Shown here in pieces: positions 1-64,000 of a DNA stretch of 64,000 bases. The DNA is taken from positions 1,768,800-1,832,799 of the forward strand of contig CAJNDT010003446.1 of the NCBI GenBank assembly GCA_905221615.1, in the 5' to 3' direction. The stretch is from Symbiodinium sp. CCMP2592. Taxonomy: Eukaryota > Sar > Dinophyceae > Suessiales > Symbiodiniaceae. How positions within the stretch are numbered: position 1 is the stretch's first letter; each line of letters begins with the position of its first letter. The position numbers were made by a program, and so were the translations under genes. The notes under the pieces were generated by a model. The model made no database searches. It saw only the letters and a list, made by a program, of their open reading frames with translations, and was not told the origin of the DNA.

Positions 1-1100
1 GGAGCGGCCTGGATTAAACATTTAAAGGCAGAGGCTAGGCCAAGAAACTGGAAACAATCAACAACGCCAGTGCTAGTCTGCGAGGCAGCCCCATCAACCG
101 GACATGCCATGCCAGCCAGACTCAGCCTTTTTGTGTTTAGCCTTCCACTTTCTCATCGACTACGAGCACGCCTCCAGCTTTCGGTAGCTCATACTAGTAG
201 TTCTGATGTCATGGAAGTCTGTGGCAGCCAACATGACGAAGAGGAGATTATCTTTTAACAGATGGGGTTTGCTCTCTGAGTCGAATTCTACTGGTATGCC
301 AGATGAGTTGCACGTGAAGTGCAAGGGCAGAACCAGATTTTTTCGCAGGAGCCCAGGGTACATCCTACATGGTGCACGAATTGCGCGTGCCTTTGTACAT
401 CACAGTACGTACATTAGCATCGGCAAGAGAAACAGCTCTTCCATTCACCGTGGATGCAACTGTGCGGATAGTATAGAGGGAGAGATAGAGGCAGTTGGCA
501 GGAGAGCAGACTGACATACGGCACATCGAGGGTTGTTTATGTCACTGTGCTGGGGCTCCTTGGCGCTGCAAATGTTCGCTGGGCATCATTGGGTCGACAA
601 GCACTCGATGATGCCGCTGCCACTACGACGTTGCGGCTCATGTGACCTCATGGTCGTCACTCTGTTTGCTCACTGCTTGGGCTGACCAAAGCACAACTTC
701 ACAATGTATGACGCAAGTGAAGCACTCCAAGCAGCTGACGGAATGCATAGCTTCCAGCTGTATCACACCCCACCGCGGCTTGCTATACAGCCCAGGTTTG
801 GGTACTCGAACGAGAACACAACCCTCTAAATAGCTCTGGCACTGCGTCGTGACGAACAGACACAAGAGGAAATCAGATGTGTCCATAGGTATATTGATGT
901 CAAGAGTTTCATGGTCTATCCTCGGGGCTTGTATCGGGCAGACCTTCATCGCAGTAGGATTGCCTGTGGCCGGCTGCTTCAGAGACCTGTTGTCGAAGAC
1001 ACAAGTCACACCTGAGCAGTGGCCTCTAAAGACTTCACGCAGCAGGAAAATGTGTAAAGGTTTCTCAAGCATTCAAGATGGACTCGGCGATATCTTTCGT
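1..1100. other. no gene recognised
   Basis: I see no exon that I can support here. Open frames up to about 140 codons exist on both strands but lack recognisable motifs or a consistent splice pattern. The stretch may be intergenic or the 5' part of the EF-hand gene that follows. Confidence 0.4.
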
Positions 1101-1101
1101 C

Positions 1102-1196
1102 AGAATCAACCGTGGCAGCTGATCCCCCGCCAGGGCTTTGCAGACCGCGACTTGTTGGACCTCCCTCGCTTCGAGAAAGCCATGAATCTCATCCTT
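1102..1196 (+). CDS. candidate exon of EF-hand gene
   Basis: The frame reads QGFADRDLLDLPRFEKAMN with upstream QNQPWQLIPR. A ttcgtcAG acceptor precedes it and ccttG|GTCGTGAG follows. The composition (charged helix with FEKAMNLILG) resembles the helix of an EF-hand-like unit and it lies 200 nt before an unambiguous EF-hand exon on the same strand. I infer that it belongs to the same gene; the boundary positions come from reading only. Confidence 0.4.
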
Positions 1197-1400
1197 GGTC
1201 GTGAGGGGTTGCTGGGCAACGTTCCCCGGAAATTGCTGCAAAGACCTGTGACCAATGGCTAGACATAGTATGATGCAACGATCAGAGAGCACAAATGCCC
1301 AAACACAGGTTTCCACGAATGCCGATTATGAAAGTCACGACATGTCACGACAACCTAGGACCGTAGGCCCATGTTCCAGTGGCATCAGCACTCCTTTCAG

Positions 1401-1790
1401 AGAGCTGAGGTTCTCCAGGCAAGAGCATGAAGAATTCGCCAAGCTGTTCCTCATGCACGACAGGGACGGCTCAGGCTTCAGGGCGTGTCGTGCGATCTCG
1501 TCTGACGAAGGTTATTCCAAACTAGAGCTTAAAAAGAAAGACACCCTTCGGCGGAATTCGGATCATCGAACAAGGCGTCGCCCGGCGTCCCAGAACCATG
1601 TACTCAGCTCAAGAAGTTAAGCCAAGGTTCGGGGCTTCCTGGAGGGGCTTCTGACTGCAGCAGTGCTTCAATTTTAAACGACAATTCCAGATGCTTTGTG
1701 TGGCAGGTGAAATCGACAGCTCCGAGCTGATGGTGATGCTGCAGTGGTTGGGATTCTCAAGCTGCGTCTCTCGGGCCCCGCAGTTGCTGA
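1401..1790 (+). CDS. EF-hand loop split by a GC-AG intron
   Basis: Two exons together encode a complete calcium-binding loop. Exon 1401-1474 gives EEFAKLFLMHDRDGSG; exon 1707 to about 1790 continues EIDSSELMVMLQWLGF. Joined, the loop is D-R-D-G-S-G-E-I-D-S-S-E, with Asp at 1, 3 and 9, Gly at 6, Ile at 8 and Glu at 12, as the EF-hand pattern requires. The join is at TCAG|GCTTCA...TGGCAG|GTGAAA, a GC donor, and restores the Gly codon exactly. The family binds Ca2+ and usually works as a sensor or a regulatory domain. The downstream end of exon 2 is uncertain (a GC donor near 1770 is possible). No start codon is assigned; the gene probably extends on both sides. Confidence 0.65.
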
Positions 1791-1982
1791 AGCAGGACCT
1801 TGGGAGGGATCCCGCCGCCTTTTCGGAAGGACTGCCATGCTTGACTAGATAGACTACATATAGCTCAAGATCCGATTTCAGCTTGGTAGACAGTACCGCT
1901 TCGAGGCTCTAGTTTCCAGTTCGCTGTTCGCACAGAACGGCTCCCACGCCCACGAACCCAGCATGGCATATTCCGCCCTGAA

Positions 1983-2210
1983 GGTTGATCGCGACGGAAA
2001 TGGTGAAATGAATCAGATGGAGCGGCTGGGCTGCGCGCGCGATTTTTTTGGTAGGCACCGGGCAGTTTCGCAAAGAGAGCCTAGACAGGCCCGCCTCGCG
2101 CAGGGTCTCTGCAGACATGTATCCAGACCAAGGTTCACGGCTTGCATGCGCCTGGTGCGGGATGTTGAGCTTCGAGCAGTGAGAAAGTTGATCCAGGCGA
2201 TGGGAGCTGG
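1983..2210 (+). CDS. further EF-hand gene exons
   Basis: About 1983-2036 encodes VDRDGNGEMNQMERLG, an EF-hand loop with D-R-D-G-N-G-E-M-N spacing (first residues of loop seen, Asn at position 9). The acceptor is probably CCCTGAAG|GTTGATC. About 2100-2210 reads FTACMRLVRDVELRAVRKLI and could be the next helical segment. Position and strand make these likely members of the same gene as the exons at 1.4-1.8 kb. The exact ends and the linking phases were not resolved. Confidence 0.45.
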
Positions 2211-2219
2211 AAATATGAT

Positions 2220-3349
2220 CTACGCTCGCCTACTCCATTCCCGGACGCTAGCGGTCCAGATTTTACAATACCCTTGACCGAGCAAATCGAATCAGAAGAC
2301 ATGGTGGACGGCAGTGTCTATTGTCGTTGAAGCGCAGGTAGCTGCATCGGATGTCTTGGCGAGTCAAGCTCGTCCCGTCAGCTGATCAATTTGAATAGGT
2401 GCCTTGCATGGTAGCGGCGCATGTTGCAGGAGGTGCATGGTGACGGCAGTGGAACGCTTGCCGTGGCTTGTGCGAAACTATAAAATCTGTATAGCTCATC
2501 TCCTGATACCTTTCCCTAAGGGTTCAAGCACCGAATAACCATAATCCGCTATCCCAAATGTGAGACAAAGAATTACATCGGTGTGCTCTTCTCCATCCTG
2601 CCATATGATGCCATATTGCATTTGGAGTCTTATGCTCTGGTCAGAGATACTTGTATTCTTGATGGTTCTTCCTAGCTTTGCCTAGAGCCACGAACTAGAG
2701 TCTTCACTTCTGAAACCGTTGCGGGCGAAGCAGACAGGCCCAAACGCTGCGGTACCCGGTTCTTTGTTGGAGGCCCTAGACATCATGAATCAGATGGAAC
2801 CATATGCCCGCACCACGTGAATCCCCGTGCTATAGTGCAGCTAGCGCATAGCCTGCCAACATGTACACACCATGCATGCATGCGTACATGGTTACTTGGG
2901 AACTTACTTGCTTGCCCAATCATACATATGCATCCGTGCATAGAACTAGTCTGCCTGCCTGCCTGCTGGTCTGTATGTATACATGGATGGACATGATATG
3001 TGTGCCTTGTTTCCCGAGGTGTCAGAGTTTCCGGCCCTGCTCCGGGCACTCGGATACGAAACCTGGGATCCCAAGGCAGCTGCCCCGCACTGGTTGTGCT
3101 AGGGTCGCATCGTCCGGCATCGTGGCTCCAGGCTTTCATGCTTCCGCATGATGTTCCGGAAAGGCGTGCATGAGAATCTGAGACAGGGGAGAGCCTGAAG
3201 CGTCGGTAATGTCGTTCCCGGCCACTGGCCGTAGGAGTGCAAGATGGAGTCGCGCATGGTCGCACCAAAACCCTCTTTCGACTACAGTGACCTCTGTAGA
3301 AGCTTCCCATGGCACCCCCTAATCTGACCGCCATATGTCACACACACAG

Positions 3350-3386
<37 letters not shown>

Positions 3387-3400
3387 ATATATCTATATCT

Positions 3401-3449
<49 letters not shown>

Positions 3450-4080
3450 TACATACCCGTATGTGGTCTGCAAGGTAAGCCTTTAGTCTATATATCTCTA
3501 AGATATATAAGTTCATGTTCAATACGAATAAGTAGGTACCAAATACACTGCTTTGTCTGTGCTTAGATTGATATAGAGGATACAGTATAAGAAGTCTGGA
3601 AAACAAATTACAAACAAGCAGGTCATCGGCGAAACTCTTGAAGATGTTGGTTTGGCATCGAGGAAGGAGCTGCTTGGATCTACATGAGCTTTTACTGAAG
3701 AGGGTAGCTTTGTAGCGGAGTAGGTAACTTTTAACCTTGTCCTTAGGGGTACTTATAGATACTTGTTAATCTTTTGTTATTGCAACCCCTAAGAAACAGC
3801 TAAAATTAGAGTTTTTGCCAGGGGTCTAAGTTCAATTTTGTGTTGGGGTACCGCAATCCCTGTATAATCGCAAAGCTTATCTTTGGTAGTCGTGGCGTAC
3901 AAGCCAAGCAGTTTCAGCCGGGGATCGACAGAATGCATTATGTAAGGTTAGTTCAATACCACTAGTACAAAATGTGCACATGGCCTCCTCTTGTCTCCTC
4001 TGAATGAGTGCGGTTGCACAAGTGGTCCACAAGTTCTGCAGTCTGCTAGTGCCTAGTGCTGCCTTTATCGAGGCTGGAGC
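2220..4080. other. no gene recognised; contains TA repeat
   Basis: There is no supported exon in this stretch. It contains the (TA)n tract at 3344-3440 and, at about 3722-3850, a T-rich stretch with several 'aggggta/ggggtac' motifs that resembles the short intronic elements seen elsewhere in the window but has no clear inverted ends. Confidence 0.4.
3344..3440. repeat. (TA)n with embedded (ATCTAT)n
   Basis: A microsatellite of alternating TA with an internal stretch of ATCTAT hexamers (about 3389-3420), followed by CACACACATACATA. Open frames here consist only of Tyr/Ile and are not genes. Confidence 0.95.
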
Positions 4081-4377
4081 TGGGTGATACATGGAGAATC
4101 CTGATCGAGCATCTCGGCTTTTCGGGGTAAGGGTCCAAAGAGCTGTTGCGCGAAATCATCCCGAAGCAAGGGCTCGAAGTTTAGCGTCCAAGTGGCCAGG
4201 TATCGCCGCAATGAAGGCTTCTGCAAGGAGGATCGTGAGGCAAGACGTGTACAAGGGATGCGGTTGCGGTAGGTGCGTCTGTCCTACCAGCTCTCTTCGG
4301 CAGAATTTTGCCACAGCCTCTTCAAGAGGCTTTCAGACCGTCGATGAACTTGGCTGAACTGTTCGGCCAGCATTAGC

Positions 4378-5100
4378 AGGCGCTGGAGTCCGTCTTCTAC
4401 CAGCACGACGAGGACGTCGTGCAGTATGAGCGGGGGGAGGGGGGCGTTCATCGTGCTAGAGCAAGGCCGTGTGGCTTCTGTCTTCCGAAAAGCTCGAATT
4501 TGTTCCAATTCACAAGCGTTCTGCCAAAGCGCATCGTTTTTGAAGCGTCTCGGCCATGAAGCTACAACACCTCCCCCCCTCTCACCAGGCCCTGAGGCTG
4601 TGGAAACTAGATAGGGCTTTCAGCTACCCAGTGTTCCTGACCCTACAGGACCGCTCCGGGGAGCTGGACAGCCTCGAGGCACCCTTAGCCTTGCGCAAGC
4701 TCGGCTTCGCCGTGGGGTGCCTCGGGTCGAAAATTCACGAGTCTGCTTCGATAGTGTTAGTCGCATGATTCTGATTCTAGCGGCAGCATCACGGACCAAA
4801 GCTCAGGTTCAACGAAGCACAAAGTTGGCTGCTGAAGGCGACAGATGGCTAGGCTTAATGCCAAGAGCTCATGTGCTGTGCAGCCTCTGCCGGGGCTGTT
4901 TCTCCTTGCTGACGAGTGCATGGGCAAGTCAACGAAGAGCGCAAAGTGCCCAATTGCGCCAGGTAGATGTCGACGAGACCGGTGCTCTGAGCCTGGAAGA
5001 GTTCCTCAGCCCCGCTGTGGCTTCCATTGTGTTTGCTGCTGCTTTCCTTCGACAGCAACTTGCGTCTCCGATTGAGGGGCACCGGCAACATAAACTGGTT
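4378..5100 (+). CDS. EF-hand gene exons, middle cluster
   Basis: Three exon-like segments on the same strand. About 4380-4435 gives ALESVFYQHDEDVVQYE after a CATTAGCAG acceptor. About 4631-4716 gives DRSGELDSLEAPLALRKLGF, an EF-hand loop (D-R-S-G-E-L-D plus a helix) with the RKLGF ending common in calmodulin-like repeats. About 4960-5062 gives VDVDETGALSLEEFL, a canonical loop D-V-D-E-T-G-A-L-S-L-E-E. This is strong family evidence for several Ca2+-binding repeats. I infer one long gene, but separate genes or decayed copies cannot be excluded because junction phases were not all checked. Confidence 0.5.
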
Positions 5101-5451
5101 CTCTGAGGATTCGATTCATCAAGAGTCCTGACCTAATAGTATAGCAATTACCAATACGGTCAGTAATCAGACCAACTGTAATGCCAATGCTTTGGTGCAG
5201 CTGGTATGGCTCGTGGGCGGCCTCCGGCACGCAGATGGTCTATGTCACTGTTTCTTCTAAGAAAGCTCCGCGTTCCCACTCAAATCCCGAATGGCTCTGC
5301 GAACTTAGTGCGATATGACATCGTGAGACTGAAATGGCCGAAGGAACGCGAGAAGCTCAGCATGCCTCAGGTTCATAAAGCTCGCGCGAATGCTGCAGTC
5401 CAATGAAATGATGCTTGGAATAGAACATTGATTCGACGTCTTTGGTCGGTT

Positions 5452-5575
5452 CTTGACGCCGGAGGTATATCTCGCACTGAGGTTTCATAAGGACGGGGAT
5501 GAAGCACATGGGCAGGCAACTGCCAACGTTTCCTCCATCCTGCTCATCCAGCAAAGACTTCCCTAGCAGCTTCCC
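5452..5575 (+). CDS. candidate exon, EF-hand-like helix
   Basis: One frame reads FLTPEVYLALRFHKDGDEAH followed by ATANVSSILLIQQRL. HKDGDEAHG has the acidic loop character of a degenerate EF-hand. It sits between clearer EF-hand exons. The splice ends are not certain. Confidence 0.35.
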
Positions 5576-5599
5576 GTCTCCGCCAAGTTGTTGAAGTGA

Positions 5600-6470
5600 A
5601 GTTGCCCCTTTAAGCATAGAGTGTAGAGTCTGTTGCAGAATACAGGAACCAAGTTCATGGGTCTGAGTAGGTGCTGAGTCGGTGATCCGTATAGGGTCTG
5701 CATTGCATAACGAACCATGTGTTTCTCTATAGGAATTACACGTATTTAAACCACCAACTCAAAATCTTGCTGAGCTGTTCCGTGGATGGCACAATCTCAA
5801 GAAGCCTTAGACCCTCAGGCGCAAGAATGTCCGAGGGAATTTCAGTTCGAAGCTAAGGATGCGCTATGCGTCCGCATTCAGGGAAAAGGCTGCTTGGGGG
5901 AGACCCGGCAGGATTGTGACCACGGCGATGGCGTGCATGATGCTGCTCTGAATGATGACAGTGGTGGTGGCGCCTGTGCTGGTGCTGGTCACTGAAATGA
6001 CGCATGATGACGCAGAGGGACACTTGACTTGATGATTCTAATCGTGATGATGCCGAGCATTTGATGCTACCGTTTGAGGCCCACTCCATAGCTTTCATGA
6101 CGAAAGAGTGGGAGATATCTGCCATCTTGCAGATGGGGATGCTCATGATCATGAGCAGTCCTGCATGCTATGATGCGTCGTATCCTTGGCGACCCTAGAG
6201 GCTTGGGGTAAAGGCCGTTCTTCGCAGTCGCAGCGTCGCCACAAGGAAACCTTCCCTCCACCCTCCACCAAGTCCTGTTTGCAACATTTTCCACTTGTGC
6301 CGACAACATGGGCGAAGATTTTTCACCTTTACAAGCGCTGATTCTTTGCAAAGGCTTTTTTGCAGCATGCCAATCACAGTGGTTCATCCTCGTTGGGGAA
6401 CGTTCGGCGTTCGAATGATATTCCAAATTTTCGAAAACATTGGCAATGATGGCAGTGTGGTGCTAGCAAT
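5600..6470. other. no gene recognised
   Basis: No exon with recognisable motifs. Overlapping frames on both strands at 5786-6426 look like chance openings. Probably an intron of the EF-hand gene. Confidence 0.35.
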
Positions 6471-6475
6471 GACTG

Positions 6476-6593
6476 CGGCAGCAGCTGATGCTGCTGCTAC
6501 TGCTGCTGCTACTGCTGCTGCTGCTACTGCTACGACTACTACTGCTGCTACTACTACTACTACTACTAATAATAATAATAGTAGTAACTACTG

Positions 6594-6677
<84 letters not shown>

Positions 6678-6693
6678 CACTACTAGTACTACG

Positions 6694-6746
<53 letters not shown>

Positions 6747-6786
6747 GTCTACTACTACTACTACTACTACCACTACTAGTACTACG

Positions 6787-6862
<76 letters not shown>

Positions 6863-6863
6863 G
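6476..6863. repeat. (CTA)n / (ACT)n triplet microsatellite, about 390 bp
   Basis: A nearly pure ACT/CTA triplet array with interruptions (GCTGCT at the start, AATAATAATAGTAG at about 6568-6590, ACTAGTACTACG at about 6683 and 6776), ending in a run of 11 C. The six frames give poly-Thr, poly-Leu, poly-Ser, poly-Val and similar; none is a gene. Confidence 0.97.
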
Positions 6864-6914
6864 CCCCCCCCCCCCTACCAACCACCTCTTTTACATACTC
6901 TTGTAACCCACATC

Positions 6915-7290
6915 CGTTTTACTCGGTATTTACAGCACTTTCGTCATGTAGGAACATCTTATGAAGCTAGAAATTTCACCTGCGAGTTTTCAAACTCCAG
7001 CATCCGATTGTGGATTTTTTTGTTGTGGGGGTGCGTGGGTGTGCGGGAAGAATGAAGTCGAGATTGTTACGCGGACACCTCGAACGACATCTCCGCAAGA
7101 GCCATTTTACTCGGTATTTACAGTACTTTCGGGATGTCCGCCATCTTATAAAGTTGCCAAGCCTACCTCTGGACTTTTCTACGTTGTCTGTTTGCCTTTG
7201 CGAGGGCTTTCAGCGAAAACTCGAAATTGGGTGGGGGAAGGCTTGTTTTACTCGGTCTTTAAAGTAGTTCATCTGGTATGTTAAATCTTC
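6915..7290. repeat. three imperfect copies of a TTTACTCGGTATTTACAG unit
   Basis: A motif of about 45 bp beginning TTTTACTCGGTATTTACAG recurs at about 6917, 7105 and 7246, each followed within 30-40 nt by a CATCTTA- or AATCTT-like end. The copies lie 188 and 141 nt apart. I do not recognise the unit. Confidence 0.7.
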
Positions 7291-7458
7291 GTCATCATCA
7301 TCATCAACAACGAACATCATCACGACTTGAACAGAACAGAGAGGCATGCAGATTGCGACTGCACGTGTCTCGCAGGTTTTTTTGGAGCTGGCAGTCATTG
7401 CTTGGCGCGTGTCCCTGCAAGGTTTGGTGGAGCTAGCAGTCAATGGTTGGCGTGGAGG

Positions 7459-7830
7459 CTTGAGCTACTAGGAGCAGTTCCTGTGGATATTCGCTGGCAA
7501 CTGTTCGAGGCTGCCTGTACGTTATCAGCCCCCCCCCCCCGCCCCACACCCCCCCACGCATGCAATCGCATCATGAGCATAGCATACAAAGCATCCTGGA
7601 GCATCTGGGCTAGTAGGAGCAGTTCCTGTCGATATTGGGTGGCAACTGTTCGAGGCTGCCTGTACGTTATCCGCCCCCCCCCCCCCCCCCCCCCCACGCA
7701 TGCAATCGCATCATGAGCATAGCATACAAAGCATCCTGGAGCATCTGGGCTACTAGGAGCAGTTCCTGTGATATTCGCTGCCTGTACGTTATCAGCCCCC
7801 CCCCCCCCCCCCCCACCCCAAGCAACGCAT
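7459..7830. repeat. minisatellite, about 120-140 bp unit with poly-C tracts
   Basis: A unit containing CGCATGCAATCGCATCATG, ...ATCTGGGCTA.TAGGAGCAG and GCCTGTACGTTATC, ending in a run of 10-19 C, is repeated about 2.5 times. The C tracts vary in length between copies, as expected for slippage. No coding function is evident. Confidence 0.85.
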
Positions 7831-7864
7831 GTAAAAGGGGGTGGTTGGTAAGGGGGGGGGCCGC

Positions 7865-7901
<37 letters not shown>

Positions 7902-8060
7902 CACTACCACCACCACTACTAGCGCTACTTCTGCTACTACGACTACCACTTCTAATTTGTGACTACTACTACTGCTACTACTACTACTGCTACTTCCACC
8001 ACTACTACTAACACTACTACGAATAATGCTACTGACTACTGCTACGACGACGACTACTAC
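7865..8060. repeat. second CTA-rich triplet tract
   Basis: A degenerate (CTA)n tract with CCACTAC and GCTACTTCTG interruptions, grading into ACGACGACTACTACTG and GTAAATAATATTGATAATAATC. It is less pure than the array at 6.5-6.9 kb. Confidence 0.9.
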
Positions 8061-8224
8061 TGTAAATAATATTGATAATAATCATAGTTACTATTATTGC
8101 GACCACCGCTACTGCTGTTACCACTCCTCTTCTCCACCTATCCTTCTCCTGCGCCGCGTCCCTCCTCCTACGACGATGATGTGTTCTTCCACCACCACCT
8201 CTCCGACCACGGTTGGTGCGGCAA

Positions 8225-8855
8225 AGAAAGTAGCTACCAACAGGAGGGCTTTGAGCGTGGAGTGTCAGTCCCTGTTACAGCCAAAGCTGATGCCACCTGA
8301 GGCCATGCTCACGGCGGAGGGCTGCCGCGTGATTGCACATCATGTCGTTTCGATGGAATTGTTTTCGTATAGATGGCAAAGCTGTGAGGCGCGGCTGCTT
8401 GCTTCCTTCGGCTTCACGGCCGATGTCCAAGTCTTTGGTGTGGACGAAGATGAGGAGGTGTCAGCCACTTGCCTCAGGTCTTAGGAGATGTCTCAGGCTA
8501 TGAGCACCTGCGTTGTTCTGGAAAGCCGCGCATGCGAATGCTTCCACAGCTGAGGAAGACTGCTTCTTGATCGTGTGTTCCAGGCTCTTTCAGGAGCGAC
8601 GGAAAGAGTGCAGACAAAACGGCGGTTGGAATTTTGAGCAGATGCGGCTGCTCAAGAAGCTCGGTTACACAGTCCGGCCATTTTCTCAACAGTGAGTCGC
8701 TTGTTAGATGTGTTCTCTGAAGGGATGCCATTTGCATCATGCGCCCCCTGGACATTGAGGAAGGTCTTCGAAACCTACGATCCGCACAACAACGGCTATG
8801 TAGGGAACAAGGACTACTTGTCCGGTGAAATGCTCCTGCCACTCGCGTGGTAGCG
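8225..8855 (+). CDS. EF-hand gene exons, 3' cluster
   Basis: Three candidate exons. About 8240-8440 includes MLTAEGCRVIAHHVVSMELF and CEARLLASFGFTADVQVFG. About 8580-8692 gives LFQERRKECRQNG and WNFEQMRLLKKLGYTVRPF. About 8755-8850 gives LRKVFETYDPHNNGYVGNKD followed by YLSGEMLLPL, an EF-hand-like segment with the loop D-P-H-N-N-G-Y-V-G-N-K-D. The last is the best of them. They continue the EF-hand series on the same strand after the microsatellites; whether all are spliced together is inference. Confidence 0.4.
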
Positions 8856-8869
8856 ACGAGTAACATTCC

Positions 8870-11090
8870 AGAGCCTTCGAGGGAGGAGCGCCGGAGCTTT
8901 AAAGGGACAGCGCAACTTCTTCGGGCTAGTGCCTTCGGAAGGAACTAATCCGTCTTCTGTCTGAGATCCTCCCGAACCTCTCAAGAGATCCATTCTTCCG
9001 GTGCCTCAGCTGACAAGTAGCTTCATTTCTTGTTCCTGCTGGGCTGCGTTTGTTTTGCCTGTAGAGCCAAAGCAACAGTAAATGGATGTCTTCACCAGGA
9101 GAATCACAAAAGATGGAGAAAAGGTGACCCATGAGGTCTTAGGCAATTCATAAATGCCGGCACCATTTCTCCAGTCGTCCGCAACGCCTGGCCCAGCCCG
9201 GCCCCGCGCAGCTCCCATCGCTCAGCCTCGGAACCTTGTGACCTTTTCCCACACTTTGTCCACTTTTTACTCTTCACCGTTTGGATTGCAGCAAATTGGC
9301 CGTGATTTTCTGGACTGCAAAGAATCTGTTGTTGTTTGCAGTTTTGCCCGCCTGCTGTTGAAAAAAATCGCATGTTTCCTTCGTGTCCATATGAACGAGA
9401 TTGGCAAACTTAGGGCGGGTAGGTGGCCGTGGGGACCTAGCAGAGCAACGGGGAACATGCTGAGAATGCGGAAACCATCGGGTCTAGCCGGCCAAAAACC
9501 GGAAGAACTGCTCCCATGACACTCCACAACCGTGTTGGCAGAACAGCTGCACTGTTTGAAGAACTGTTGCATAGGGAAGCTGTATATCCTGTTGTTCTGG
9601 GTACTTAGCACTCATCCCAACCTTACGTTGCTTGTATGTTTTGTGGCTCAGGCTCGAGGTCTTGGGTTGCTTTGGCGATTGAAGAAACTGGAGCTGAGGG
9701 TGCTGAACCTCTCACCCTCTGCTACGAAGTCGGAACACGTGGAAACTGCGAGTGTGCATGGCCCTGTGGAAGTGACAGGATTTAGGTAGCATCCGGAGCT
9801 TAACCAGATATCTAAAACCTCTGCCAAAGACGTAAGCAAGCGGGCATAGCTCAAAGACCATCCAACCATATCGACATGACCTGTGCACATCTAGACAAGC
9901 AATCTACTGCTCAACGCACGTGCTGCTTTCGTGCTATGCCTCCTGATACTCTAGCCTGACATAGCGAGACCCTGCCGGATGGCGCGGCATGGAGAGAAAT
10001 ACTGCTCAACACTCCACCATGGAAAGACCGGCAGATGCCCTGCTCAATCCAATGCAGTGCTTGATTGTACTTCCCACCGGCCTTCCAGTTGCTTCCTCAT
10101 TGAAAGGCCGGAGTTGAAAGCAATCCTGCAGAATGTGCAAGTCGAGGGCACCGGACGGTTAGGTCTCGACCTCAGGTTCAGCCAGCTCGCAGCATGCCTT
10201 GGCTTTAGACAGTTTCCAGTCCTAGTGTCCCAGCAGCATCACTATCACGACTGATTCCCCCACCGACCGCTAATCACATGCCAATCACGGTAGCCCGGTA
10301 GCGACGGTAACGTGGCATTGCCCGTCTCAGAGCAGTGACATCACTAATTTGGAGCATATTAGCCTGTCAGCCACGAGCAGAAGCAGTCTTCCCCTCCAGC
10401 AGCATCCGAAGCCAAAGCACGGCCATCGGGGCCAGGCTTCCATGATTTCTTGTCACTGGTGCAGCTTTGCCGGTCGGCACAGGTGGCTTGTCAGACTTCT
10501 GAATACCAGCCTCTCAAATGAGTGCTACTGCTGCCTCACCGTGACTATATAGTTACTTGATGTGCAGTGGACTCAGTAGGCCGTCCATTGAGGAGTACAC
10601 CAACCCCTGCTTACTAGCTTACCGTTCATGCTGGCAGAAAGAGTTGTGCACTTGGCAGGAGAAGATGGTCGCCCGAAGACAGCAGGCTGCGATAGAGGAC
10701 AGCAAGCACGAGACAACAGGTTTTAAGCAAATACGAATGTAATGCCTGCCATGTTCTAGGCGGGTTACAGCTACAGCACAGTACCGCCACGTGCAGTCCT
10801 TATGGCTGTGAGGTAATTACATCACACTCGAGCCAACAAAATGGATTTGGACGTATTCGGCAGCGCACAGTCTTGTTTTGATTTCTTGAGTTTGGTACGC
10901 CATGCCAGTTGATTGGTGTTTGGTATGCTCATATGGAAGATTTTCTGGCTTGTCGTCCGTCTACTTATTCTGAGCCTTTGTATCATGATGATGGTGAGCT
11001 TCAGCCACTGGCTGTGGCCATCAATCGTCATGCAGACTTCGATCACCGCAGCAGTAGTGGCAGAGGGGCACAGATCGGCGCAGTCGTCGT
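8870..11090. other. gene-poor stretch
   Basis: Several frames of 60-120 codons exist on both strands (for example 9154-9519 +), but none shows a motif, a signal peptide with a plausible body, or consistent splice sites. I cannot support a gene. Confidence 0.4.
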
Positions 11091-11092
11091 AG

Positions 11093-11416
11093 TTGTTGTA
11101 GTAGTAGTAGTAGTAGGAGTAGTAGCAGTAGTAGTAGTAGTAGTAGTAGTGGTAGTAGTAGTAGTAGTAGCAGTAGTAGTAGTAAGCAGCAGGAGCAGGA
11201 GTACGAGTAGGACTAGGGGTAGGAGTGGTAGGAGTAGTAGTAGTAGTAGTAGTAGTAGCAGCAGTAGCAGTAGCAGTAGCAGTAGCAGTAGCAGTAGCAG
11301 TAGCAGTAGCAGCAGCAGTAGTAGTAGTAGTGGCAGTATAGTGGCGGCAGAGCGGCAGCCACAGCAAAAGCTGCAGCAGACACGACAGAGAGAGTGAGAG
11401 AGACAGACGGAGAGAC

Positions 11417-11453
<37 letters not shown>

Positions 11454-11456
11454 GAG
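11093..11456. repeat. (AGT)n/(AGC)n tract followed by (GA)n
   Basis: An AGT/GTA-rich triplet tract (11093-11340) containing an AGTAGC hexamer section (about 11260-11315), then a (GA)n tract at 11393-11456. The long open frames here (poly-Ser, poly-Val, poly-Leu) are repeat artefacts. Confidence 0.95.
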
Positions 11457-11746
11457 AGTCCCATACCAAAGCGTGGCACTAACCCGAGGCACTCAGGCAT
11501 TGCACTTAGCGGGCATGGCACGTACAGCATCTAGCTCTTACCCAGAAGACCGGGGCCCGCTCTCGTAGGTAGTTGCCTTCGCCGCTGCACGAAGCTGTCT
11601 AGCACACACTCGGGGTGAACAACACAACCCTCGCAGAACAACTACAGTGCATAGACAGGCAGCGAGGCATGAGCAGAACTAGGGAATGTACTAGGGAATG
11701 TACCGGACAATCTATACACATGGGTATACAGAGCTGAGCCTGCGAA

Positions 11747-12364
11747 GTGCACGAGCCGTTTTCGCGCGTACAACCGTGCACACCTCCAACAGACGGGCTG
11801 CTCCCGCGGGGGCACGCCCTCAAGCCTGGGGAAAGAAAGAGAGAGAGAGAGAGACAGAGAGCGCAGCCTCCTCCTGTACCGCGACCTTGTGATCCACCTG
11901 CACTACCAACACGCCCGGGACAACCTGCAGGACGCGATTCAGCTCGAGGACCTCACTCGGGGGAGTCAACCCCCTACCAAGTTCTGCGCGCCCAGCAAAT
12001 CCTGGAGGGGGTCATGCCGTTCCTCGAGCAGGAAACCGCAGCGGTTCTGGCAGAGGCCCACCACTTGCTCTTCTCATGGACTGCTGCACTCTGGGGATCC
12101 CCAGTGTTCCTGGTGGAGAATAACAACGACGACACCGCTGCACCTGACCTGGCCGGGGAGGCCCCCGAAGGCAACCACGCTGAAGACTCGCTATCTGAAG
12201 CGCCGACCCAAGCCTTTCGCTCTCGAAGCCCACGGCAGCGCACAAGACCAACGGGAAGGCGAACGAGACTCGCGAGGGCATCCTCGCACAGACGCAGACG
12301 AATGCATGCCGCTTTCTATGGCACCCCGGAGAGCGACCATGACCCCGGCGAGTTGCGGGACTGA
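11747..12364 (+). CDS. hypothetical ORF, 205 codons
   Basis: A single open frame from ATG at 11747 that begins inside a repeat shared with 13.6 kb and runs through a GA tract. The middle part reads ILEGVMPFLEQETAAVLAEA and HHLLFSWTAALWGSPVFLVE, followed by a highly basic tail rich in Arg and Ser. An overlapping frame in the same region is also open to about 160 codons. I do not recognise it. GC content is higher than in the surroundings, so open frames arise easily. It could be a remnant of a repeated element. Confidence 0.25.
   Translation: MHEPFSRVQPCTPPTDGLLPRGHALKPGERKRERERQRAQPPPVPRPCDPPALPTRPGQPAGRDSARGPHSGESTPYQVLRAQQILEGVMPFLEQETAAVLAEAHHLLFSWTAALWGSPVFLVENNNDDTAAPDLAGEAPEGNHAEDSLSEAPTQAFRSRSPRQRTRPTGRRTRLARASSHRRRRMHAAFYGTPESDHDPGELRD
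11767..11855. repeat. dispersed repeat, copy 1
   Basis: AACCGTGCACACCTCCAACA, then GGCTGCTCCCGCGGGGGCA and CCTCAAGCCTGGGGAAAGAA, followed by (GA)n. It matches 13605-13690 at most positions. A third fragment (CAAGCCCGGTAGAGAGAGAG) lies at about 14977. Probably a decayed retroelement or satellite family; its nature is unknown. Confidence 0.75.
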
Positions 12365-12597
12365 GGGCTAGCGTAGCAGGTGTGCAAGCCCATGCGCTCG
12401 CTCTTTCCAAAGCCACAGCTAAAGCCAACTCGGGGAAAACCCCCGCTGAGCTACGAGCTCGACACGACGACTCGCCATGGGCCGTATTTTTCCCAACATC
12501 CTTCATACTAATTGTGCATCTTGGCTTTTGTCGCTGTACTTGTTCTTCCAGTCCTTGCTGCACACAAAGGCCATGGCAGTCGTACTTCTGTCAGTGC

Positions 12598-12985
12598 TAT
12601 ACCGCAAGACCTGGCATCCTGTGATCTTTATGGTGGTTTTTTGTTCCATTGTTTGCTCCCGTTGCTGCCCGCGTAAAGCCAGGCAAAAACAACAACCCCT
12701 GCGGCGAATAGGAGGAATAGCTTTTCCCACTAACACAATATCCTCTTCATGTCTCCTTTCCGCAAGCGGGGCTGCCTAAATCAGTAAAGACGTCGAAGGT
12801 CTCACACGTGACTCCTGTGCAAAAAGGGGGACGCCCCTAGCAACATGAGGAGACAGCCCGAACCATTGTACAATTACCTACTATCATGGTAGCACCCAAC
12901 CTGGCATCCTGTGATCTTGCATCCGGTTCCATTTGTTTTCAGTTAGTTCCTTTATTGCTGCCCTTGTCGAGCCAGGAAAACACAC
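12598..12985. repeat. direct repeat of about 85 bp, 300 bp apart
   Basis: The sequence ACCTGGCATCCTGTGATCTT starts both 12609-12695 and 12900-12985. Both copies continue with TTCCATTTGTTT-like, TTGCTGCCC and (A)AGCCAGG.AAAAC segments. The copies are diverged by substitutions and small indels. It belongs to the same decayed landscape as the 11.8/13.6-kb repeat. Confidence 0.7.
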
Positions 12986-13604
12986 GTAGTCACAACCACG
13001 GGTAATCGAGCTGTACAAGTGCCTGCCGACCTGTATGTGACTTTAGTTGTGGTCTTACTCTAGGTTTTGCTAGGCAGCAATCGGCAAGCTTTCCCTGCGG
13101 CACTTTCCAAAGTTTCACCTTTTTCTGTGGGCCCAGGGGGGGACGCCCCGGAGACGAGATGTTCTAAAGCTTCAGTTTACTTCCGTGTTTTCTTAACCCT
13201 TTGGGACAGTGTTGGTTAGGGCAAGGCATTATAATCGCGTCTCAGCCTTCTTTCGACTGGCACCACTTCACATGCACGTTGGCTTTTTCCTCTCCTACGA
13301 ACTCAGAGGAATCGGAGGCCCAGCTCGGAAGGGGAACATCCCCTGTGATCGGCATCTTTGTACCGAGTAGATTTTTGTGTCGTAGTCGTATTGGGTTCAC
13401 CGACAGCCTGCTGTTTCTCCCTTTTGAATCCAGTTGCCGAGGGAAGCTGCGTAACCTCCACTTCGAGTGCCGATGGCATTCCTTGCAACACAGGCGTCCC
13501 GCAACAGTCGGGGGCGCGTACGCGCGCGGTGTAGGGGGTAAAACCCCTACACCATAGCCCTGGCGAAAGAAAGAGAGCGGGGAGCTCGAACCTTTATTGC
13601 ACGT

Positions 13605-13690
13605 AAAACCGTGCACACCACCAACAGCACAGGCTGCCCCAGCGGGGGCATGCCTTCAAGCCTGGAGAAAGAAAAGAGACAGAGAGCCAT
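13605..13690. repeat. dispersed repeat, copy 2
   Basis: The counterpart of 11767-11855: AACCGTGCACACCACCAACA, CCCCAGCGGGGGCATGCC and TTCAAGCCTGGAGAAAGAAA. It ends directly against the spliced-leader-like sequence at 13685-13702. Confidence 0.75.
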
Positions 13691-13702
13691 TTTTGGCTCA
13701 AG
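13685..13702 (+). other. dinoflagellate spliced-leader-like relic
   Basis: AGCCATTTTTGGCTCAAG matches the last 17 nt of the conserved dinoflagellate SL with one extra T in the T-run. No GT follows it, so it is not an SL RNA gene. It is best read as a leader that re-entered the genome with a reverse-transcribed mRNA. No convincing ORF follows directly. Confidence 0.55.
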
Positions 13703-14194
13703 TCGAGCTGCCGCCAGGGGGGTACTCGGGGACGGCCCGCCCGGGGGGGCCGAGAGTGGTCTCTAGGGGGGAGGCTTGAGTCATTACCTCACAATGTTTC
13801 TGCTCGCAAGCCCGGGACCAACCGCTGAGGCCCCCTCTGACCTGGTCCTTCTGCGGACCGTGGCCCAGCAGTAGGAGGGGGCAACATGCTACCACGTTGT
13901 GGAACACACGGAGATCTTGGAGAACCAGGGGCTCATCCAGGACCAGTTGAAAAAAGACCTCGCAGACTCGCTGTCCGAGCACCTCCTTCTAAAGAGCGGA
14001 CGGAGCTGGACATGAACGCTGGGTGAGGGACAAAGATGAGGTCATGATTGAGCAGGTGGCAGGGACACCCCGCCTGATAAGTTCGCCACCAGGGGGGGCA
14101 GAGGGCACAACGCCCATGGAGGACGCGCCAGTCAGGGCGAACCGCGAACCGCACAACTGAAGGGCAGCGACGAAGCAAGTGATGGCTCAGAGTT

Positions 14195-14605
14195 TTGTTG
14201 CATGAAAGGCACAAGATGCTCTCGGGGGACCACCCCTTGTTTCATTTTCCCGAGAACCTACCTTTTGCAGGAATTTTTCTGCGGCCTGATGCCGACTTCT
14301 CAAACTTTCCGAGCACCACCTCAGTCAGACAACAAGAGGGCCCAGCAGCTAGCGGGAACTCTGTAATTAGTGCGGAGGGACCTCGCTTTTACCCCTGTCC
14401 TAGAACAACGAAGTGGTGTGCCACAGCGGCTAGCACAAGGCTGGCGGGGCCAAAACTTAAAGAATGTTTTTCTCTCCCGAGGCACCCGCTTTTGTTAGCC
14501 GGAACGGCGTACCGGGGCCTCCGAAAAGGTGGGCCAACAAAGAGTGCCGAGGTTGAGGGTCGAGTGGAAGGTCACAGGCAGCGTGTGCGCAGGGATAAGG
14601 CTTGA
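14195..14605 (+). CDS. hypothetical ORF, 136 codons
   Basis: An ATG-initiated open frame with no recognised motif (FHFPENLPFAGIFLRPDADF near the start). It lies 490 nt after the SL-like relic and in the GC-rich repeat landscape, where long frames are common by chance. No splice sites or homologous copy support it. Confidence 0.2.
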   Translation: MLHERHKMLSGDHPLFHFPENLPFAGIFLRPDADFSNFPSTTSVRQQEGPAASGNSVISAEGPRFYPCPRTTKWCATAASTRLAGPKLKECFSLPRHPLLLAGTAYRGLRKGGPTKSAEVEGRVEGHRQRVRRDKA

Positions 14606-14944
14606 GTTTGGAGTGCAGGCAGGCAGGGCTCAGGCAGGCGAGGTTGGGATGTAGCGGACAGACTTTTCAAAATTTGAGGGCACCCGCTGTAACCTAGGGC
14701 GAGCACACAGACTTCCTGCAAACACGAGAGCTGGGGAACGCTATTGTCTGAGTTGCCTGACACGGTTATGTCTCTTGAAAGTTGGTCTCGCTGACGTCAC
14801 CAAGTCAAGGGGACTAGGTCAGAGCACCAGCCCAAGAACGAAAGCCCCACGTACAGCCGAGCCCGTCAACCAAAGTGGTGGACGGGGCTGCTGACCTGAG
14901 CGGGGAAAGGGGATTGCCCTTTCTCCTTGCCCTAGAGCAAAGCA

Positions 14945-15375
14945 AAGCAAAGAGAGAGAGAGAATCCCGACTCTCAAGCCCGGTAGAGAGAGAGAGAGAG
15001 AAGAAAAAAAAAAAAAAGAGGGGCCTTGGCGCGGGTCCACGTCGTGGACCTTTCCCCTGCGAAGCGAAGCGACGAGAGAGGGAGAGAGATGTGGCATCGC
15101 TTCTGTTTGCAAACCACCCCCGGCAATGCTCGGGGATGCCAGCAGCTACAAGCTCGCTTGAAAGAACCGGGACCCACGAGCTGACCCAGGCGGGACTGAT
15201 GTCGCATTTTCGGGGAAGGGATACCTTTGTTGTGTAAAACACACGGCAGCTCGGGGGAAAAAGTTCGCAGTGTCACCTCTCACCAGACGCGAACAGTGGC
15301 GCAACGCAGCGCGCAGGGAGGGGGGGACACACGCCCCACTTGCAAGCGAGAGAGAGAGAGAGAGACACAGCGAGA
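14945..15375. repeat. GA- and A-rich tracts in decayed repeat region
   Basis: (GA)n at about 14948-14965, 14984-15000 and 15346-15365, and poly-A at 15003-15018. The flanking sequence is GC-rich. Open frames on the minus strand (poly-Ser/Leu and FFFFFF) are artefacts of these tracts. Confidence 0.8.
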
Positions 15376-16047
15376 GAACAAGTGTGCGCACTGAAGTTCT
15401 CGATGGGTCCAGCGAGAGCTCCCTTACTCAGTTCAATAGTCGGCGAGAGGCACGTTCCTTAATGCTGGCAGCAGGACACAGGATTCACTCAATCGGATGT
15501 CCAAGCCTACCGAGATTTCTTCCTTGCTGTGGCCCGGCTGCGGCATCATTGAATAATTATAGTGTTTAGGCTGGTGGTTGACATGTGCATTGTTGTGGAA
15601 CAGTCGCACTGAATGCTGTCTCCGTGATTCTTGTTGCGTCGTTGTGGCTGAGGCCAGCGCGAACAGCAACACAGTCACGTTCGAGGAAGTCTGGGCTTTG
15701 TTTCATAGTGCCCCAGCAGCAGACAGGTGTCCTTTTCTTGCAACTGCAAGCTCCTGCATAAGTAGGCCAGTGTCGCCTTATCTCAAGAAATGCGCGTGTG
15801 CGAAAAGCGCCACCGCGCGCCCGAATTCGGTGCTTCGCACAGCGGCAAGGCACTACGCCCTTGGGAAATGGCTTGACCGAGACACTGCATGCAGCCTTCG
15901 AAGATCAACTGAGGCCGGGATTTTGGCTTGAGTCAACTTCTGCACATGTCCGACAGACTGAAGATGGCATGACAAGTAGGGTTTTTTCGTTGGCGCTGTC
16001 CTGGCTCGGATGTCCCTGTGCGATCTGCCGGCTGCTTTAAAGCGATA

Positions 16048-16068
16048 CTACAGAGCTTGTGGCTCAAG
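16048..16068 (+). other. possible degenerate spliced-leader relic upstream of the 988-codon gene
   Basis: CTACAGAGCTTGTGGCTCAAG ends in GGCTCAAG, identical to the SL 3' end. Over 21 positions about 14 agree with the SL. It lies 63 nt before the ATG of an intronless gene, where a relic of mRNA recycling would be expected. The 8-nt exact core alone could be chance. Confidence 0.35.
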
Positions 16069-16131
16069 CTTTCTGCTGAGCACGCTTGAAGGCTGTAACT
16101 TCAACCTTAGACACTAGTTTACCGCTCCGCA

Positions 16132-19098
16132 ATGCGAGGCAATGGTGGGTGGATGCATTATAGCCTATCGATTGCTCTCGTCATCGCGACGTCGACCCTC
16201 TTCGTCTGCACACTGGCGGAGGATGCCTGTGATGCTCCCGCAAACAGCCAGGCCCGTGCTTTGCTCCAAAGCCACTCTGCTCGCGAGCACATCGCGAGCT
16301 TGGTGCAGGGATCGAACCAAACCCAAAGCGATCCGTCAGAGGCGGTTTTTTCCAACCAATCCAATGCTTCAGCCATCATTGCCCTGGTAGATGCATGTTT
16401 GCAGAATCACATGACGGGGGATGAACAGGAGCAAGCCTTGTGGGACTTGGTGAGGACAGCTGAGATTCTCTCCAAGTTGATGGCTGCCAACGTCTCAGTG
16501 AAAGCTTTGGGCAATGACTGGCCAGATGACAAAGGCGTGATCGAAGCTGCCATGGTTGCTGGCCGCGATGCTGCAGAAGCCTTGGTGAGGAAGCAATTCG
16601 AGGCTGAGGCAGCGACGCTTCTGGGAAACGCCAATTTGACTCAAGAGGCCATCGATCATTTCACTGAGAAGGTCGCCAAAATGGCTGAAATGTGTGGAGA
16701 TTCCTCAGAAGCCCAGACATTGGCAGACGACGAAGCGTCCATTATGTCGAGGAACATGGCCCCAGAAGAAGCTAGGATTGCAAAGGAACTTGCTGACTAT
16801 GTGGAAGGTCTTTGCCAGTCGGATGTCTTGGATTTGGATTTCTTCGTTGGTCGGCTTGCTGATGAGTCGCCGGAGTGCAATGCCCTGGTGGCTGACTCCC
16901 AACTCCTTCAAATGCAAAAGCACCTCTCAGCGCTGGATTTCTATGCCAAGAGCGCCCTCGTCCTGCATGATGAAGAGAACCGCCTGGGCCATCACTTTGC
17001 CAAGAGGCTGCATCGGCACCAGAGGGAAGAAGCCAGGGCGGTGGAGCCTTTGCTGATGCAAGCAGCGTTGAAGCATGGCTCCAACAAGCCGAGGATGGCA
17101 CGTCTTTTCTATTTGGACCGGCTGTACTACGATAAGATCCATGGCTTCACCAAGGACCAGTATTGCGATTCCAACTTTCGCTTGCAGAAAGAACGGCCAG
17201 AGCATTGGATCAGCCAGAGTCAGGAAATCCGGGCATATGTTGACTGCGTGTGTGTGAAGAAGCGGCCATCGCTCTGGTGCGATGCCCACCATGCGAAGCC
17301 CCTAGCCCTTTTGCAAGCGAAGGTGGTGCAAGAACTGCAGGAAGCTAGTCGCAAACTGGACTCGCACTCGCTGCTCCAGCTTCAGACAAAGACGCCCGTT
17401 GGTTTAGGGGCATGTCAGGATGCTGATGGCAAGCCCGCTGCCTTTGATTGCTCCTTTTGCGTGAATGGCAACAACTGCATCAGCACCAGCGGGTCCTACA
17501 GCCTCGACGTCTTTGGAAGCATCAAGGAGCTGATGGGCACGTCGGCTAGCTGTGTGAAGGGCTACTGCACTCCTTGCATGGGCGTGAAGCCGGGAGATCC
17601 GTTTCAGTTCAAGCTGGATATTGGAGTGGAGGTTTCAGAATGCGGCAGCACTGCAGCCTTCCTGGCCACCTATCACTACTTTGCGGAGCTTAAGCTGTGC
17701 ATTGGGGGTGTCTTGGGGGAGGCTGCTGACAAAATCGGCTGGAGCCTTTGCCAAAGTCTTGGGAAATTGAGCTATCATCCCTTCATTAGCAAGGTCCACT
17801 TCGCAATGAGCCTCCCGATCCCGCTCCCCCCACCAATTGGAGTTGCGGCAAGCCTCGCTGTGAATTTGAACTTGGGCGATATCTCCCAGGCCTGTGACAA
17901 CCATTGCGCCACCTTTGGTCCTTCTCAACACTTCCGATGCTTGCAAGAGTTCTACGCTGCGAGGGGAGTGACAGGTGTGGACTTCAAAGTGGAGGTCCTG
18001 CTGGGTGTCAGCATCCCTTTTGTCGGCACTGTTGGCAAATGGTTCAAGGTGCTTGGCTTCAGCTTCATGGAAGACGACAACAGCCGCGAGATTGCCAAGA
18101 ACAAGGCGGGAGTCACTATTGAGTACATTGGTCCATCACCTTGGAAATCAATCTGCGGCCGCACCTATTCCGGTGTGAATTGTGAGCCTTACGCTGGTGA
18201 TGGGGACAACCGCGCCAATGAGGACTGCAGGGGCTGTGGAGATGACTTCAGTATTTGGCGCCCTGACCCCAACAATCCAAGGTCTCTCTGCATCAGGCGT
18301 GATGATTACAACGGTGGCTGGGGCATGCAGCTGGAGATTGCTTGCCCTGTGGACAATAGCCATCTGAAGGTTATCGTGCCAATCGGCTCCAGCTCCGTGA
18401 ACACCAAATGCGCCATGCCCGATGAGCCGGTGACGTGCCGCTCCGACGGCGGGAACCAGGGCGTTCGGCTGGGCTTCGACACACACGCAGATTCCTACTC
18501 CGTGTACCAGGATGGGCACCGATGGTGTGCGCGCAGGACGGATCACGGTGGCGGCTGGGGACTCAACCTCCAGCTCGAATGCGATCCAACCGGTGGATCC
18601 TTTGGCTTCCAAGTGCGCAACATTCACATGGGCAGCAGCCACGCCAACTTGAAGTGCCTGCTGGTTACCCACGAGATGCGCTGTGATGCGCACACAGCTG
18701 ATTCTGCATACCGTACCAACGACGATTGCAGAAATTGTGGTGACTCTTTCTATGTGACTGTCGACAATCCATGGGGATATGTCTGCGCCCGTAGGACAGA
18801 TTACCATGGTGGCTGGGGCTTAAACCTTTGGTTCAATTGCAACAGTCTGCAAGACAATGTTCGAACCAGGAGAGATGTCCACATTGGCAGCAGCCATTCC
18901 AACAGCAAGTGTGTTTGGGGCGGCTCCACCAACGTCATGTGTGCTTCTTATGCTGGAAATTCTGGCTACCGCCGCAACAACGATGCTCATGGCGATAGCT
19001 TCGAGATCACAACCAGCGGTGGGAACGTTTGTGCCAGGCGGACGGATCATCACGCAGGCTGGGGGCTGGATCTCCAGATTTCCTGCATTGATCGATAA
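16132..19098 (+). CDS. secreted 988-residue protein with four C-terminal Cys/Trp repeats, intronless
   Basis: One uninterrupted frame of 988 codons, the longest in the window. Residues about 12-29 (LSIALVIATSTLFVCTLA) form a signal peptide. Residues 35-425 are mostly helical and acidic, with several N-glycosylation sequons near the N terminus (NQTQ, NQSN, NASA). Residues about 426-480 are Cys-rich (FDCSFCVNGNNC). Residues 490-680 are hydrophobic and beta-like. From residue about 684 four repeats of 82-86 residues begin at Cys 684, 768, 850 and 936. Each has a CARRTDxxGGWGLxL-type core (first copy CIRRDDYNGGWGM) and the first three end in an IGSSxxNxKC-type segment. Cys spacing suggests disulphide-bonded extracellular modules, perhaps sugar- or matrix-binding, but I do not recognise the family. 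The absence of introns among intron-rich neighbours, plus a possible SL relic upstream, suggests a retroposed origin. Confidence 0.9.
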   Translation: MRGNGGWMHYSLSIALVIATSTLFVCTLAEDACDAPANSQARALLQSHSAREHIASLVQGSNQTQSDPSEAVFSNQSNASAIIALVDACLQNHMTGDEQEQALWDLVRTAEILSKLMAANVSVKALGNDWPDDKGVIEAAMVAGRDAAEALVRKQFEAEAATLLGNANLTQEAIDHFTEKVAKMAEMCGDSSEAQTLADDEASIMSRNMAPEEARIAKELADYVEGLCQSDVLDLDFFVGRLADESPECNALVADSQLLQMQKHLSALDFYAKSALVLHDEENRLGHHFAKRLHRHQREEARAVEPLLMQAALKHGSNKPRMARLFYLDRLYYDKIHGFTKDQYCDSNFRLQKERPEHWISQSQEIRAYVDCVCVKKRPSLWCDAHHAKPLALLQAKVVQELQEASRKLDSHSLLQLQTKTPVGLGACQDADGKPAAFDCSFCVNGNNCISTSGSYSLDVFGSIKELMGTSASCVKGYCTPCMGVKPGDPFQFKLDIGVEVSECGSTAAFLATYHYFAELKLCIGGVLGEAADKIGWSLCQSLGKLSYHPFISKVHFAMSLPIPLPPPIGVAASLAVNLNLGDISQACDNHCATFGPSQHFRCLQEFYAARGVTGVDFKVEVLLGVSIPFVGTVGKWFKVLGFSFMEDDNSREIAKNKAGVTIEYIGPSPWKSICGRTYSGVNCEPYAGDGDNRANEDCRGCGDDFSIWRPDPNNPRSLCIRRDDYNGGWGMQLEIACPVDNSHLKVIVPIGSSSVNTKCAMPDEPVTCRSDGGNQGVRLGFDTHADSYSVYQDGHRWCARRTDHGGGWGLNLQLECDPTGGSFGFQVRNIHMGSSHANLKCLLVTHEMRCDAHTADSAYRTNDDCRNCGDSFYVTVDNPWGYVCARRTDYHGGWGLNLWFNCNSLQDNVRTRRDVHIGSSHSNSKCVWGGSTNVMCASYAGNSGYRRNNDAHGDSFEITTSGGNVCARRTDHHAGWGLDLQISCIDR

Positions 19099-19099
19099 G

Positions 19100-21050
19100 C
19101 TGAAACCGTTCTCGGTAAGGCCTTAGGGAAATGGAGCCGGGCCGGGCCTTTGAAGCGGCATTGCTGCACCCCGGGAAAAAGGCGACACTCACGCTGGACT
19201 GCATTGCGCGATCCGTGTCTGTATGTTGTATGCCTCGCTTGCATGTCCGTGTGCGAGAGTCGATAGCCGGCGTCCTTTTGCATGCACTTGAATTCAAATT
19301 CGTTTGTTCCAAGTCCCGGAGGCAGAGGGCGTATTCGCCCACCTCACTGGTGCATGCCCTGCTTCAATCTCGAAGAAACCCTGCACTTGCACCTCCATCA
19401 GGCTACGCAAGGACGACCAAGGCGAGATGCAAGACGATGTGCTGGAATTCCCGGACTTTTTGAGGTGGAGACGGGGGAGGGGGCGGGGAGGGGACGGGGC
19501 GGCATGGTAAGGATGCGAAACAGTTAATAGACCGAGCAGCGTCCGTCACATCCACGTAGCGGTACCTTGTGTATCACAGAAAGACTTGCCAAAGGAGAGA
19601 GTTTGCTGGATGACATGAGGATGCCCTGGTGCTGTTTGCTGAATCAGCGGTGGTTGTCTCAGACCGAAGTGTTGCTCGCAACAATTATGAGCAGTATATC
19701 CTTTCGCTATGCGTCTCTTGATGAAACAGGCACAGGTCATGGTATCGTGAAAGGGAATCCGACCCGAAATTACCAGAAAGACTCGCGCGGTTGCATGTTG
19801 TCGTGCTGAGAGCTTCAGCCGGAGCTGATCTTCTTAGATAGTGAGGAAGCTAAGTAAGAAGAGCAAAACTTCCCACCCAGAATCCTAAACTTCCTAAACT
19901 CTACTCGAGTCCGTCGCGACAGTCAACAGGTTGGTGAAAGACTTGGAGGACACGAACTTTGCCGGCCTGGCGAAGGCTTGAGGGTCCGCGACCCTGTTGC
20001 TTCTTGAAACGGATGGCGGATAGCAATGCAGGGGGTTCTTGAACATTTTGTCAGAGCTTCAACTTGAATGAAGTGGCCGTTACAACCCGTAGGAGGGATT
20101 TGACATGGCATCCAGAGGAAATGGCCGTGAAGTTACATAGCTTGCATGTGGGACCAAGTTGGCTCGGCACACTTGACTGAGATTGGCATGCACTATCCCC
20201 TAAATTCGTCGCAGTGAAACTGCACTTGCACTTGTTTTTTACCGCTGGTGTTCGGCTGGAGGCACGGTGGAAGCATAAAGAGCTGTTTCCCTCCAGTAGC
20301 TGGACATATCATATTCCAGACGTCTGTACCATGCCCAACACGCATTGGCAATTGGATTACGACGGCCGAGAAAAAGCCCGTGGCACCGAAGCAGATTCCT
20401 CGAACTAGTCTTCAGAAATCTCGGGCGTTTGAGGCTACCTGGCCCTCTGAATTCAGACGTGCCAGAAACCTGCTTGCATCACGGCAAAGCCGTAAAGTTG
20501 TAAAGGTGATAACGACGAGTGTGTTGCGTTTGGCTCCCTTTGGCTGCCCTTGCAACCTCCGCTTGGTCTGACCAGCGACTCGGCTGGTTTTGATAAGCCA
20601 TCCAGGCTCCTCGATTTTTATTGGCACGACCCGGCTGCACAGACGTGCATGGGTTTCAAGGGTCTTTCAAGCAAGTCGCTGCAGGGGCGTTCGTCCCAAG
20701 GATGGCAAAGCCTACCCTGCTCAAGGGTTCTGAATCTCAGAGTTGGAAAGCTCACTGAAAGACTTCTTGAGTAGTACCGATAGAACAATGTGCCACATCT
20801 TCATGACTGCTTCTGCGTTCTTTCCTGCATCGCCCTTGAAAGAAGCGGCTTCCCATGTCATGGCGAATCTGCCGGATCGGCTCAAGCTGACTGCGGTTGG
20901 CCGACACCCCCGGGACCCCTCAGTCAGCACTCGCCTGGAAAGGCACCTACAAGAAACTTCCATATCTTCAGGCCGGTCTGGGTCTGCTTTTGAAGCATAT
21001 ATAAATCATGAAGCTGCGTGCAGCCCTGGTCTAAGGTAGCTGGCTGGACA
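19100..21050. other. no gene recognised
   Basis: The 3' flank of the 988-codon gene and the spacer before the next gene. Frames of 60-110 codons on both strands have no motifs. A G-rich patch (GGGGGAGGGGGCGGGGAGGG) lies at about 19473-19492. No AATAAA-type signal is expected or seen. Confidence 0.4.
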
Positions 21051-21055
21051 CAGCC

Positions 21056-23374
21056 ATGAGGGGGATGCCTTCCGGCATGTCCTTCAAAACCATTTTCATG
21101 CTTTGCCCCTGGATGCTGAGCTTAGCAGGGCCGGTCTTGCCACATGAGTTCAGCGCAGATCCAACTAGGGAAAGCCGCCAGACACAGCTGGAGCACGCCT
21201 TGTCGGGCATCTTTGCGGCACTTCCCAAGACAGCAGAGGGCACTGTGCGATCGACGACAGAAGCTAGGCAGCATGAAGCAAGCGTCTTGAACTGCCACGG
21301 ACATGAGAGCACGTCTTTTCTGCACGTCATGTCAGGCACAATATGCACTGCATCGGCTTTTTGCTCAACTCTACGGATGGCAACTCTATGGGCATAGCCT
21401 CAGCGGATCCATACCGGTCAACACCGCAGACTCAGCGATGCTTCTTACATTCGGGGCGAAAATGTCCAGCAATGTGACACAGTGGCTGCATGCTCGCCTT
21501 TCCGACGGTGGGCTAAGCATTACCGACCTGGCAACACTGGCAGCGATCATTGAGGAGATGGTCCACGAGGAGGCAGACATGCGTCTAGCTGCAGCTTTCC
21601 GTGCGCTGCAGATGTCGAAACAGACACCCCTGACCCGAAACGAGTCGACCTCGGTTCTCGAAGCCTACATGGCCAGTTTCGTGATGGGCGTGGAGATGGG
21701 CGACCTGGGAAGCGAAAGCGACGCGTCTGAATGGCGGTTGTTTGGCATCTTGTATCTGTAGAAACAGAAGGCACTTATCTGTGCAATGCATGTTGGGACG
21801 GGTCGTCTTGAGAGCTAAGCTTTGCACTAGCATGTGTGGTTCTGGCTGAGGTATGTTGGAGCTGGTGCAGGAGGTGCCAGAGCAGTACCCCACCTGGCCT
21901 GCAACGCAAGAGTTTCTACAGGGCATCCAAGCAAAGATATTTCAGAATTCCTCGTCGCTGTCGTTTACAGACCTGTCGCAGGTGGTTGCTGCAGTTGACG
22001 AGAAATATGGTCGTTGGCAAAGCCATGAGTGCGGCGCATTGAAGGCAGAACTCTTGCAAAATGAGGAGCATCCCGGTACTGGCAGAGTTCGCTTGAGCGA
22101 CTTTTACAGCATGGCATTGAAGGGAGGGCAATGGCAATTCAGCGAAAGCAGTTCATACCTTCGCCAAATCGGTGCCCTTGATGAAACAGACCCGCAAATT
22201 CTGCGGGTTGTGGTTCCGAACTACATCCTCGGGCTCTCCAACTGCATAGCTGCTTCCAGCTATTACATGGTTTGTTGCATCAACGAGTGTGACGCGCACC
22301 TGACGCGGCTGGAGGAGGCCCTGCAGTCTCATCAGGCAACTGTGGAGGCTGGGCTTCGTTTCATCATCACTTTTCTTGTTTTCCAGGCCTTGAGGCATGC
22401 AACCTTCGCAGGCAATCCTGCTGGCTCTGAACCACACGGTCGCTCCCAGTTTGCAGCGGCGCCTGTCAGACATTGCCGCGCACCACAGCGGCCTGGTGCC
22501 ACTCCACGGCCGGCTCTTCGCCCAGTGGCTTCATCACCTCTACCCCCACGAGTGTCCTTATCCGCACATGTCCGGGACTACGAGCCCGATCCGGCCAGAG
22601 GTCTTCGAAGAAGAGAGCGGCCAGGCGGCTGAAGCTTCCGAAGAAGAGATGATTCAGCATGTGGAAGGAGCACCTTGGAGGGCAGCCCCAACTCACGAGG
22701 ACGGGGCTTCTGGCAATCCAAGGGTGTCTGTTTCGTCGAGTTCCTATATCCCATGAAGAGAGTGTCCACTCCACGTTCGGATCAATCTCCGAGAGGGGTC
22801 CAGTGGTTGTCAAGATTGTTATGCCAGTGCAACCTCGCTAGAGACATTCGGGTCCGTTGTGGTTCGGTGTTTGCAGAAGAAAATTGTGCATACTTGCGGC
22901 ATGGTGCTGCGGGATGGTTCTGGAAGCATAAGAGCTTTTGGTGGGCAGGTTAACGCGAAAGTCTGCGTGCCCGTAGTCAACGCATTCCATTCAATAAGAA
23001 GTCGTTAGTCGTTCGTGATCTGTTTGTGGGCGTCGGCTGGTGCCGCATTCGGAAGACGAGACGCCTTTACCCTCTTACGAGCTCGAGACTTCGTGGCGTA
23101 GGCTGCGCAGACTGCACCTGAGGAGGGGATGTGCTCCCACATGTGGTCCATGGAGGAGGAGCTCATTGATCCAGCGGCTCAAGGATTGACGCGGCTTCTA
23201 AAGGAACCGCAGAGCCAGGCTGTTGGGGCGCAGCGTTTGGCTGCAGTTCTAGCCGCCCTTTGCATCTTCAGTGCTTTCGGCTCCACCTTCGCTGCCAAGG
23301 AAGGCTCAGGAAGAAGATGGTACGAGAGCTCAATCAGCGAGCAGCCGGAGAGATCCGCGGTGTACAGCGTATGA
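21056..23374 (+). CDS. secreted/membrane protein of unknown family, five exons, paralog of the 57.8-kb gene
   Basis: Exons 21056-21262, 21336-21708, 21851-22347, 22412-22699 and 23123-23374 join in phase to a 538-residue protein. Alignment with the intronless paralog at 57776 fixes every junction. It has an N-terminal signal peptide, conserved blocks YALHRLFAQLYGWQLYG, RVRLSDFYSMALKGGQW, YYMVCCINECDAHL and GLVPLHGRLFAQWLHHLY with a following ECPYPHMSGTT, a C-terminal hydrophobic helix (AAVLAALCIFSAFGSTFAA) and a final VYSV shared with the paralog. The protein is probably secreted or anchored by its C-terminal helix. I do not recognise the family; the conserved CC and CPYPH motifs suggest a structured extracytosolic domain. 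The four introns (73, 142, 64 and 423 nt) start GC, GA, GC and GA and all end AG followed by G. No frame is broken, so this is an intact gene and not a pseudogene. Confidence 0.82.
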
Positions 23375-23379
23375 TGCAT

Positions 23380-24085
23380 ATGTCAACGCAGCTCGAGATG
23401 TGGCAGACCAAAATCATCAAAAGCAGTCGCATTGGTGTAGACGTCAGCCGTTCTGGTAGGTCTTTGCGGAAAGCGCACGGTAGGCTTCAGAAATTCCTTG
23501 TTGGCTCACATGTCACGTAGCTGCATGTTGCTGAGTCATTCATGTCATTCCACCCTGAGCAGCAGAGACAGACTCCGAGCCAACTCGAGTGAATCATCTT
23601 TGAATAGCAAGACCAAGTACGGATTCGGCTCATCTTGGCAGCATGCAGAGGTTTAGAAGGCAGTGGTACGCCCATTGTTTACATGGCCTGGAATCTGCAC
23701 TGTCGAAGGTTGTCCAACAGCGTGCCGTGACGGAACAATGCCCATTGGTGGTCGCAGCTTTTTTGTCTGTTCAAAACAGCCGCACTCATTTCGTTTTCAG
23801 CTTGACGAGCACAACCCCAAAGACTGCCATCAGAGTCCCTCTTCGTTACCATACGTGTAGGTGGCAACGCAACGCGGGAGAGTCACAAAGCAGCTGGAAA
23901 GAGCATCAGCAGCATCAACTAGAACTGACAGGCATGATTACGGCATTATGCTAGCACTGAAAATTGGATGACAGGGGTACAATCAATCCAACCTTGAGAG
24001 GTGTCAGCCTGTAGCCTCAGTCGCTGGCACGCCAGAAGCCCCAACAGTTCTTTGCGTTCTCGTGGGAAGATGAGCTGCGGCCGCC
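23380..24085. other. no gene recognised
   Basis: The 3' flank of the five-exon gene. Only short motif-less frames on both strands. Confidence 0.4.
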
Positions 24086-24089
24086 CGCA

Positions 24090-24416
24090 GTGCAAGCGAA
24101 CCTTTCGAGGCCGTCTCTGAGCTTGCTGCTGTTCTTTTTGGGGCTCACGGTAGTGCATGGGAACCGGCGCTTCGCGCCAACTTCAGGCATCATAAAGTCG
24201 TCGAAGTGCACAGTCACTCCAATCAGCCTCCGCAATCCCCCTAAGCAGCCACCTTATGCGGACATCCTTGGACCCGGGATCATCTCGAGGCCCGCCGTTG
24301 CACTTCGGATGCAATTGGCAGCTGAAGGGCGGAAAGGGCATGGCCAATGTTGTTATCACCGATGGTCGATGGCTGGGGGCCGGAGGCTAGACACGCGCCT
24401 GATGCAAAGTAATTAA
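24090..24416 (+). CDS. small ORF with signal-peptide-like start, 108 codons
   Basis: From ATG at 24090 the frame starts MQANLSRPSLSLLLFFLGLT followed by VVHGNRRF, a good signal peptide with a probable cleavage after VHG. The remaining 80 residues are basic and Pro-rich with no known motif. It could be a small secreted protein, a first exon, or a chance frame. The hydrophobic start is the only support. Confidence 0.3.
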   Translation: MQANLSRPSLSLLLFFLGLTVVHGNRRFAPTSGIIKSSKCTVTPISLRNPPKQPPYADILGPGIISRPAVALRMQLAAEGRKGHGQCCYHRWSMAGGRRLDTRLMQSN

Positions 24417-24681
24417 AGCGGATTGGCCAGGGAGTGATTATGCAGCTATCTAACCAATCTAGCATTGCCTCGAAGGGGACCTCCTCACGACAAGACACCA
24501 GAAGCAACCGAGCAGCGTGGACCAGAACAGAACCTCTCAGGTTCTGCCGCTGCGGCCTGGAGTTCTGTTCAGAAGCGTGCTTCGTATCTGCATGGCATTC
24601 GGAGCACCAGTCGCTTGGTTGCCTTAAGTTGCCTTGTTTCATGTCTTTCAGGTGCAGGCGTGCGGACATGAGCAAGACTGA

Positions 24682-24772
24682 CTTACCTTGTGTGAGTAGG
24701 GAATGGAGGAATCGGGTACAATCATAACTACTATTACTACTATTCTTCCATTCCCTACTAACCCAAGGTAAG
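24682..24772. mobile_element. short inverted-repeat element, 91 bp
   Basis: The ends CTTACCTTGTGTGAGTAGGG and CCCTACTAACCCAAGGTAAG are inverted complements; the match extends to about 26 bp with few mismatches, around a 38-nt AT-rich loop. There is no coding capacity. It resembles the other intron-sized elements in the window but belongs to none of the named families. No clear target duplication was seen. Confidence 0.65.
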
Positions 24773-24789
24773 AAGAAGCCTCTGCAGCA

Positions 24790-26575
24790 TCCAAGGCTAG
24801 CATGCCCACAGGCTGCTCAGATCAAGGAGGACCTGGAGAAACGGGAAAGTATCAGTATCTGGCACGGCTTCGCTTGGCTTTCACATCATGCCTGCTGAAG
24901 CATCGGAGGCTTGTAACTGCGCGCACACCACCATGCAGGTTCTCCCAGCAGAATAGAGCAGACAAAATGAGGATCTGCTAAAGGTCAGATGTCAGTTGTT
25001 CTTCTGACGCATCCTGGCTCGTTGTCATATCTCTCTATATATATATATATGTATGTATATGCAGCTTCGCTATAATTCTCGCAGCGGCCTAGCTGAGAGG
25101 ATCTGGAGGCACGGAAGAACAGCGGCCTAGGGGAGCGGAGCACTACGGGTCAGCTTGTGGCCGTGGCACTCAGTGGGATCCCATGGCCTGCCAGCGCCAA
25201 GTTCGAGAGATGTCTCGCTGAGGCACGAGACCCATGCGTTTTTGATGGATATGCTAACTGCGACCAATGCCTTGTCATGGCGGTAGCCCACGTAGAGAAA
25301 GACGGAAGGCTGGCAGTTGCATGATATCTAAAGCCTGAAGCATTGACAGCCATTGCTTGCACGAGGCAAAGAAAGCTGTTGAGCTGCGGTCCCACTGAGG
25401 CCGTGGCTCTCTCCAGGACACGCCCGGCAGACTTCGGCGGACAGCTGCAGGTGATCTCGCCGAAATAAATCACGAACGTGAAAGGGGATGGAAGGTGCCG
25501 AAGTGTAGTCGACTAGTCTGGGCTACTAGCCCCTTCGATCTGGTGTGCAGCGAGCACGATGCCCTGTCTGTCGCAGCGGCAGCTACTGCAGTCGGGGTGG
25601 GCATTTTTGAAGGCCAGGCTCCCGGGTCTTGCCATAGCCATGTTTTCGCAAGACCCCATGGTATGCCCTGCCATGGCTGAGGTGCCGAGCGCGGAGACCA
25701 AGGCCACGAGCCTGAAGAATAAGAATGACAAATTTCAGTTTTCACGGGGATGTGCCGTCTCGGAGTCTCAGCTTTGCGATGAGTTTTAGGTGCAAGTTGC
25801 GGCTCTGATTGCGAAGCCATATCAACAAAAAACCTGTGCGGACGTGTGCTGCTGGTGTTTGGAATTCTGTATATCCTCTCAGCATTTGCGCAGCATCCCT
25901 AAGAATGAAAGCCCCTGATGCATCACAATGTCCATTTGTCCAATCATCCGCTGAGGGGCGAAGATTTAGCCGATGGTACAGTAGCAGCCAACAGCTGCAA
26001 CATCCACGACAGCATGACAGTAAGTGTCGTCGTTGCGCAATGGACATCAACAGTACATCAACAAGAGATTCAGCATGGCGTATCCTGGAAACAACTGATC
26101 AATCATCACCCCCGTGGTCGACAGTATGGCAGGAAAAGTTCAGAAAAGGATGGGCAGTTGGAATGTTGGGGCAGAAGCACTGCTGTCCGTATACAAGTAG
26201 ACCAAGTGGCAGGGCTTTGCTGTTCCTGGCTCTTGCCGTGGGCTGTAGTCGCTGCAATCGCACTTGAAGCAGCTGTTACCACCTAGACAACTTTCTTTCA
26301 GGGAAAGCTTCCACCGGCAGCTCGGCCAAAGGTACGGAATGATGACAGCCAGGACCTTCATTATCATCGCGATGTAGACATACATAGATGGCTATGATAC
26401 TTCGAACAGCCAGACTTTATAGTAACTAAAAAGTAAGTAGTATCCTGCCTGTCTGCTGACAGGGCGTGGACGACTCAGCCAAGAGTGGAGGCGGGCACGC
26501 CGCTGTTTTTGTAGAACTGGAAGTGTCAACATTCATTGGTGTTGATGCCGCCGTTCGCCCGAGCACGTGGGTAAT
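24790..26575. other. no gene recognised
   Basis: Contains a short (TA)n at about 25030-25050. Frames on both strands up to about 150 codons are motif-free and overlap each other. Nothing can be supported. Confidence 0.4.
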
Positions 26576-26924
26576 TTCACAACATGAGCGCAATTAGGGA
26601 TCCTTGCTGGGTAGGGATCTTATATCAGGGGTCCGACAGTTGCGGGTCCCTACACGTGCTGCAACAAATGCCGGCAGGCAGCTCCCCAGCTGCTGAAAAG
26701 GATGCCCGTGGTACCACTGCGAAAACGAAGGACTTGCACCTTGGGAAGCAGAGCTTAAGACTGTCCCAGGGCGTTTGGGCAAAAAGTTCGACCCACAAGA
26801 ACTGCTTAGCTCCCGAGGCTTGCAGGTATCCAGAGATGGAGACGCGAAAGCCAAGCGAACTTCCAGACTGTCGGAGATCCCATTGGCAACGGCTCCTTGA
26901 TCTCAAAGACATGGAAACTACTCC

Positions 26925-27144
26925 TAGTACTGCTACTGTTACTGCCATAACTGCCACTACAGGTAGCAGTGGTGGTAGCGGTAGTAGCAGTGGTAGAGCA
27001 GGAGTTGGAGGAGGAGTAGCAGTAGAAGAAGAGGTACAAGTTGATATAGACGCAGCAGTGGTTGTGGTAGTGGCAATGATAGCAGTAGTAGTCGTGCTAG
27101 AAGAAGTAGAAGTAAAAGCAGATAGAAGTAGCAGTAGCCGTAGC

Positions 27145-27218
<74 letters not shown>

Positions 27219-27300
27219 TAGTGGTAGTAGTGGTGGTAGTGGTAGTAGGAGTAGGAGCAACAGCAGCAGGAGCTACCACTATTACCACTACCACTACCAC
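26925..27300. repeat. (AGT)n/(GTA)n triplet tract
   Basis: A degenerate AGT/GGT-rich triplet region, purest at 27140-27215, ending in TACCACTACCAC repeats. It lies just upstream of the first kinase exon, so probably in an intron or the 5' flank of the kinase gene. The poly-Ser and poly-Leu frames are artefacts. Confidence 0.95.
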
Positions 27301-27465
27301 TACAGTTACCACTGGCGCCACTAACACCAGCACCACCACGACCGCTGTAGAGGTCGTGCAGCTTGTGGAAGCGCAACTCTCTGTTACCTCGCAGAGTGTG
27401 TAAGAGCAGACAGCAAACCAACTCGTCCCAGAGAAGAGTCCTAGGGTCATCGTGCGCTGCCAGAG

Positions 27466-30400
27466 GCTCTTATGGGCAGGTCACCAGGGTCCGCCACAAG
27501 GACACCGGTGAGCCGCGCGGCAAGCCAACTCTGGTTTTGAGGCGCCAATGTTCAACGCGTGATGTATAGACTGGAAAGCAGCAAGCAGGAAATAAAGGTG
27601 AAGAAGCCTTCAGGACGTCTGGATACCAGTCATTCAGTTGTTAGCTCGCATAACTGAGGATCTTTGCGATGAAAGCAGTCCCCAAGCAGAAGATCCGAGA
27701 TCAAGGCATGCTAGACGCTTGGCTGAGACAACACTTCGGAAATCTCTCCGGTTAGGTCATGTGCAGACATGAATACAGAACATCGCCACCCCCAGGCTCC
27801 AAAGCCTTGCAAGGCATCTCTGTCTGCGAATGCCCCATGGATCCTCTACCCTAAATGCGGGCACATGCCTAGCGGATCCGGCTCGGAAATGCTGGCGCTT
27901 CGCAATTGTGCAAAGGCTACTTTTGGTAAGTGGAAGGTCGCCTCCAGGGCTTGTGCACCGCGAGAGTTGGCCCCGTCTTGAAAGTCCTGTACCCCATGAG
28001 AGTATCCCAGTGCAGGAAGCGACTCTAAGTTCTGAAGTGACTTCACTTCGAACGAGGCTTACCTCATGCGCGAAATTCGGACGCAGATGCAACTCACCCA
28101 CCCATGCTTCCTGCCTGCAAAGCATTGCACAGAGACGTGTGCCTTCAAGAGGTTTCGTGACTAGAGGCTCCTGTGGCCTCCGCAAAGGCATGCAAACCTC
28201 AGGCATTGTGCAGTTGCACTACTACTTCGAAGATGAGCACCATGTGCTTCTTTTGCTGGAGTATGCCAACGGTGGCTCCCTTTTCTCTCTTCTAAGGCTC
28301 GGAGCTGTGACGAGTAGGACTTCTAATGCCGCTCGTGTACGCAACTGCGCCACTACAAAATGATGTTGTTACACATAGAACGAGTTTTTACAGACCCCTC
28401 GTAGTAACCCCTATAGGCCGCTTTGAAAGGAACCCTATTCTAGTTGTTACACATTACCTTCTGGAGGCAACATGGCCAGCTACCTGAAGCTGAAGCGGCG
28501 AGGTGCTCTGCCAGCACCGCAATCTTTCTGATGTGCCTGCTTTTTATCTGTTGGCATGTCACAAATTCAATGAAAAGCTCATTCGATTTCACAAGCCAGA
28601 GTGCCAACTGCTGTGCCCCTTGTGCCACAAGGTACTATGTTGATGTGGCCCGTGCTCTCATGCACTTGCACAAGCATGGGATTGCATCTTGGCCACAAGA
28701 GCTGGGAGGCCCGGGTGGCCGCGTCATGCTGCGTCCCTTGTGTGGGATGGCCGGGCCGGGGCGTAGGCAGGGTGCGGCCTCAGGCCGCTCTTAACAAGCT
28801 AGCGCTAGAAACGATGGCGCGTGTCAAGTGCATTCATAAAACCGGTCCGCAGCCGAAAGCATTTCCTCAAGAGTCATGCTACTGAATAGATGCCACGAGT
28901 GGGAGCAACTTGCATCTTGGTTCTCGGACCCAGCACAAGAGAGTGACCTACGAAAGCGCCTCCCGTTGAGGTGCACAGGGACTTAAAGCCGGAGAACATC
29001 CTCATGTGTGGCGACCCTCCGACAAAGGCCAGCTCCAACGGAACCCGAAACTGTGCTTGTGATACTACTCCAAAATTCCAAATCAGTGCAAGCAAGGCTT
29101 GTGTTGCACAGCAGAATCTGCAACATTGACACCTGCACACTCCACAGAATTGGGGTGTGCCGCACTATGCCGCACTGGACTCATGGTTCGCATCCTTGTC
29201 ACACCGTTTAAATGGCCGCCTCTACTGTTCAACATAGTCAATGAACGAATGTTCCAACGTCGTCTTCTTCAGCATCCATAATCTAGAAGCTCCGCTGCCA
29301 TGTTCTGAAGTGTGCTGCGTCGCGAGATCAACCAGATCCCGGGAGTCCGTATGCCAAGCTTAGTTGATGGAAGCATCCATCGGGATGTTCCGTTCCTCGC
29401 CTCCTTCGGACTCCCTTTCAACGCGGAATCGATGCTCCAGCAGCATCATGCAGCCCACTCGCTCACAGAGAGACATGTCTACCGGCACGGTACCTATCGC
29501 CCTTTACACAGGCCAAGCTTGCGGACTTCGGTTGGTGCGCAGAGCTCGAGAAAGGCGGCGCGCCGCGGAACACATTCTGCCTTTCGGCCGAGGATCACAG
29601 AGAGTACGAGCGCATCCTTTTGCAGACTTGAGACCGATTTATGCATCATGAGATCGTTAAATTCTCAAGCATCGTTGACTGATTGTGGCATGGAAGATAG
29701 TCGTGCGCATTACCATCAGCGTGGTCCATCTTTCGAGCTCTCAGAAAAACAGCTACCATCCAAGGCGGTACGTGGGACTACCTCTCCCCGGAGATGGCAC
29801 GAGCCTAGGAAAAAAGCAAGCAAGATCGCTGTGCATCACAATCCTGTGTGACTTGTGCATCTCCTGACCTTTGCTGCAGTATGCCCAGGTGGAGAACCAG
29901 CCTCACAACAACAAAGTCGACATCTGGGCCACAGGTACGGCGAACAGCAAACTGGTTTCTCTGCAGTGTGTCTGGATAGCTGCCCCCGTTGTTGTAAAGA
30001 TACTGTCGTGCTGCATCAACTCGGTTTGTGATCTTCTCCAGTTTCCCAGCTTTGTCTCTGCTGCACTTGAAGCCATGCAGGTGTTCTCCTGTTCGAGATG
30101 CTGACCGGCAGAGCTCCGTTTTCCGCACCAAGACACCCGGCAGGAACATTTAGCACCGGCGTTCAGTAGCGAGATGGAGAGCAAGAGGGGCAAGAGCAAA
30201 TAACGTGAGGGAGTCCGTTGTCTCTTCCTTCATCCGGGCCCTTCTGTCTGCAAACTTGTGCAGTGCCGTATTAGTTCCGGCCAGTCTCCTGCGAGCATGT
30301 CAGGTCCAGCCAAGGCCACGGATCGCATTCGCAAAGTGGATCTGCAGGCTCGAGCCCGGTGGCCCTACCAGTAGCGGCCCTAGCGAGCCAAGTTCCCCTG

Positions 30401-30941
30401 CTGTGGAAGTACTTGGGAGGTGCCTGGTTACGTGCCGCCACTGGCCGCAGACTTGATGCAAAAGCTCTTGGTTCGTGAGCCTGCGAAGCGACCTGGCCCG
30501 GTGAGGCTTCTGCTTGTGCTGATCTGCTGACCTGTTCCTAGCGCGTTTGGTGGGTGTCGCTGTCACTGCTCTGCGAATGACGAACCTGAGGCGAATCGGG
30601 CTGTCGGACCGGGGGGCTTTCAACGTGATGTCTTGACTCCTCCAGAAAACCCGAATTCGGAACAGTGTCTCCACAGGCTTCATAAGTTACAGCAGCCCAT
30701 GTCCCTAAAGACTTGCCTTTCCTGACCTAGCTCGAAAAAGGCAGAGTGATGGGGTTTCTTCCTGGGTATTTGTCAAAATTAGGGTCCCTTTTTGGGTACC
30801 CTAAATATTAAGTGCCGTACTATATTAGGGACCCAAAAAGGGACCATATTTTTGACAACCACCCTCCTGGAGAGCCAGGACGCTCTGAAGCACAATTGGA
30901 TTGCCCTCCAAGTGCCTGGTACATCCCTGGAGCTGACCAAG
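27466..30941 (+). CDS. Aurora-like Ser/Thr protein kinase domain in 13 exons
   Basis: A complete kinase domain is recovered by joining 27466-27523, 27659-27716, 28057-28105, 28203-28296, 28632-28683, 28971-29027, 29512-29578, 29765-29802, 29889-29934, 30081-30139, 30315-30347, 30420-30500 and 30879 to about 30941; all phases agree. Motifs in order: GSYGQV (Gly loop), FAMKAV (ATP Lys), MREIRTQ (helix C Glu), HRDLKPEN (catalytic loop), ADFGW (Mg loop; W after DFG as in Aurora kinases), GTWDYLSPEMA (the APE region), KVDIWATG, REPAKR and DALKHNWI. All catalytic residues are present, so the enzyme should phosphorylate Ser/Thr substrates. The assignment as Aurora-like rests on DFGW and GTWDYL and is tentative. 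Of 12 introns, 10 begin with GC and 2 with GT; all acceptors are followed by G. The N-terminal exons and true start lie upstream and were not found; C-terminal exons may continue past 31 kb. Confidence 0.85.
28365..28454. repeat. 12-bp direct repeat bounding a 90-bp intronic segment
   Basis: GTTGTTACACAT occurs at 28365-28376 and 28443-28454, bracketing a segment with CCCCTCGTAG and AACCCCTATAGG motifs like those in the short elements elsewhere. It lies in a kinase intron. It may be an inserted element with long target duplications. Confidence 0.5.
30764..30864. mobile_element. family B inverted-repeat element, copy 1, in a kinase intron
   Basis: The ends GGGTATTTGTCAAAATTAGG and ATATTTTTGACAACCACCC are inverted complements; inside, GGGTCCCTTTTTGGGTACCC faces GGGACCCAAAAAGGGACC. 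The direct repeat TCCT flanks both sides (30760-30763 and 30865-30868). It has no ORF. It lies in the last resolved kinase intron (30501-30878), ending 14 nt before the acceptor. Confidence 0.75.
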
Positions 30942-30977
30942 GCTTGCGAAGTGCCCCACTTCCATGGGTTAAGTGAG

Positions 30978-31090
30978 TTAATGTAGGAACCTGATTAAGA
31001 TACCCTGGAGCCTATAACCCCGAAATAGTAGGCTTCATAAAAAGAACCCCGATAAAGGCCCAAGGTTTCTTAATCAAGTTCGTACATTAA
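30978..31090. mobile_element. inverted-repeat element with TTAA at both ends
   Basis: TTAATGTAGGAACCTGATTA at the left and TAATCAAGTTCGTACATTAA at the right are inverted complements (about 26 bp including flanking bases, few mismatches). TTAA at both ends can be read as part of the inverted repeat or as a piggyBac-type target duplication. The interior has no coding capacity. Confidence 0.65.
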
Positions 31091-31129
31091 GCGCTAGGAT
31101 TGCTTTTGACTTCGCTTCACAGCTCTCGA

Positions 31130-32200
31130 TAGCCCTTGGCAGTCCACCGCCGATGTTGGCGTTGCGAAGCAGCTGGAGCTTGCTGCGAGGCCTGGAAAAG
31201 CATGCCACAGGGCCATAGAGTCGCTTCTGAGGTGTCGATGCGTTCAGTTTCTTGCTTCGCGTCACTACTTCCACTCGAGATGCCAAGAGGTGCAGCTGGT
31301 GTGAACAAGTGGGAGTTTCCGAAAGTTAGGGGTACTTTTTTGGGGGTCCTTATAATCAGGATCCTACTATTCAGGGGACTAGATTAGGGTCCCCTATTTT
31401 CGGAAACTCCCAAGTATCTACGGCGCTCAGTGCGTGCCTTGATGTTCCTGATGCTAGGCCGCCGACTCCGAACAAGGCCCGCGCAGCTGCAGCATCTCTG
31501 CATGTCCTTCCCTACGGGACCATGTACCCATATAGGGAGTACTTTAAGGCCGATGTATATACTATTTAGGACCCTTAGGGCTTGGCAGGGTTGAAACAGG
31601 ACAGTTCAGAAGAAGGAAGCCAGACACGCAAAGCACCTTGAAGGTTGTGCAGCCGCTAGCTCCACCTGCTGCCACAAAGGAGGTCACGGTCGACAGGCCC
31701 GTCGCAACTCGCAGTGCATGAGTTGAAGAGTTAGAACATGCTACTTGTAGCATATCACTTAGCACGCCCCGCATCCTGAGACGTGCTATCACGCCGCAGG
31801 GGACCCGGGCCAAGCTCCTATGCGGAGGCTTGGGAGTGTCAGTGTCCTCAAATCGATGCTTTTCCCCAAGCTTTGCCCAGTAAGGCATTGATTGTCCACA
31901 GGCCGTGCCAGAGAGCAGCCCAAACACGGCATCCCCAGCATCGACGCTCTCAGTGGCACCTGCTGGAGTTCGGCATCGAGGCAGGTGACTCAGTATTCCA
32001 AGCTACAGGTAGTATAGCATAGTACAACTAAGTAGAAAAGGACCATCAGGGAATGGTATTACTGCATATTCCGACCCTATGTTGGGCTTTCGTGTCAAGT
32101 CAATGTTGGGACTCTTCGCTTGGTCCTCTTTGGCAGGCTATTCCGATGGGGACGGCAGCTTGGCGCCATCGTGAAGTGTTTTCAGAAGCTCCAGGTCCAT
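31130..32200 (+). CDS. unassigned candidate exons after the kinase domain
   Basis: Several frames read like low-complexity coding sequence. About 31415-31545 gives STALSACLDVPDARPPTPNK. About 31610-31735 gives STLKVVQPLAPPAATKEVTV. About 31904-31980 gives AVPESSPNTASPASTLSVAP after a CCACAG acceptor. About 32140-32199 gives LFRWGRQLGAIVKCFQKLQ. They could be the C-terminal tail of the kinase or a separate gene. Phases were not linked and no known domain is visible. Confidence 0.25.
31311..31411 (+). mobile_element. family A inverted-repeat (introner-like) element, copy 1
   Basis: Starts GGGAGTTTCCGAAAGTTAGG and ends CCTATTTTCGGAAACTCCC, with the family's core GGGGTCCTTATAATCAGGAT. The direct repeat AAGT flanks both sides. 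Because of the duplication, GT precedes and AAG follows the element, so it could be spliced as an intron, though excision at AAGT would not restore the original frame exactly. Confidence 0.85.
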
Positions 32201-32234
32201 GCGGTCAGAAGCAGGTGCCGGCAACCAAAACGAT

Positions 32235-32315
32235 AGCAAGAGTAGTAGTAGTAGTAGTAGTAGCAGTAGCAGTAGTAGTAGCAGTAGCAGTAGTAGTAGG
32301 AGTAGGAGTAGGAGT

Positions 32316-32352
<37 letters not shown>

Positions 32353-32365
32353 AGGAGTAGTAGGA
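32235..32365. repeat. (AGT)n / (AGGAGC)n tract
   Basis: AGTAGTAGT grading through AGCAGT into GGAGTA and GAGCAG repeats. The Val/Ala/Gly and Leu frames are artefacts. Confidence 0.95.
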
Positions 32366-32569
32366 GTAGTAGGAGTGGTATATGATCATCATGAATCATA
32401 ATAGTAAGTAATATAACCGTAACAAAAACCATGATCTGTGCAGGCTGAAGTCTGTAAGGTCACATTCCTTAAGAACGTGCGAGAGAGGGCTTCGTTTCGA
32501 GGGATCTGCCGGCCTGCACCGAGGCAGCAGCCACTCCGTGTCTTCTGCCTCCACAGTTCAGGCACTTCA

Positions 32570-33075
32570 GGGTTTAGGGTAGGTTGCAGTTAGCATCTAC
32601 CTGTGCGAGCGGACGAGAAGATTAGGCGATATAGCAGGCTGAATATGTTCCAAGAGCATTCCTTATAGGGCGCCTGACTTCAACTCTACTGTGATGTGCC
32701 CAAATGCCCAAACCTTCCGTTTTTGTCAGAAAACTACACCCTAAACTTCTGAACTCGAAGCCCTGTGCTCACTTTGGCTCTCAAACAGGCCCCTCCTACC
32801 TAGAAATTCTACACAGGCTAATTTGGCTGACGGAGAAGGGCCTGCCAAAAGAAGCCTAAACCTAAAAGCGTGAAAAGCCTCCCCTGCAGATCCCGCGGCC
32901 GAAGCCCTCAGTCATGCCGTGGCTCCTGGGCTCATCTGGGGTTTCGGGCGGAGGAATAGGGTTTAGGGTTTTAGAGTTTAGGGTTAAGTGTTTTGGGTTA
33001 AGGTTTCAAGGAAGGATTCAAGGAAAATGGGGTTTAGGGTATAGGGTATGGCGGAATACGGTTTAGGGTTCGTGT
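32570..33075. repeat. degenerate telomere-like (TTTAGGG) motifs
   Basis: GGGTTTAGGG-type motifs recur: about 32570-32580, a cluster at 32950-33000 (TAGGGTTTAGGGTTTTAGAG, GTTTAGGGTTAAG), 33030-33040 and 33060-33070. None forms a perfect array. The adjacent CCTAAACTTC and CCTAAACCTA words are on the opposite strand. No gene is seen from 32200 to 33620. Confidence 0.7.
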
Positions 33076-33623
33076 AAACAGGGCAATTTGACGGATTTGC
33101 GGATATGTTCGAGCGGTTTGTGTGTGCTTGGGGCCTGTAACGCTGAAAGGCATCGAAACCTAAACCTGAATTCCTGTGTGGCGGTGTCGTAGAGTTGCAT
33201 GTATTCTAGTAGCAGATCATGCATCACACATGACCCAAAAGACCTGAGCAGTTCAAGCACCAGACATCGCTTGCCTGAACTCCAGGTCGGATAACACTCC
33301 CACCTCGATCAAGGACTTCACAGTGTTCAATGCTCTGCCAGTATGCTGATTCCGCGGGCAGAGCACTCCTTCCTCCCTCTGTCTGCAGAACCTTAGCATG
33401 CAGGTAATGCGTCCGCCCCAAAAGCACCATGCAAGAAGCATGCAGGAGGGAGGAAGTCGCAGCTCCAGCAAGGCGGCCGCAGTTTAGCTGTGCACATCTT
33501 CTTCTTCCTTCAGTACCACAGTACTAAACTCTATCTGTGAATCTGTGTACGACGGCGACGCTTCCCCGAAACTGAGGACCTGCCCAGTACAGTAGGCCTC
33601 TTGTACTCTTTCGAAGAGTGATG

Positions 33624-33729
33624 GGTAGGAGTTTCCAAAAATAGGGGACCCCAATATAGCACCCTATTTAATAGGATCCTTATTATAAGAACCCCCAAAT
33701 AAGGTGCCCCTAATTTTCGGAAACTCCCG
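33624..33729 (-). mobile_element. family A element, copy 2 (inverted)
   Basis: Reads GGTAGGAGTTTCCAAAAATA ... CCTAATTTTCGGAAACTCCC; the core TAGGATCCTTATTATAAGAA is the reverse complement of copy 1. The direct repeat GATG lies at 33620-33623 and 33730-33733. The left end is variant (TAGGAG instead of GGGAG). Confidence 0.8.
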
Positions 33730-33755
33730 GATGAGCATTTTGGGGTCTCCAGGAG

Positions 33756-33856
33756 GCGTCTGAGCTTGGCACCCCTGCGGAAGCCAAGAGGGCCTTGGAC
33801 TTCAGACTTCCCGATACGAAGGAGCTGTGCCGCGACCACACGGAGCTGATAAATGA
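33756..33856 (+). CDS. candidate exon
   Basis: After CCAGGAG| the frame reads ASELGTPAEAKRALDFRLPD and TKELCRDHTELIND, a charged helical stretch with good coding character. It starts 26 nt after a family A element. Parent gene and family unknown. Confidence 0.35.
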
Positions 33857-34373
33857 CAAGAATAGTAGTATATAATACTAACAATAGTTATAGCAATAGA
33901 ATACTAATGATAATAATAGTAATACCACTAACAAGGATCTTGGGTAGCTTCTGCCACGCAGCGTGCAATTTCTGTGTGCAACAGCCTGGTGTTTCCAGGA
34001 GAGAGGTGATGCCTTCCATCTGAGTCAAGCAGACCAGCTGGGATTTGGGCCTCTCGACTTCCTGCGCCAAAAGCAACAAAGCCCCCAATCAGCAATCGGG
34101 CTTTTGTTCGCGAACGGGCACCCTTAAGGTTCGGCATCTGCAGTCGTTCCGGAAGCAAGGACCGAGCTAGGGTTCCGAATCGCGAGTATGTTCCCCTGAC
34201 AGTCTTGCTTCAGCTAGATCGTATGCCGGCTAGGGCGCATTCTTAATGCGCCGTCGACTGGACAGGTTGTATACTTACTTGACCCCAAGTAAGGTATTCG
34301 TACCCTACCTGTAAATACCCGTAAGATCCTGTAACTAATGTCACAGCTTTACAGCTGCAGACGGGAATCATGT

Positions 34374-34477
34374 GGCAGTTTCCGAAAATGGGGCACCCTA
34401 ACATAGCACCTTAAATAGTAGGATCCTTATTATAAGGACCCCAAAATGAGTCCCCCCCCCTTTTTTCGGAGACTGCA
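34374..34477 (-). mobile_element. family A element, copy 3 (inverted)
   Basis: GGCAGTTTCCGAAAATGGGG ... TTTTTTCGGAGACTGCA with the core TAGGATCCTTATTATAAGGA. The direct repeat ATGT lies at 34370-34373 and 34478-34481. The compensating change GGCAGT/ACTGC at the two ends keeps them paired. Confidence 0.85.
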
Positions 34478-34561
34478 ATGTCGACCTCCAGGACTCAACG
34501 TCAAGCGCACGGCTTGGCGGCAAGGATGCTTCCCCGTCTTCACCGTGGCTTTCAGCAAGTT

Positions 34562-34664
34562 GGGAGTTTCGGAAAATTATAGGTACCTTATCTTGGGGTC
34601 CTTATAATAATAAGGATCCTACTATCTAGGGTACTATTAGAGTCCCCTATTTTCGGAAACTCCC
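34562..34664 (+). mobile_element. family A element, copy 4
   Basis: GGGAGTTTCGGAAAATTATA ... CCTATTTTCGGAAACTCCC with the core GTCCTTATAATAATAAGGAT. The direct repeat AGTT lies at 34558-34561 and 34665-34668. Only 84 bp separate it from copy 3, and the two are in opposite orientation. Confidence 0.88.
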
Positions 34665-35940
34665 AGTTAATCACCAGGTGTTGAAGAAAAGCACATCTCT
34701 GCAAAGCCAGTATATGACCCCATAAAGCAAAAACTGATGCCAGCATTGCGAGTGCGCAGGATTCATAGGCTCTACAGCCCTTTAGAACCCGTTTGAGGCG
34801 TTCGAAAAGCTTTTATGCTTCTTCTCCTGACTAGTCAGGTGGTCCGAAAGCGAAACTTTTGCTGCAGTCCGTGATTGGCTGAAGAGCCCTACAGCCATTG
34901 TGGCACGACTGCAGGGGATTTGCAGTTCTGGTCTGAGGTTTGAGGTTAGCCGGTGACGATATGTATGGCGTAATTGCAACATCTCACAGAAATCAGAACA
35001 AATCTTAGCACCATACCATGCGATATGTTAGACACGCATGCTGCATGCTGCAGGACACCACGTACCATGTACATGCACATACATAGAGATGTAGAAACAT
35101 ACATGTTCTATCTTGTTCGTCTCTTGACGCTATGCTGGTCGGTGGTTACGCGACACGGTCCTGAACGCAATATCGCACCGAGACCGAGAGACTGAGAGGC
35201 AGAGCGAGGCGGCACGCCCCCTTAAACCCAGAGAGACAGAGCAGCGATGCTTGTGTGAGGACCCCAGAGATATGGGTTGCACGGAAGCAGAGGAGAGAAC
35301 CAGGTGCACGAAGCGAGGATCCGGTTAGAGGCGGATCCACGATCTTGCAGTCAGGCCAACGATCTCGGGCTCGACACCAGGCGCGAGCGGTCTGACACGG
35401 AGCCCTCTGGAATTTTCCAGGCGGGGAGCGGAATGGATTAATGCAATGCACTTGTCAGCCAGCAACACGGTAAACAGCCAATATCCCATTCTTGCGTTGC
35501 CCAGCGCGACTGCGGTTCCTACAACGTTTGTCCGCATACCTGAGGATGCCTTGAGCCGAACCCACGCCGGAGTCAAGTCTTGGACCACCAAGCCCGATGT
35601 GGATGCTTGGCGTTTTCTACACTATGCGTAGATGAACGTTGAAGGCAAGCGGTCAGCCCGATGCCTTGCACATAGCCAATTTACCGGTAATGGTGGTACG
35701 AGATCTGTATTGACCCCCTGTGCAAGGACTCCGGCTACACTTGCTATACACTTGCTATTAGTTGACTCGCGGCATGGCCCGAGGATCCACTGAGCCAAAC
35801 ATCTTCCACCTCCAGAGCCGCACACGCAGACGCCCGGCACTGCATCATACATGCTTTCCTCCGGCCTCTGCACCCGTCCAAAGTTGTCCTCGCGACTGAC
35901 TGTGAGCCTGTGAGCGTACACTTCAGCCTGGAGCTGTACT

Positions 35941-36034
35941 TTAGGGGTCTTAAAAATTACCTATACCATTTCCGGGGTTATAGTATAATGTTCCCCAAAA
36001 CCCTATTCTAAATCTTAAGGCCCCTATATTAGAT
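35941..36034. mobile_element. family D short element, copy 1
   Basis: Contains CCCCAAAACCCTATTCTAAA and TCTTAAGGCCCCTATATTA, closely matching 48725-48800. The left end TTTAGGGGTCTTAAAAATTA is an imperfect inverted complement of the right end. No target duplication was identified. Confidence 0.6.
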
Positions 36035-36130
36035 GAGGATGGTCGCATCCTCCCGAAGCCGAAGCAGAAGATGGCCTCTCCGACGGCCTCGAGACCGGTC
36101 TTGCTAAACCGTGGTCAGCGCGGCCAGCTG

Positions 36131-36217
36131 GGTAGTTCTCTAAATTAGGGTCCTTTTTATCGGGGTGCCGTACTATTTTGGGGACCTAAAACTGGTCCCT
36201 AATTTAGAGAACTCCCC
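36131..36217. mobile_element. family E inverted-repeat element
   Basis: GGTAGTTCTCTAAATTAGGG and CCCTAATTTAGAGAACTCCC are near-perfect inverted ends around a 45-nt interior (GGTGCCGTACTATTTTGGGG). The layout is like families A and B (gggagtt.../ggtcc core) but the end sequence differs. No convincing target duplication. Confidence 0.7.
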
Positions 36218-36285
36218 AATTCTTAGCAAAACCCAGCGAGATGTCCTTCCTCCGGACTAATCTAGCTTGTCTGGCAGGGTTGCAG

Positions 36286-36433
36286 GATGTGTAAGCAGAC
36301 TTTGAGACAAAGTGCCATGCGAAGTTTGGAACAGGTTCTTCGGTCAAGTTCCTTTCAGACAGTTAAATGTGCAGCCGCCAGCCAGCCTTACTTGCAGGAC
36401 GAGCATCTGCTGAGACTGAACTTGGCGAAGCAG
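36286..36433 (+). CDS. candidate exon, 49 codons
   Basis: From GGTTGCAG| to GAAGCAG|GTATCG the frame is open: LRQSAMRSLEQVLRSSSFQT, ..., QDEHLLRLNLAKQ. Both splice sites look good (AG|G acceptor, AG|GTATC donor) and the composition is helical. The gene it belongs to is unknown. Confidence 0.4.
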
Positions 36434-36893
36434 GTATCGACATTTCGGTCGAGGTCTCAGGCTGTCCTGGCTTGAGTGCCAGGTGCCATCCGCACGCATC
36501 CATGGAACCGTTTCGTCGTTTTGCTCCGGAAGCTGGTCAAACGTGCAACCAGTCTTCCGTGTTTGCGGGCTGCAGCATGAAAGTGAAAGCAGGTTCTCAT
36601 TGCTGATTCCGTAACAAGACCCCGAATCTCTCGTGAGGGGATAGCAGATAGCGACCTGTACTGTATGCTGGAGTGCACGGCCTTCCGATTCTGTGAGGTC
36701 TTCGCACGACAGGCCAAGCAGCAGCAGCAGCCGCTGGCGCAGCCAATGGCAACTCAGTATGTCTATTAGCCATATTGTGTAGACGGCCATGTCTCCACAT
36801 GCGTTTGGGTATTGCGACGTGGTTCTTGATCCTGTGAAGTGCTGGTAGCATGACGATGCAAGCAGATGCGGAAATACTTGAACATTCTTATTA

Positions 36894-37175
36894 TTACTAC
36901 TATTATTCTCATTATTATTATTACTATTAACAAAAAAGTACGACTATTATTCTCATTATTATTATTACTATTAACAAAAAAGTACTACGATTATTCTCAT
37001 TATTATTATTACTATTAACAAAAAAGTACTACTATTATTCTCAAATTATTATTACTATTAACAAAAAAGTACTACTATTATTCTCATTATTATTATTACT
37101 ATTAACAAAAAAGTACTACTATTATTCTCATTACTTTTATTACTATTATCAGTCTTATTACTAATTACTATTATT
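36894..37175. repeat. 44-bp tandem repeat, about five copies
   Basis: The unit is CTATTATTCTCATTATTATT, then ATTACTATTAAC and AAAAAAGTA, repeated about five times with minor changes and a degenerate final copy. It is AT-rich with no coding function, and there are no spacers, so it is not CRISPR-like. Confidence 0.92.
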
Positions 37176-37208
37176 CTCATAGTACAAGAGCTCGGCTCTT
37201 GTACTGAG

Positions 37209-37270
37209 GAGTCCGTGGACGACGTTACCAAGTGCCACAATGCACTCGACAGTCTCCAAGAGCGCCTCCA
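37209..37270 (+). CDS. candidate coiled-coil exon
   Basis: After GTACTGAG| the frame reads ESVDDVTKCHNALDSLQERL, a heptad-like coiled-coil segment, with a possible GC donor (CAGAG|GCACCC) at about 37270. A longer minus-strand frame overlaps it. Support is moderate to weak. Confidence 0.3.
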
Positions 37271-37279
37271 GAGGCACCC

Positions 37280-39310
37280 GTACTAGCATGACCATGTCTG
37301 TTTGCATGGCAACAACTTCCAACTCCGTTGGAAGTTCTTCCCATCGTCGCCTGGGGTTGTGCTTTGCAGAAGCCTGTGCATGCTGTGCTGTGAATCTGCA
37401 CCCATGCACAGTCATTCTGCTATTTGTGGTCCTGCTGATGGGTTGTGGTCAGGAAGTGGGAGGCTATGGTCGCTGGCTGAGGACGCATTGCAGCATCCGC
37501 ATGGCCACAGTCGTTGGATTTACAAACTGAAACCGGTCTTCTCCCATGGTGGACAGTTTAGGCCGTTGTGCACTGTTGCTTGGGGACACCTTGGCCCCTC
37601 GAACCAAGTCAGGCATCGCTTTGCTTTGTGCCAGGAGTCCTGTGCGAGAAGCTCTTTTCGCAGAACATGTGTCACGGAGCTATGTTTCACCTTGTTCAAT
37701 GCTGAAGTTGAGGTCCTGAAGCCTCCTGCTTTAGGCTCTTAGGACCGAAGCCGTGCTCTCGACCTAGATAGCTTGCTTGCACCTGCCCGAGCACAGCGGG
37801 TGCAAGCCCCAAGGAGCCCTCCTTGGCTTTTACAAATGTCATTTTGCTTTCGGGACCTTGCACTTGTCTGGCAGCCGAATGCTAGCCCTAGGCTGTGACA
37901 CCTGCGAGAATCTTCATATTGCGTCGGGTTTTGTTCCAAGCTCATCAGCATAGAACTGCTTAGAGCTTGCCATAAGCTTTATGTCTGCACAATAAACGCC
38001 GGAGCAGAAACATGCTAAACGAAAGTGCTCCAGAGTGCAGCAAAGTCCCACTTCTGTCCCGTTGGAGTTCCATGGCCTGGCAAATCAATTTGCTTAATAG
38101 CAATGTCGGCTTGCTTCTGCGCGCACACCACCCTTTCTGGACAGATAATTGTCTCGATGCGGAGCATGAGTACGTTGGTGAGCAGATGGGTTTCGGCACC
38201 TTGCTCGATCTCGTCCTTAGGTTTGGACGCATGAGCAAGCAAATGCCTCAGGAAGCACAGGCATGCACGGGCCCAGTCGCCTCTACATGGGCTGTAAAGA
38301 GAGATGCATTTTCCTTTTGGCCACGTGCTTCAGATTCAATCGCATGGCGCATACCTAAGACAGGCCGGAATGGCTCGTAGCTCTGCCACCAGGTTTGTGG
38401 AGCGCTGTGCATTTTCATAGCAATGTCACAAGGTGTGGCGCTTCAATGACCAGCCGCCGGCCTCCTTGTGCTAGCATAAGCTACTCAGCAGGCTCCTCAC
38501 ATGGTCAGATCGCAAGCTGCATAGAGGTCATTGAACTGTATAGCACGGCGCCCACCGATTTTGTACAGTTTCAAGTCTTCATAGCATGAAAACAGCTGGC
38601 CCGAAATGCCAGTTCTGAGCACAGGACCTCCTGTGTGCTGACCTGCATAGGCCTTCGTAGGCTGGCCTGTTGCACACGTCAGGGCTAACGAAGCTTCATC
38701 CGCCTCAGGTGCGGTAAGCCCGGCAGGCAGTGAGTGCCAATGAACAAAACAGCGTTGATGGCCCGGTGCAAGGTATTGTGTTCGCAGGCATACGGCATCA
38801 CAGTAATTACCGGAAGACAGCATCAGCACTTTTCACTGTGTAATTATGCACCAACAATGCAGTGACGACTTTAGTCCTAAGCCTGATGGTAAGCCGTTCA
38901 GTGGGGGCGAAAGTTTAGAGTTCAAAGCTAGTGTTGCTCACGAGCTGGTGAGGCGGGCCGAGGCATGCTTCTAAGCCAGTTAAGGGAGCAAATCTGCAGC
39001 TATTAGGCTTTGGGGGAGCAGAGTGACAGCCATAAGGTTATGATTCTATGATAGCCTGAGCTTCAGTCGGAAGCGTATGGACTTTGGAGTGGCATGGTGG
39101 GAAGCAACGACAGGGATGCCAGAAGAATTGATTAGGCTTAGGCAGAACACATCACATCACGGAGGGGTGTGTGTCTGTGTGTGTGTGTGCTGGTGCAACT
39201 GATCTAAGGCCACGTCTTTCGTGTTCGTTGTAGCGCAAAGTCGTCGAGAGCATTATATAACTAAGCAGCCACCAATCCTTCGGATGCTGAGCTCAACGCA
39301 AGGCAGAAAG
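37280..39310. other. no gene recognised
   Basis: Frames up to about 145 codons exist on both strands but overlap and lack motifs. A (GT)n tract lies at about 39169-39190. Confidence 0.35.
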
Positions 39311-39315
39311 ACGCC

Positions 39316-42300
39316 ATGACGCGATGGGCCTGTGCACCGCTGTTTCTGCTGCTTTTCCCGTGCTGCGGAAGGGGAGCCAAAATCGATCAGGGCCCTGAGC
39401 TTGCATCGGAGCAGGTGGGAGTTTGCGGAAATTGGGGGGGGGGGGGGGGGGGGGTACCTTATTTTGGGGGGGGTCCTTATAACAAGGGTCCCAGTATTTA
39501 AGAGTATTATTATATGAGGGATTTAGGGTCCCCTAGTTTCGGAAACTACCAGGTCCTGGAGGAAGCGGTGTTGGAGGCAAAGTTCTTCGAGCACAGAGAG
39601 CGGTTTGGGATCGATGATCGCCGTACTCTCGAAGTCTTCTTCCAGCTCTTCGACCTTTGGATCATGCTGTACCGCCTGAACAAGGCGGATGAAGCCTTGA
39701 AAGAGGTGCTGCCGGCTTGCTGGTGGCGTCAAGATGACCTGACAGTCCAAGCCATCCAGGTGCGAGGGGAAGGCTTAATAACTCCTTACAACTCCTTAGT
39801 CCCAGCATATCGGCACATCTCTGCAGGTAGCATCCCCAACTTGATGCATATGCTCTTTTGCTCTTTTTGGTGCCACCTTCCAATGCTTTCTCAGAATCAA
39901 TCCGTGCGTCCTCTCGGCATCACCTTGCGAGTTTCAGGCCCTGGCCTTCACGCGCTGGAAGCAGGGCCTCCTCAAGGCGCTGCTGGTGATGGGTTCAGGG
40001 TTTATAGGGTTTATAGGGTTTAGGGTTTAGGGGGGCGAGCGATGCAAAAAAGGGGGGCGAGCACTAATCAAGCCTGTGGAAAAGGGGCTTTCGTTTTGAG
40101 ACACAAACATAAGCTGCAAGGAGGAGCTACGGACAAGTTGCGTTGCTAAGGTTCATGGCTAGTGCATGGTAGCGACAACAGCGGCGACTATAGTGACAAC
40201 AGCAGCTAAGAGAGTTGAGACTGCACTTGCGGCAGTACTGCTACCGTCTGGCACTACGTAACACATCATCCCCATAAGGCAATGACATTGTGCGACTCAA
40301 GGGCAGGCCAACCAGAGACGAATCGCCACACTTTCAATAGAGGCTATGCTTCCGAGTTAATACAAGCACCCGCTGCGAGGAAGCCTTGACATGGTTCAAT
40401 CTCATGGAAGGCCTGCTGGGGAAGAGTGCGGCCACTTGGTGTCGAATGAACTTGACCTGTGCAGTGAATGTGGTACTCGAAGCATTGGTAATTTAATACT
40501 ATTGCCTCAGGGTCCCACAAAGTGTCAGACCTCGCGAGCCGGGCACAGCTTCCAAGCAATGCGAGAGGGAAAAAAAACAAAGTGTTTCAGTGTAGAATCT
40601 ACCCCCGCGCCATACTCCAATCATTAAGACCGCTACATGAGGTGTGAGCACCCAAAGCAAGCCTCGAACGATGACGCAACTCGAGGCACTCTGCGAGAAC
40701 ATCGGGCACACGTACAATTCGCAAGCCGGTGGCATTCAAGGGCAACGGAGAGCAGCCGAGCCTGTGAACCCCCGATGTCGGTAGTATCAACCTGGGATAA
40801 CTTGGGGGACTCACGACCCGCTGGGGTTACCAGCTGAGGATGGGGATGCATGCAGAAGCTGAGACCTACTTTCTGCAGTCCTTGCTGTTCCTGGATTCCA
40901 ACGTATCCACTCAGAAGAACAAAGGCCACAGCATTGCCGTACAAGCAGTTAAGCTCGTTTAACGTGTGGCCCAGAATCCACATGCCTGTGTTCATTCCTG
41001 CTCTGCTTGATCAAACTCTTGTCTTTTTTCAGATGGTTCCCCCAGACAAAATCCGGTGCATTTGAGAGGCGGTGTTCTGCTTGGGCTGGCGGGAGTGCGT
41101 GAAAAGCAACACAAGCTGGCCGAAGCCCGCGAATCGGCGCAGGAGGCGATGGAAAAGACTGGGACTACAAAGTTAAGGTACTTGGAATCATAGGGACCCT
41201 TAGGGGGGTAGGGGGGCACGGGGTAGGGGGCCTCAATACCTACAATAAGGACTTAACAAGGCCTACCTAAGGGTCCCCATGATGTAATCCGCCAGGCTCC
41301 TACTCGTACGAGTTGTGCTGGTCCTGTGCACTGATCAGGCTTACGACCTCTACAAGCAGCGGGATGTGGAGAATGGCTGGGAGTCATCCCTCACTGCCAA
41401 AGCCGGAATGACCCTAAGCAGCTTGCCTCAGCTCAGCCCACTTCAGAACAGGAGAGGCGAAAGGCGTCCCTTGCGTACTCAAACATGTCAGGAAGGGGGC
41501 TCTTAAGGACCCCAAAAATGGGGATATCCCTACCTTCTTGGGCTTCATTATACAGGGGATTTAGATGGGATATGCCTATCCTAAGTTTTGCTTCTGTGCT
41601 TTTTTGGGGGCCCCTAGGCTCTAAGACTCCGAGCATTGAGCCGAGCTGCGAGCTGCCAGGCAAGATGGCTCTAAAGCTCGGCGACATGGAGGAGGCGGAG
41701 GCGAAATGCCAGGACTGGAAGTCACCCTATCTACTGTGTTTTTTGTCAAGGGAGTGAATTGAAGTAATTTGAGTTCTCAGAATCGGAAACCATATTTTTT
41801 ACTCTGGATCCCTATTATGGTAACTGAAACTAGGTTTCTTAACAAGAGCCCAGTCTACTTTGAGCCTCTCTGCTAGTGCTACCTGAGATGTACTGCGCAC
41901 ATCAGACTGGCCTTCTGCACCTGCACCAGTGAGGCGCTAGGAAAGGTAGACAAAACACCGGTGCCCTGAGGAGGCTATCCGCCTTTTCGAGTCGACCTCT
42001 GGTGAGGATTCGCCGTTGCTTGCCACGGCCTTCAAGCGCATGGGTGAGATACGGATGGCACAGGACGGGGCAGACGATGTCACTGTTCGATGTCCCACGT
42101 GCAACTAAATTCTCCGAGCATGTAAGCCAATAAGCGTGGAGTTGGCGGCTGGCTAGCAGCCTACAAGTTTGCTGTGGCTGTTCTTTACTGACAAATAGCG
42201 ACCATCTTCAAGCATCCAGCATCAAAGCTTGTGTAAAACTGCTCGATGTGAGGGACCAGTTCCTGACAACTCACACTTTCAACCCATACATCTGGGAAGA

Positions 42301-43678
42301 CGCCCGATGCACCAACTAGCAACTGTCTTCCTGTATTCCAAAACGAGCGAGTCGTAGCCAGGAGCCCACTTGGAAGCGGTAATTACTAGTATCCCGTGCT
42401 AGCACTTGTTATAAGTATGGAATGAATCATTATCGAGGCCCCTTGTATTCGCCTCTTCGCAGGACCGCTACACAGAAGCTAGGGCTGCCTTGCACCAAGC
42501 ATACAAGTTGGAGGCAGGTTGCGGGGTAAACTTGGCCCTCTTATTTCGGAGTTCAGAAGACTCACGGTTCATGGCTGAGGCTTTGGGGTTAGGATTTCTG
42601 TTTCAGACTCTCTTGACGGAACTTAAACCCAGCCGCAAGCCGCTTGGGTTCCGGTTCTGACTCGGCAGATCGCCTCACCTGCTGTCTATGCAGCTTTCAG
42701 AATCGGTGACGCTCGCTTCTGATAGTCAAATCACACAGCCGTGCAAAGCACAGTGGCCGCTTTTCCTATATGCAGGCAATCAAGGATGCATTCGACCTCA
42801 CCGAAGTCGTGCTCTGGCGACAGATAGTGCATCATCGCGTTTCGACATCCTTGTAAAGTTCAGGGAAGCTGCACTTTCAGCCACATAGAGGATCGTAGAG
42901 GACTTCGAGCTGTCAGGCAGCAGTGCTCAGCCGACACTCGCAGATGTCAAGAGGACAGCCTTCCAGAATGAGCGTATCGGCGATGGAATAAGACTGCCCC
43001 TCCAAGACCTGAGCAGAGTTTGTGGGCGTTTTGGGTGCTCAGTTTCACAAGCTTAGCTACGTCTAAGGTCATCATCCACCAGCAGCTCACAGATGCTCAT
43101 CTGGGGAAGGGTGAGCTGGACAGACAGAGCTTCCGCCCTTATTTTCCGACGATTGCACAGGTGCCTCGCAGGTTGTGCATCATATCCTTCGACAGCCAGC
43201 GACCAGGTTTGTGTGCATTGAACCTGTCAGCTGTTATCGAGGTCTTGAAGCGTGTCTACGACATGAAGCAGGACGGCAATGCCGGTGCATACTACAAGCT
43301 TGCAGGGGAGCTCTTCGTGCTGGGTGAGGACTGCGAGGTTGGGATGTGCAAGAAGTGGCAGTACGATAGTCGCACGATTCCATGTGTAGGGAAGGCGCCA
43401 TATTCGTAAATAGATGCGACACGCATGTGCAGAGACGGCAGTCACGGACAACGCCCAGCACTGAGGCAGGCAAGTCGCTTCTGTTTGCGGCAGTGTCGCT
43501 TCTGGAGACCGAGTCCTCCATAGACACTTCTGGGATGGTCAAGACGTGCAAGGACTTGATCCGCAGCTCGGACAAGCATATCTCAGATTCCAGCTCACGC
43601 ACAGTTCGAAGCCATCTGCAATCAGCCGAGGATATTGTGGAGGGACCTACAAATAAGTTCCTTGCGAAAAAACTTTGA
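39316..43678 (+). CDS. secretory-pathway protein with TPR-like helical repeats, multi-exon
   Basis: Exon 1 (39316-39414) encodes MTRWACAPLFLLLFPCCGRG and ends ELASEQ, a clear signal peptide. Exon 2 (39553-39759) starts VLEEAVLEAKFFEHRERFGI and contains YRLNKADEALKEVLPACWW. Exon 3 (39938-39992) gives ALAFTRWKQGLLKALLVM. Exon 4 (41033-41177) gives LLGLAGVREKQHKLAEARES then AQEAMEKTG. Exon 5 starts at 41296 with AYDLYKQRDVENGWESS downstream. Later candidate exons: 41660-41724 (MALKLGDMEEAEAKCQDW), about 42000-42060 (LLATAFKRMGEIRMAQ), about 42463-42520 (DRYTEARAALHQAYKLEAG), 43228-43335 (YYKLAGELFVLGEDCE) and about 43468-43678 (AAVSLLETESSIDTSGMVKT). A-x-L-x-x-x-x-x-A helix pairs suggest TPR-like repeats, which bind protein partners. 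Exons 1-4 join in phase; later junctions are unresolved and 41.40-41.50 kb changes frame. Introns here start with GT. Confidence 0.65.
39417..39550 (+). mobile_element. family A element forming intron 1 of the TPR-like gene
   Basis: GGGAGTTTGCGGAAATTGGG ... CCTAGTTTCGGAAACTACC, flanked by AGGT on both sides (39413-39416 and 39551-39554). The two AGGT copies supply AG|GT at the donor and AG|GT at the acceptor. Removing 39415-39552 leaves one AGGT and joins GAG CAG to GTC CTG in frame, between signal peptide and mature domain. The copy is longer than the others (134 bp) because of runs of G (about 18) near the left end. Confidence 0.9.
40000..40032 (+). repeat. telomere-like repeat in an intron
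   Basis: AGGGTTTATAGGGTTTATAG followed by GGTTTAGGGTTTAGG, that is degenerate then exact TTTAGGG units. It lies in the large third intron (39993-41032) of the TPR-like gene. Confidence 0.75.
41178..41295 (+). mobile_element. intron 4 of the TPR-like gene, made of an inverted-repeat element
   Basis: The intron runs TTAAG|GTACTTGG ... CCGCCAG|GCTCC. Inside, ATCATAGGGACCCTTAGG at the left and CCTAAGGGTCCCCATGAT at the right are inverted complements (17 of 18), and the similarity weakly extends towards the splice sites. Splicing keeps exon 4 and exon 5 in frame (phase 2). The end sequence differs from family A, so this is a second family acting as an intron. Confidence 0.7.
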
Positions 43679-43679
43679 A

Positions 43680-44770
43680 CGCTTGCGGGCTTGCTGTTTC
43701 TCACACGAAATTTGAGCCATTGATTCCCCAGCAACATGCTGTTGCAGTTGCAGCGCCAACCTGTTCGTCGCCCGAAGGTATTTAGTCTTCTACGAGAGCC
43801 TCAGGAGCGCAGCAGTTCTCAACGGTCTCAAGCAGCTTGAAGGAGGTTTAGTATTTCCATTGAGGGGGGGGGGGGCGGGGCGGACGCAAAATGTGTCGAA
43901 CCGTTTGGCCGTTTGTTGGCTCATGTCCTGTTGGTGGACAATGAGATGAGTAAACATAGTGTGGGTTGTGGGTTAGCATGGAAATCCAACATTTTGCGAA
44001 GGTTTTGTGATTATGACTCAGAGAAGAAGCGGAGCAGCGAACATCACGATAGAACGGACGTGCAATTGCATGGCAAAAACGCACCTTTGTTCGGCAAATT
44101 GCAAACAACATTACCAGCACACTGCGTAGCTCGTGATGCTGCAGCGGCTCGTGTCGAGAGTTTGAACTTCGCCAGCGCCAGCCTCAGTTGTGCGTGTCAT
44201 GTTCACGGATTGTTTCTTGCCAGAATACCGTATGTGTAGCAGCGATCGTACAATAGAGCGCAGAATAATGCAATGCGGGATGCTCGTAGTTGGTACTTGT
44301 TACTTGCAGTTATTTCTGTTTAGGATACTATAGACTATAGCATACTGTAACTTGCTTTCTGTCCATTTACCCACCTACTTTCTTACCGACCTGCCTGCGG
44401 ACCTACCTATTTGTTTATCGACATAAACTACGCATCGATCTCGTGTACATGTGCCTTCATCTCCCGGCATCTTCTGCATTTGTAAAAGAATGCTCGGTAC
44501 CCTTATAGATCCCTTATAGGAGCCCTTCTAGATAACTTATTGTACCCCGCCTTTAATTATAGGAACCCTTTTCGATAACTTACTGTACCCCTTTAAAGGA
44601 ACCCTGCAGTAGCTCATAAGGTCTCCCTATGAACTTGCCGGCCTTCTTGCTTGGATGCACGTGGCCGCTCTCAGATTTTGGTGTGTTTTTGCCTGCCTGT
44701 TTTTGGTGCTCTAAAGGCTGAGCATGTGCTCCTGGAAAGTTTCTAGCGATGGGGGCATTGACTTGTTTTT
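43680..44770. other. no gene recognised; contains a repeat-like segment
   Basis: A run of G (43863-43873) and motif-less frames. At 44492-44605 two direct copies of a 30-nt unit (CTAGATAACTTATTGTACCC and TCGATAACTTACTGTACCCC) lie in a segment with CCCTTATAGATCCCTTATAG, similar in style to the short intronic elements. Confidence 0.4.
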
Positions 44771-44782
44771 CTTCGAGATTGC

Positions 44783-45100
44783 TTGGCATGTGAAAGATGC
44801 AGGTTTCTGTTCGTGGCAGTCTTTGGGCTGTTGGCGCATGCCTCAGGCATCAGCGAAAGTCGAAACCGTGCCATGCAACTCATAACCCACCGTTCCGAGT
44901 TCCATGCTTTGTCAAGATCTAACGAGGTACTGTTGTGCCCAGCGGTGGTCACAGGCTGGTTGTTTTGGTGGTGCGGAGATGCACATGTGCTGGAAGGCAT
45001 GTTAAACCGGAAGGTGTTGCCTTCTCGTGGCTTTTGGCTGCTGATTGCGACCAGCCTCTCGTACAGCAACAGCCTCGGCGGATTCAGGGTTGTGCCGTGA
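44783..45100 (+). CDS. candidate secreted/membrane protein exon
   Basis: The frame reads CRFLFVAVFGLLAHASGISE at the start, a signal-peptide-like stretch, then VVTGWLFWWCGDAHVLEG and GFWLLIATSLSYSNS, which are hydrophobic. It ends in a frame crossing a possible acceptor at ATTCAG|GGTTG. Family unknown; it may be the first exon of a gene continuing to 46.8 kb. Confidence 0.35.
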   Translation: MACERCRFLFVAVFGLLAHASGISESRNRAMQLITHRSEFHALSRSNEVLLCPAVVTGWLFWWCGDAHVLEGMLNRKVLPSRGFWLLIATSLSYSNSLGGFRVVP

Positions 45101-45685
45101 CTTGCAAGAGATGATCGACAGTCTCCCGCAGTGTTGGCAGGTGGCTATATGGTTTCATGGCGATCCCCATTGTCGTGCTTCTGGTGATGTGCTTGCACCA
45201 GTTCTCAGGTGCCAGATCCGACAGTCATTACGTAATCTTTGTACTGGCAGTCGGCAGGTGTGCAGCACATGAAGGGTTGCGCGGATGAACGGCGATCCGT
45301 CAGTGTTGACACTCGCAAAGGTCGCATGCCGATCCAAATGAGGTAACAAAAACCATCAGAGCTGCTCTTCCAGCACCCACTATCTACCTGCAATCCGTTG
45401 TCTATCATGGCTGCTATCAATACTATTCATACGATCATTATCATTATTGTTATTATTGCATTATCATTACTGTTAATATTGACATCATAACCTTACTTTC
45501 ATTTTATAAATTTTCATTATTCCCGTCGCAGGCAACCCGCGGGCTGAAAGTGGACTTTGCAAGGCTGGCTCGCTGAAGCCTCGGGGTTTCTCCATGGTAA
45601 GCTTGTGGTGGCTCTGAAGCCTGGAACCATATACTATATGAGGTTATACTATACCAGAGGTACCATTCTATACTGTATGTATGTG

Positions 45686-45687
<2 letters not shown>

Positions 45688-45740
<53 letters not shown>

Positions 45741-45785
45741 CATATATATATATACATATATTGTATATATATATATATATATACA
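45688..45785. repeat. (TA)n with TACATA interruptions
   Basis: AT microsatellite. Tyr/Ile frames on both strands are artefacts. Confidence 0.95.
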
Positions 45786-45837
45786 AACATGATGTGATTC
45801 TGCTGTCTGGGCCCTTTGTGTTTTGTCTCTTTCTGCA

Positions 45838-46850
45838 GGAGGCAATGCTGCACTGTTTTCTCTTCAGCTGTGGCCTTGCGCCGGGACCCCAGGATGAACA
45901 AGAATCTCACGTCCATGTACGTATACACTATGGAGACTACTGCATCTGTATATGTATGGCTTGCAGTGAAGTAAGTTAATTGGTGATGCCGGCGGATTTG
46001 GATATGGTGAGTTTCCTTTCACTTCGGGATGCAGCAGCTGTAGCATACACAATGCAGCCACCGAAGTTTAATCCTCCCTTGGTGCCGTATTTGGAGTCTC
46101 AAGTGATGCTAACATGCACATCATGTCATCTCCTGCACCACTTCCAGGTGGGCGGTTTTGGGCACGTATTGGAACTGGCAGGCTGAGGCAGAGCAGTGTG
46201 GTTTGAAGTGCTTCGATGGGTCGCGCAGACAAAGCTTGAGCCTGTGCTTGCGGCTTGGTGTTGCTTGTTTCCGATGTAGCGATGCCGCCGCGCCAGCAAA
46301 GCCTTCGAAGGAACAGTATACTGAGAGCCCTCCTAAATATAGCCGCAATGACAACGGTGACCGCAAATTTTTCAGATGGCCACGACCAATCCTCCAGGAT
46401 TGCTCCAGCGACCTCAAGGTTCACAGAGTGGGGATCATGGCATGTTGCCTGTCAATGGGTCGTTGAAGACTACAGTCTCATGGATGCCCACAACCCTCAG
46501 AATTGGCTTGGAAAGCTTCTGAGCTCGCAGGACTATGTGGAGCTTGCGGTAATCATCAGCTGGACTGGTTTGCCGATCATGTGCTGCATGTGCCCCGTGC
46601 TTCACTGTCACTGCACACGGGACGCTGCACTCGTAAGGCTGGAAAGGGGCTTGTTGGAAGCTTCGCAAGGACTTTCAACATACAGGAGTAGAAACGTTCG
46701 TCTTAGTATGAGTACTACCAGTACTAATTCCGATACTAATATTGGCATAAATATGCAGATTCACACACAGAGTGCCAGGTACTGCGTGCTGCTTTGCCTT
46801 AGCACGGCCGTGTTGGCCACCTCCGAGGCCTGGCTTGGAGCATGAAAAGC
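45838..46850 (+). CDS. unassigned candidate exons
   Basis: About 45838-45925 gives EAMLHCFLFSCGLAPGPQDE after TTCTGCAG|. About 46010-46110 gives FLSLRDAAAVAYTMQPPKFN. The frame 46255-46845 (196 codons) contains WHVACQWVVEDYSLMDAHNP and a hydrophobic segment VELAVIISWTGLPIMCCMC with clustered cysteines, then a Ser/Thr/Asn-rich tail. They may continue the protein begun at 44783. No family recognised; phases not linked. Confidence 0.3.
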
Positions 46851-46902
46851 CCGGAGTTGTGGGTTTGAAGTGACGGCTTCGGGTCCACAATCCTTATAAT
46901 TC

Positions 46903-46985
46903 TTAAGGAACAAAGATCCTACTATTTCGGAGGAACAAGGATCTTTGTATTTCGGAGGAACAAGGATCCTACTATTTCGGGTTCT
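46903..46985. repeat. three direct copies of a 27-bp unit
   Basis: GGAACAAGGATCCTACTATT followed by TCGGA, repeated about three times with substitutions. The GGATCCTACTATTT word is also the core of family A, so this may be a rearranged fragment of that family. Confidence 0.7.
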
Positions 46986-47119
46986 TTTTTGGTACGGCTC
47001 CCTCATTCTCTGAAGCCCAACGAGGAAATCGAAAGTATACCGTAACGGAATATAGTAGCAATCGTACAAGCGAAGGTTTCATGCTGAGATGTGAACAAGT
47101 AAATTCATCACATCGTACT

Positions 47120-47305
47120 GAATGAGTACATACATGACCATACATGTATATGTATGTATATATATATATGTATGTATGTATGTACCTATAAGTATTTACA
47201 TATATATATATACACATTCGCACACATACATACATACATACATACGTACATACATACGTGCATATGTACATACCTTCTTCTCTTTAAATGTGTATATATA
47301 TAATA
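47120..47305. repeat. (TA)n / (CATA)n tract
   Basis: Alternating TATA, GTATGTATGTA and CATACATACATA repeats. No coding content. Confidence 0.93.
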
Positions 47306-47309
47306 TGAG

Positions 47310-48090
47310 ATGGAGTTTATTGGTTTTACAGCACCTCCACCAGGTACAGAGTCTTGTCGCTCACACTTCGGAGATGTATAGCTCGTGCAGCGTTCTCCTG
47401 CAACTGGTGCTTCAGGGGATGCCCAGTCACATCTGTGAGTGACATGTTAACAATCGACTGCTGGCTTTGGCAACACTATTCATTGTCGAAGATGGCAAAT
47501 GCAAGCGGTGACCTGTAAAACGATAGGGGACGCCCGAAAGACGAAGCCCTCAATGCAGCAATGCTGCCATTGTAGCCCTTGGTTCCTGGCTGCTTTCAAC
47601 AGAGGGTGTTGGGAGTTTAGGATTTAGCCAGGGCGTTGCGGTTGTCAGGATGCAAAATTAGCCGATGTCCCTGCATTGGACAGAACGATACCCGAAGGAT
47701 GCTCAAAATGTAGCGCCGACTGGCCGAGAATGGCCGAGATAGGCCAGTAGCCGTTCATGTACCGTGCCAGTGCTGTTCCTTGGACCACAAGCCCGAAAGC
47801 ACCAGAACTGAAGACTCCAAACAGAACAATCCAAACATCTTTTCAAATGGGCAGAATCCCAGAAGCCTAAACCCCGGGCCTAAACCAGTTCACTGCATCA
47901 CAAAAAGCTTCGCATGCTCTCAGAAACCAGCGCTTCATGACTGCACGATGCCGCGCCCTTTCGAAATGCAAAACAGACGAAGCTCAACACCCAAAAGCTC
48001 CAAGGACATCAAAAGACCCGAATGACCCTAAATCCAAGGCCACACCCTGGAATGCTGCATGTTCTATGCTGCAGCTCCCTGCTCTAAACA
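47310..48090. other. no gene recognised
   Basis: Includes a 500-nt C- and A-rich stretch (47780-48090) with many CCTAAA, CCCGAA and AGCCTAAACC words. The open frame there is rich in Lys, Pro, Ser and Asn and has no motif. It resembles C-rich stretches at 32.7-32.9 kb and 54.74-54.80 kb. Confidence 0.35.
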
Positions 48091-48093
48091 AGT

Positions 48094-48194
48094 GGATGGT
48101 TGTCAAAATTCGGGCCCCCCGTTCGGTACTCTAAATATAAGGTGCCGTATTATAATAAGAACCCCAAAAGGGACTATAATTTTGACAACCACCT
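48094..48194. mobile_element. family B inverted-repeat element, copy 2
   Basis: GGATGGTTGTCAAAATTCGG ... ACTATAATTTTGACAACCAC, with inverted ends and the interior CTCTAAATATAAGGTGCCGT matching copy 1 at 30.8 kb. The direct repeat AAGT lies at 48090-48093 and 48195-48198. Length 101 bp, the same as copy 1. Confidence 0.82.
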
Positions 48195-48429
48195 AAGTGT
48201 ATCGTTTGTTCCAGTGTTGTCAAGTTGCAAGCATCGTAAAAGGGCTGAGGAAGCCCTAATCTGAAAACAAAACTGGTATAAACAAACTACTTCTGAGGCC
48301 TTACACACACGCACATGCTGCTTTGCACGGCAGTGTTTTTTTGCGAAATGCGAGGCGGCCGAGTCGGAATCCTTCGAGAGCTGCCAGGTTCAGAGGCAAG
48401 GGGCTTATGGTTTGGGTTCATAACTTATG

Positions 48430-48458
48430 ATATATATATATATGTATATATGTATGTG

Positions 48459-48489
<31 letters not shown>

Positions 48490-48520
48490 GTGTATATATA
48501 TATATATATATATTATGCAT
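48430..48520. repeat. (TA)n tract
   Basis: Alternating TA with GTATGTG interruptions, followed by AT-rich sequence. Confidence 0.93.
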
Positions 48521-48711
48521 TTTATGATGTGTACCATTGAATATATACTGTATAATATATACCAGGAATCCGAGAAGTTGCGAGGATTTTTGCTTTGAAG
48601 GCTTATGCTTCCAGGCTTCGGGAGCGAGCGTCACATCGTAGAAATCAATGTTTTCATCCGTTCACCGCATAGACGCCTAGCGCATGACCTGTACTATAGA
48701 GGCCGAAAAAA

Positions 48712-48802
48712 AGTACCTGTAAAGTTTCGGGGGTTCCTTATTGTAGTTATAGTACAAAAGGCCCCGAAACTCTATTCTAATTATTAAGGCCCCTATATTA
48801 TG
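48712..48802. mobile_element. family D short element, copy 2
   Basis: CCTGTAAAGTTTCGGGGGTT ... AATTATTAAGGCCCCTATAT. The interior GGCCCCGAAACTCTATTCTA matches copy 1 (35.9 kb) and, more weakly, 49120-49185, which sits inside a 140-codon open frame. Confidence 0.6.
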
Positions 48803-48891
48803 CGATCAGTTGAAGCAGTCTGATCTCTGAATCACCTGGGAGAGGCCTGCCCTTCGTCGCGGTTTGGTTCGGCAGGCTCCTGGCGCAACAG

Positions 48892-49314
48892 ATGTTCGAA
48901 CGAAGCAGCAAGCTGCGCAGTTTTTGTTGTGCCTTCTCTGTACTATTTAGTTCGGCAACATGCATGTCCTTTGATTACGCTTCGTCACTGAAGGATTGTT
49001 ATTTCAGAATCTGGCAGGTTCTGTTGAAGGCCTTCGCATCCCAGCGCTCACGAGCAGGCAGCCCCATGTCAGGAGGTTCATCTTACGAAAGGGACTTGAA
49101 TGATTCGACACACTCGTATTGGTTTTGTGGGATTCCTGATGATGGTAGTATGACACGCCCCAAACTCTATTCCCATTATACTTCGGCGTTACCGCAGTGC
49201 GTCCTGTTTATCGAAATCCTTGTGAGCATTACCTGCTTGGCAGGCATGAAGTTCTGCACAGTTTGCCGACGACAGCTTTTGAAGGTCGCCCTCCCGTGCT
49301 CAGCGGTTTCATGA
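48892..49314 (+). CDS. hypothetical ORF, 140 codons
   Basis: Open from ATG at 48892 with a hydrophobic start (LRSFCCAFSVLFSSATCMSF) and a hydrophobic C-terminal part (CVLFIEILVSITCLAGMKFC). The middle overlaps a degraded family D-like sequence, so the continuous frame may be accidental. No family recognised. Confidence 0.2.
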   Translation: MFERSSKLRSFCCAFSVLFSSATCMSFDYASSLKDCYFRIWQVLLKAFASQRSRAGSPMSGGSSYERDLNDSTHSYWFCGIPDDGSMTRPKLYSHYTSALPQCVLFIEILVSITCLAGMKFCTVCRRQLLKVALPCSAVS

Positions 49315-50086
49315 GTCACGGGCACCTCGAAGAATCTGGCAAGCCATGACGAAGTGGCATGCTACCGTGATTTCAGAGGACAACTTCGGTCGCCCCGCAT
49401 GCTGTTCGGGTTCAAGCTCGTTAAGGATCCGGTCATGAACGTGCAAGGCTTGCCCGCTTCAGCACTGCTCCACACCAGAGAGCCACGAAGAATCTCGTAT
49501 TGCAACTGTATTCTGGCAAAGGGTCTAGCCTGATGGTTTCTGCTGCATGAGAGTTCGTGGCTCAACAGCAAGGATATTCGAAGTGCCCAGCCCATGATTT
49601 TATCCGAAGCTAGGGTGCTCGGTACCTATACAAGCAGCTAACTCTAGCGTTTGTTGTTGCCCTAAACCCTAAACCGTCAATCGTAAGATTGAGGACCCTG
49701 CTATCCTGCGGTCTTCAGTAGTTCGTGAAACTCCCAGACCCGGCCTTGCGGAGACCCAGCCTGACATGGCAACAGAAAACCTGCTGGCTGCGGCGAAACG
49801 GGTGCCGACCCAAGCCTGGTTTGGGCACATGGCACAAAGCTAAACAAAAATATATATATATATATATATATCTTGCACCGGTAAACTGCATGTAGAATAC
49901 CCAGCTAGAACATGTAACTAGAGAGTACTTCAGTAGGTCGTGTCAAAGTAGTAGATGTGCCGTGTCATTTGTTGTTGTTGGTGTTGTCGCCTTGCAAGGT
50001 TTGGACAGATGTCTCAGCACAGATCAAGGCCTGGGGGTCTCTTGTTTCAGGGTTCAGGACTCAGGATGATTGAGCAGCAGCCACAT

Positions 50087-50188
50087 CAGAGTGTCCGAAA
50101 ATGGGAGACCCTAATATAGTACCCAAAATGGTAGGATCCTTATCATGAGGACCCCGAAATAAGGTGCCCCCAATTTTCGGAAACTCCC
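50087..50188 (-). mobile_element. family A element, copy 6 (inverted)
   Basis: CAGAGTGTCCGAAAATGGGA ... CCAATTTTCGGAAACTCCC with the core TAGGATCCTTATCATGAGGA. The direct repeat ACAT lies at 50083-50086 and 50189-50192. It sits 31 nt before a candidate exon, so probably in an intron. Confidence 0.87.
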
Positions 50189-50219
50189 ACATCTTCTGGG
50201 GCATCAAGACTCCACGCAG

Positions 50220-53200
50220 GCAGCTGACGAGCCGAAAGAAGGCACGTTGCTGCCAGTGGACGAGTTGAAGAAGGCAGATGGACATGAGTTTCTAAGCACG
50301 AAAATGTGGCTGAGACGCCGTTGCAAGCGCCCGAACTGCAATTTAGTCTTCGACACCGGGAGGTCTCGAAGTACCTACAACACACGCTGACGAAATTTGG
50401 AGCGTCGGCAACAGCTGTGGCGGATGCAGAGGACGCATTTGTCCCCGAACTCGCTTATATGTTTCATGCCATGCAGCATGGGGTTTGGATGTTTCGCTGG
50501 CGGCGCCCTCGTTTTCCGCGTGTTCAACCGTCCTTTCTTGCCGATGTGGTTCTAACACACAAGACAGAGTGCCTGCTGAGCTGCACTGCTTTGTTTGTAC
50601 AGGGAGGGGCCTTAGATTCACAGCTCAATCAGCAGCTGTGCACCAAAATGCATGCAAGCCGGTGGCGCACAGGCATTCGTGACAATGTGTTTTGGCATTG
50701 TGTCTGCAGGAGGCGAAGAAAGGACTCACCCCGATTGCACAGGAGGCAAGTGTTGAGCCAGGACGGCTAGGATCTTTAGTGTTTTACCGGTCTGCAGAGT
50801 TGCCGCTGCTGGAGTCGAACTCACAGCATTCTTAGAATCGAACATTACTTCAGTACTTGGCTCGGTGAAATGGGAGCTTCCGAAAACTAGGGGTACCTTA
50901 TTTTGGGGTCCTTATAATAAGGATCCTAGTAGTTAGGTACTATAGATTAGGGTCCCCTGTTTTCGGAGACTCCCAAAGGTGTTCGGCAGTTTCCCCTGAA
51001 CTCGCAAGGTGGTCAAAGCCTACACCGCCGCTGCTGGAACCCTGATGTCTCTGTCTGGTGGAGCAGGCCCGTGACCTGTTTCTGTTGATGATGTAAATCC
51101 TGCATTATCTTAAGGACCCTAAAACATGGGAATTATGCTATATTCCTTATTATGGATAATGCAGGATTTATATCATCAACCGTTCCACCTTATTCGGCCA
51201 GCTGGAAGCGTCTCCGGAGAAACTAATCAGAGACAACCAAGGAGACAATTGTGGGTACATGCCCCGTAAATAACCCGGACCCCCGCAAATGCGCAAGTCA
51301 CATGTTTGAAAATATTTGCGGAACACACAGTCGGAGACGAGTTCAGAACGCGTTTACACTTTTCTGGCGACGCTCGGAGGTGCATGCTTGGCAGCAGAGC
51401 TCAAGGAGTTTTCGGTTGAGACTTCTTTCCATGTTGCATGGGCTTCAGCGCATGTATTGCGCATGAGCTCATCTTGATGGAAAGGTAGTTCCCTAAACCC
51501 TAAACCGTTTCATGTACAGTAGCACGGTGCCTCGGGATTTCGCATTCAGATGGTGCGAGGATGCCGGGAGCGGCCTGGCAGATTCTTTGGAGGCGCCCAC
51601 CTGCCTTTGCAACGGTCGTGCATCAAATATCCACTGTGGATCGTGCTCCACCTCTTGTGACTATAATTGCTCAACCCTAAACTAACAACTCCCAAGCGAA
51701 TGGAAACGAACCCTGAAAAGAAACAATAAACCCTGGATCCCAACCCGTTTCCTCCACTACGGTTGATGATACAAATCCTGCATTACCCAAAATAAGGAAT
51801 ATGCCATAATTCCCATAGTTTAGGGCCCTTAAGGTACTGCAGGATTTATATCATCAACAGTATGACTTCTTTTGCAGGCACTGGGCAACGCTGTGTTGAC
51901 CCCTGGCCTGGCATCTTGTGCGGCAAAGGCGCCCGGTGCACGCAACATCTGCATCCCCAGATGAAGCCTGGGCCTGTGCACTTAATGAACGTGACGTTAT
52001 AGTTATATAGTTGTAAAGTTATATATATATATATATATATATGTAGTTAATATGGTTATATGGTTATATAGTTATATACTTATATACTTATATACTTATA
52101 TAGTTATAGTTTTCCTGTAGCTGACAGAAGGTACTAATATCATTTTCGTCATATTCGCACCTTCGGTGTACCATCGGTAGGCGCTGCAAGCGGCTGGCAA
52201 TTTCGAGCGAGTCTCCACGCAGAACCGAGCGGCCATCAGAAGGACCGCTTGTGGACTGTCTCTCATTCAAGTTGCTGAACCCAGGGCACTTCAGATGCCA
52301 GGCGATTGCTGAAGAATTTGGCGATGCTCCGTGATGCCAACCGTGAGATGCAGCAGGACAAGTTCGGGATATCAAACAGCTGCAGGTTGCAAACATCCGA
52401 GATCACGGAAGCTCCAAATCCAAAAACATCAGAAGTGTGTACGCGGGTGTTCACTTCAGCCATTGTTAATAAGGTGTTGCCGACCTGCTTCTTACCCGAC
52501 CTTTCCTGCAGGAGATTGAAAACGCAGACAAGAAGGGTCTCGGCACCGTGGAAGTTCTCAGCGGGGACGAGGTCCACGAATCGCGACCTTTCGCTTGCTG
52601 ATGTCTCCCCTGAACCTCGAAGCCCGGAATGTTGCACTGCAGGAGCTTCTGGAAGATGAAGATGATTTGTGCAGCGCCTTTCAAGAAACCATGCTGCCTT
52701 CCGAGAGGTGCCTAAAACCTGAGATTGAGGGATGTTGAGGGTTGATTGCTGCCCTCAGCGATCAATAGCGCAGAGGCCATGATGACCAGTTACAGGCTGA
52801 GCGCGAAGTTGCTTTTCTTCATGTGGGGTGTTGGCGAAGAAGTTCACTTCGAAGTACCTTGTCAGTGACACGGACGGCTCGAGGGACAGTGACAATGCGG
52901 AAATGTGTCACATGGGGCAGCTTGTGTTGAACGCCTTTGGACGGACATTGTTGTGTGGCCTGTTGGGCACAAGCGGCCAAGTTCGGATAGCTGGTGCTAG
53001 GTACGAAATCTTTGCTTGTGAGAGCGTCAAAATCCAGATCCGGACTGCTGTGGCCAGATTTAAGCTCGCCGGCAATAAACCGGTGAAGGGGTGGCCGGGG
53101 GGGGGGGGGCGGGATGGCCAGAAATTGGTGATCTTCCTTGCTGCAAACTTCCCTACACGCTCTCCATCTTGCGAATTAGATCGGGGAAGTGGCCGGCGAC

Positions 53201-54493
53201 CTGCGCCAGGCGAATCTTGGAAGCTGCGCTCAAGATGTCGACGCAGCTGGAGGAGGTCCTCAAAGAGGCCTTTGGGCCAGCTTTGACAAGGGCAGCTACC
53301 CGTGTTGCAGTGAATCTGCGACGGCATGGATGCAACGTGCATCGCTGAGCATTTTCGAAAGAGAATGGCGAGCCTTGGCAAGGCATCCACCTCTTGCGTT
53401 GCTGGCAGCGACTCGCAGATAAGCCTCGACTTGGCCACGCTGGAGGTGTGAGAGTCGCATTTGTGCTACGTCATCGAACCAATGCACATGCACTCCGTCA
53501 CGTGCAGTCACGCGGTTTCCTGAAAGTATCGGACGTCAGTCTTCGATTGCCTTCTGAATTTATTGCAGGTCATTGCCGAGCAAGCGACACAGGTGCCAGG
53601 TGTGCCCGAGCATGATTGAAAGCGATCTCTCAGGCTCATTGTCACAGCAAGCAGCATGAGCACATTGTCGGTCCACTCGGATATTGCAACCTGATACTAG
53701 TACAACATGGTTCAAGGGCTGAAGGGGTGTTACTGCCTTGCAACTGCAGTAAGGACAGATTCTTGATTCGACCTGTCTCAAGATCGCGATTGTGTTGCTG
53801 CATGAATGTTCCAGGTGCCATCGACACACTTGCAGTTCCGGCCCCATTTTGCTTTTGCCGATGTGAGTCGCGAGTCTTTGATGAAAGCAGGGCTTTGCTT
53901 AGACGGAACGGACCTTGAATCTTCTTTTTGAGGGAGGTTTGACGATGTCCTTTGCTGTGGTAACGGACGATGCTGCTCACCCGTCCCATAGTAAAATCAG
54001 CTTTTGTCGATATGTCGGCCCACTCGACGCTGAAAGGCTGACTGCGTGGGTGGCGTCGATGAAGAGGCAGGGCCGCCAGCCACCCGTTGGCTGGTTACGT
54101 CAGTTTGCTTGTTCCGCAGGCGTGCAACAGCAGCCTCGAGACGCTGCGACAGGCGCCTGTGTAGAAGCCCGCCATGTGCCGTGCCTGATGCGTTCAGCCC
54201 AGCTTTTCTCCATTCTGAGAGGCTTTGCCTGTTTTCATCCACTACCCGAGTGGCGCGGCCGACACACTCACACCTCTTCTGGAGGAAACGCAGGTCGAGA
54301 TGCCACAGCTTCGGAGGGGGGCGGAAGGGGAGATAAAGAGTGAATCGGGTCCGGGGTCACATTCAAGACGCGTCCGTAGCTGAGGTTTCCCGTGGCGCTG
54401 CCAAAGCATCCCATGTCGTTTGATTTGATTTTGCCACAGGCAGCGCTGGCAGCCGTTGAGGCTGAAGAGGTCGCAAAAGAGGAGGATGAGTGA
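50220..54493 (+). CDS. candidate multi-exon gene with coiled-coil segments
   Basis: Exon-like segments in order: 50220 to about 50320 (EGTLLPVDELKKADGHEFLS after CCACGCAG|); about 50711-50771 (EAKKGLTPIAQEASVEPGRL); 52306 to about 52383 (LKNLAMLRDANREMQQDKFG); 52513 to about 52590 (EIENADKKGLGTVEVLSGDE); 52601-52735 (LNLEARNVALQELLEDEDDL then CSAFQETMLPSE); about 53212-53345 (MSTQLEEVLKEAFGPALTRA); and 54440-54493 (AALAAVEAEEVAKEEDE then stop). They are acidic, helical and coiled-coil-like, and the last gives a plausible C terminus. I infer one gene, but junction phases were not established and two genes are possible. No known domain seen; possible structural or scaffold protein. Confidence 0.4.
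50872..50974 (+). mobile_element. family A element, copy 7
   Basis: GGGAGCTTCCGAAAACTAGG ... CCTGTTTTCGGAGACTCCC with the core GGGGTCCTTATAATAAGGAT. Flanks are AAAT and AAAG, a 3-of-4 match that may be a decayed target duplication. Confidence 0.85.
51084..51182 (+). mobile_element. family C inverted-repeat element, copy 1
   Basis: TGTTGATGATGTAAATCCTG ... CAGGATTTATATCATCAACC. Ends are inverted complements (about 25 bp, few mismatches); the interior is AAGGACCCTAAAACATGGGA and TATTCCTTATTATGG. Flanks GTTT/GTTC are a possible decayed duplication. Confidence 0.82.
51490..51512 (-). repeat. telomere-like CCCTAAACCCTAAACC
   Basis: Two CCCTAAA units followed by CCGTTTC. The same word occurs at 49665-49680 and 63412-63430. 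Confidence 0.75.
51761..51857 (-). mobile_element. family C element, copy 2 (inverted)
   Basis: GGTTGATGATACAAATCCTG ... CAGGATTTATATCATCAAC; the interior (ATAAGGAATATGCCATAATT, TTTAGGGCCCTTAAGG) is the reverse complement of copy 1. Flanks ACTAC/AGTAT are only partly alike. Confidence 0.82.
52018..52112. repeat. (TA)n and TATAGTTATA tract
   Basis: Alternating TA followed by TTATATAGTTATATACTTAT repeats. Confidence 0.93.
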
Positions 54494-54908
54494 CCCAGAG
54501 CTTCCACTGCAGGAGTCCTAGCTCGCGCCTTCAAGCCATGCTTGACAGCGCGTTTGAATCGTGAGATGGTCAGTGGAAACCTTGGGATACTTGCTGTCCA
54601 AACTCCGTGGCACCGTGCATGGTCGGTTATGAAGGCCGACAGCTCAACCCTACCAGGGGGTGGGGAGGGTGGCCCTCTCCAACCCTTTCAAAACGCATCC
54701 GGCGGACGGCAAGCAACCTTTCACAAAAAAAGACAAAATGAACCCCAAGACCCTACAACCTCCAAGCATTTTGAAAACCCCTAAACTCTCGAACCGCAGA
54801 ACCCTCTTCTGGCCCCTGCCCACTCGCCATTTGCCGTTCGAGGCCGGGCACTCCTTGGCGGTGGAGTTGGAGCTCAAAACTGTGCGAGTACTTCTCATGC
54901 CCGTCATA

Positions 54909-55021
54909 GGGTTGATGATACAAATCCTGCGTTACCTCAAGGACCTTAAACTATGGAGAATTATGGTATATATTAATTATTAACTCTTTACTATGGGTAT
55001 TGCAGGATTAGTATCATCAAC
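54909..55021 (+). mobile_element. family C element, copy 3
   Basis: GGTTGATGATACAAATCCTG ... CAGGATTAGTATCATCAACC with the interior AAGGACCTTAAACTATGGAG as in copy 1, extended by TATATTAATTATTAACTC. Flanks ATAG/GTAG suggest a decayed duplication. Confidence 0.82.
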
Positions 55022-55029
55022 CGTAGGCC

Positions 55030-56340
55030 CTACGGCGTAGGGTGGCTTGGGTATGGAGTGGTATGGCTTATGGGGCTTAGGCCCTTTCGGGGACTGAAGG
55101 CAAGGAGTTTAGGGCCACCGAAGTACAGTTTCGCATGCATACCGAATCCTTCGTTTGTTTTGCGAGGGAGAGGGATCCAAAGGAGGGTAGTGTGTTTCGA
55201 TTTAAGACGTCACGACTTGACCTGCCGACACTTAATTAGAACCAAGTTGACTGGTCCAGGTAGCAGACCACCATGCGTAGGGTTTTCCGAAACTAGAGGA
55301 CCCGAATATAGCGCCCTAAATAGTAGGATCCTTATTGTAAGGACCCCCAAAATAAGGAATCCCTAGTTTTCGGAGACTCGAATGTACCCTAACATGATAG
55401 GCTTCAATTCAAGGGGTCAGAATGCAGATGTTCAGGGGTCAATAAAAAGATCGGGGGTCCAAAAAAGACCTAGCAGGTCAAGAAAAAGACATGCCCCAAC
55501 GGCTGCTGCATTTCAAGTTTGACGTGATCTGTTGGTTCCCAGGCAGCAAGTCTTCAGTGATGTTTGCATCCGAAGGCTGTTTGCCCAAGCCAAGTGGCAG
55601 CTTCGTGACATGCCTGCATTTTTTGCCTGCTACTTCCAGGCGAGGTTAATCACTGCTATAGCTCGTGAGCACCACTCGGACAGATCGTACTGATAACTCA
55701 GTCCTATGCACCACAGTAACAGTATACAGCACAAACCTACAAGAAACATTTCGGAAGCAAGTGAACCTTTGCGCAAGGAGCCGTTTCTGCAGCTCCAATC
55801 ACAAGCCTCCTCTCCTCCGCCTCAGACAGACAGTGGCTAGTTACAACACGTTACATCTTGGCCATATGCGTTTATGCTTAGCCCTTGCAGTTACTTCCAG
55901 TCTCACGCCGGCTATTGCGATTATGACTTTGTAGAGGCAGTATCTTATGCGAGGCACCGCTTCGACATGTTGTAGTGCTATGAGGGGGGGTTTCGCAGCT
56001 GGGATGGCGCACTCTCACCGGGACGACCGGTAACCGGGCGCCTGGCATCGCAGTCCGAGGCAGACGGTGCGTTTTGATGGTTGGAGTTGGATGATTACCC
56101 TTCACATGATAACAATAGCAGTGACGGATTGCCTTTCACATGAGCACTAAGGCACTAAGTGCAGGATACAGCGAGAGAGAGACAGGAAGCTGAAAGTGCG
56201 TGCATCCATGTCGAACAGGGATTCGGCAGGAACAATGTCTTCGAATGGTGAGAATGACATCCTCCTGCTGCTCGAGGGAGACAGGCGTGCGCGACGCATG
56301 TCAACAGTTCGTATTCGTTCATGCATGTTGCGACTGTCCC
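55030..56340. other. no gene recognised apart from a family A element
   Basis: Spacer between the 50-54-kb gene and the WD40 gene. 55430-55500 holds repeated 'AGGGGTC/GGGGTCC AAAAA' words (CAGGGGTCAATAAAAAGATC, GGGGGTCCAAAAAAGACC). No supported exon. Confidence 0.35.
55281..55379 (-). mobile_element. family A element, copy 8 (inverted)
   Basis: GGTTTTCCGAAACTAGAGGA ... CCCTAGTTTTCGGAGACTC with the core TAGGATCCTTATTGTAAGGA. The ends are more diverged than in other copies and no clear target duplication remains. Confidence 0.8.
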
Positions 56341-56349
56341 TTCCGAGGG

Positions 56350-56610
56350 AGGCATGTCGTGCAGCAACGTTCATTGTGGATATGTCGATTGCTTGGTCAG
56401 GCGTTCCCTGTTTCCGGGCAGCAATCCTCGCATGCTCACCGTTTCCACGGACCAGACGATGCGGCAATGGGATGTGAAGACAGGCCGGAGCCTCTGAATC
56501 GCATTGAACATCATTGAACCATATTGAACCCCAAACAACCCCTACGTTTGGTATTGGAATCACAAGCATACCACATGAGACATGCATGCATGCATACATA
56601 TATAGTTATA

Positions 56611-56646
<36 letters not shown>

Positions 56647-59600
56647 CTTATACACTCATGTAAACACATGTATGTATATGACATACACATATATTGGTAC
56701 CCACAACTGCTAGAGGTGACGAGCAACGCTGCTGGTGGCGTCATCAGGCATCGGGAGAAACCCGGCATATGTCAACGCTGCATTAACGCCCAGAATGTAC
56801 AAGAGAGGGGGAACTGCTTGGGCAGTATGTTGGACAGGTCTGAGAGACTTCTGAAGTGAGGTCTTTCAATGCGTGGTTTAGCATCGGATGTTGAGACGGG
56901 CCCGTCAACGGGTCGACATGTGCTGATGGAAACAGTCGATCGAAGAGAAGATGCTGAGCTTGCGCACGTGCCAAGTAGGTTTGATGTCACTTCTGTGAGG
57001 CGGCGATCCTTTGCCTCAACGTGGACTGGGACACGGACATGGCTGCTACACTGGCGAGTTTGCCGGTAATTTCGAGAGAGTAAGGCATATAGTCATATAG
57101 TGCATGAGCAGATTGATGCACGTGTTAAGTAGTTATGATTGGCTCTGATGCCAGTTTTAGGATGCTACCCCAGCTTGGATGGCAGAAAAGGCCAGCACTC
57201 TTAGTCACATGCAATGCAAGGTAACCGGCTCTGGCGATCACACCCTGGCCCTGAGCTCACTTCGAGAGTACTTTCTGTTGAGGCTTCAGGGTTCAACGTT
57301 CGTGGCTTCAAGCGAGGCCCTGTGGGACGTGAACGAAGAGGTGCCAGAAGAGAAGGCCCTTCAGAGCTTCTTTCGAGGCCTGTCCGTCATTATCAAGTCC
57401 AGCAGCAGCTTCAATGCTGTGAGTCGTGATCGTCATCGCCATCATCACTGCCATATCACCATCGCTTCATCGTGCAAAGTTGAGTTCTACTCCTTCGCAG
57501 CATATCCGGGAATGCAGGCCACAAAGACTGGGTGACGTCAGTCGACGTGGACTGGGATGGCAGGCGTGCCGTTCTTCTCGATACACCTGTGTGGCCACAT
57601 ACATGCAAGCCGCGCTTTCATGCTTCCCGAAGTCCGGACTGTGAGAATGGTTCATGACAGTCGGCCTGTGCGAGGGATATTCATGCACTGCTGTGCCTGG
57701 CTCAAGCTGCTTCCGTGGTGCCACCTCACACCACGCACAAAGAAAGTCTGCCTTTAGACACTTCCATTCGTACCTATGGCTAAGTCGTCCGCCTTCTCTG
57801 CACATTGTGCAGTTCTCCTGCTGGCCCTTGGAGGGTGCAGCGCCCAATTTCTCACAGACGTACCGGTCCCACACCCCAAGCAGCCCATCATCACCGAACT
57901 CAAGGATGTCATGACCGGCACTGAGTCAACGGAGGCTCGCATCGCCAGTTTGCAGGATGCACTCTCAAGCATCTTCCTCGCTCTTCCAAAGAACTCACGT
58001 GGTGCCGTGCGGCCACCAGCTGCGCGCTATGCCCTTCATCGCCTGTTCGTTCAGCGCCACGGCTGGCAGTTCCACGGCTTGGAGCCACGTGGTGAAACGT
58101 GGGACAGCTCCTCGCCTGCGACTGCATTGGGAAACCGTGTCTCGGAGGATGTCTACGCCTTGTTTGAGAGTCGACTCACGGACCATGGCTTGGACCTCCA
58201 TGACTTGGCCGTGCTGGCGGCAATGCTGGAGAACATGGTCCACGCAGAAGCGGATATCCGCCTGACAGCTGCCATGAGCGCTCAGGAGCAGCCCCTTCAC
58301 CGCGTCTTGAACATGACGGAGGCTACTGAAGTCCTGGAAACCTACATGGCCAGCTTTGTCCTTGGAGCGGACATGCAACACTTGCAGCCCGACAACATGT
58401 TGCAAAAGCTTGGTGAGGTTGGCGAGCAGTACCCAACCTGGCCGGCAACACAATCCTTCTTGCAGGAGACACGCCAAGATATCTTCCCTAGCAAGAAGGA
58501 GCTGTCCTTCAGGGACATGTCCGAGGTTGCAGCGGCAGTTGGCGAGCGGTACGGCCGCTGGCAGAGTCACGAGTGCTCAGCTCTCAAAGATGAGCTGCTG
58601 CAGAGCGAGGAGCACCCGAACACTGGCCGAGTTCGCCTGAGCGACTTCTACGGAATGGCGCTTCATGGGGGCAAGTGGCAGTTCAGTGAGAGCGTCTCCT
58701 ACCTCCGGCAGCTTGGTGCTTTGGACGAGACGGATCCTGACACAATCCGACTCATTATCCCGAACTACATCCTCGGCCCCTCGAACTGCATAGCATCCAG
58801 TGGCTACTATGCTGTTTGCTGCATTGACGAGTGTGATGCCTACCTGAACTCTTTGGAGCAGAAGCTACAAAGCCACGAAGCCTCGGCAGAGGCCATCATC
58901 AAAGCTGCGAACCGCAGCGTGGCCTCAACGTTGAAGCAGCGGCTCCGCCAAATCGAAGGGCACCACGGGGGCTTGGTGCCACTCCATGGACGCCTCTTTG
59001 CGCAGTGGCTTCACCACCTCTACCCACGCGAGTGCCCATATCCGCACATGTCTGGGACTACCAGCCCTCTCAGGCCGGAAATCTTCGAGCAAGAGGTGGG
59101 CGAGCCGGTGGGTGCATCAGAAGAAGAGATGATGCAGCATGTGCAGACTGCCTCCTGGAAGAAGCCTCCCACACACGAGGAAGGCATGTGCTCCAGCATG
59201 TGGACTATGGAGGAAGAGTTGGTCGATGCAGTAGCGCATGAAAAGGCACTGACGGCCAAGCGCCGGAAGAGTGCCAGCCGGGCAGTTCTGCACGGGGTGG
59301 CTTTGTCTGTTGCTGTCGTGTCCTTGGTGATCACCATGGCGAAGCTTTTTGCAGGAGCAGGTGCAGAAAGTGGATCCAAGGTACCTGGCACCGAGAAGGT
59401 AAAGGTGTACAGTGTTTAAGTTCGCCTCTTGACTGGACACGACGGGGGTGCTGTGCCTGAGGCACAACAGCACAAGATCAAAAAGACAGGAGAGCACCAT
59501 GCTGTGTGACCAGTGTTAGTCTCGTGACCTGAAGAGCGAGCTGGTGCCAATCTCGTTCCCCGATTGCAGGCGGATACTTTCCGGGGCAGCTGACGGAGAG

Positions 59601-62600
59601 GTGCGCATTTGGGATTTCGATTCGGAGGAGTCCGTGGGCTCCTCAGCCACTTGCTGCACGAGGCACGAGGTGAGACGGTTCGCTTGAGTCAGTTTATAAT
59701 GATATAACAATATAGTAATGTAATAAGACAATAATATGATCATATAACAGTATAATGGTATAATAATATAGTAGTAATATATTGAGGTGGCCACCCTCTC
59801 CGACCACACAGGAGCTGTGCCCGACCCTTTGCTTCTCGTAAATCTCCTTGCGACGTGTGCCAACGGCCGGCTTTCAGGTGCTCCGTCGCTGCTGAGTGGG
59901 ACCTTCAGCGCGCGATCTCTGTCGGACAGGATCAGGTCGTGAGGCCCTTCCTCGAGGGAGATTCAGATCGTGATTTTACCAGATCTTCGCATCATTTGTT
60001 GAGTACGTTTGCTTCAGACAGAAGGAATTGGGATCTGGAGACCGGCCGCTGCATCTCGCGACTGGAGGGTCACACCGGGGCCGCACTGCTCTCAGAAGCC
60101 GCGACGGGCATGCGGCGATACGCATTGATACTGGCCATTGTCTTTCCTGCAAGTAACAACGAGGTCTGGTGCTGCAGCCTGGATCCTGATGGGAACAAGG
60201 CCTTCCTTCCATGCTTTGGAAACAGCTTGCCTGGCGAAGCTGTGTCTTGCAACTGCTTGAAAAAAACGACAGCATCAGTAGCCGCCAGTAGAAAATGACA
60301 ACTGACCGCAAATGCCAGCAAGAGACGACAAGCACGGAGACAGCGGCATTCACAGAAACAGCAGCGCCAACAACAAGAACAGCTAAGTCATACTGTAAAG
60401 ACAAAGACTGCTACTGATGGTGATTGTTATTGCAACTTACTTGGATCATGATTCCCGTGGCCATGATGATGCCAGTGAAGGTGAGGGCGTCGGTCGCAAA
60501 GATCGCATGTAAGCTGGTGGTGGTGACATTCTATCTATCATTTTCTCTTGATACTATATCCACTCTGGGGAGGACAGGATGGATGATGTGAGGCAAGTTT
60601 GCAACATCTATATATTCATGTCACGAAGAATGAGTGGTACAGTGCCGATGCGACGAAGCTGTCAGCATCACTCGACCGAATCCGAATCAAACAGCTTTAT
60701 GACAAAGCTTCAAGTTGTTTGCAGGCCGTGACTGGTGCTTTCGACCGCCATCTGATGGTCTGGGATTTGAGAATGCAGTCTTGTGTCAGGCCGGGGCACA
60801 TGGGCACAACTCATAGCAGAGCTCGGGTGCTGTGCGTAACAGCAAGTTCTACCAACCTACATTGGCCAAGATGCTATACCTTGCTATACTAAGTGAGTTT
60901 CCGAAAATAGGGGATCCTAATATAGTTCCCTTATTTAAGTTACCCAAAATCAGGTACCCCTAATTCTCGGAAACTCCCATATTACTATCGTTATACCACA
61001 CCATACTTTTACTTTATCCCCGGCCCAGGGCCATGCTCCAACACGGACGTCAAGTTGTTGACCTAAGCGTGGATTGGCCGACGCTGGGAGCTCAGCCTTC
61101 AAAAAAATCCAGGAGCGAAGTAGAAGACAGCAAAGCCGAAAAGAATATACTATCATTCTCAGAAGGTGACCCCCCAAACTAGTATAGGTCCCCAAAATCG
61201 CACAGGTCCCAAAAATAATATAGGTCCCCAAAATAGTATAGGTAATGATAAGAAATCTTGGGCTTCTCTTTCGTGAGAGCTGAGGTTTCAGGGCATGAGC
61301 TGCTCCGCAGACCGCAGCATCATCCTCTGGGACCTCGAGGCTCCTGGCAAGGGAGGCGAAATTTAAGGAAGATGCCTTAAGTCATAATCGGATTCCTACT
61401 ATTATTTAAGGTATATTCCTTAAATTATACTAGGATTCCTAATATGATTTAAGGTATATTCCTTAGTTGCGGGTTTGTGGCATTTTTGCGGCACCTGCCT
61501 GTGGTCTTCAGGTGGCCGAGCCTTTGCAAAGGTTCGACAAGCATCCTGGCAGCGTGTGGTGCTTGCCCCGCTGCCATGCTTGAAGCCTTTCTGGGAGTTT
61601 CCGAGAATTAGGGGTACCTAATTTTGGGTCCTTATAATAAGGATCCTACGATTTAGGGTACTATACTAGGGTCCCCTACTTTCGGAAACTCTCTTGTAAT
61701 CGAGTCACATTCACGCGCGCCAGGGATGTGGACTGGGCTGGGCGGAGAATGGTCACAGGCCCTGCGAAGCTTGCAGCGTCGTTTGCAGTGGTTTGGAAGC
61801 CTTGACGTTGTGCTTCATTGAACCGTTGCTGTTTTCCAGCTCGGCTCTGCAGCCTATGCATAGGACTACAAGGCCAATATCGCAAACGATTACTTGTAGT
61901 AGGCATGATGGTGGCACACCTGATGTCACGTCTGATCAACGCCAGCGACCTCGAAACGCCAGTGGCTAAACCCACTGGTACTTTGCTGAAAGACCCGCGA
62001 GTGCCCAACAAGGAAGATGATAAGAAGCCGGCGGAGAAGGATGTCAGACCGATGCTACCACTGGTCAGCAAGAGAGCAGAGCAAGAAGCACTGGTTGCGC
62101 AAGCACAGTGAACGAGTACAGACGGAGCGCACAGAAATGAGCATCAAGAGGAATGCTCACGGTACCGTTCCCATCCCCTGACTGAAATCACTTGCAGGGC
62201 AAGGGGAGTGCAGAGGCAGGCACCACAGGGACATTGCCTCAGCGGGAAGCAGTGATTGTATAAATCCTTACTTTAATTAGACGTTTTGTGACCGCGTGAT
62301 CTCATGAGTCCTATTCAGGATTTGCTAGTTGTTGAAACTCCTGGAAGCTTTGGTCCTCTGCTGCCTAGGGGATCACGCAAGGTCCATTCTTGCATGTCCG
62401 ATGTTGAGAAGGCTGCCTCCTGTTCCGAAATACAGGTTTGAAGTCAGCACAAGCTGCGCTCACCAAAGTAGTGATCTTCTCCACTGCACCTGTGTATTCG
62501 TTGATTGGTGAGCCCTGATCGAAAAGCAGTGTCTTGGACTCAGAACTGTCACAGTTTCCATGTGCATTCACATGCTCGCTGAATCGAAGGGCTATGTCTG

Positions 62601-62700
62601 ATCCAGTTGCACACGTGCAAGCTCCTGTAACTTGTCAGGAGCAGGGCCTGGAGACAACTCAATCTTCGTGTGGGACAGACAGCGGGCCCCCATATACATA
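56350..62700 (+). CDS. WD40-repeat protein gene, at least 15 exons
   Basis: Exons resolved by frame: 57000-57065 (CLNVDWDTDMAATLASLP), 57221-57247 (VTGSGDHTL), 57317-57377 (ALWDVNEEVPEEKALQS), 57518-57563 (HKDWVTSVDVDWDG), 59570-59633 (RILSGAADGEVRIWDFDSEE), 59787-59818 (VATLSDHTGA), 59878-59943 (CSVAAEWDLQRAISVGQDQ), 60025-60082 (NWDLETGRCISRLEGHTGA), 60164-60199 (VWCCSLDPDGNK) and 60725 to about 60790 (AVTGAFDRHLMVWDLRM). These join in phase. Further WD exons: about 56365-56480 (LTVSTDQTMRQWDVKTG), about 61308-61355 (CSADRSIILWDLEAPG), about 61706-61755 (DVDWAGRRMVTG) and about 62640-62685 (GPGDNSIFVWDRQRA). Each blade shows the GH...D...WD pattern; such beta-propellers are protein-interaction platforms. 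Substrate or complex unknown. Most resolved introns start GC. The start and true end were not found. The intron 57564-59569 contains a complete intronless gene on the same strand. Confidence 0.82.
56597..56695. repeat. (TA)n tract in WD40 gene
   Basis: Alternating TA with CATATA and ACTTATACAC interruptions, between two WD40 exons. Confidence 0.93.
57698..57706 (+). other. spliced-leader 3'-end match upstream of the intronless paralog
   Basis: TGGCTCAAG equals the last 9 nt of the dinoflagellate SL and lies 70 nt before the ATG at 57776. The sequence further upstream does not resemble the SL, so only the 3' end is supported. Nine exact bases could be chance in a single place; the position and the intronless state of the gene raise its weight. 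Confidence 0.35.
57776..59419 (+). CDS. intronless retrocopy-like gene, 547-residue secreted/membrane protein
   Basis: One uninterrupted frame. Residues 1-24 (MAKSSAFSAHCAVLLLALGG...) are a signal peptide. Conserved blocks shared with the 21-kb paralog: YALHRLFVQRHGWQFHGLEP (about 83-102), GRWQSHECSALKDELL (about 260), GRVRLSDFYGMAL (about 284), YYAVCCIDECDAYL (about 345) and GLVPLHGRLFAQWLHHLY with ECPYPHMSGTT (about 399-430). A hydrophobic helix near residues 505-525 (LSVAVVSLVITMAKLFAGAG) and a KVYSV end suggest C-terminal membrane anchoring. Divergence from the paralog is substantial (about 70 percent identical by eye in the middle, less at the ends), yet the frame is intact, so the copy is probably functional. 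It lacks all four introns of the paralog and lies in a WD40-gene intron. I do not recognise the family. Confidence 0.88.
   Translation: MAKSSAFSAHCAVLLLALGGCSAQFLTDVPVPHPKQPIITELKDVMTGTESTEARIASLQDALSSIFLALPKNSRGAVRPPAARYALHRLFVQRHGWQFHGLEPRGETWDSSSPATALGNRVSEDVYALFESRLTDHGLDLHDLAVLAAMLENMVHAEADIRLTAAMSAQEQPLHRVLNMTEATEVLETYMASFVLGADMQHLQPDNMLQKLGEVGEQYPTWPATQSFLQETRQDIFPSKKELSFRDMSEVAAAVGERYGRWQSHECSALKDELLQSEEHPNTGRVRLSDFYGMALHGGKWQFSESVSYLRQLGALDETDPDTIRLIIPNYILGPSNCIASSGYYAVCCIDECDAYLNSLEQKLQSHEASAEAIIKAANRSVASTLKQRLRQIEGHHGGLVPLHGRLFAQWLHHLYPRECPYPHMSGTTSPLRPEIFEQEVGEPVGASEEEMMQHVQTASWKKPPTHEEGMCSSMWTMEEELVDAVAHEKALTAKRRKSASRAVLHGVALSVAVVSLVITMAKLFAGAGAESGSKVPGTEKVKVYSV
59690..59785. repeat. 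AT-rich ATATAATAATAT tract
   Basis: Irregular ATAATA/TATAAC repeats in a WD40-gene intron, directly before the acceptor at 59786. No coding content. Confidence 0.8.
60893..60979 (-). mobile_element. family A element, copy 9, shortened
   Basis: GTGAGTTTCCGAAAATAGGG ... CCTAATTCTCGGAAACTCCC. The central TAGGATCC core is deleted or replaced by TTATTTAAGTTACCC, so the copy is about 87 bp. It lies in a WD40-gene intron. Confidence 0.8.
61165..61248. repeat. four copies of TATAGGTCCCCAAAA
   Basis: CTAGTATAGGTCCCCAAAAT, CACAGGTCCCAAAAAT, TATAGGTCCCCAAAAT and AGTATAGGT, a short tandem array in a WD40-gene intron. Confidence 0.8.
61372..61466. repeat. two tandem copies of a 45-bp unit
   Basis: Each copy reads CTTAA..., GGATTCCTA, TTTAAGGTATATTC. 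It sits directly after the WD40 exon that ends near 61360, so it lies in an intron. Confidence 0.75.
61593..61690 (+). mobile_element. family A element, copy 10
   Basis: GGGAGTTTCCGAGAATTAGG ... CTACTTTCGGAAACTCTC with the core GGGTCCTTATAATAAGGATC. Flanks TTCT/TTGT match at 3 of 4. It ends 20 nt before the acceptor (CGCGCCAG|G) of a WD40 exon, so it occupies the intron's 3' part. Confidence 0.86.
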
Positions 62701-62989
62701 GCGCTTTGTCCTGGACATGTGGGCTTCTCTTCCGAGAGGTATAGTTGTATTATCATGTTCGAATTTTGCTGCGCAAGGTGCAACTTAGGGTGTATGCTAG
62801 CACCCTTCGTTTGGCTCATGTTCTGAAACCTTAAAGACGGATGTTAAAATTCAACAACCGGTTCTCTCACAGCGCCGCAGGACTTCCGAGATGGCTTTGT
62901 GGAGCGCCAGATCCTGGGGCACGAGGGCAGTGCAGCGGCCCCAGCATCCAAGAGCGGGGCGCCCCCCCGCCTTCTGACTGTAGCCTTCC

Positions 62990-63630
62990 TGCTTGTGTGC
63001 ATACTGACAGAAGGGCAGACATACATGTCTAGCCCAACGCGCACTTACTGCACATCCACTTTGTCTACATCCGTAAGAGTCTGGCCCTGCAGCGAAAGCG
63101 TCGGAACACGAGAACAGAAGCTTCCAGGTTTGGGCCCTTGCGGTTGACTGGGAAATTGCCCACAAGGCACAGCTGCAATGTTGGAGCCAACATAAGCCCA
63201 TTACACTGTTGAGTTCTCACAATAGTTCCTGCCAACAGGGAAGTGACATCAGCAGGAGACCTTCAACGGGTTTGGGCTACTCCAGGTCTTTTCTTTTTTT
63301 CCCTGGTCTACTGCCGCACACCTCCTCCTCTACTCTCTCTGGTTCTTAGTGGGGAAATGGGTTGTGGGGACTATTGGGGATTAAACCATAGGGATCCATT
63401 CCCACATTCCCTAAACCCTAAACCCTATAGATCCCCTTCAAGGATCCCTTCAGCAGACCCTAAATCCTCAAAGGGATCCATTCCCCCATTTCCTACTAGG
63501 CACCAGGGAGTCCTCCTCTGACGTCGCGCCGCGAGGCCTTTGAGACGGCCCAAGGTGTGGGCCTCCAGACAGAGGCCGGCATGGAGCCTCCAGACTCGAG
63601 CCCCGGCATGCACCAGGACTGTTGTATAGT
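62990..63630. other. no gene recognised
   Basis: Frames here are motif-free. 63340-63500 contains repeated GGGATCCATTCCC, CCCTAAACCCTAAACCCTAT and GATCCCTTCA words: a telomere-like core inside a small set of palindromic GGGATCC motifs. One possible WD-like exon piece (DGFVERQILGHEGSAAA) lies just before, at about 62888-62945. Confidence 0.4.
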
Positions 63631-63639
63631 ATGTGCGTA

Positions 63640-63736
63640 TAATTGTGTGTATATATATATATGTAGGAATGTACATATACATACACATATAGCATGAACA
63701 CACACATACATACATATATATATATATATATACACA
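63640..63736. repeat. (TA)n/(CA)n tract
   Basis: TATATATATATG, ACATACACATA and CACACACATACATACATATA microsatellite sequence. Confidence 0.93.
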
Positions 63737-63777
63737 CACACTTGCTGGCTTGGCTCATGCACACATGTACGCATGCG

Positions 63778-63851
63778 CTTAAGGACCCTAAAGTATGGGA
63801 ACTATGGGCATATTCCTTATTCTGGGTGATGCAGGACTAATACCATCAACC
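63778..63851 (+). mobile_element. family C element, copy 4, 5' truncated
   Basis: CTTAAGGACCCTAAAGTATG ... CAGGACTAATACCATCAACC. The interior and right end match copies 1 and 3; the left inverted repeat is missing, replaced by the GCATGCG of the microsatellite flank. Confidence 0.75.
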
Positions 63852-63900
63852 ATATGTGTATATATTTATAATATATATATATATATATGTATAATAACAG

Positions 63901-64000
<100 letters not shown>

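Follow-up and report, generated by a model that had tools for sequence, protein, structure and literature searches.

A MITE that duplicates a 4-bp ANNT target has very probably hit the protosplice site AGGT in a coding exon of a TPR-like gene of Symbiodinium sp. CCMP2592, where the spliceosome would remove the element together with one copy of AGGT. The case is the long-proposed AGGT transposon route to introns, with the splicing predicted from the reading frames; the intron is better regarded as a side effect of a bulk MITE than as the work of a dedicated introner. The gene lies within the 64,000 nucleotides analysed here, referred to as the window, and positions are counted from the first letter of that stretch.

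The anatomy of the insertion and its duplication are observed directly (Table 1). The element opens with GGGAGTTTGC and closes with GGAAACTACC, and the terminal inverted repeats of this copy are imperfect (GGGAGTTTGCGGAAATT compared with GGTAGTTTCCGAAACTA on the opposite strand). An earlier note on this DNA had described an element with terminal inverted repeats flanked by AGGT on both sides, and the description is correct to the base. Its proposal that the GT of the left AGGT and the AG of the right one serve as splice sites also agrees with the reading of the frames: cutting out GT...AG joins two open exons in phase 0, ELASEQ running into VLEEAVLEAK with the coding sequence unchanged and continuous as ELASEQVLEEAVLE. 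With the element retained, the frame closes at a stop inside it. The note had named an upstream exon in another frame as contrary to its reading, and this is not what is seen; the ATG at 39316 is in frame with ELASEQ, which ends at 39414, and with VLEEAVLEAK from 39553. The AG at 39551-39552 belongs to the duplicated AGGT, and other letters stand at this place in other copies of the family.

The ends of the element are not a product of chance, since their matches in the window far exceed the expectation from shuffled sequence: allowing three mismatches at most, the 18-mer of the right end matches 8 times (its own position counted) where 0.04 matches are expected, and the 19-mer of the left end 3 times where 0.01 are. 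A run of 21 G follows the left repeat of the intron copy (39434-39454). RNA folding of the element was considered as a force driving splicing and was dropped, the stability of the fold of 39413-39554 being within that of its shuffles (z -1.02, with 31 of 200 shuffles equally good).

Table 1. Positions of the features of the insertion, the gene model, the MITE family in the window and the distant paralogue of L079
Feature	Position	Strand	Remarks
Left target-site duplication AGGT	39413..39416	+	direct reading; GT is the proposed 5' splice site
Right target-site duplication AGGT	39551..39554	+	direct reading; AG is the proposed 3' splice site
MITE copy, 134 bp	39417..39550	+	family consensus 102 bp; surplus mostly poly-G
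Left terminal inverted repeat	39417..39433	+	
Right terminal inverted repeat	39534..39550	-	
Proposed GT-AG intron, 138 nt, phase 0	39415..39552	+	frame reading; in-frame stop if retained
Exon 1, hydrophobic, signal-peptide-like N-terminus, ends ELASEQ	39316..39414	+	translation; signal peptide by eye
Exon 2, VLEEAVLEAK...VQAIQ	39553..39759	+	translation
Exon 3, ALAFTRWKQGLLK	39938..39976	+	gene model; GC-AG intron next
Exon 4, EALTWFNLMEGLLGKSA	40380..40430	+	gene model; GC-AG intron next
Exon 5 start, ALCENIGHTYN, TPR-like	40686..40718	+	
MITE copy	31311..31411	+	duplication AAGT
MITE copy	33627..33728	-	flanks ATCC/ACCC
MITE copy	34374..34477	-	duplication ACAT
MITE copy	34562..34664	+	duplication AGTT
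MITE copy	50087..50188	-	duplication ATGT
MITE copy	50872..50974	+	flanks AAAT/AAAG
MITE copy	55277..55381	-	ends diverged
MITE copy, 86 bp, internal deletion	60893..60978	-	duplication not clear
MITE copy	61593..61693	+	flanks TTCT/TTGT
C3124 piece L097	171680-171790		distant L079 paralogue
C3124 piece L098	173290-173390		distant L079 paralogue

Downstream of exon 5, more TPR-like pieces can be read on the same strand. A stitched gene model of 196 amino acids finds TPR families in Pfam at E 3e-6 or weaker, none of which reaches its curated cut-off, and in the PDB it finds designed TPR chains, the best of them at E 2.5e-16; an initial model of 122 amino acids, whose last residues overran the end later chosen for exon 3, matched no Pfam family. 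The TPR matches start at residue 65 at the earliest and leave the junction, at residue 33, uncrossed; they support the existence of the predicted gene and not its junction. A search of the organism's own genome for a paralogue of the gene returned the gene itself alone, and hence no empty site for this copy. Two introns of the gene model, 39977-40379 and 40431-40685, have GC-AG ends; such introns are common in Symbiodiniaceae according to the available part of PMC11453091. Set against figures in that paper and in PMC11114475, these introns, a GC content near 51% and the size of the assembly point to a dinoflagellate, probably one of the Symbiodiniaceae. Other non-coding stretches of the gene (window 41176-41300 and 41490-41620) are by eye rich in words resembling GGGGACCC and GGGTCCCC, and look like further MITE families. 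Searches of the window returned no Rfam family at the gathering score and no match, at up to three mismatches, to the dinoflagellate spliced-leader word.

The family to which the element belongs has 10 copies in the window, in both orientations, and a consensus of 102 bp. The window is locally rich in it: the same model gives 10 hits in these 64 kb and 2 in a 200-kb sample, the latter being a non-random set of 20 pieces taken at round coordinates from four large contigs, 8 of the 20 from the window's own contig. Perfect 14-nt ends number 5 in the window, compared with an average of 2.0. The richness spans 31311-34664 and 50087-61693. The window also contains a tandem array (36870-37195; period about 44 bp) and a 295-nt dispersed repeat whose two copies, 22410-22704 and 58890-59184, are 72% alike.

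Across the 1.1-Gb genome (1.098 Gb) the perfect 14-nt end GGGAGTTTCCGAAA occurs 34,615 times, against 17 for a reversed-pattern control, and in 25,514 cases (74%; control 3) it directly follows ANNT. The 4-bp repeats differ between copies (for instance AAGT, AGTT, ATGT, ACAT and ATAT), and it is because of this variation, together with the genome-wide ANNT, that the AGGT direct repeat is taken to be a target duplication and not just a splice consensus; the idea that AGGT is a mere splice consensus was dropped on account of the different duplications carried by sister copies. Searching the window and the fetched loci with the family model gave 86 copies, of which 57 lack an exact 4-bp repeat by the rules of the script used; among the 57 are truncated and diverged copies, and poly-G-expanded ones with ends that the script left unplaced. 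Poly-G-expanded copies escaped this script and were added only by reading of the AGGT-left loci. Many of the best-matching copies (L002-L008 among them) form a length-variable subgroup with a long stretch of G following the left repeat.

Short length, terminal inverted repeats, high copy number and a target duplication of fixed 4-bp length with a preference for ANNT are all found, and the family is a MITE whose 4-bp target leans towards AT and which shows no visible preference for AGGT. Genome-wide, 281 ends follow AGGT, or 1.10% of the ANNT ends, where the letters of the first 100 ANNT ends listed, treated as independent, predict 1.14%; among those 100, ATAT is the commonest target (39) and AGGT accounts for 4. 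A preference of the family for AGGT was dropped on this comparison. The earlier note had also called the intron copy young or preserved, and its youth finds no support in divergence from the consensus: of 102 aligned positions 11 are substituted in this copy, as against 6 to 14 in the nine remaining copies of the window and 4 to 9 in 17 fetched AGGT-flanked copies. The comparison is rough, in that the window's ten copies were themselves the source of the consensus, and selection for a perfect left end biases the fetched ones towards low divergence.

A genome-wide pattern of perfect end words flanked by AGGT at left and right gives 83 copies (reversed-pattern control, 0). Aligned to the consensus both ways, they divide 41:42 relative to the strand of the AGGT, and there is therefore no orientation bias. 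A subset was retrieved for closer reading, consisting of 40 of the 281 AGGT-preceded ends, each with a perfect left end and taken first in contig order: AGGT flanks 17 of them at both ends, the right flank differs in 15, and the remaining 8, for which a right end is missing within range, look on reading truncated or rearranged. Two AGGT-flanked copies, L063 (C57:71222) and L064 (C57:81224), are separated by 10 kb and have almost identical flanks, the mark of a local segmental duplication.

Open frames across the junction were measured for 17 AGGT copies (16 fetched ones and that of the window, L064 being omitted as a near-duplicate of L063) and for 15 control copies (30 strands) with exact 4-bp repeats, from which copies with AGGT or ACCT and those with fewer than 250 bases on the right were omitted. 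There is no overall shift in frame length between the two sets (Mann-Whitney p 0.27). Joined frames of at least 300 nt occur on 8 of 17 AGGT strands, 9 of 17 opposite strands and 9 of 30 control strands; at 450 nt or more the numbers are 5 of 17, 1 of 17 and 0 of 30, respectively (Fisher p 0.004 against the controls, at a threshold set post hoc). Because only the tail of long frames differs, perhaps about a third of the AGGT copies lie in exons and the remainder do not.

Pfam searches covered 10 joined frames out of the 17 from AGGT copies, with the longer gene model representing the window, and 10 control copies out of the 15, which gave no hit at E 0.1. Among the AGGT frames, L071 matches NYN above the cut-off, L087 matches FKBP_C above the cut-off from a point after the junction (FKBP_N, at E 0.074, is below it), the window gene matches the TPR families below their cut-offs, L060 matches SH3_3 at E 0.13 and six have no match. 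The joined frames of L060 and L086, of 327 and 456 nt, have no firm homology. Judged by frames and homology, an element of this same family coincides exactly with a predicted intron in four unrelated genes, namely the TPR-like gene of the window, L071 (NYN), L079 and L087 (FKBP).

A site without the insertion can be compared in the case of L079, in which removal of GT...AG leaves 732 nt open. Its close paralogue L096, 68 kb away (C224:1262108-1262899), is 92% and 73% identical in two pieces and has a single empty AGGT, observed directly, where the sequence runs on as FDYNKVLGCFKRQG within an open frame of 1054 amino acids; set against L096, the insertion in L079 leaves the coding sequence unchanged. 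Should L096 be a retrocopy, its missing element would itself indicate splicing. L096 also has 66 nt that are absent in L079, a few codons upstream of the empty AGGT and ending in TTTCAG; these may be a GC-AG intron of its own.

A distant paralogue of L079, on C3124, is 39-52% identical and matches in two stretches, 83-126 and 128-243, separated by about 1.6 kb, with the L079 junction at 125/126. TCAG precedes the downstream piece, which opens with GTT (valine), an AG/GT-like 3' boundary, and the 1.6 kb probably represent an intron that coincides with or adjoins the place of the element in L079. Two more distant matches (23-27%) cross the position without a gap. The site may have been used twice, or the intron position may predate the element. 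L079 is therefore weaker as proof of a new intron position, while still an exact example of an AGGT insertion, and because of the C3124 intron our confidence in the preferred explanation was lowered by the smallest of steps.

In the other two sister genes the frames are supported across the junction itself. The NYN match of L071 covers residues 19-111 and the junction falls at 55. For the joined frame of L087, an FKBP, 53 of the 60 PDB alignments shown, out of 118 matched, start at 74-89 and cross the junction at 91/92; of the others shown, 2 start at 91 and 5 after the junction. L087 also matches 12 other places in the genome (24-47% identical): in 9 the match runs through the junction with no gap of intron size, and in 3 it begins beyond the junction.

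It is conceivable, though improbable, that the element is an unspliced insertion tolerated in an exon, the gene being disrupted or its ATG exon unused and the AGGT fitting by accident. The near-chance frequency of AGGT among the targets and the lack of long open frames around many AGGT copies would accord with this. However, the window copy has gathered its 11 substitutions while the exons on either side have stayed open and in phase and the TPR-like exons downstream readable, and the sister AGGT copies in the NYN and FKBP genes likewise have open frames on both sides. An older intron that the element entered or replaced, with boundaries that happen to coincide, is most unlikely. Identically repeated intron boundaries have been described in dinoflagellates, in the portion of PMC7789003 available, and the C3124 paralogue has an intron near the equivalent place; against this, element and duplication fill the predicted intron exactly, with zero residual intron sequence, and the close paralogue of L079 shows only one AGGT at its site, with no intron.

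The earlier note had read the element as an introner. Part of that reading stands, in that the element fills the predicted intron exactly and does so in other genes too, one of them with an empty-site paralogue; it needs qualifying in that the family is mainly a bulk MITE, not an intron maker, and favours an AT-rich target, with 1.1% of its ANNT ends at AGGT. A dedicated introner, adapted for intron making by splice signals of its own or by targeting of genes or AGGT, is very unlikely here. It would have a counterpart in the introners of Symbiodinium microadriaticum, which, in the text and Fig. 2B of PMC9860276 as available, share with the window MITE a perhaps related host, terminal inverted repeats, a 4-bp duplication and a 5' splice site derived from that duplication. 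Family 1 of that species carries its own 3' splice site, whereas the window MITE takes its AG from the duplication, the two being compared by description. Three observations oppose such an adaptation: GT and AG both lie within the duplicated target, AGGT is as rare among the ANNT ends as predicted while ATAT is commonest, and the AGGT-flanked copies are split evenly in orientation.

The preferred reading, a MITE that landed in an exonic AGGT, follows a model of intron gain, transposon insertion at an AGGT protosplice site, that is reviewed in PMC3443670. As in the model, in so far as the available text sets it out, an AGGT duplication surrounds a transposon in an exon and gives a donor AG/GT and an acceptor AG/G with the coding sequence unchanged; unlike it, the present case has a single family with 83 AGGT-flanked copies and, as an internal control, tens of thousands of ends at other targets. 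The same part of that 2012 review lists two matters as not understood: the reason for the splicing of AGGT transposons, and whether there is any transposon to which intron gain is preferentially due.

Introner families that take both splice sites from the target are reported for other hosts in the available text of PMC9860276, which also gives introners as enriched in genes in 161 of 175 genomes. Those of Florenciella (Fig. 2E of that paper) obtain both splice sites from the insertion site, as the window MITE does; the host is different, and the legend of the figure makes no mention of an element with terminal inverted repeats or of a 4-bp AGGT duplication. The introner elements of Amoebophrya, as partly available in PMC7789003, resemble the window MITE in having inverted repeats near both ends and direct repeats of 3-5 nt over the boundaries, but the introns there are non-canonical and that of the window is GT-AG. 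Dinoflagellate introners of many families, with 12,253 introns in Polarella glacialis, were described by Roy et al. (2023, Curr Biol); they share the broad host group with the window MITE and are cited here through the summary in the available part of PMC11453091.

For the window copy we infer the action of a transposase in trans as well as the splicing. The transposase would make a 4-bp staggered cut at the exonic AGGT and insert the MITE, and repair would duplicate the AGGT and so complete AG/GT on the left and on the right. The spliceosome would then pair the GT of the left AGGT with the AG of the right one and take out the 138-nt GT-AG intron, leaving the coding sequence unchanged. The element itself would bring neither splice dinucleotide, both coming from the duplicated target. 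Since the ends are inverted repeats and present the same boundary context, either orientation of insertion would work.

Whether an AT-targeting MITE makes introns solely through the ANNT target that it happens to hit, an exonic AGGT giving an intron either way round and other targets giving none, is a proposition on which we are evenly divided. The family permits a direct test, with the same element present in both orientations at AGGT and at other ANNT targets. If exonic AGGT copies were spliced efficiently and the other exonic copies were missing or retained, the duplicated AGGT alone would suffice to start an intron, and an introner would require no specialised element. If the proposition is true, the family would amount to an experiment of nature on the scale of the genome, one that singles out the protosplice site as enough for an intron to be born; the element would need neither splicing adaptation nor gene targeting.
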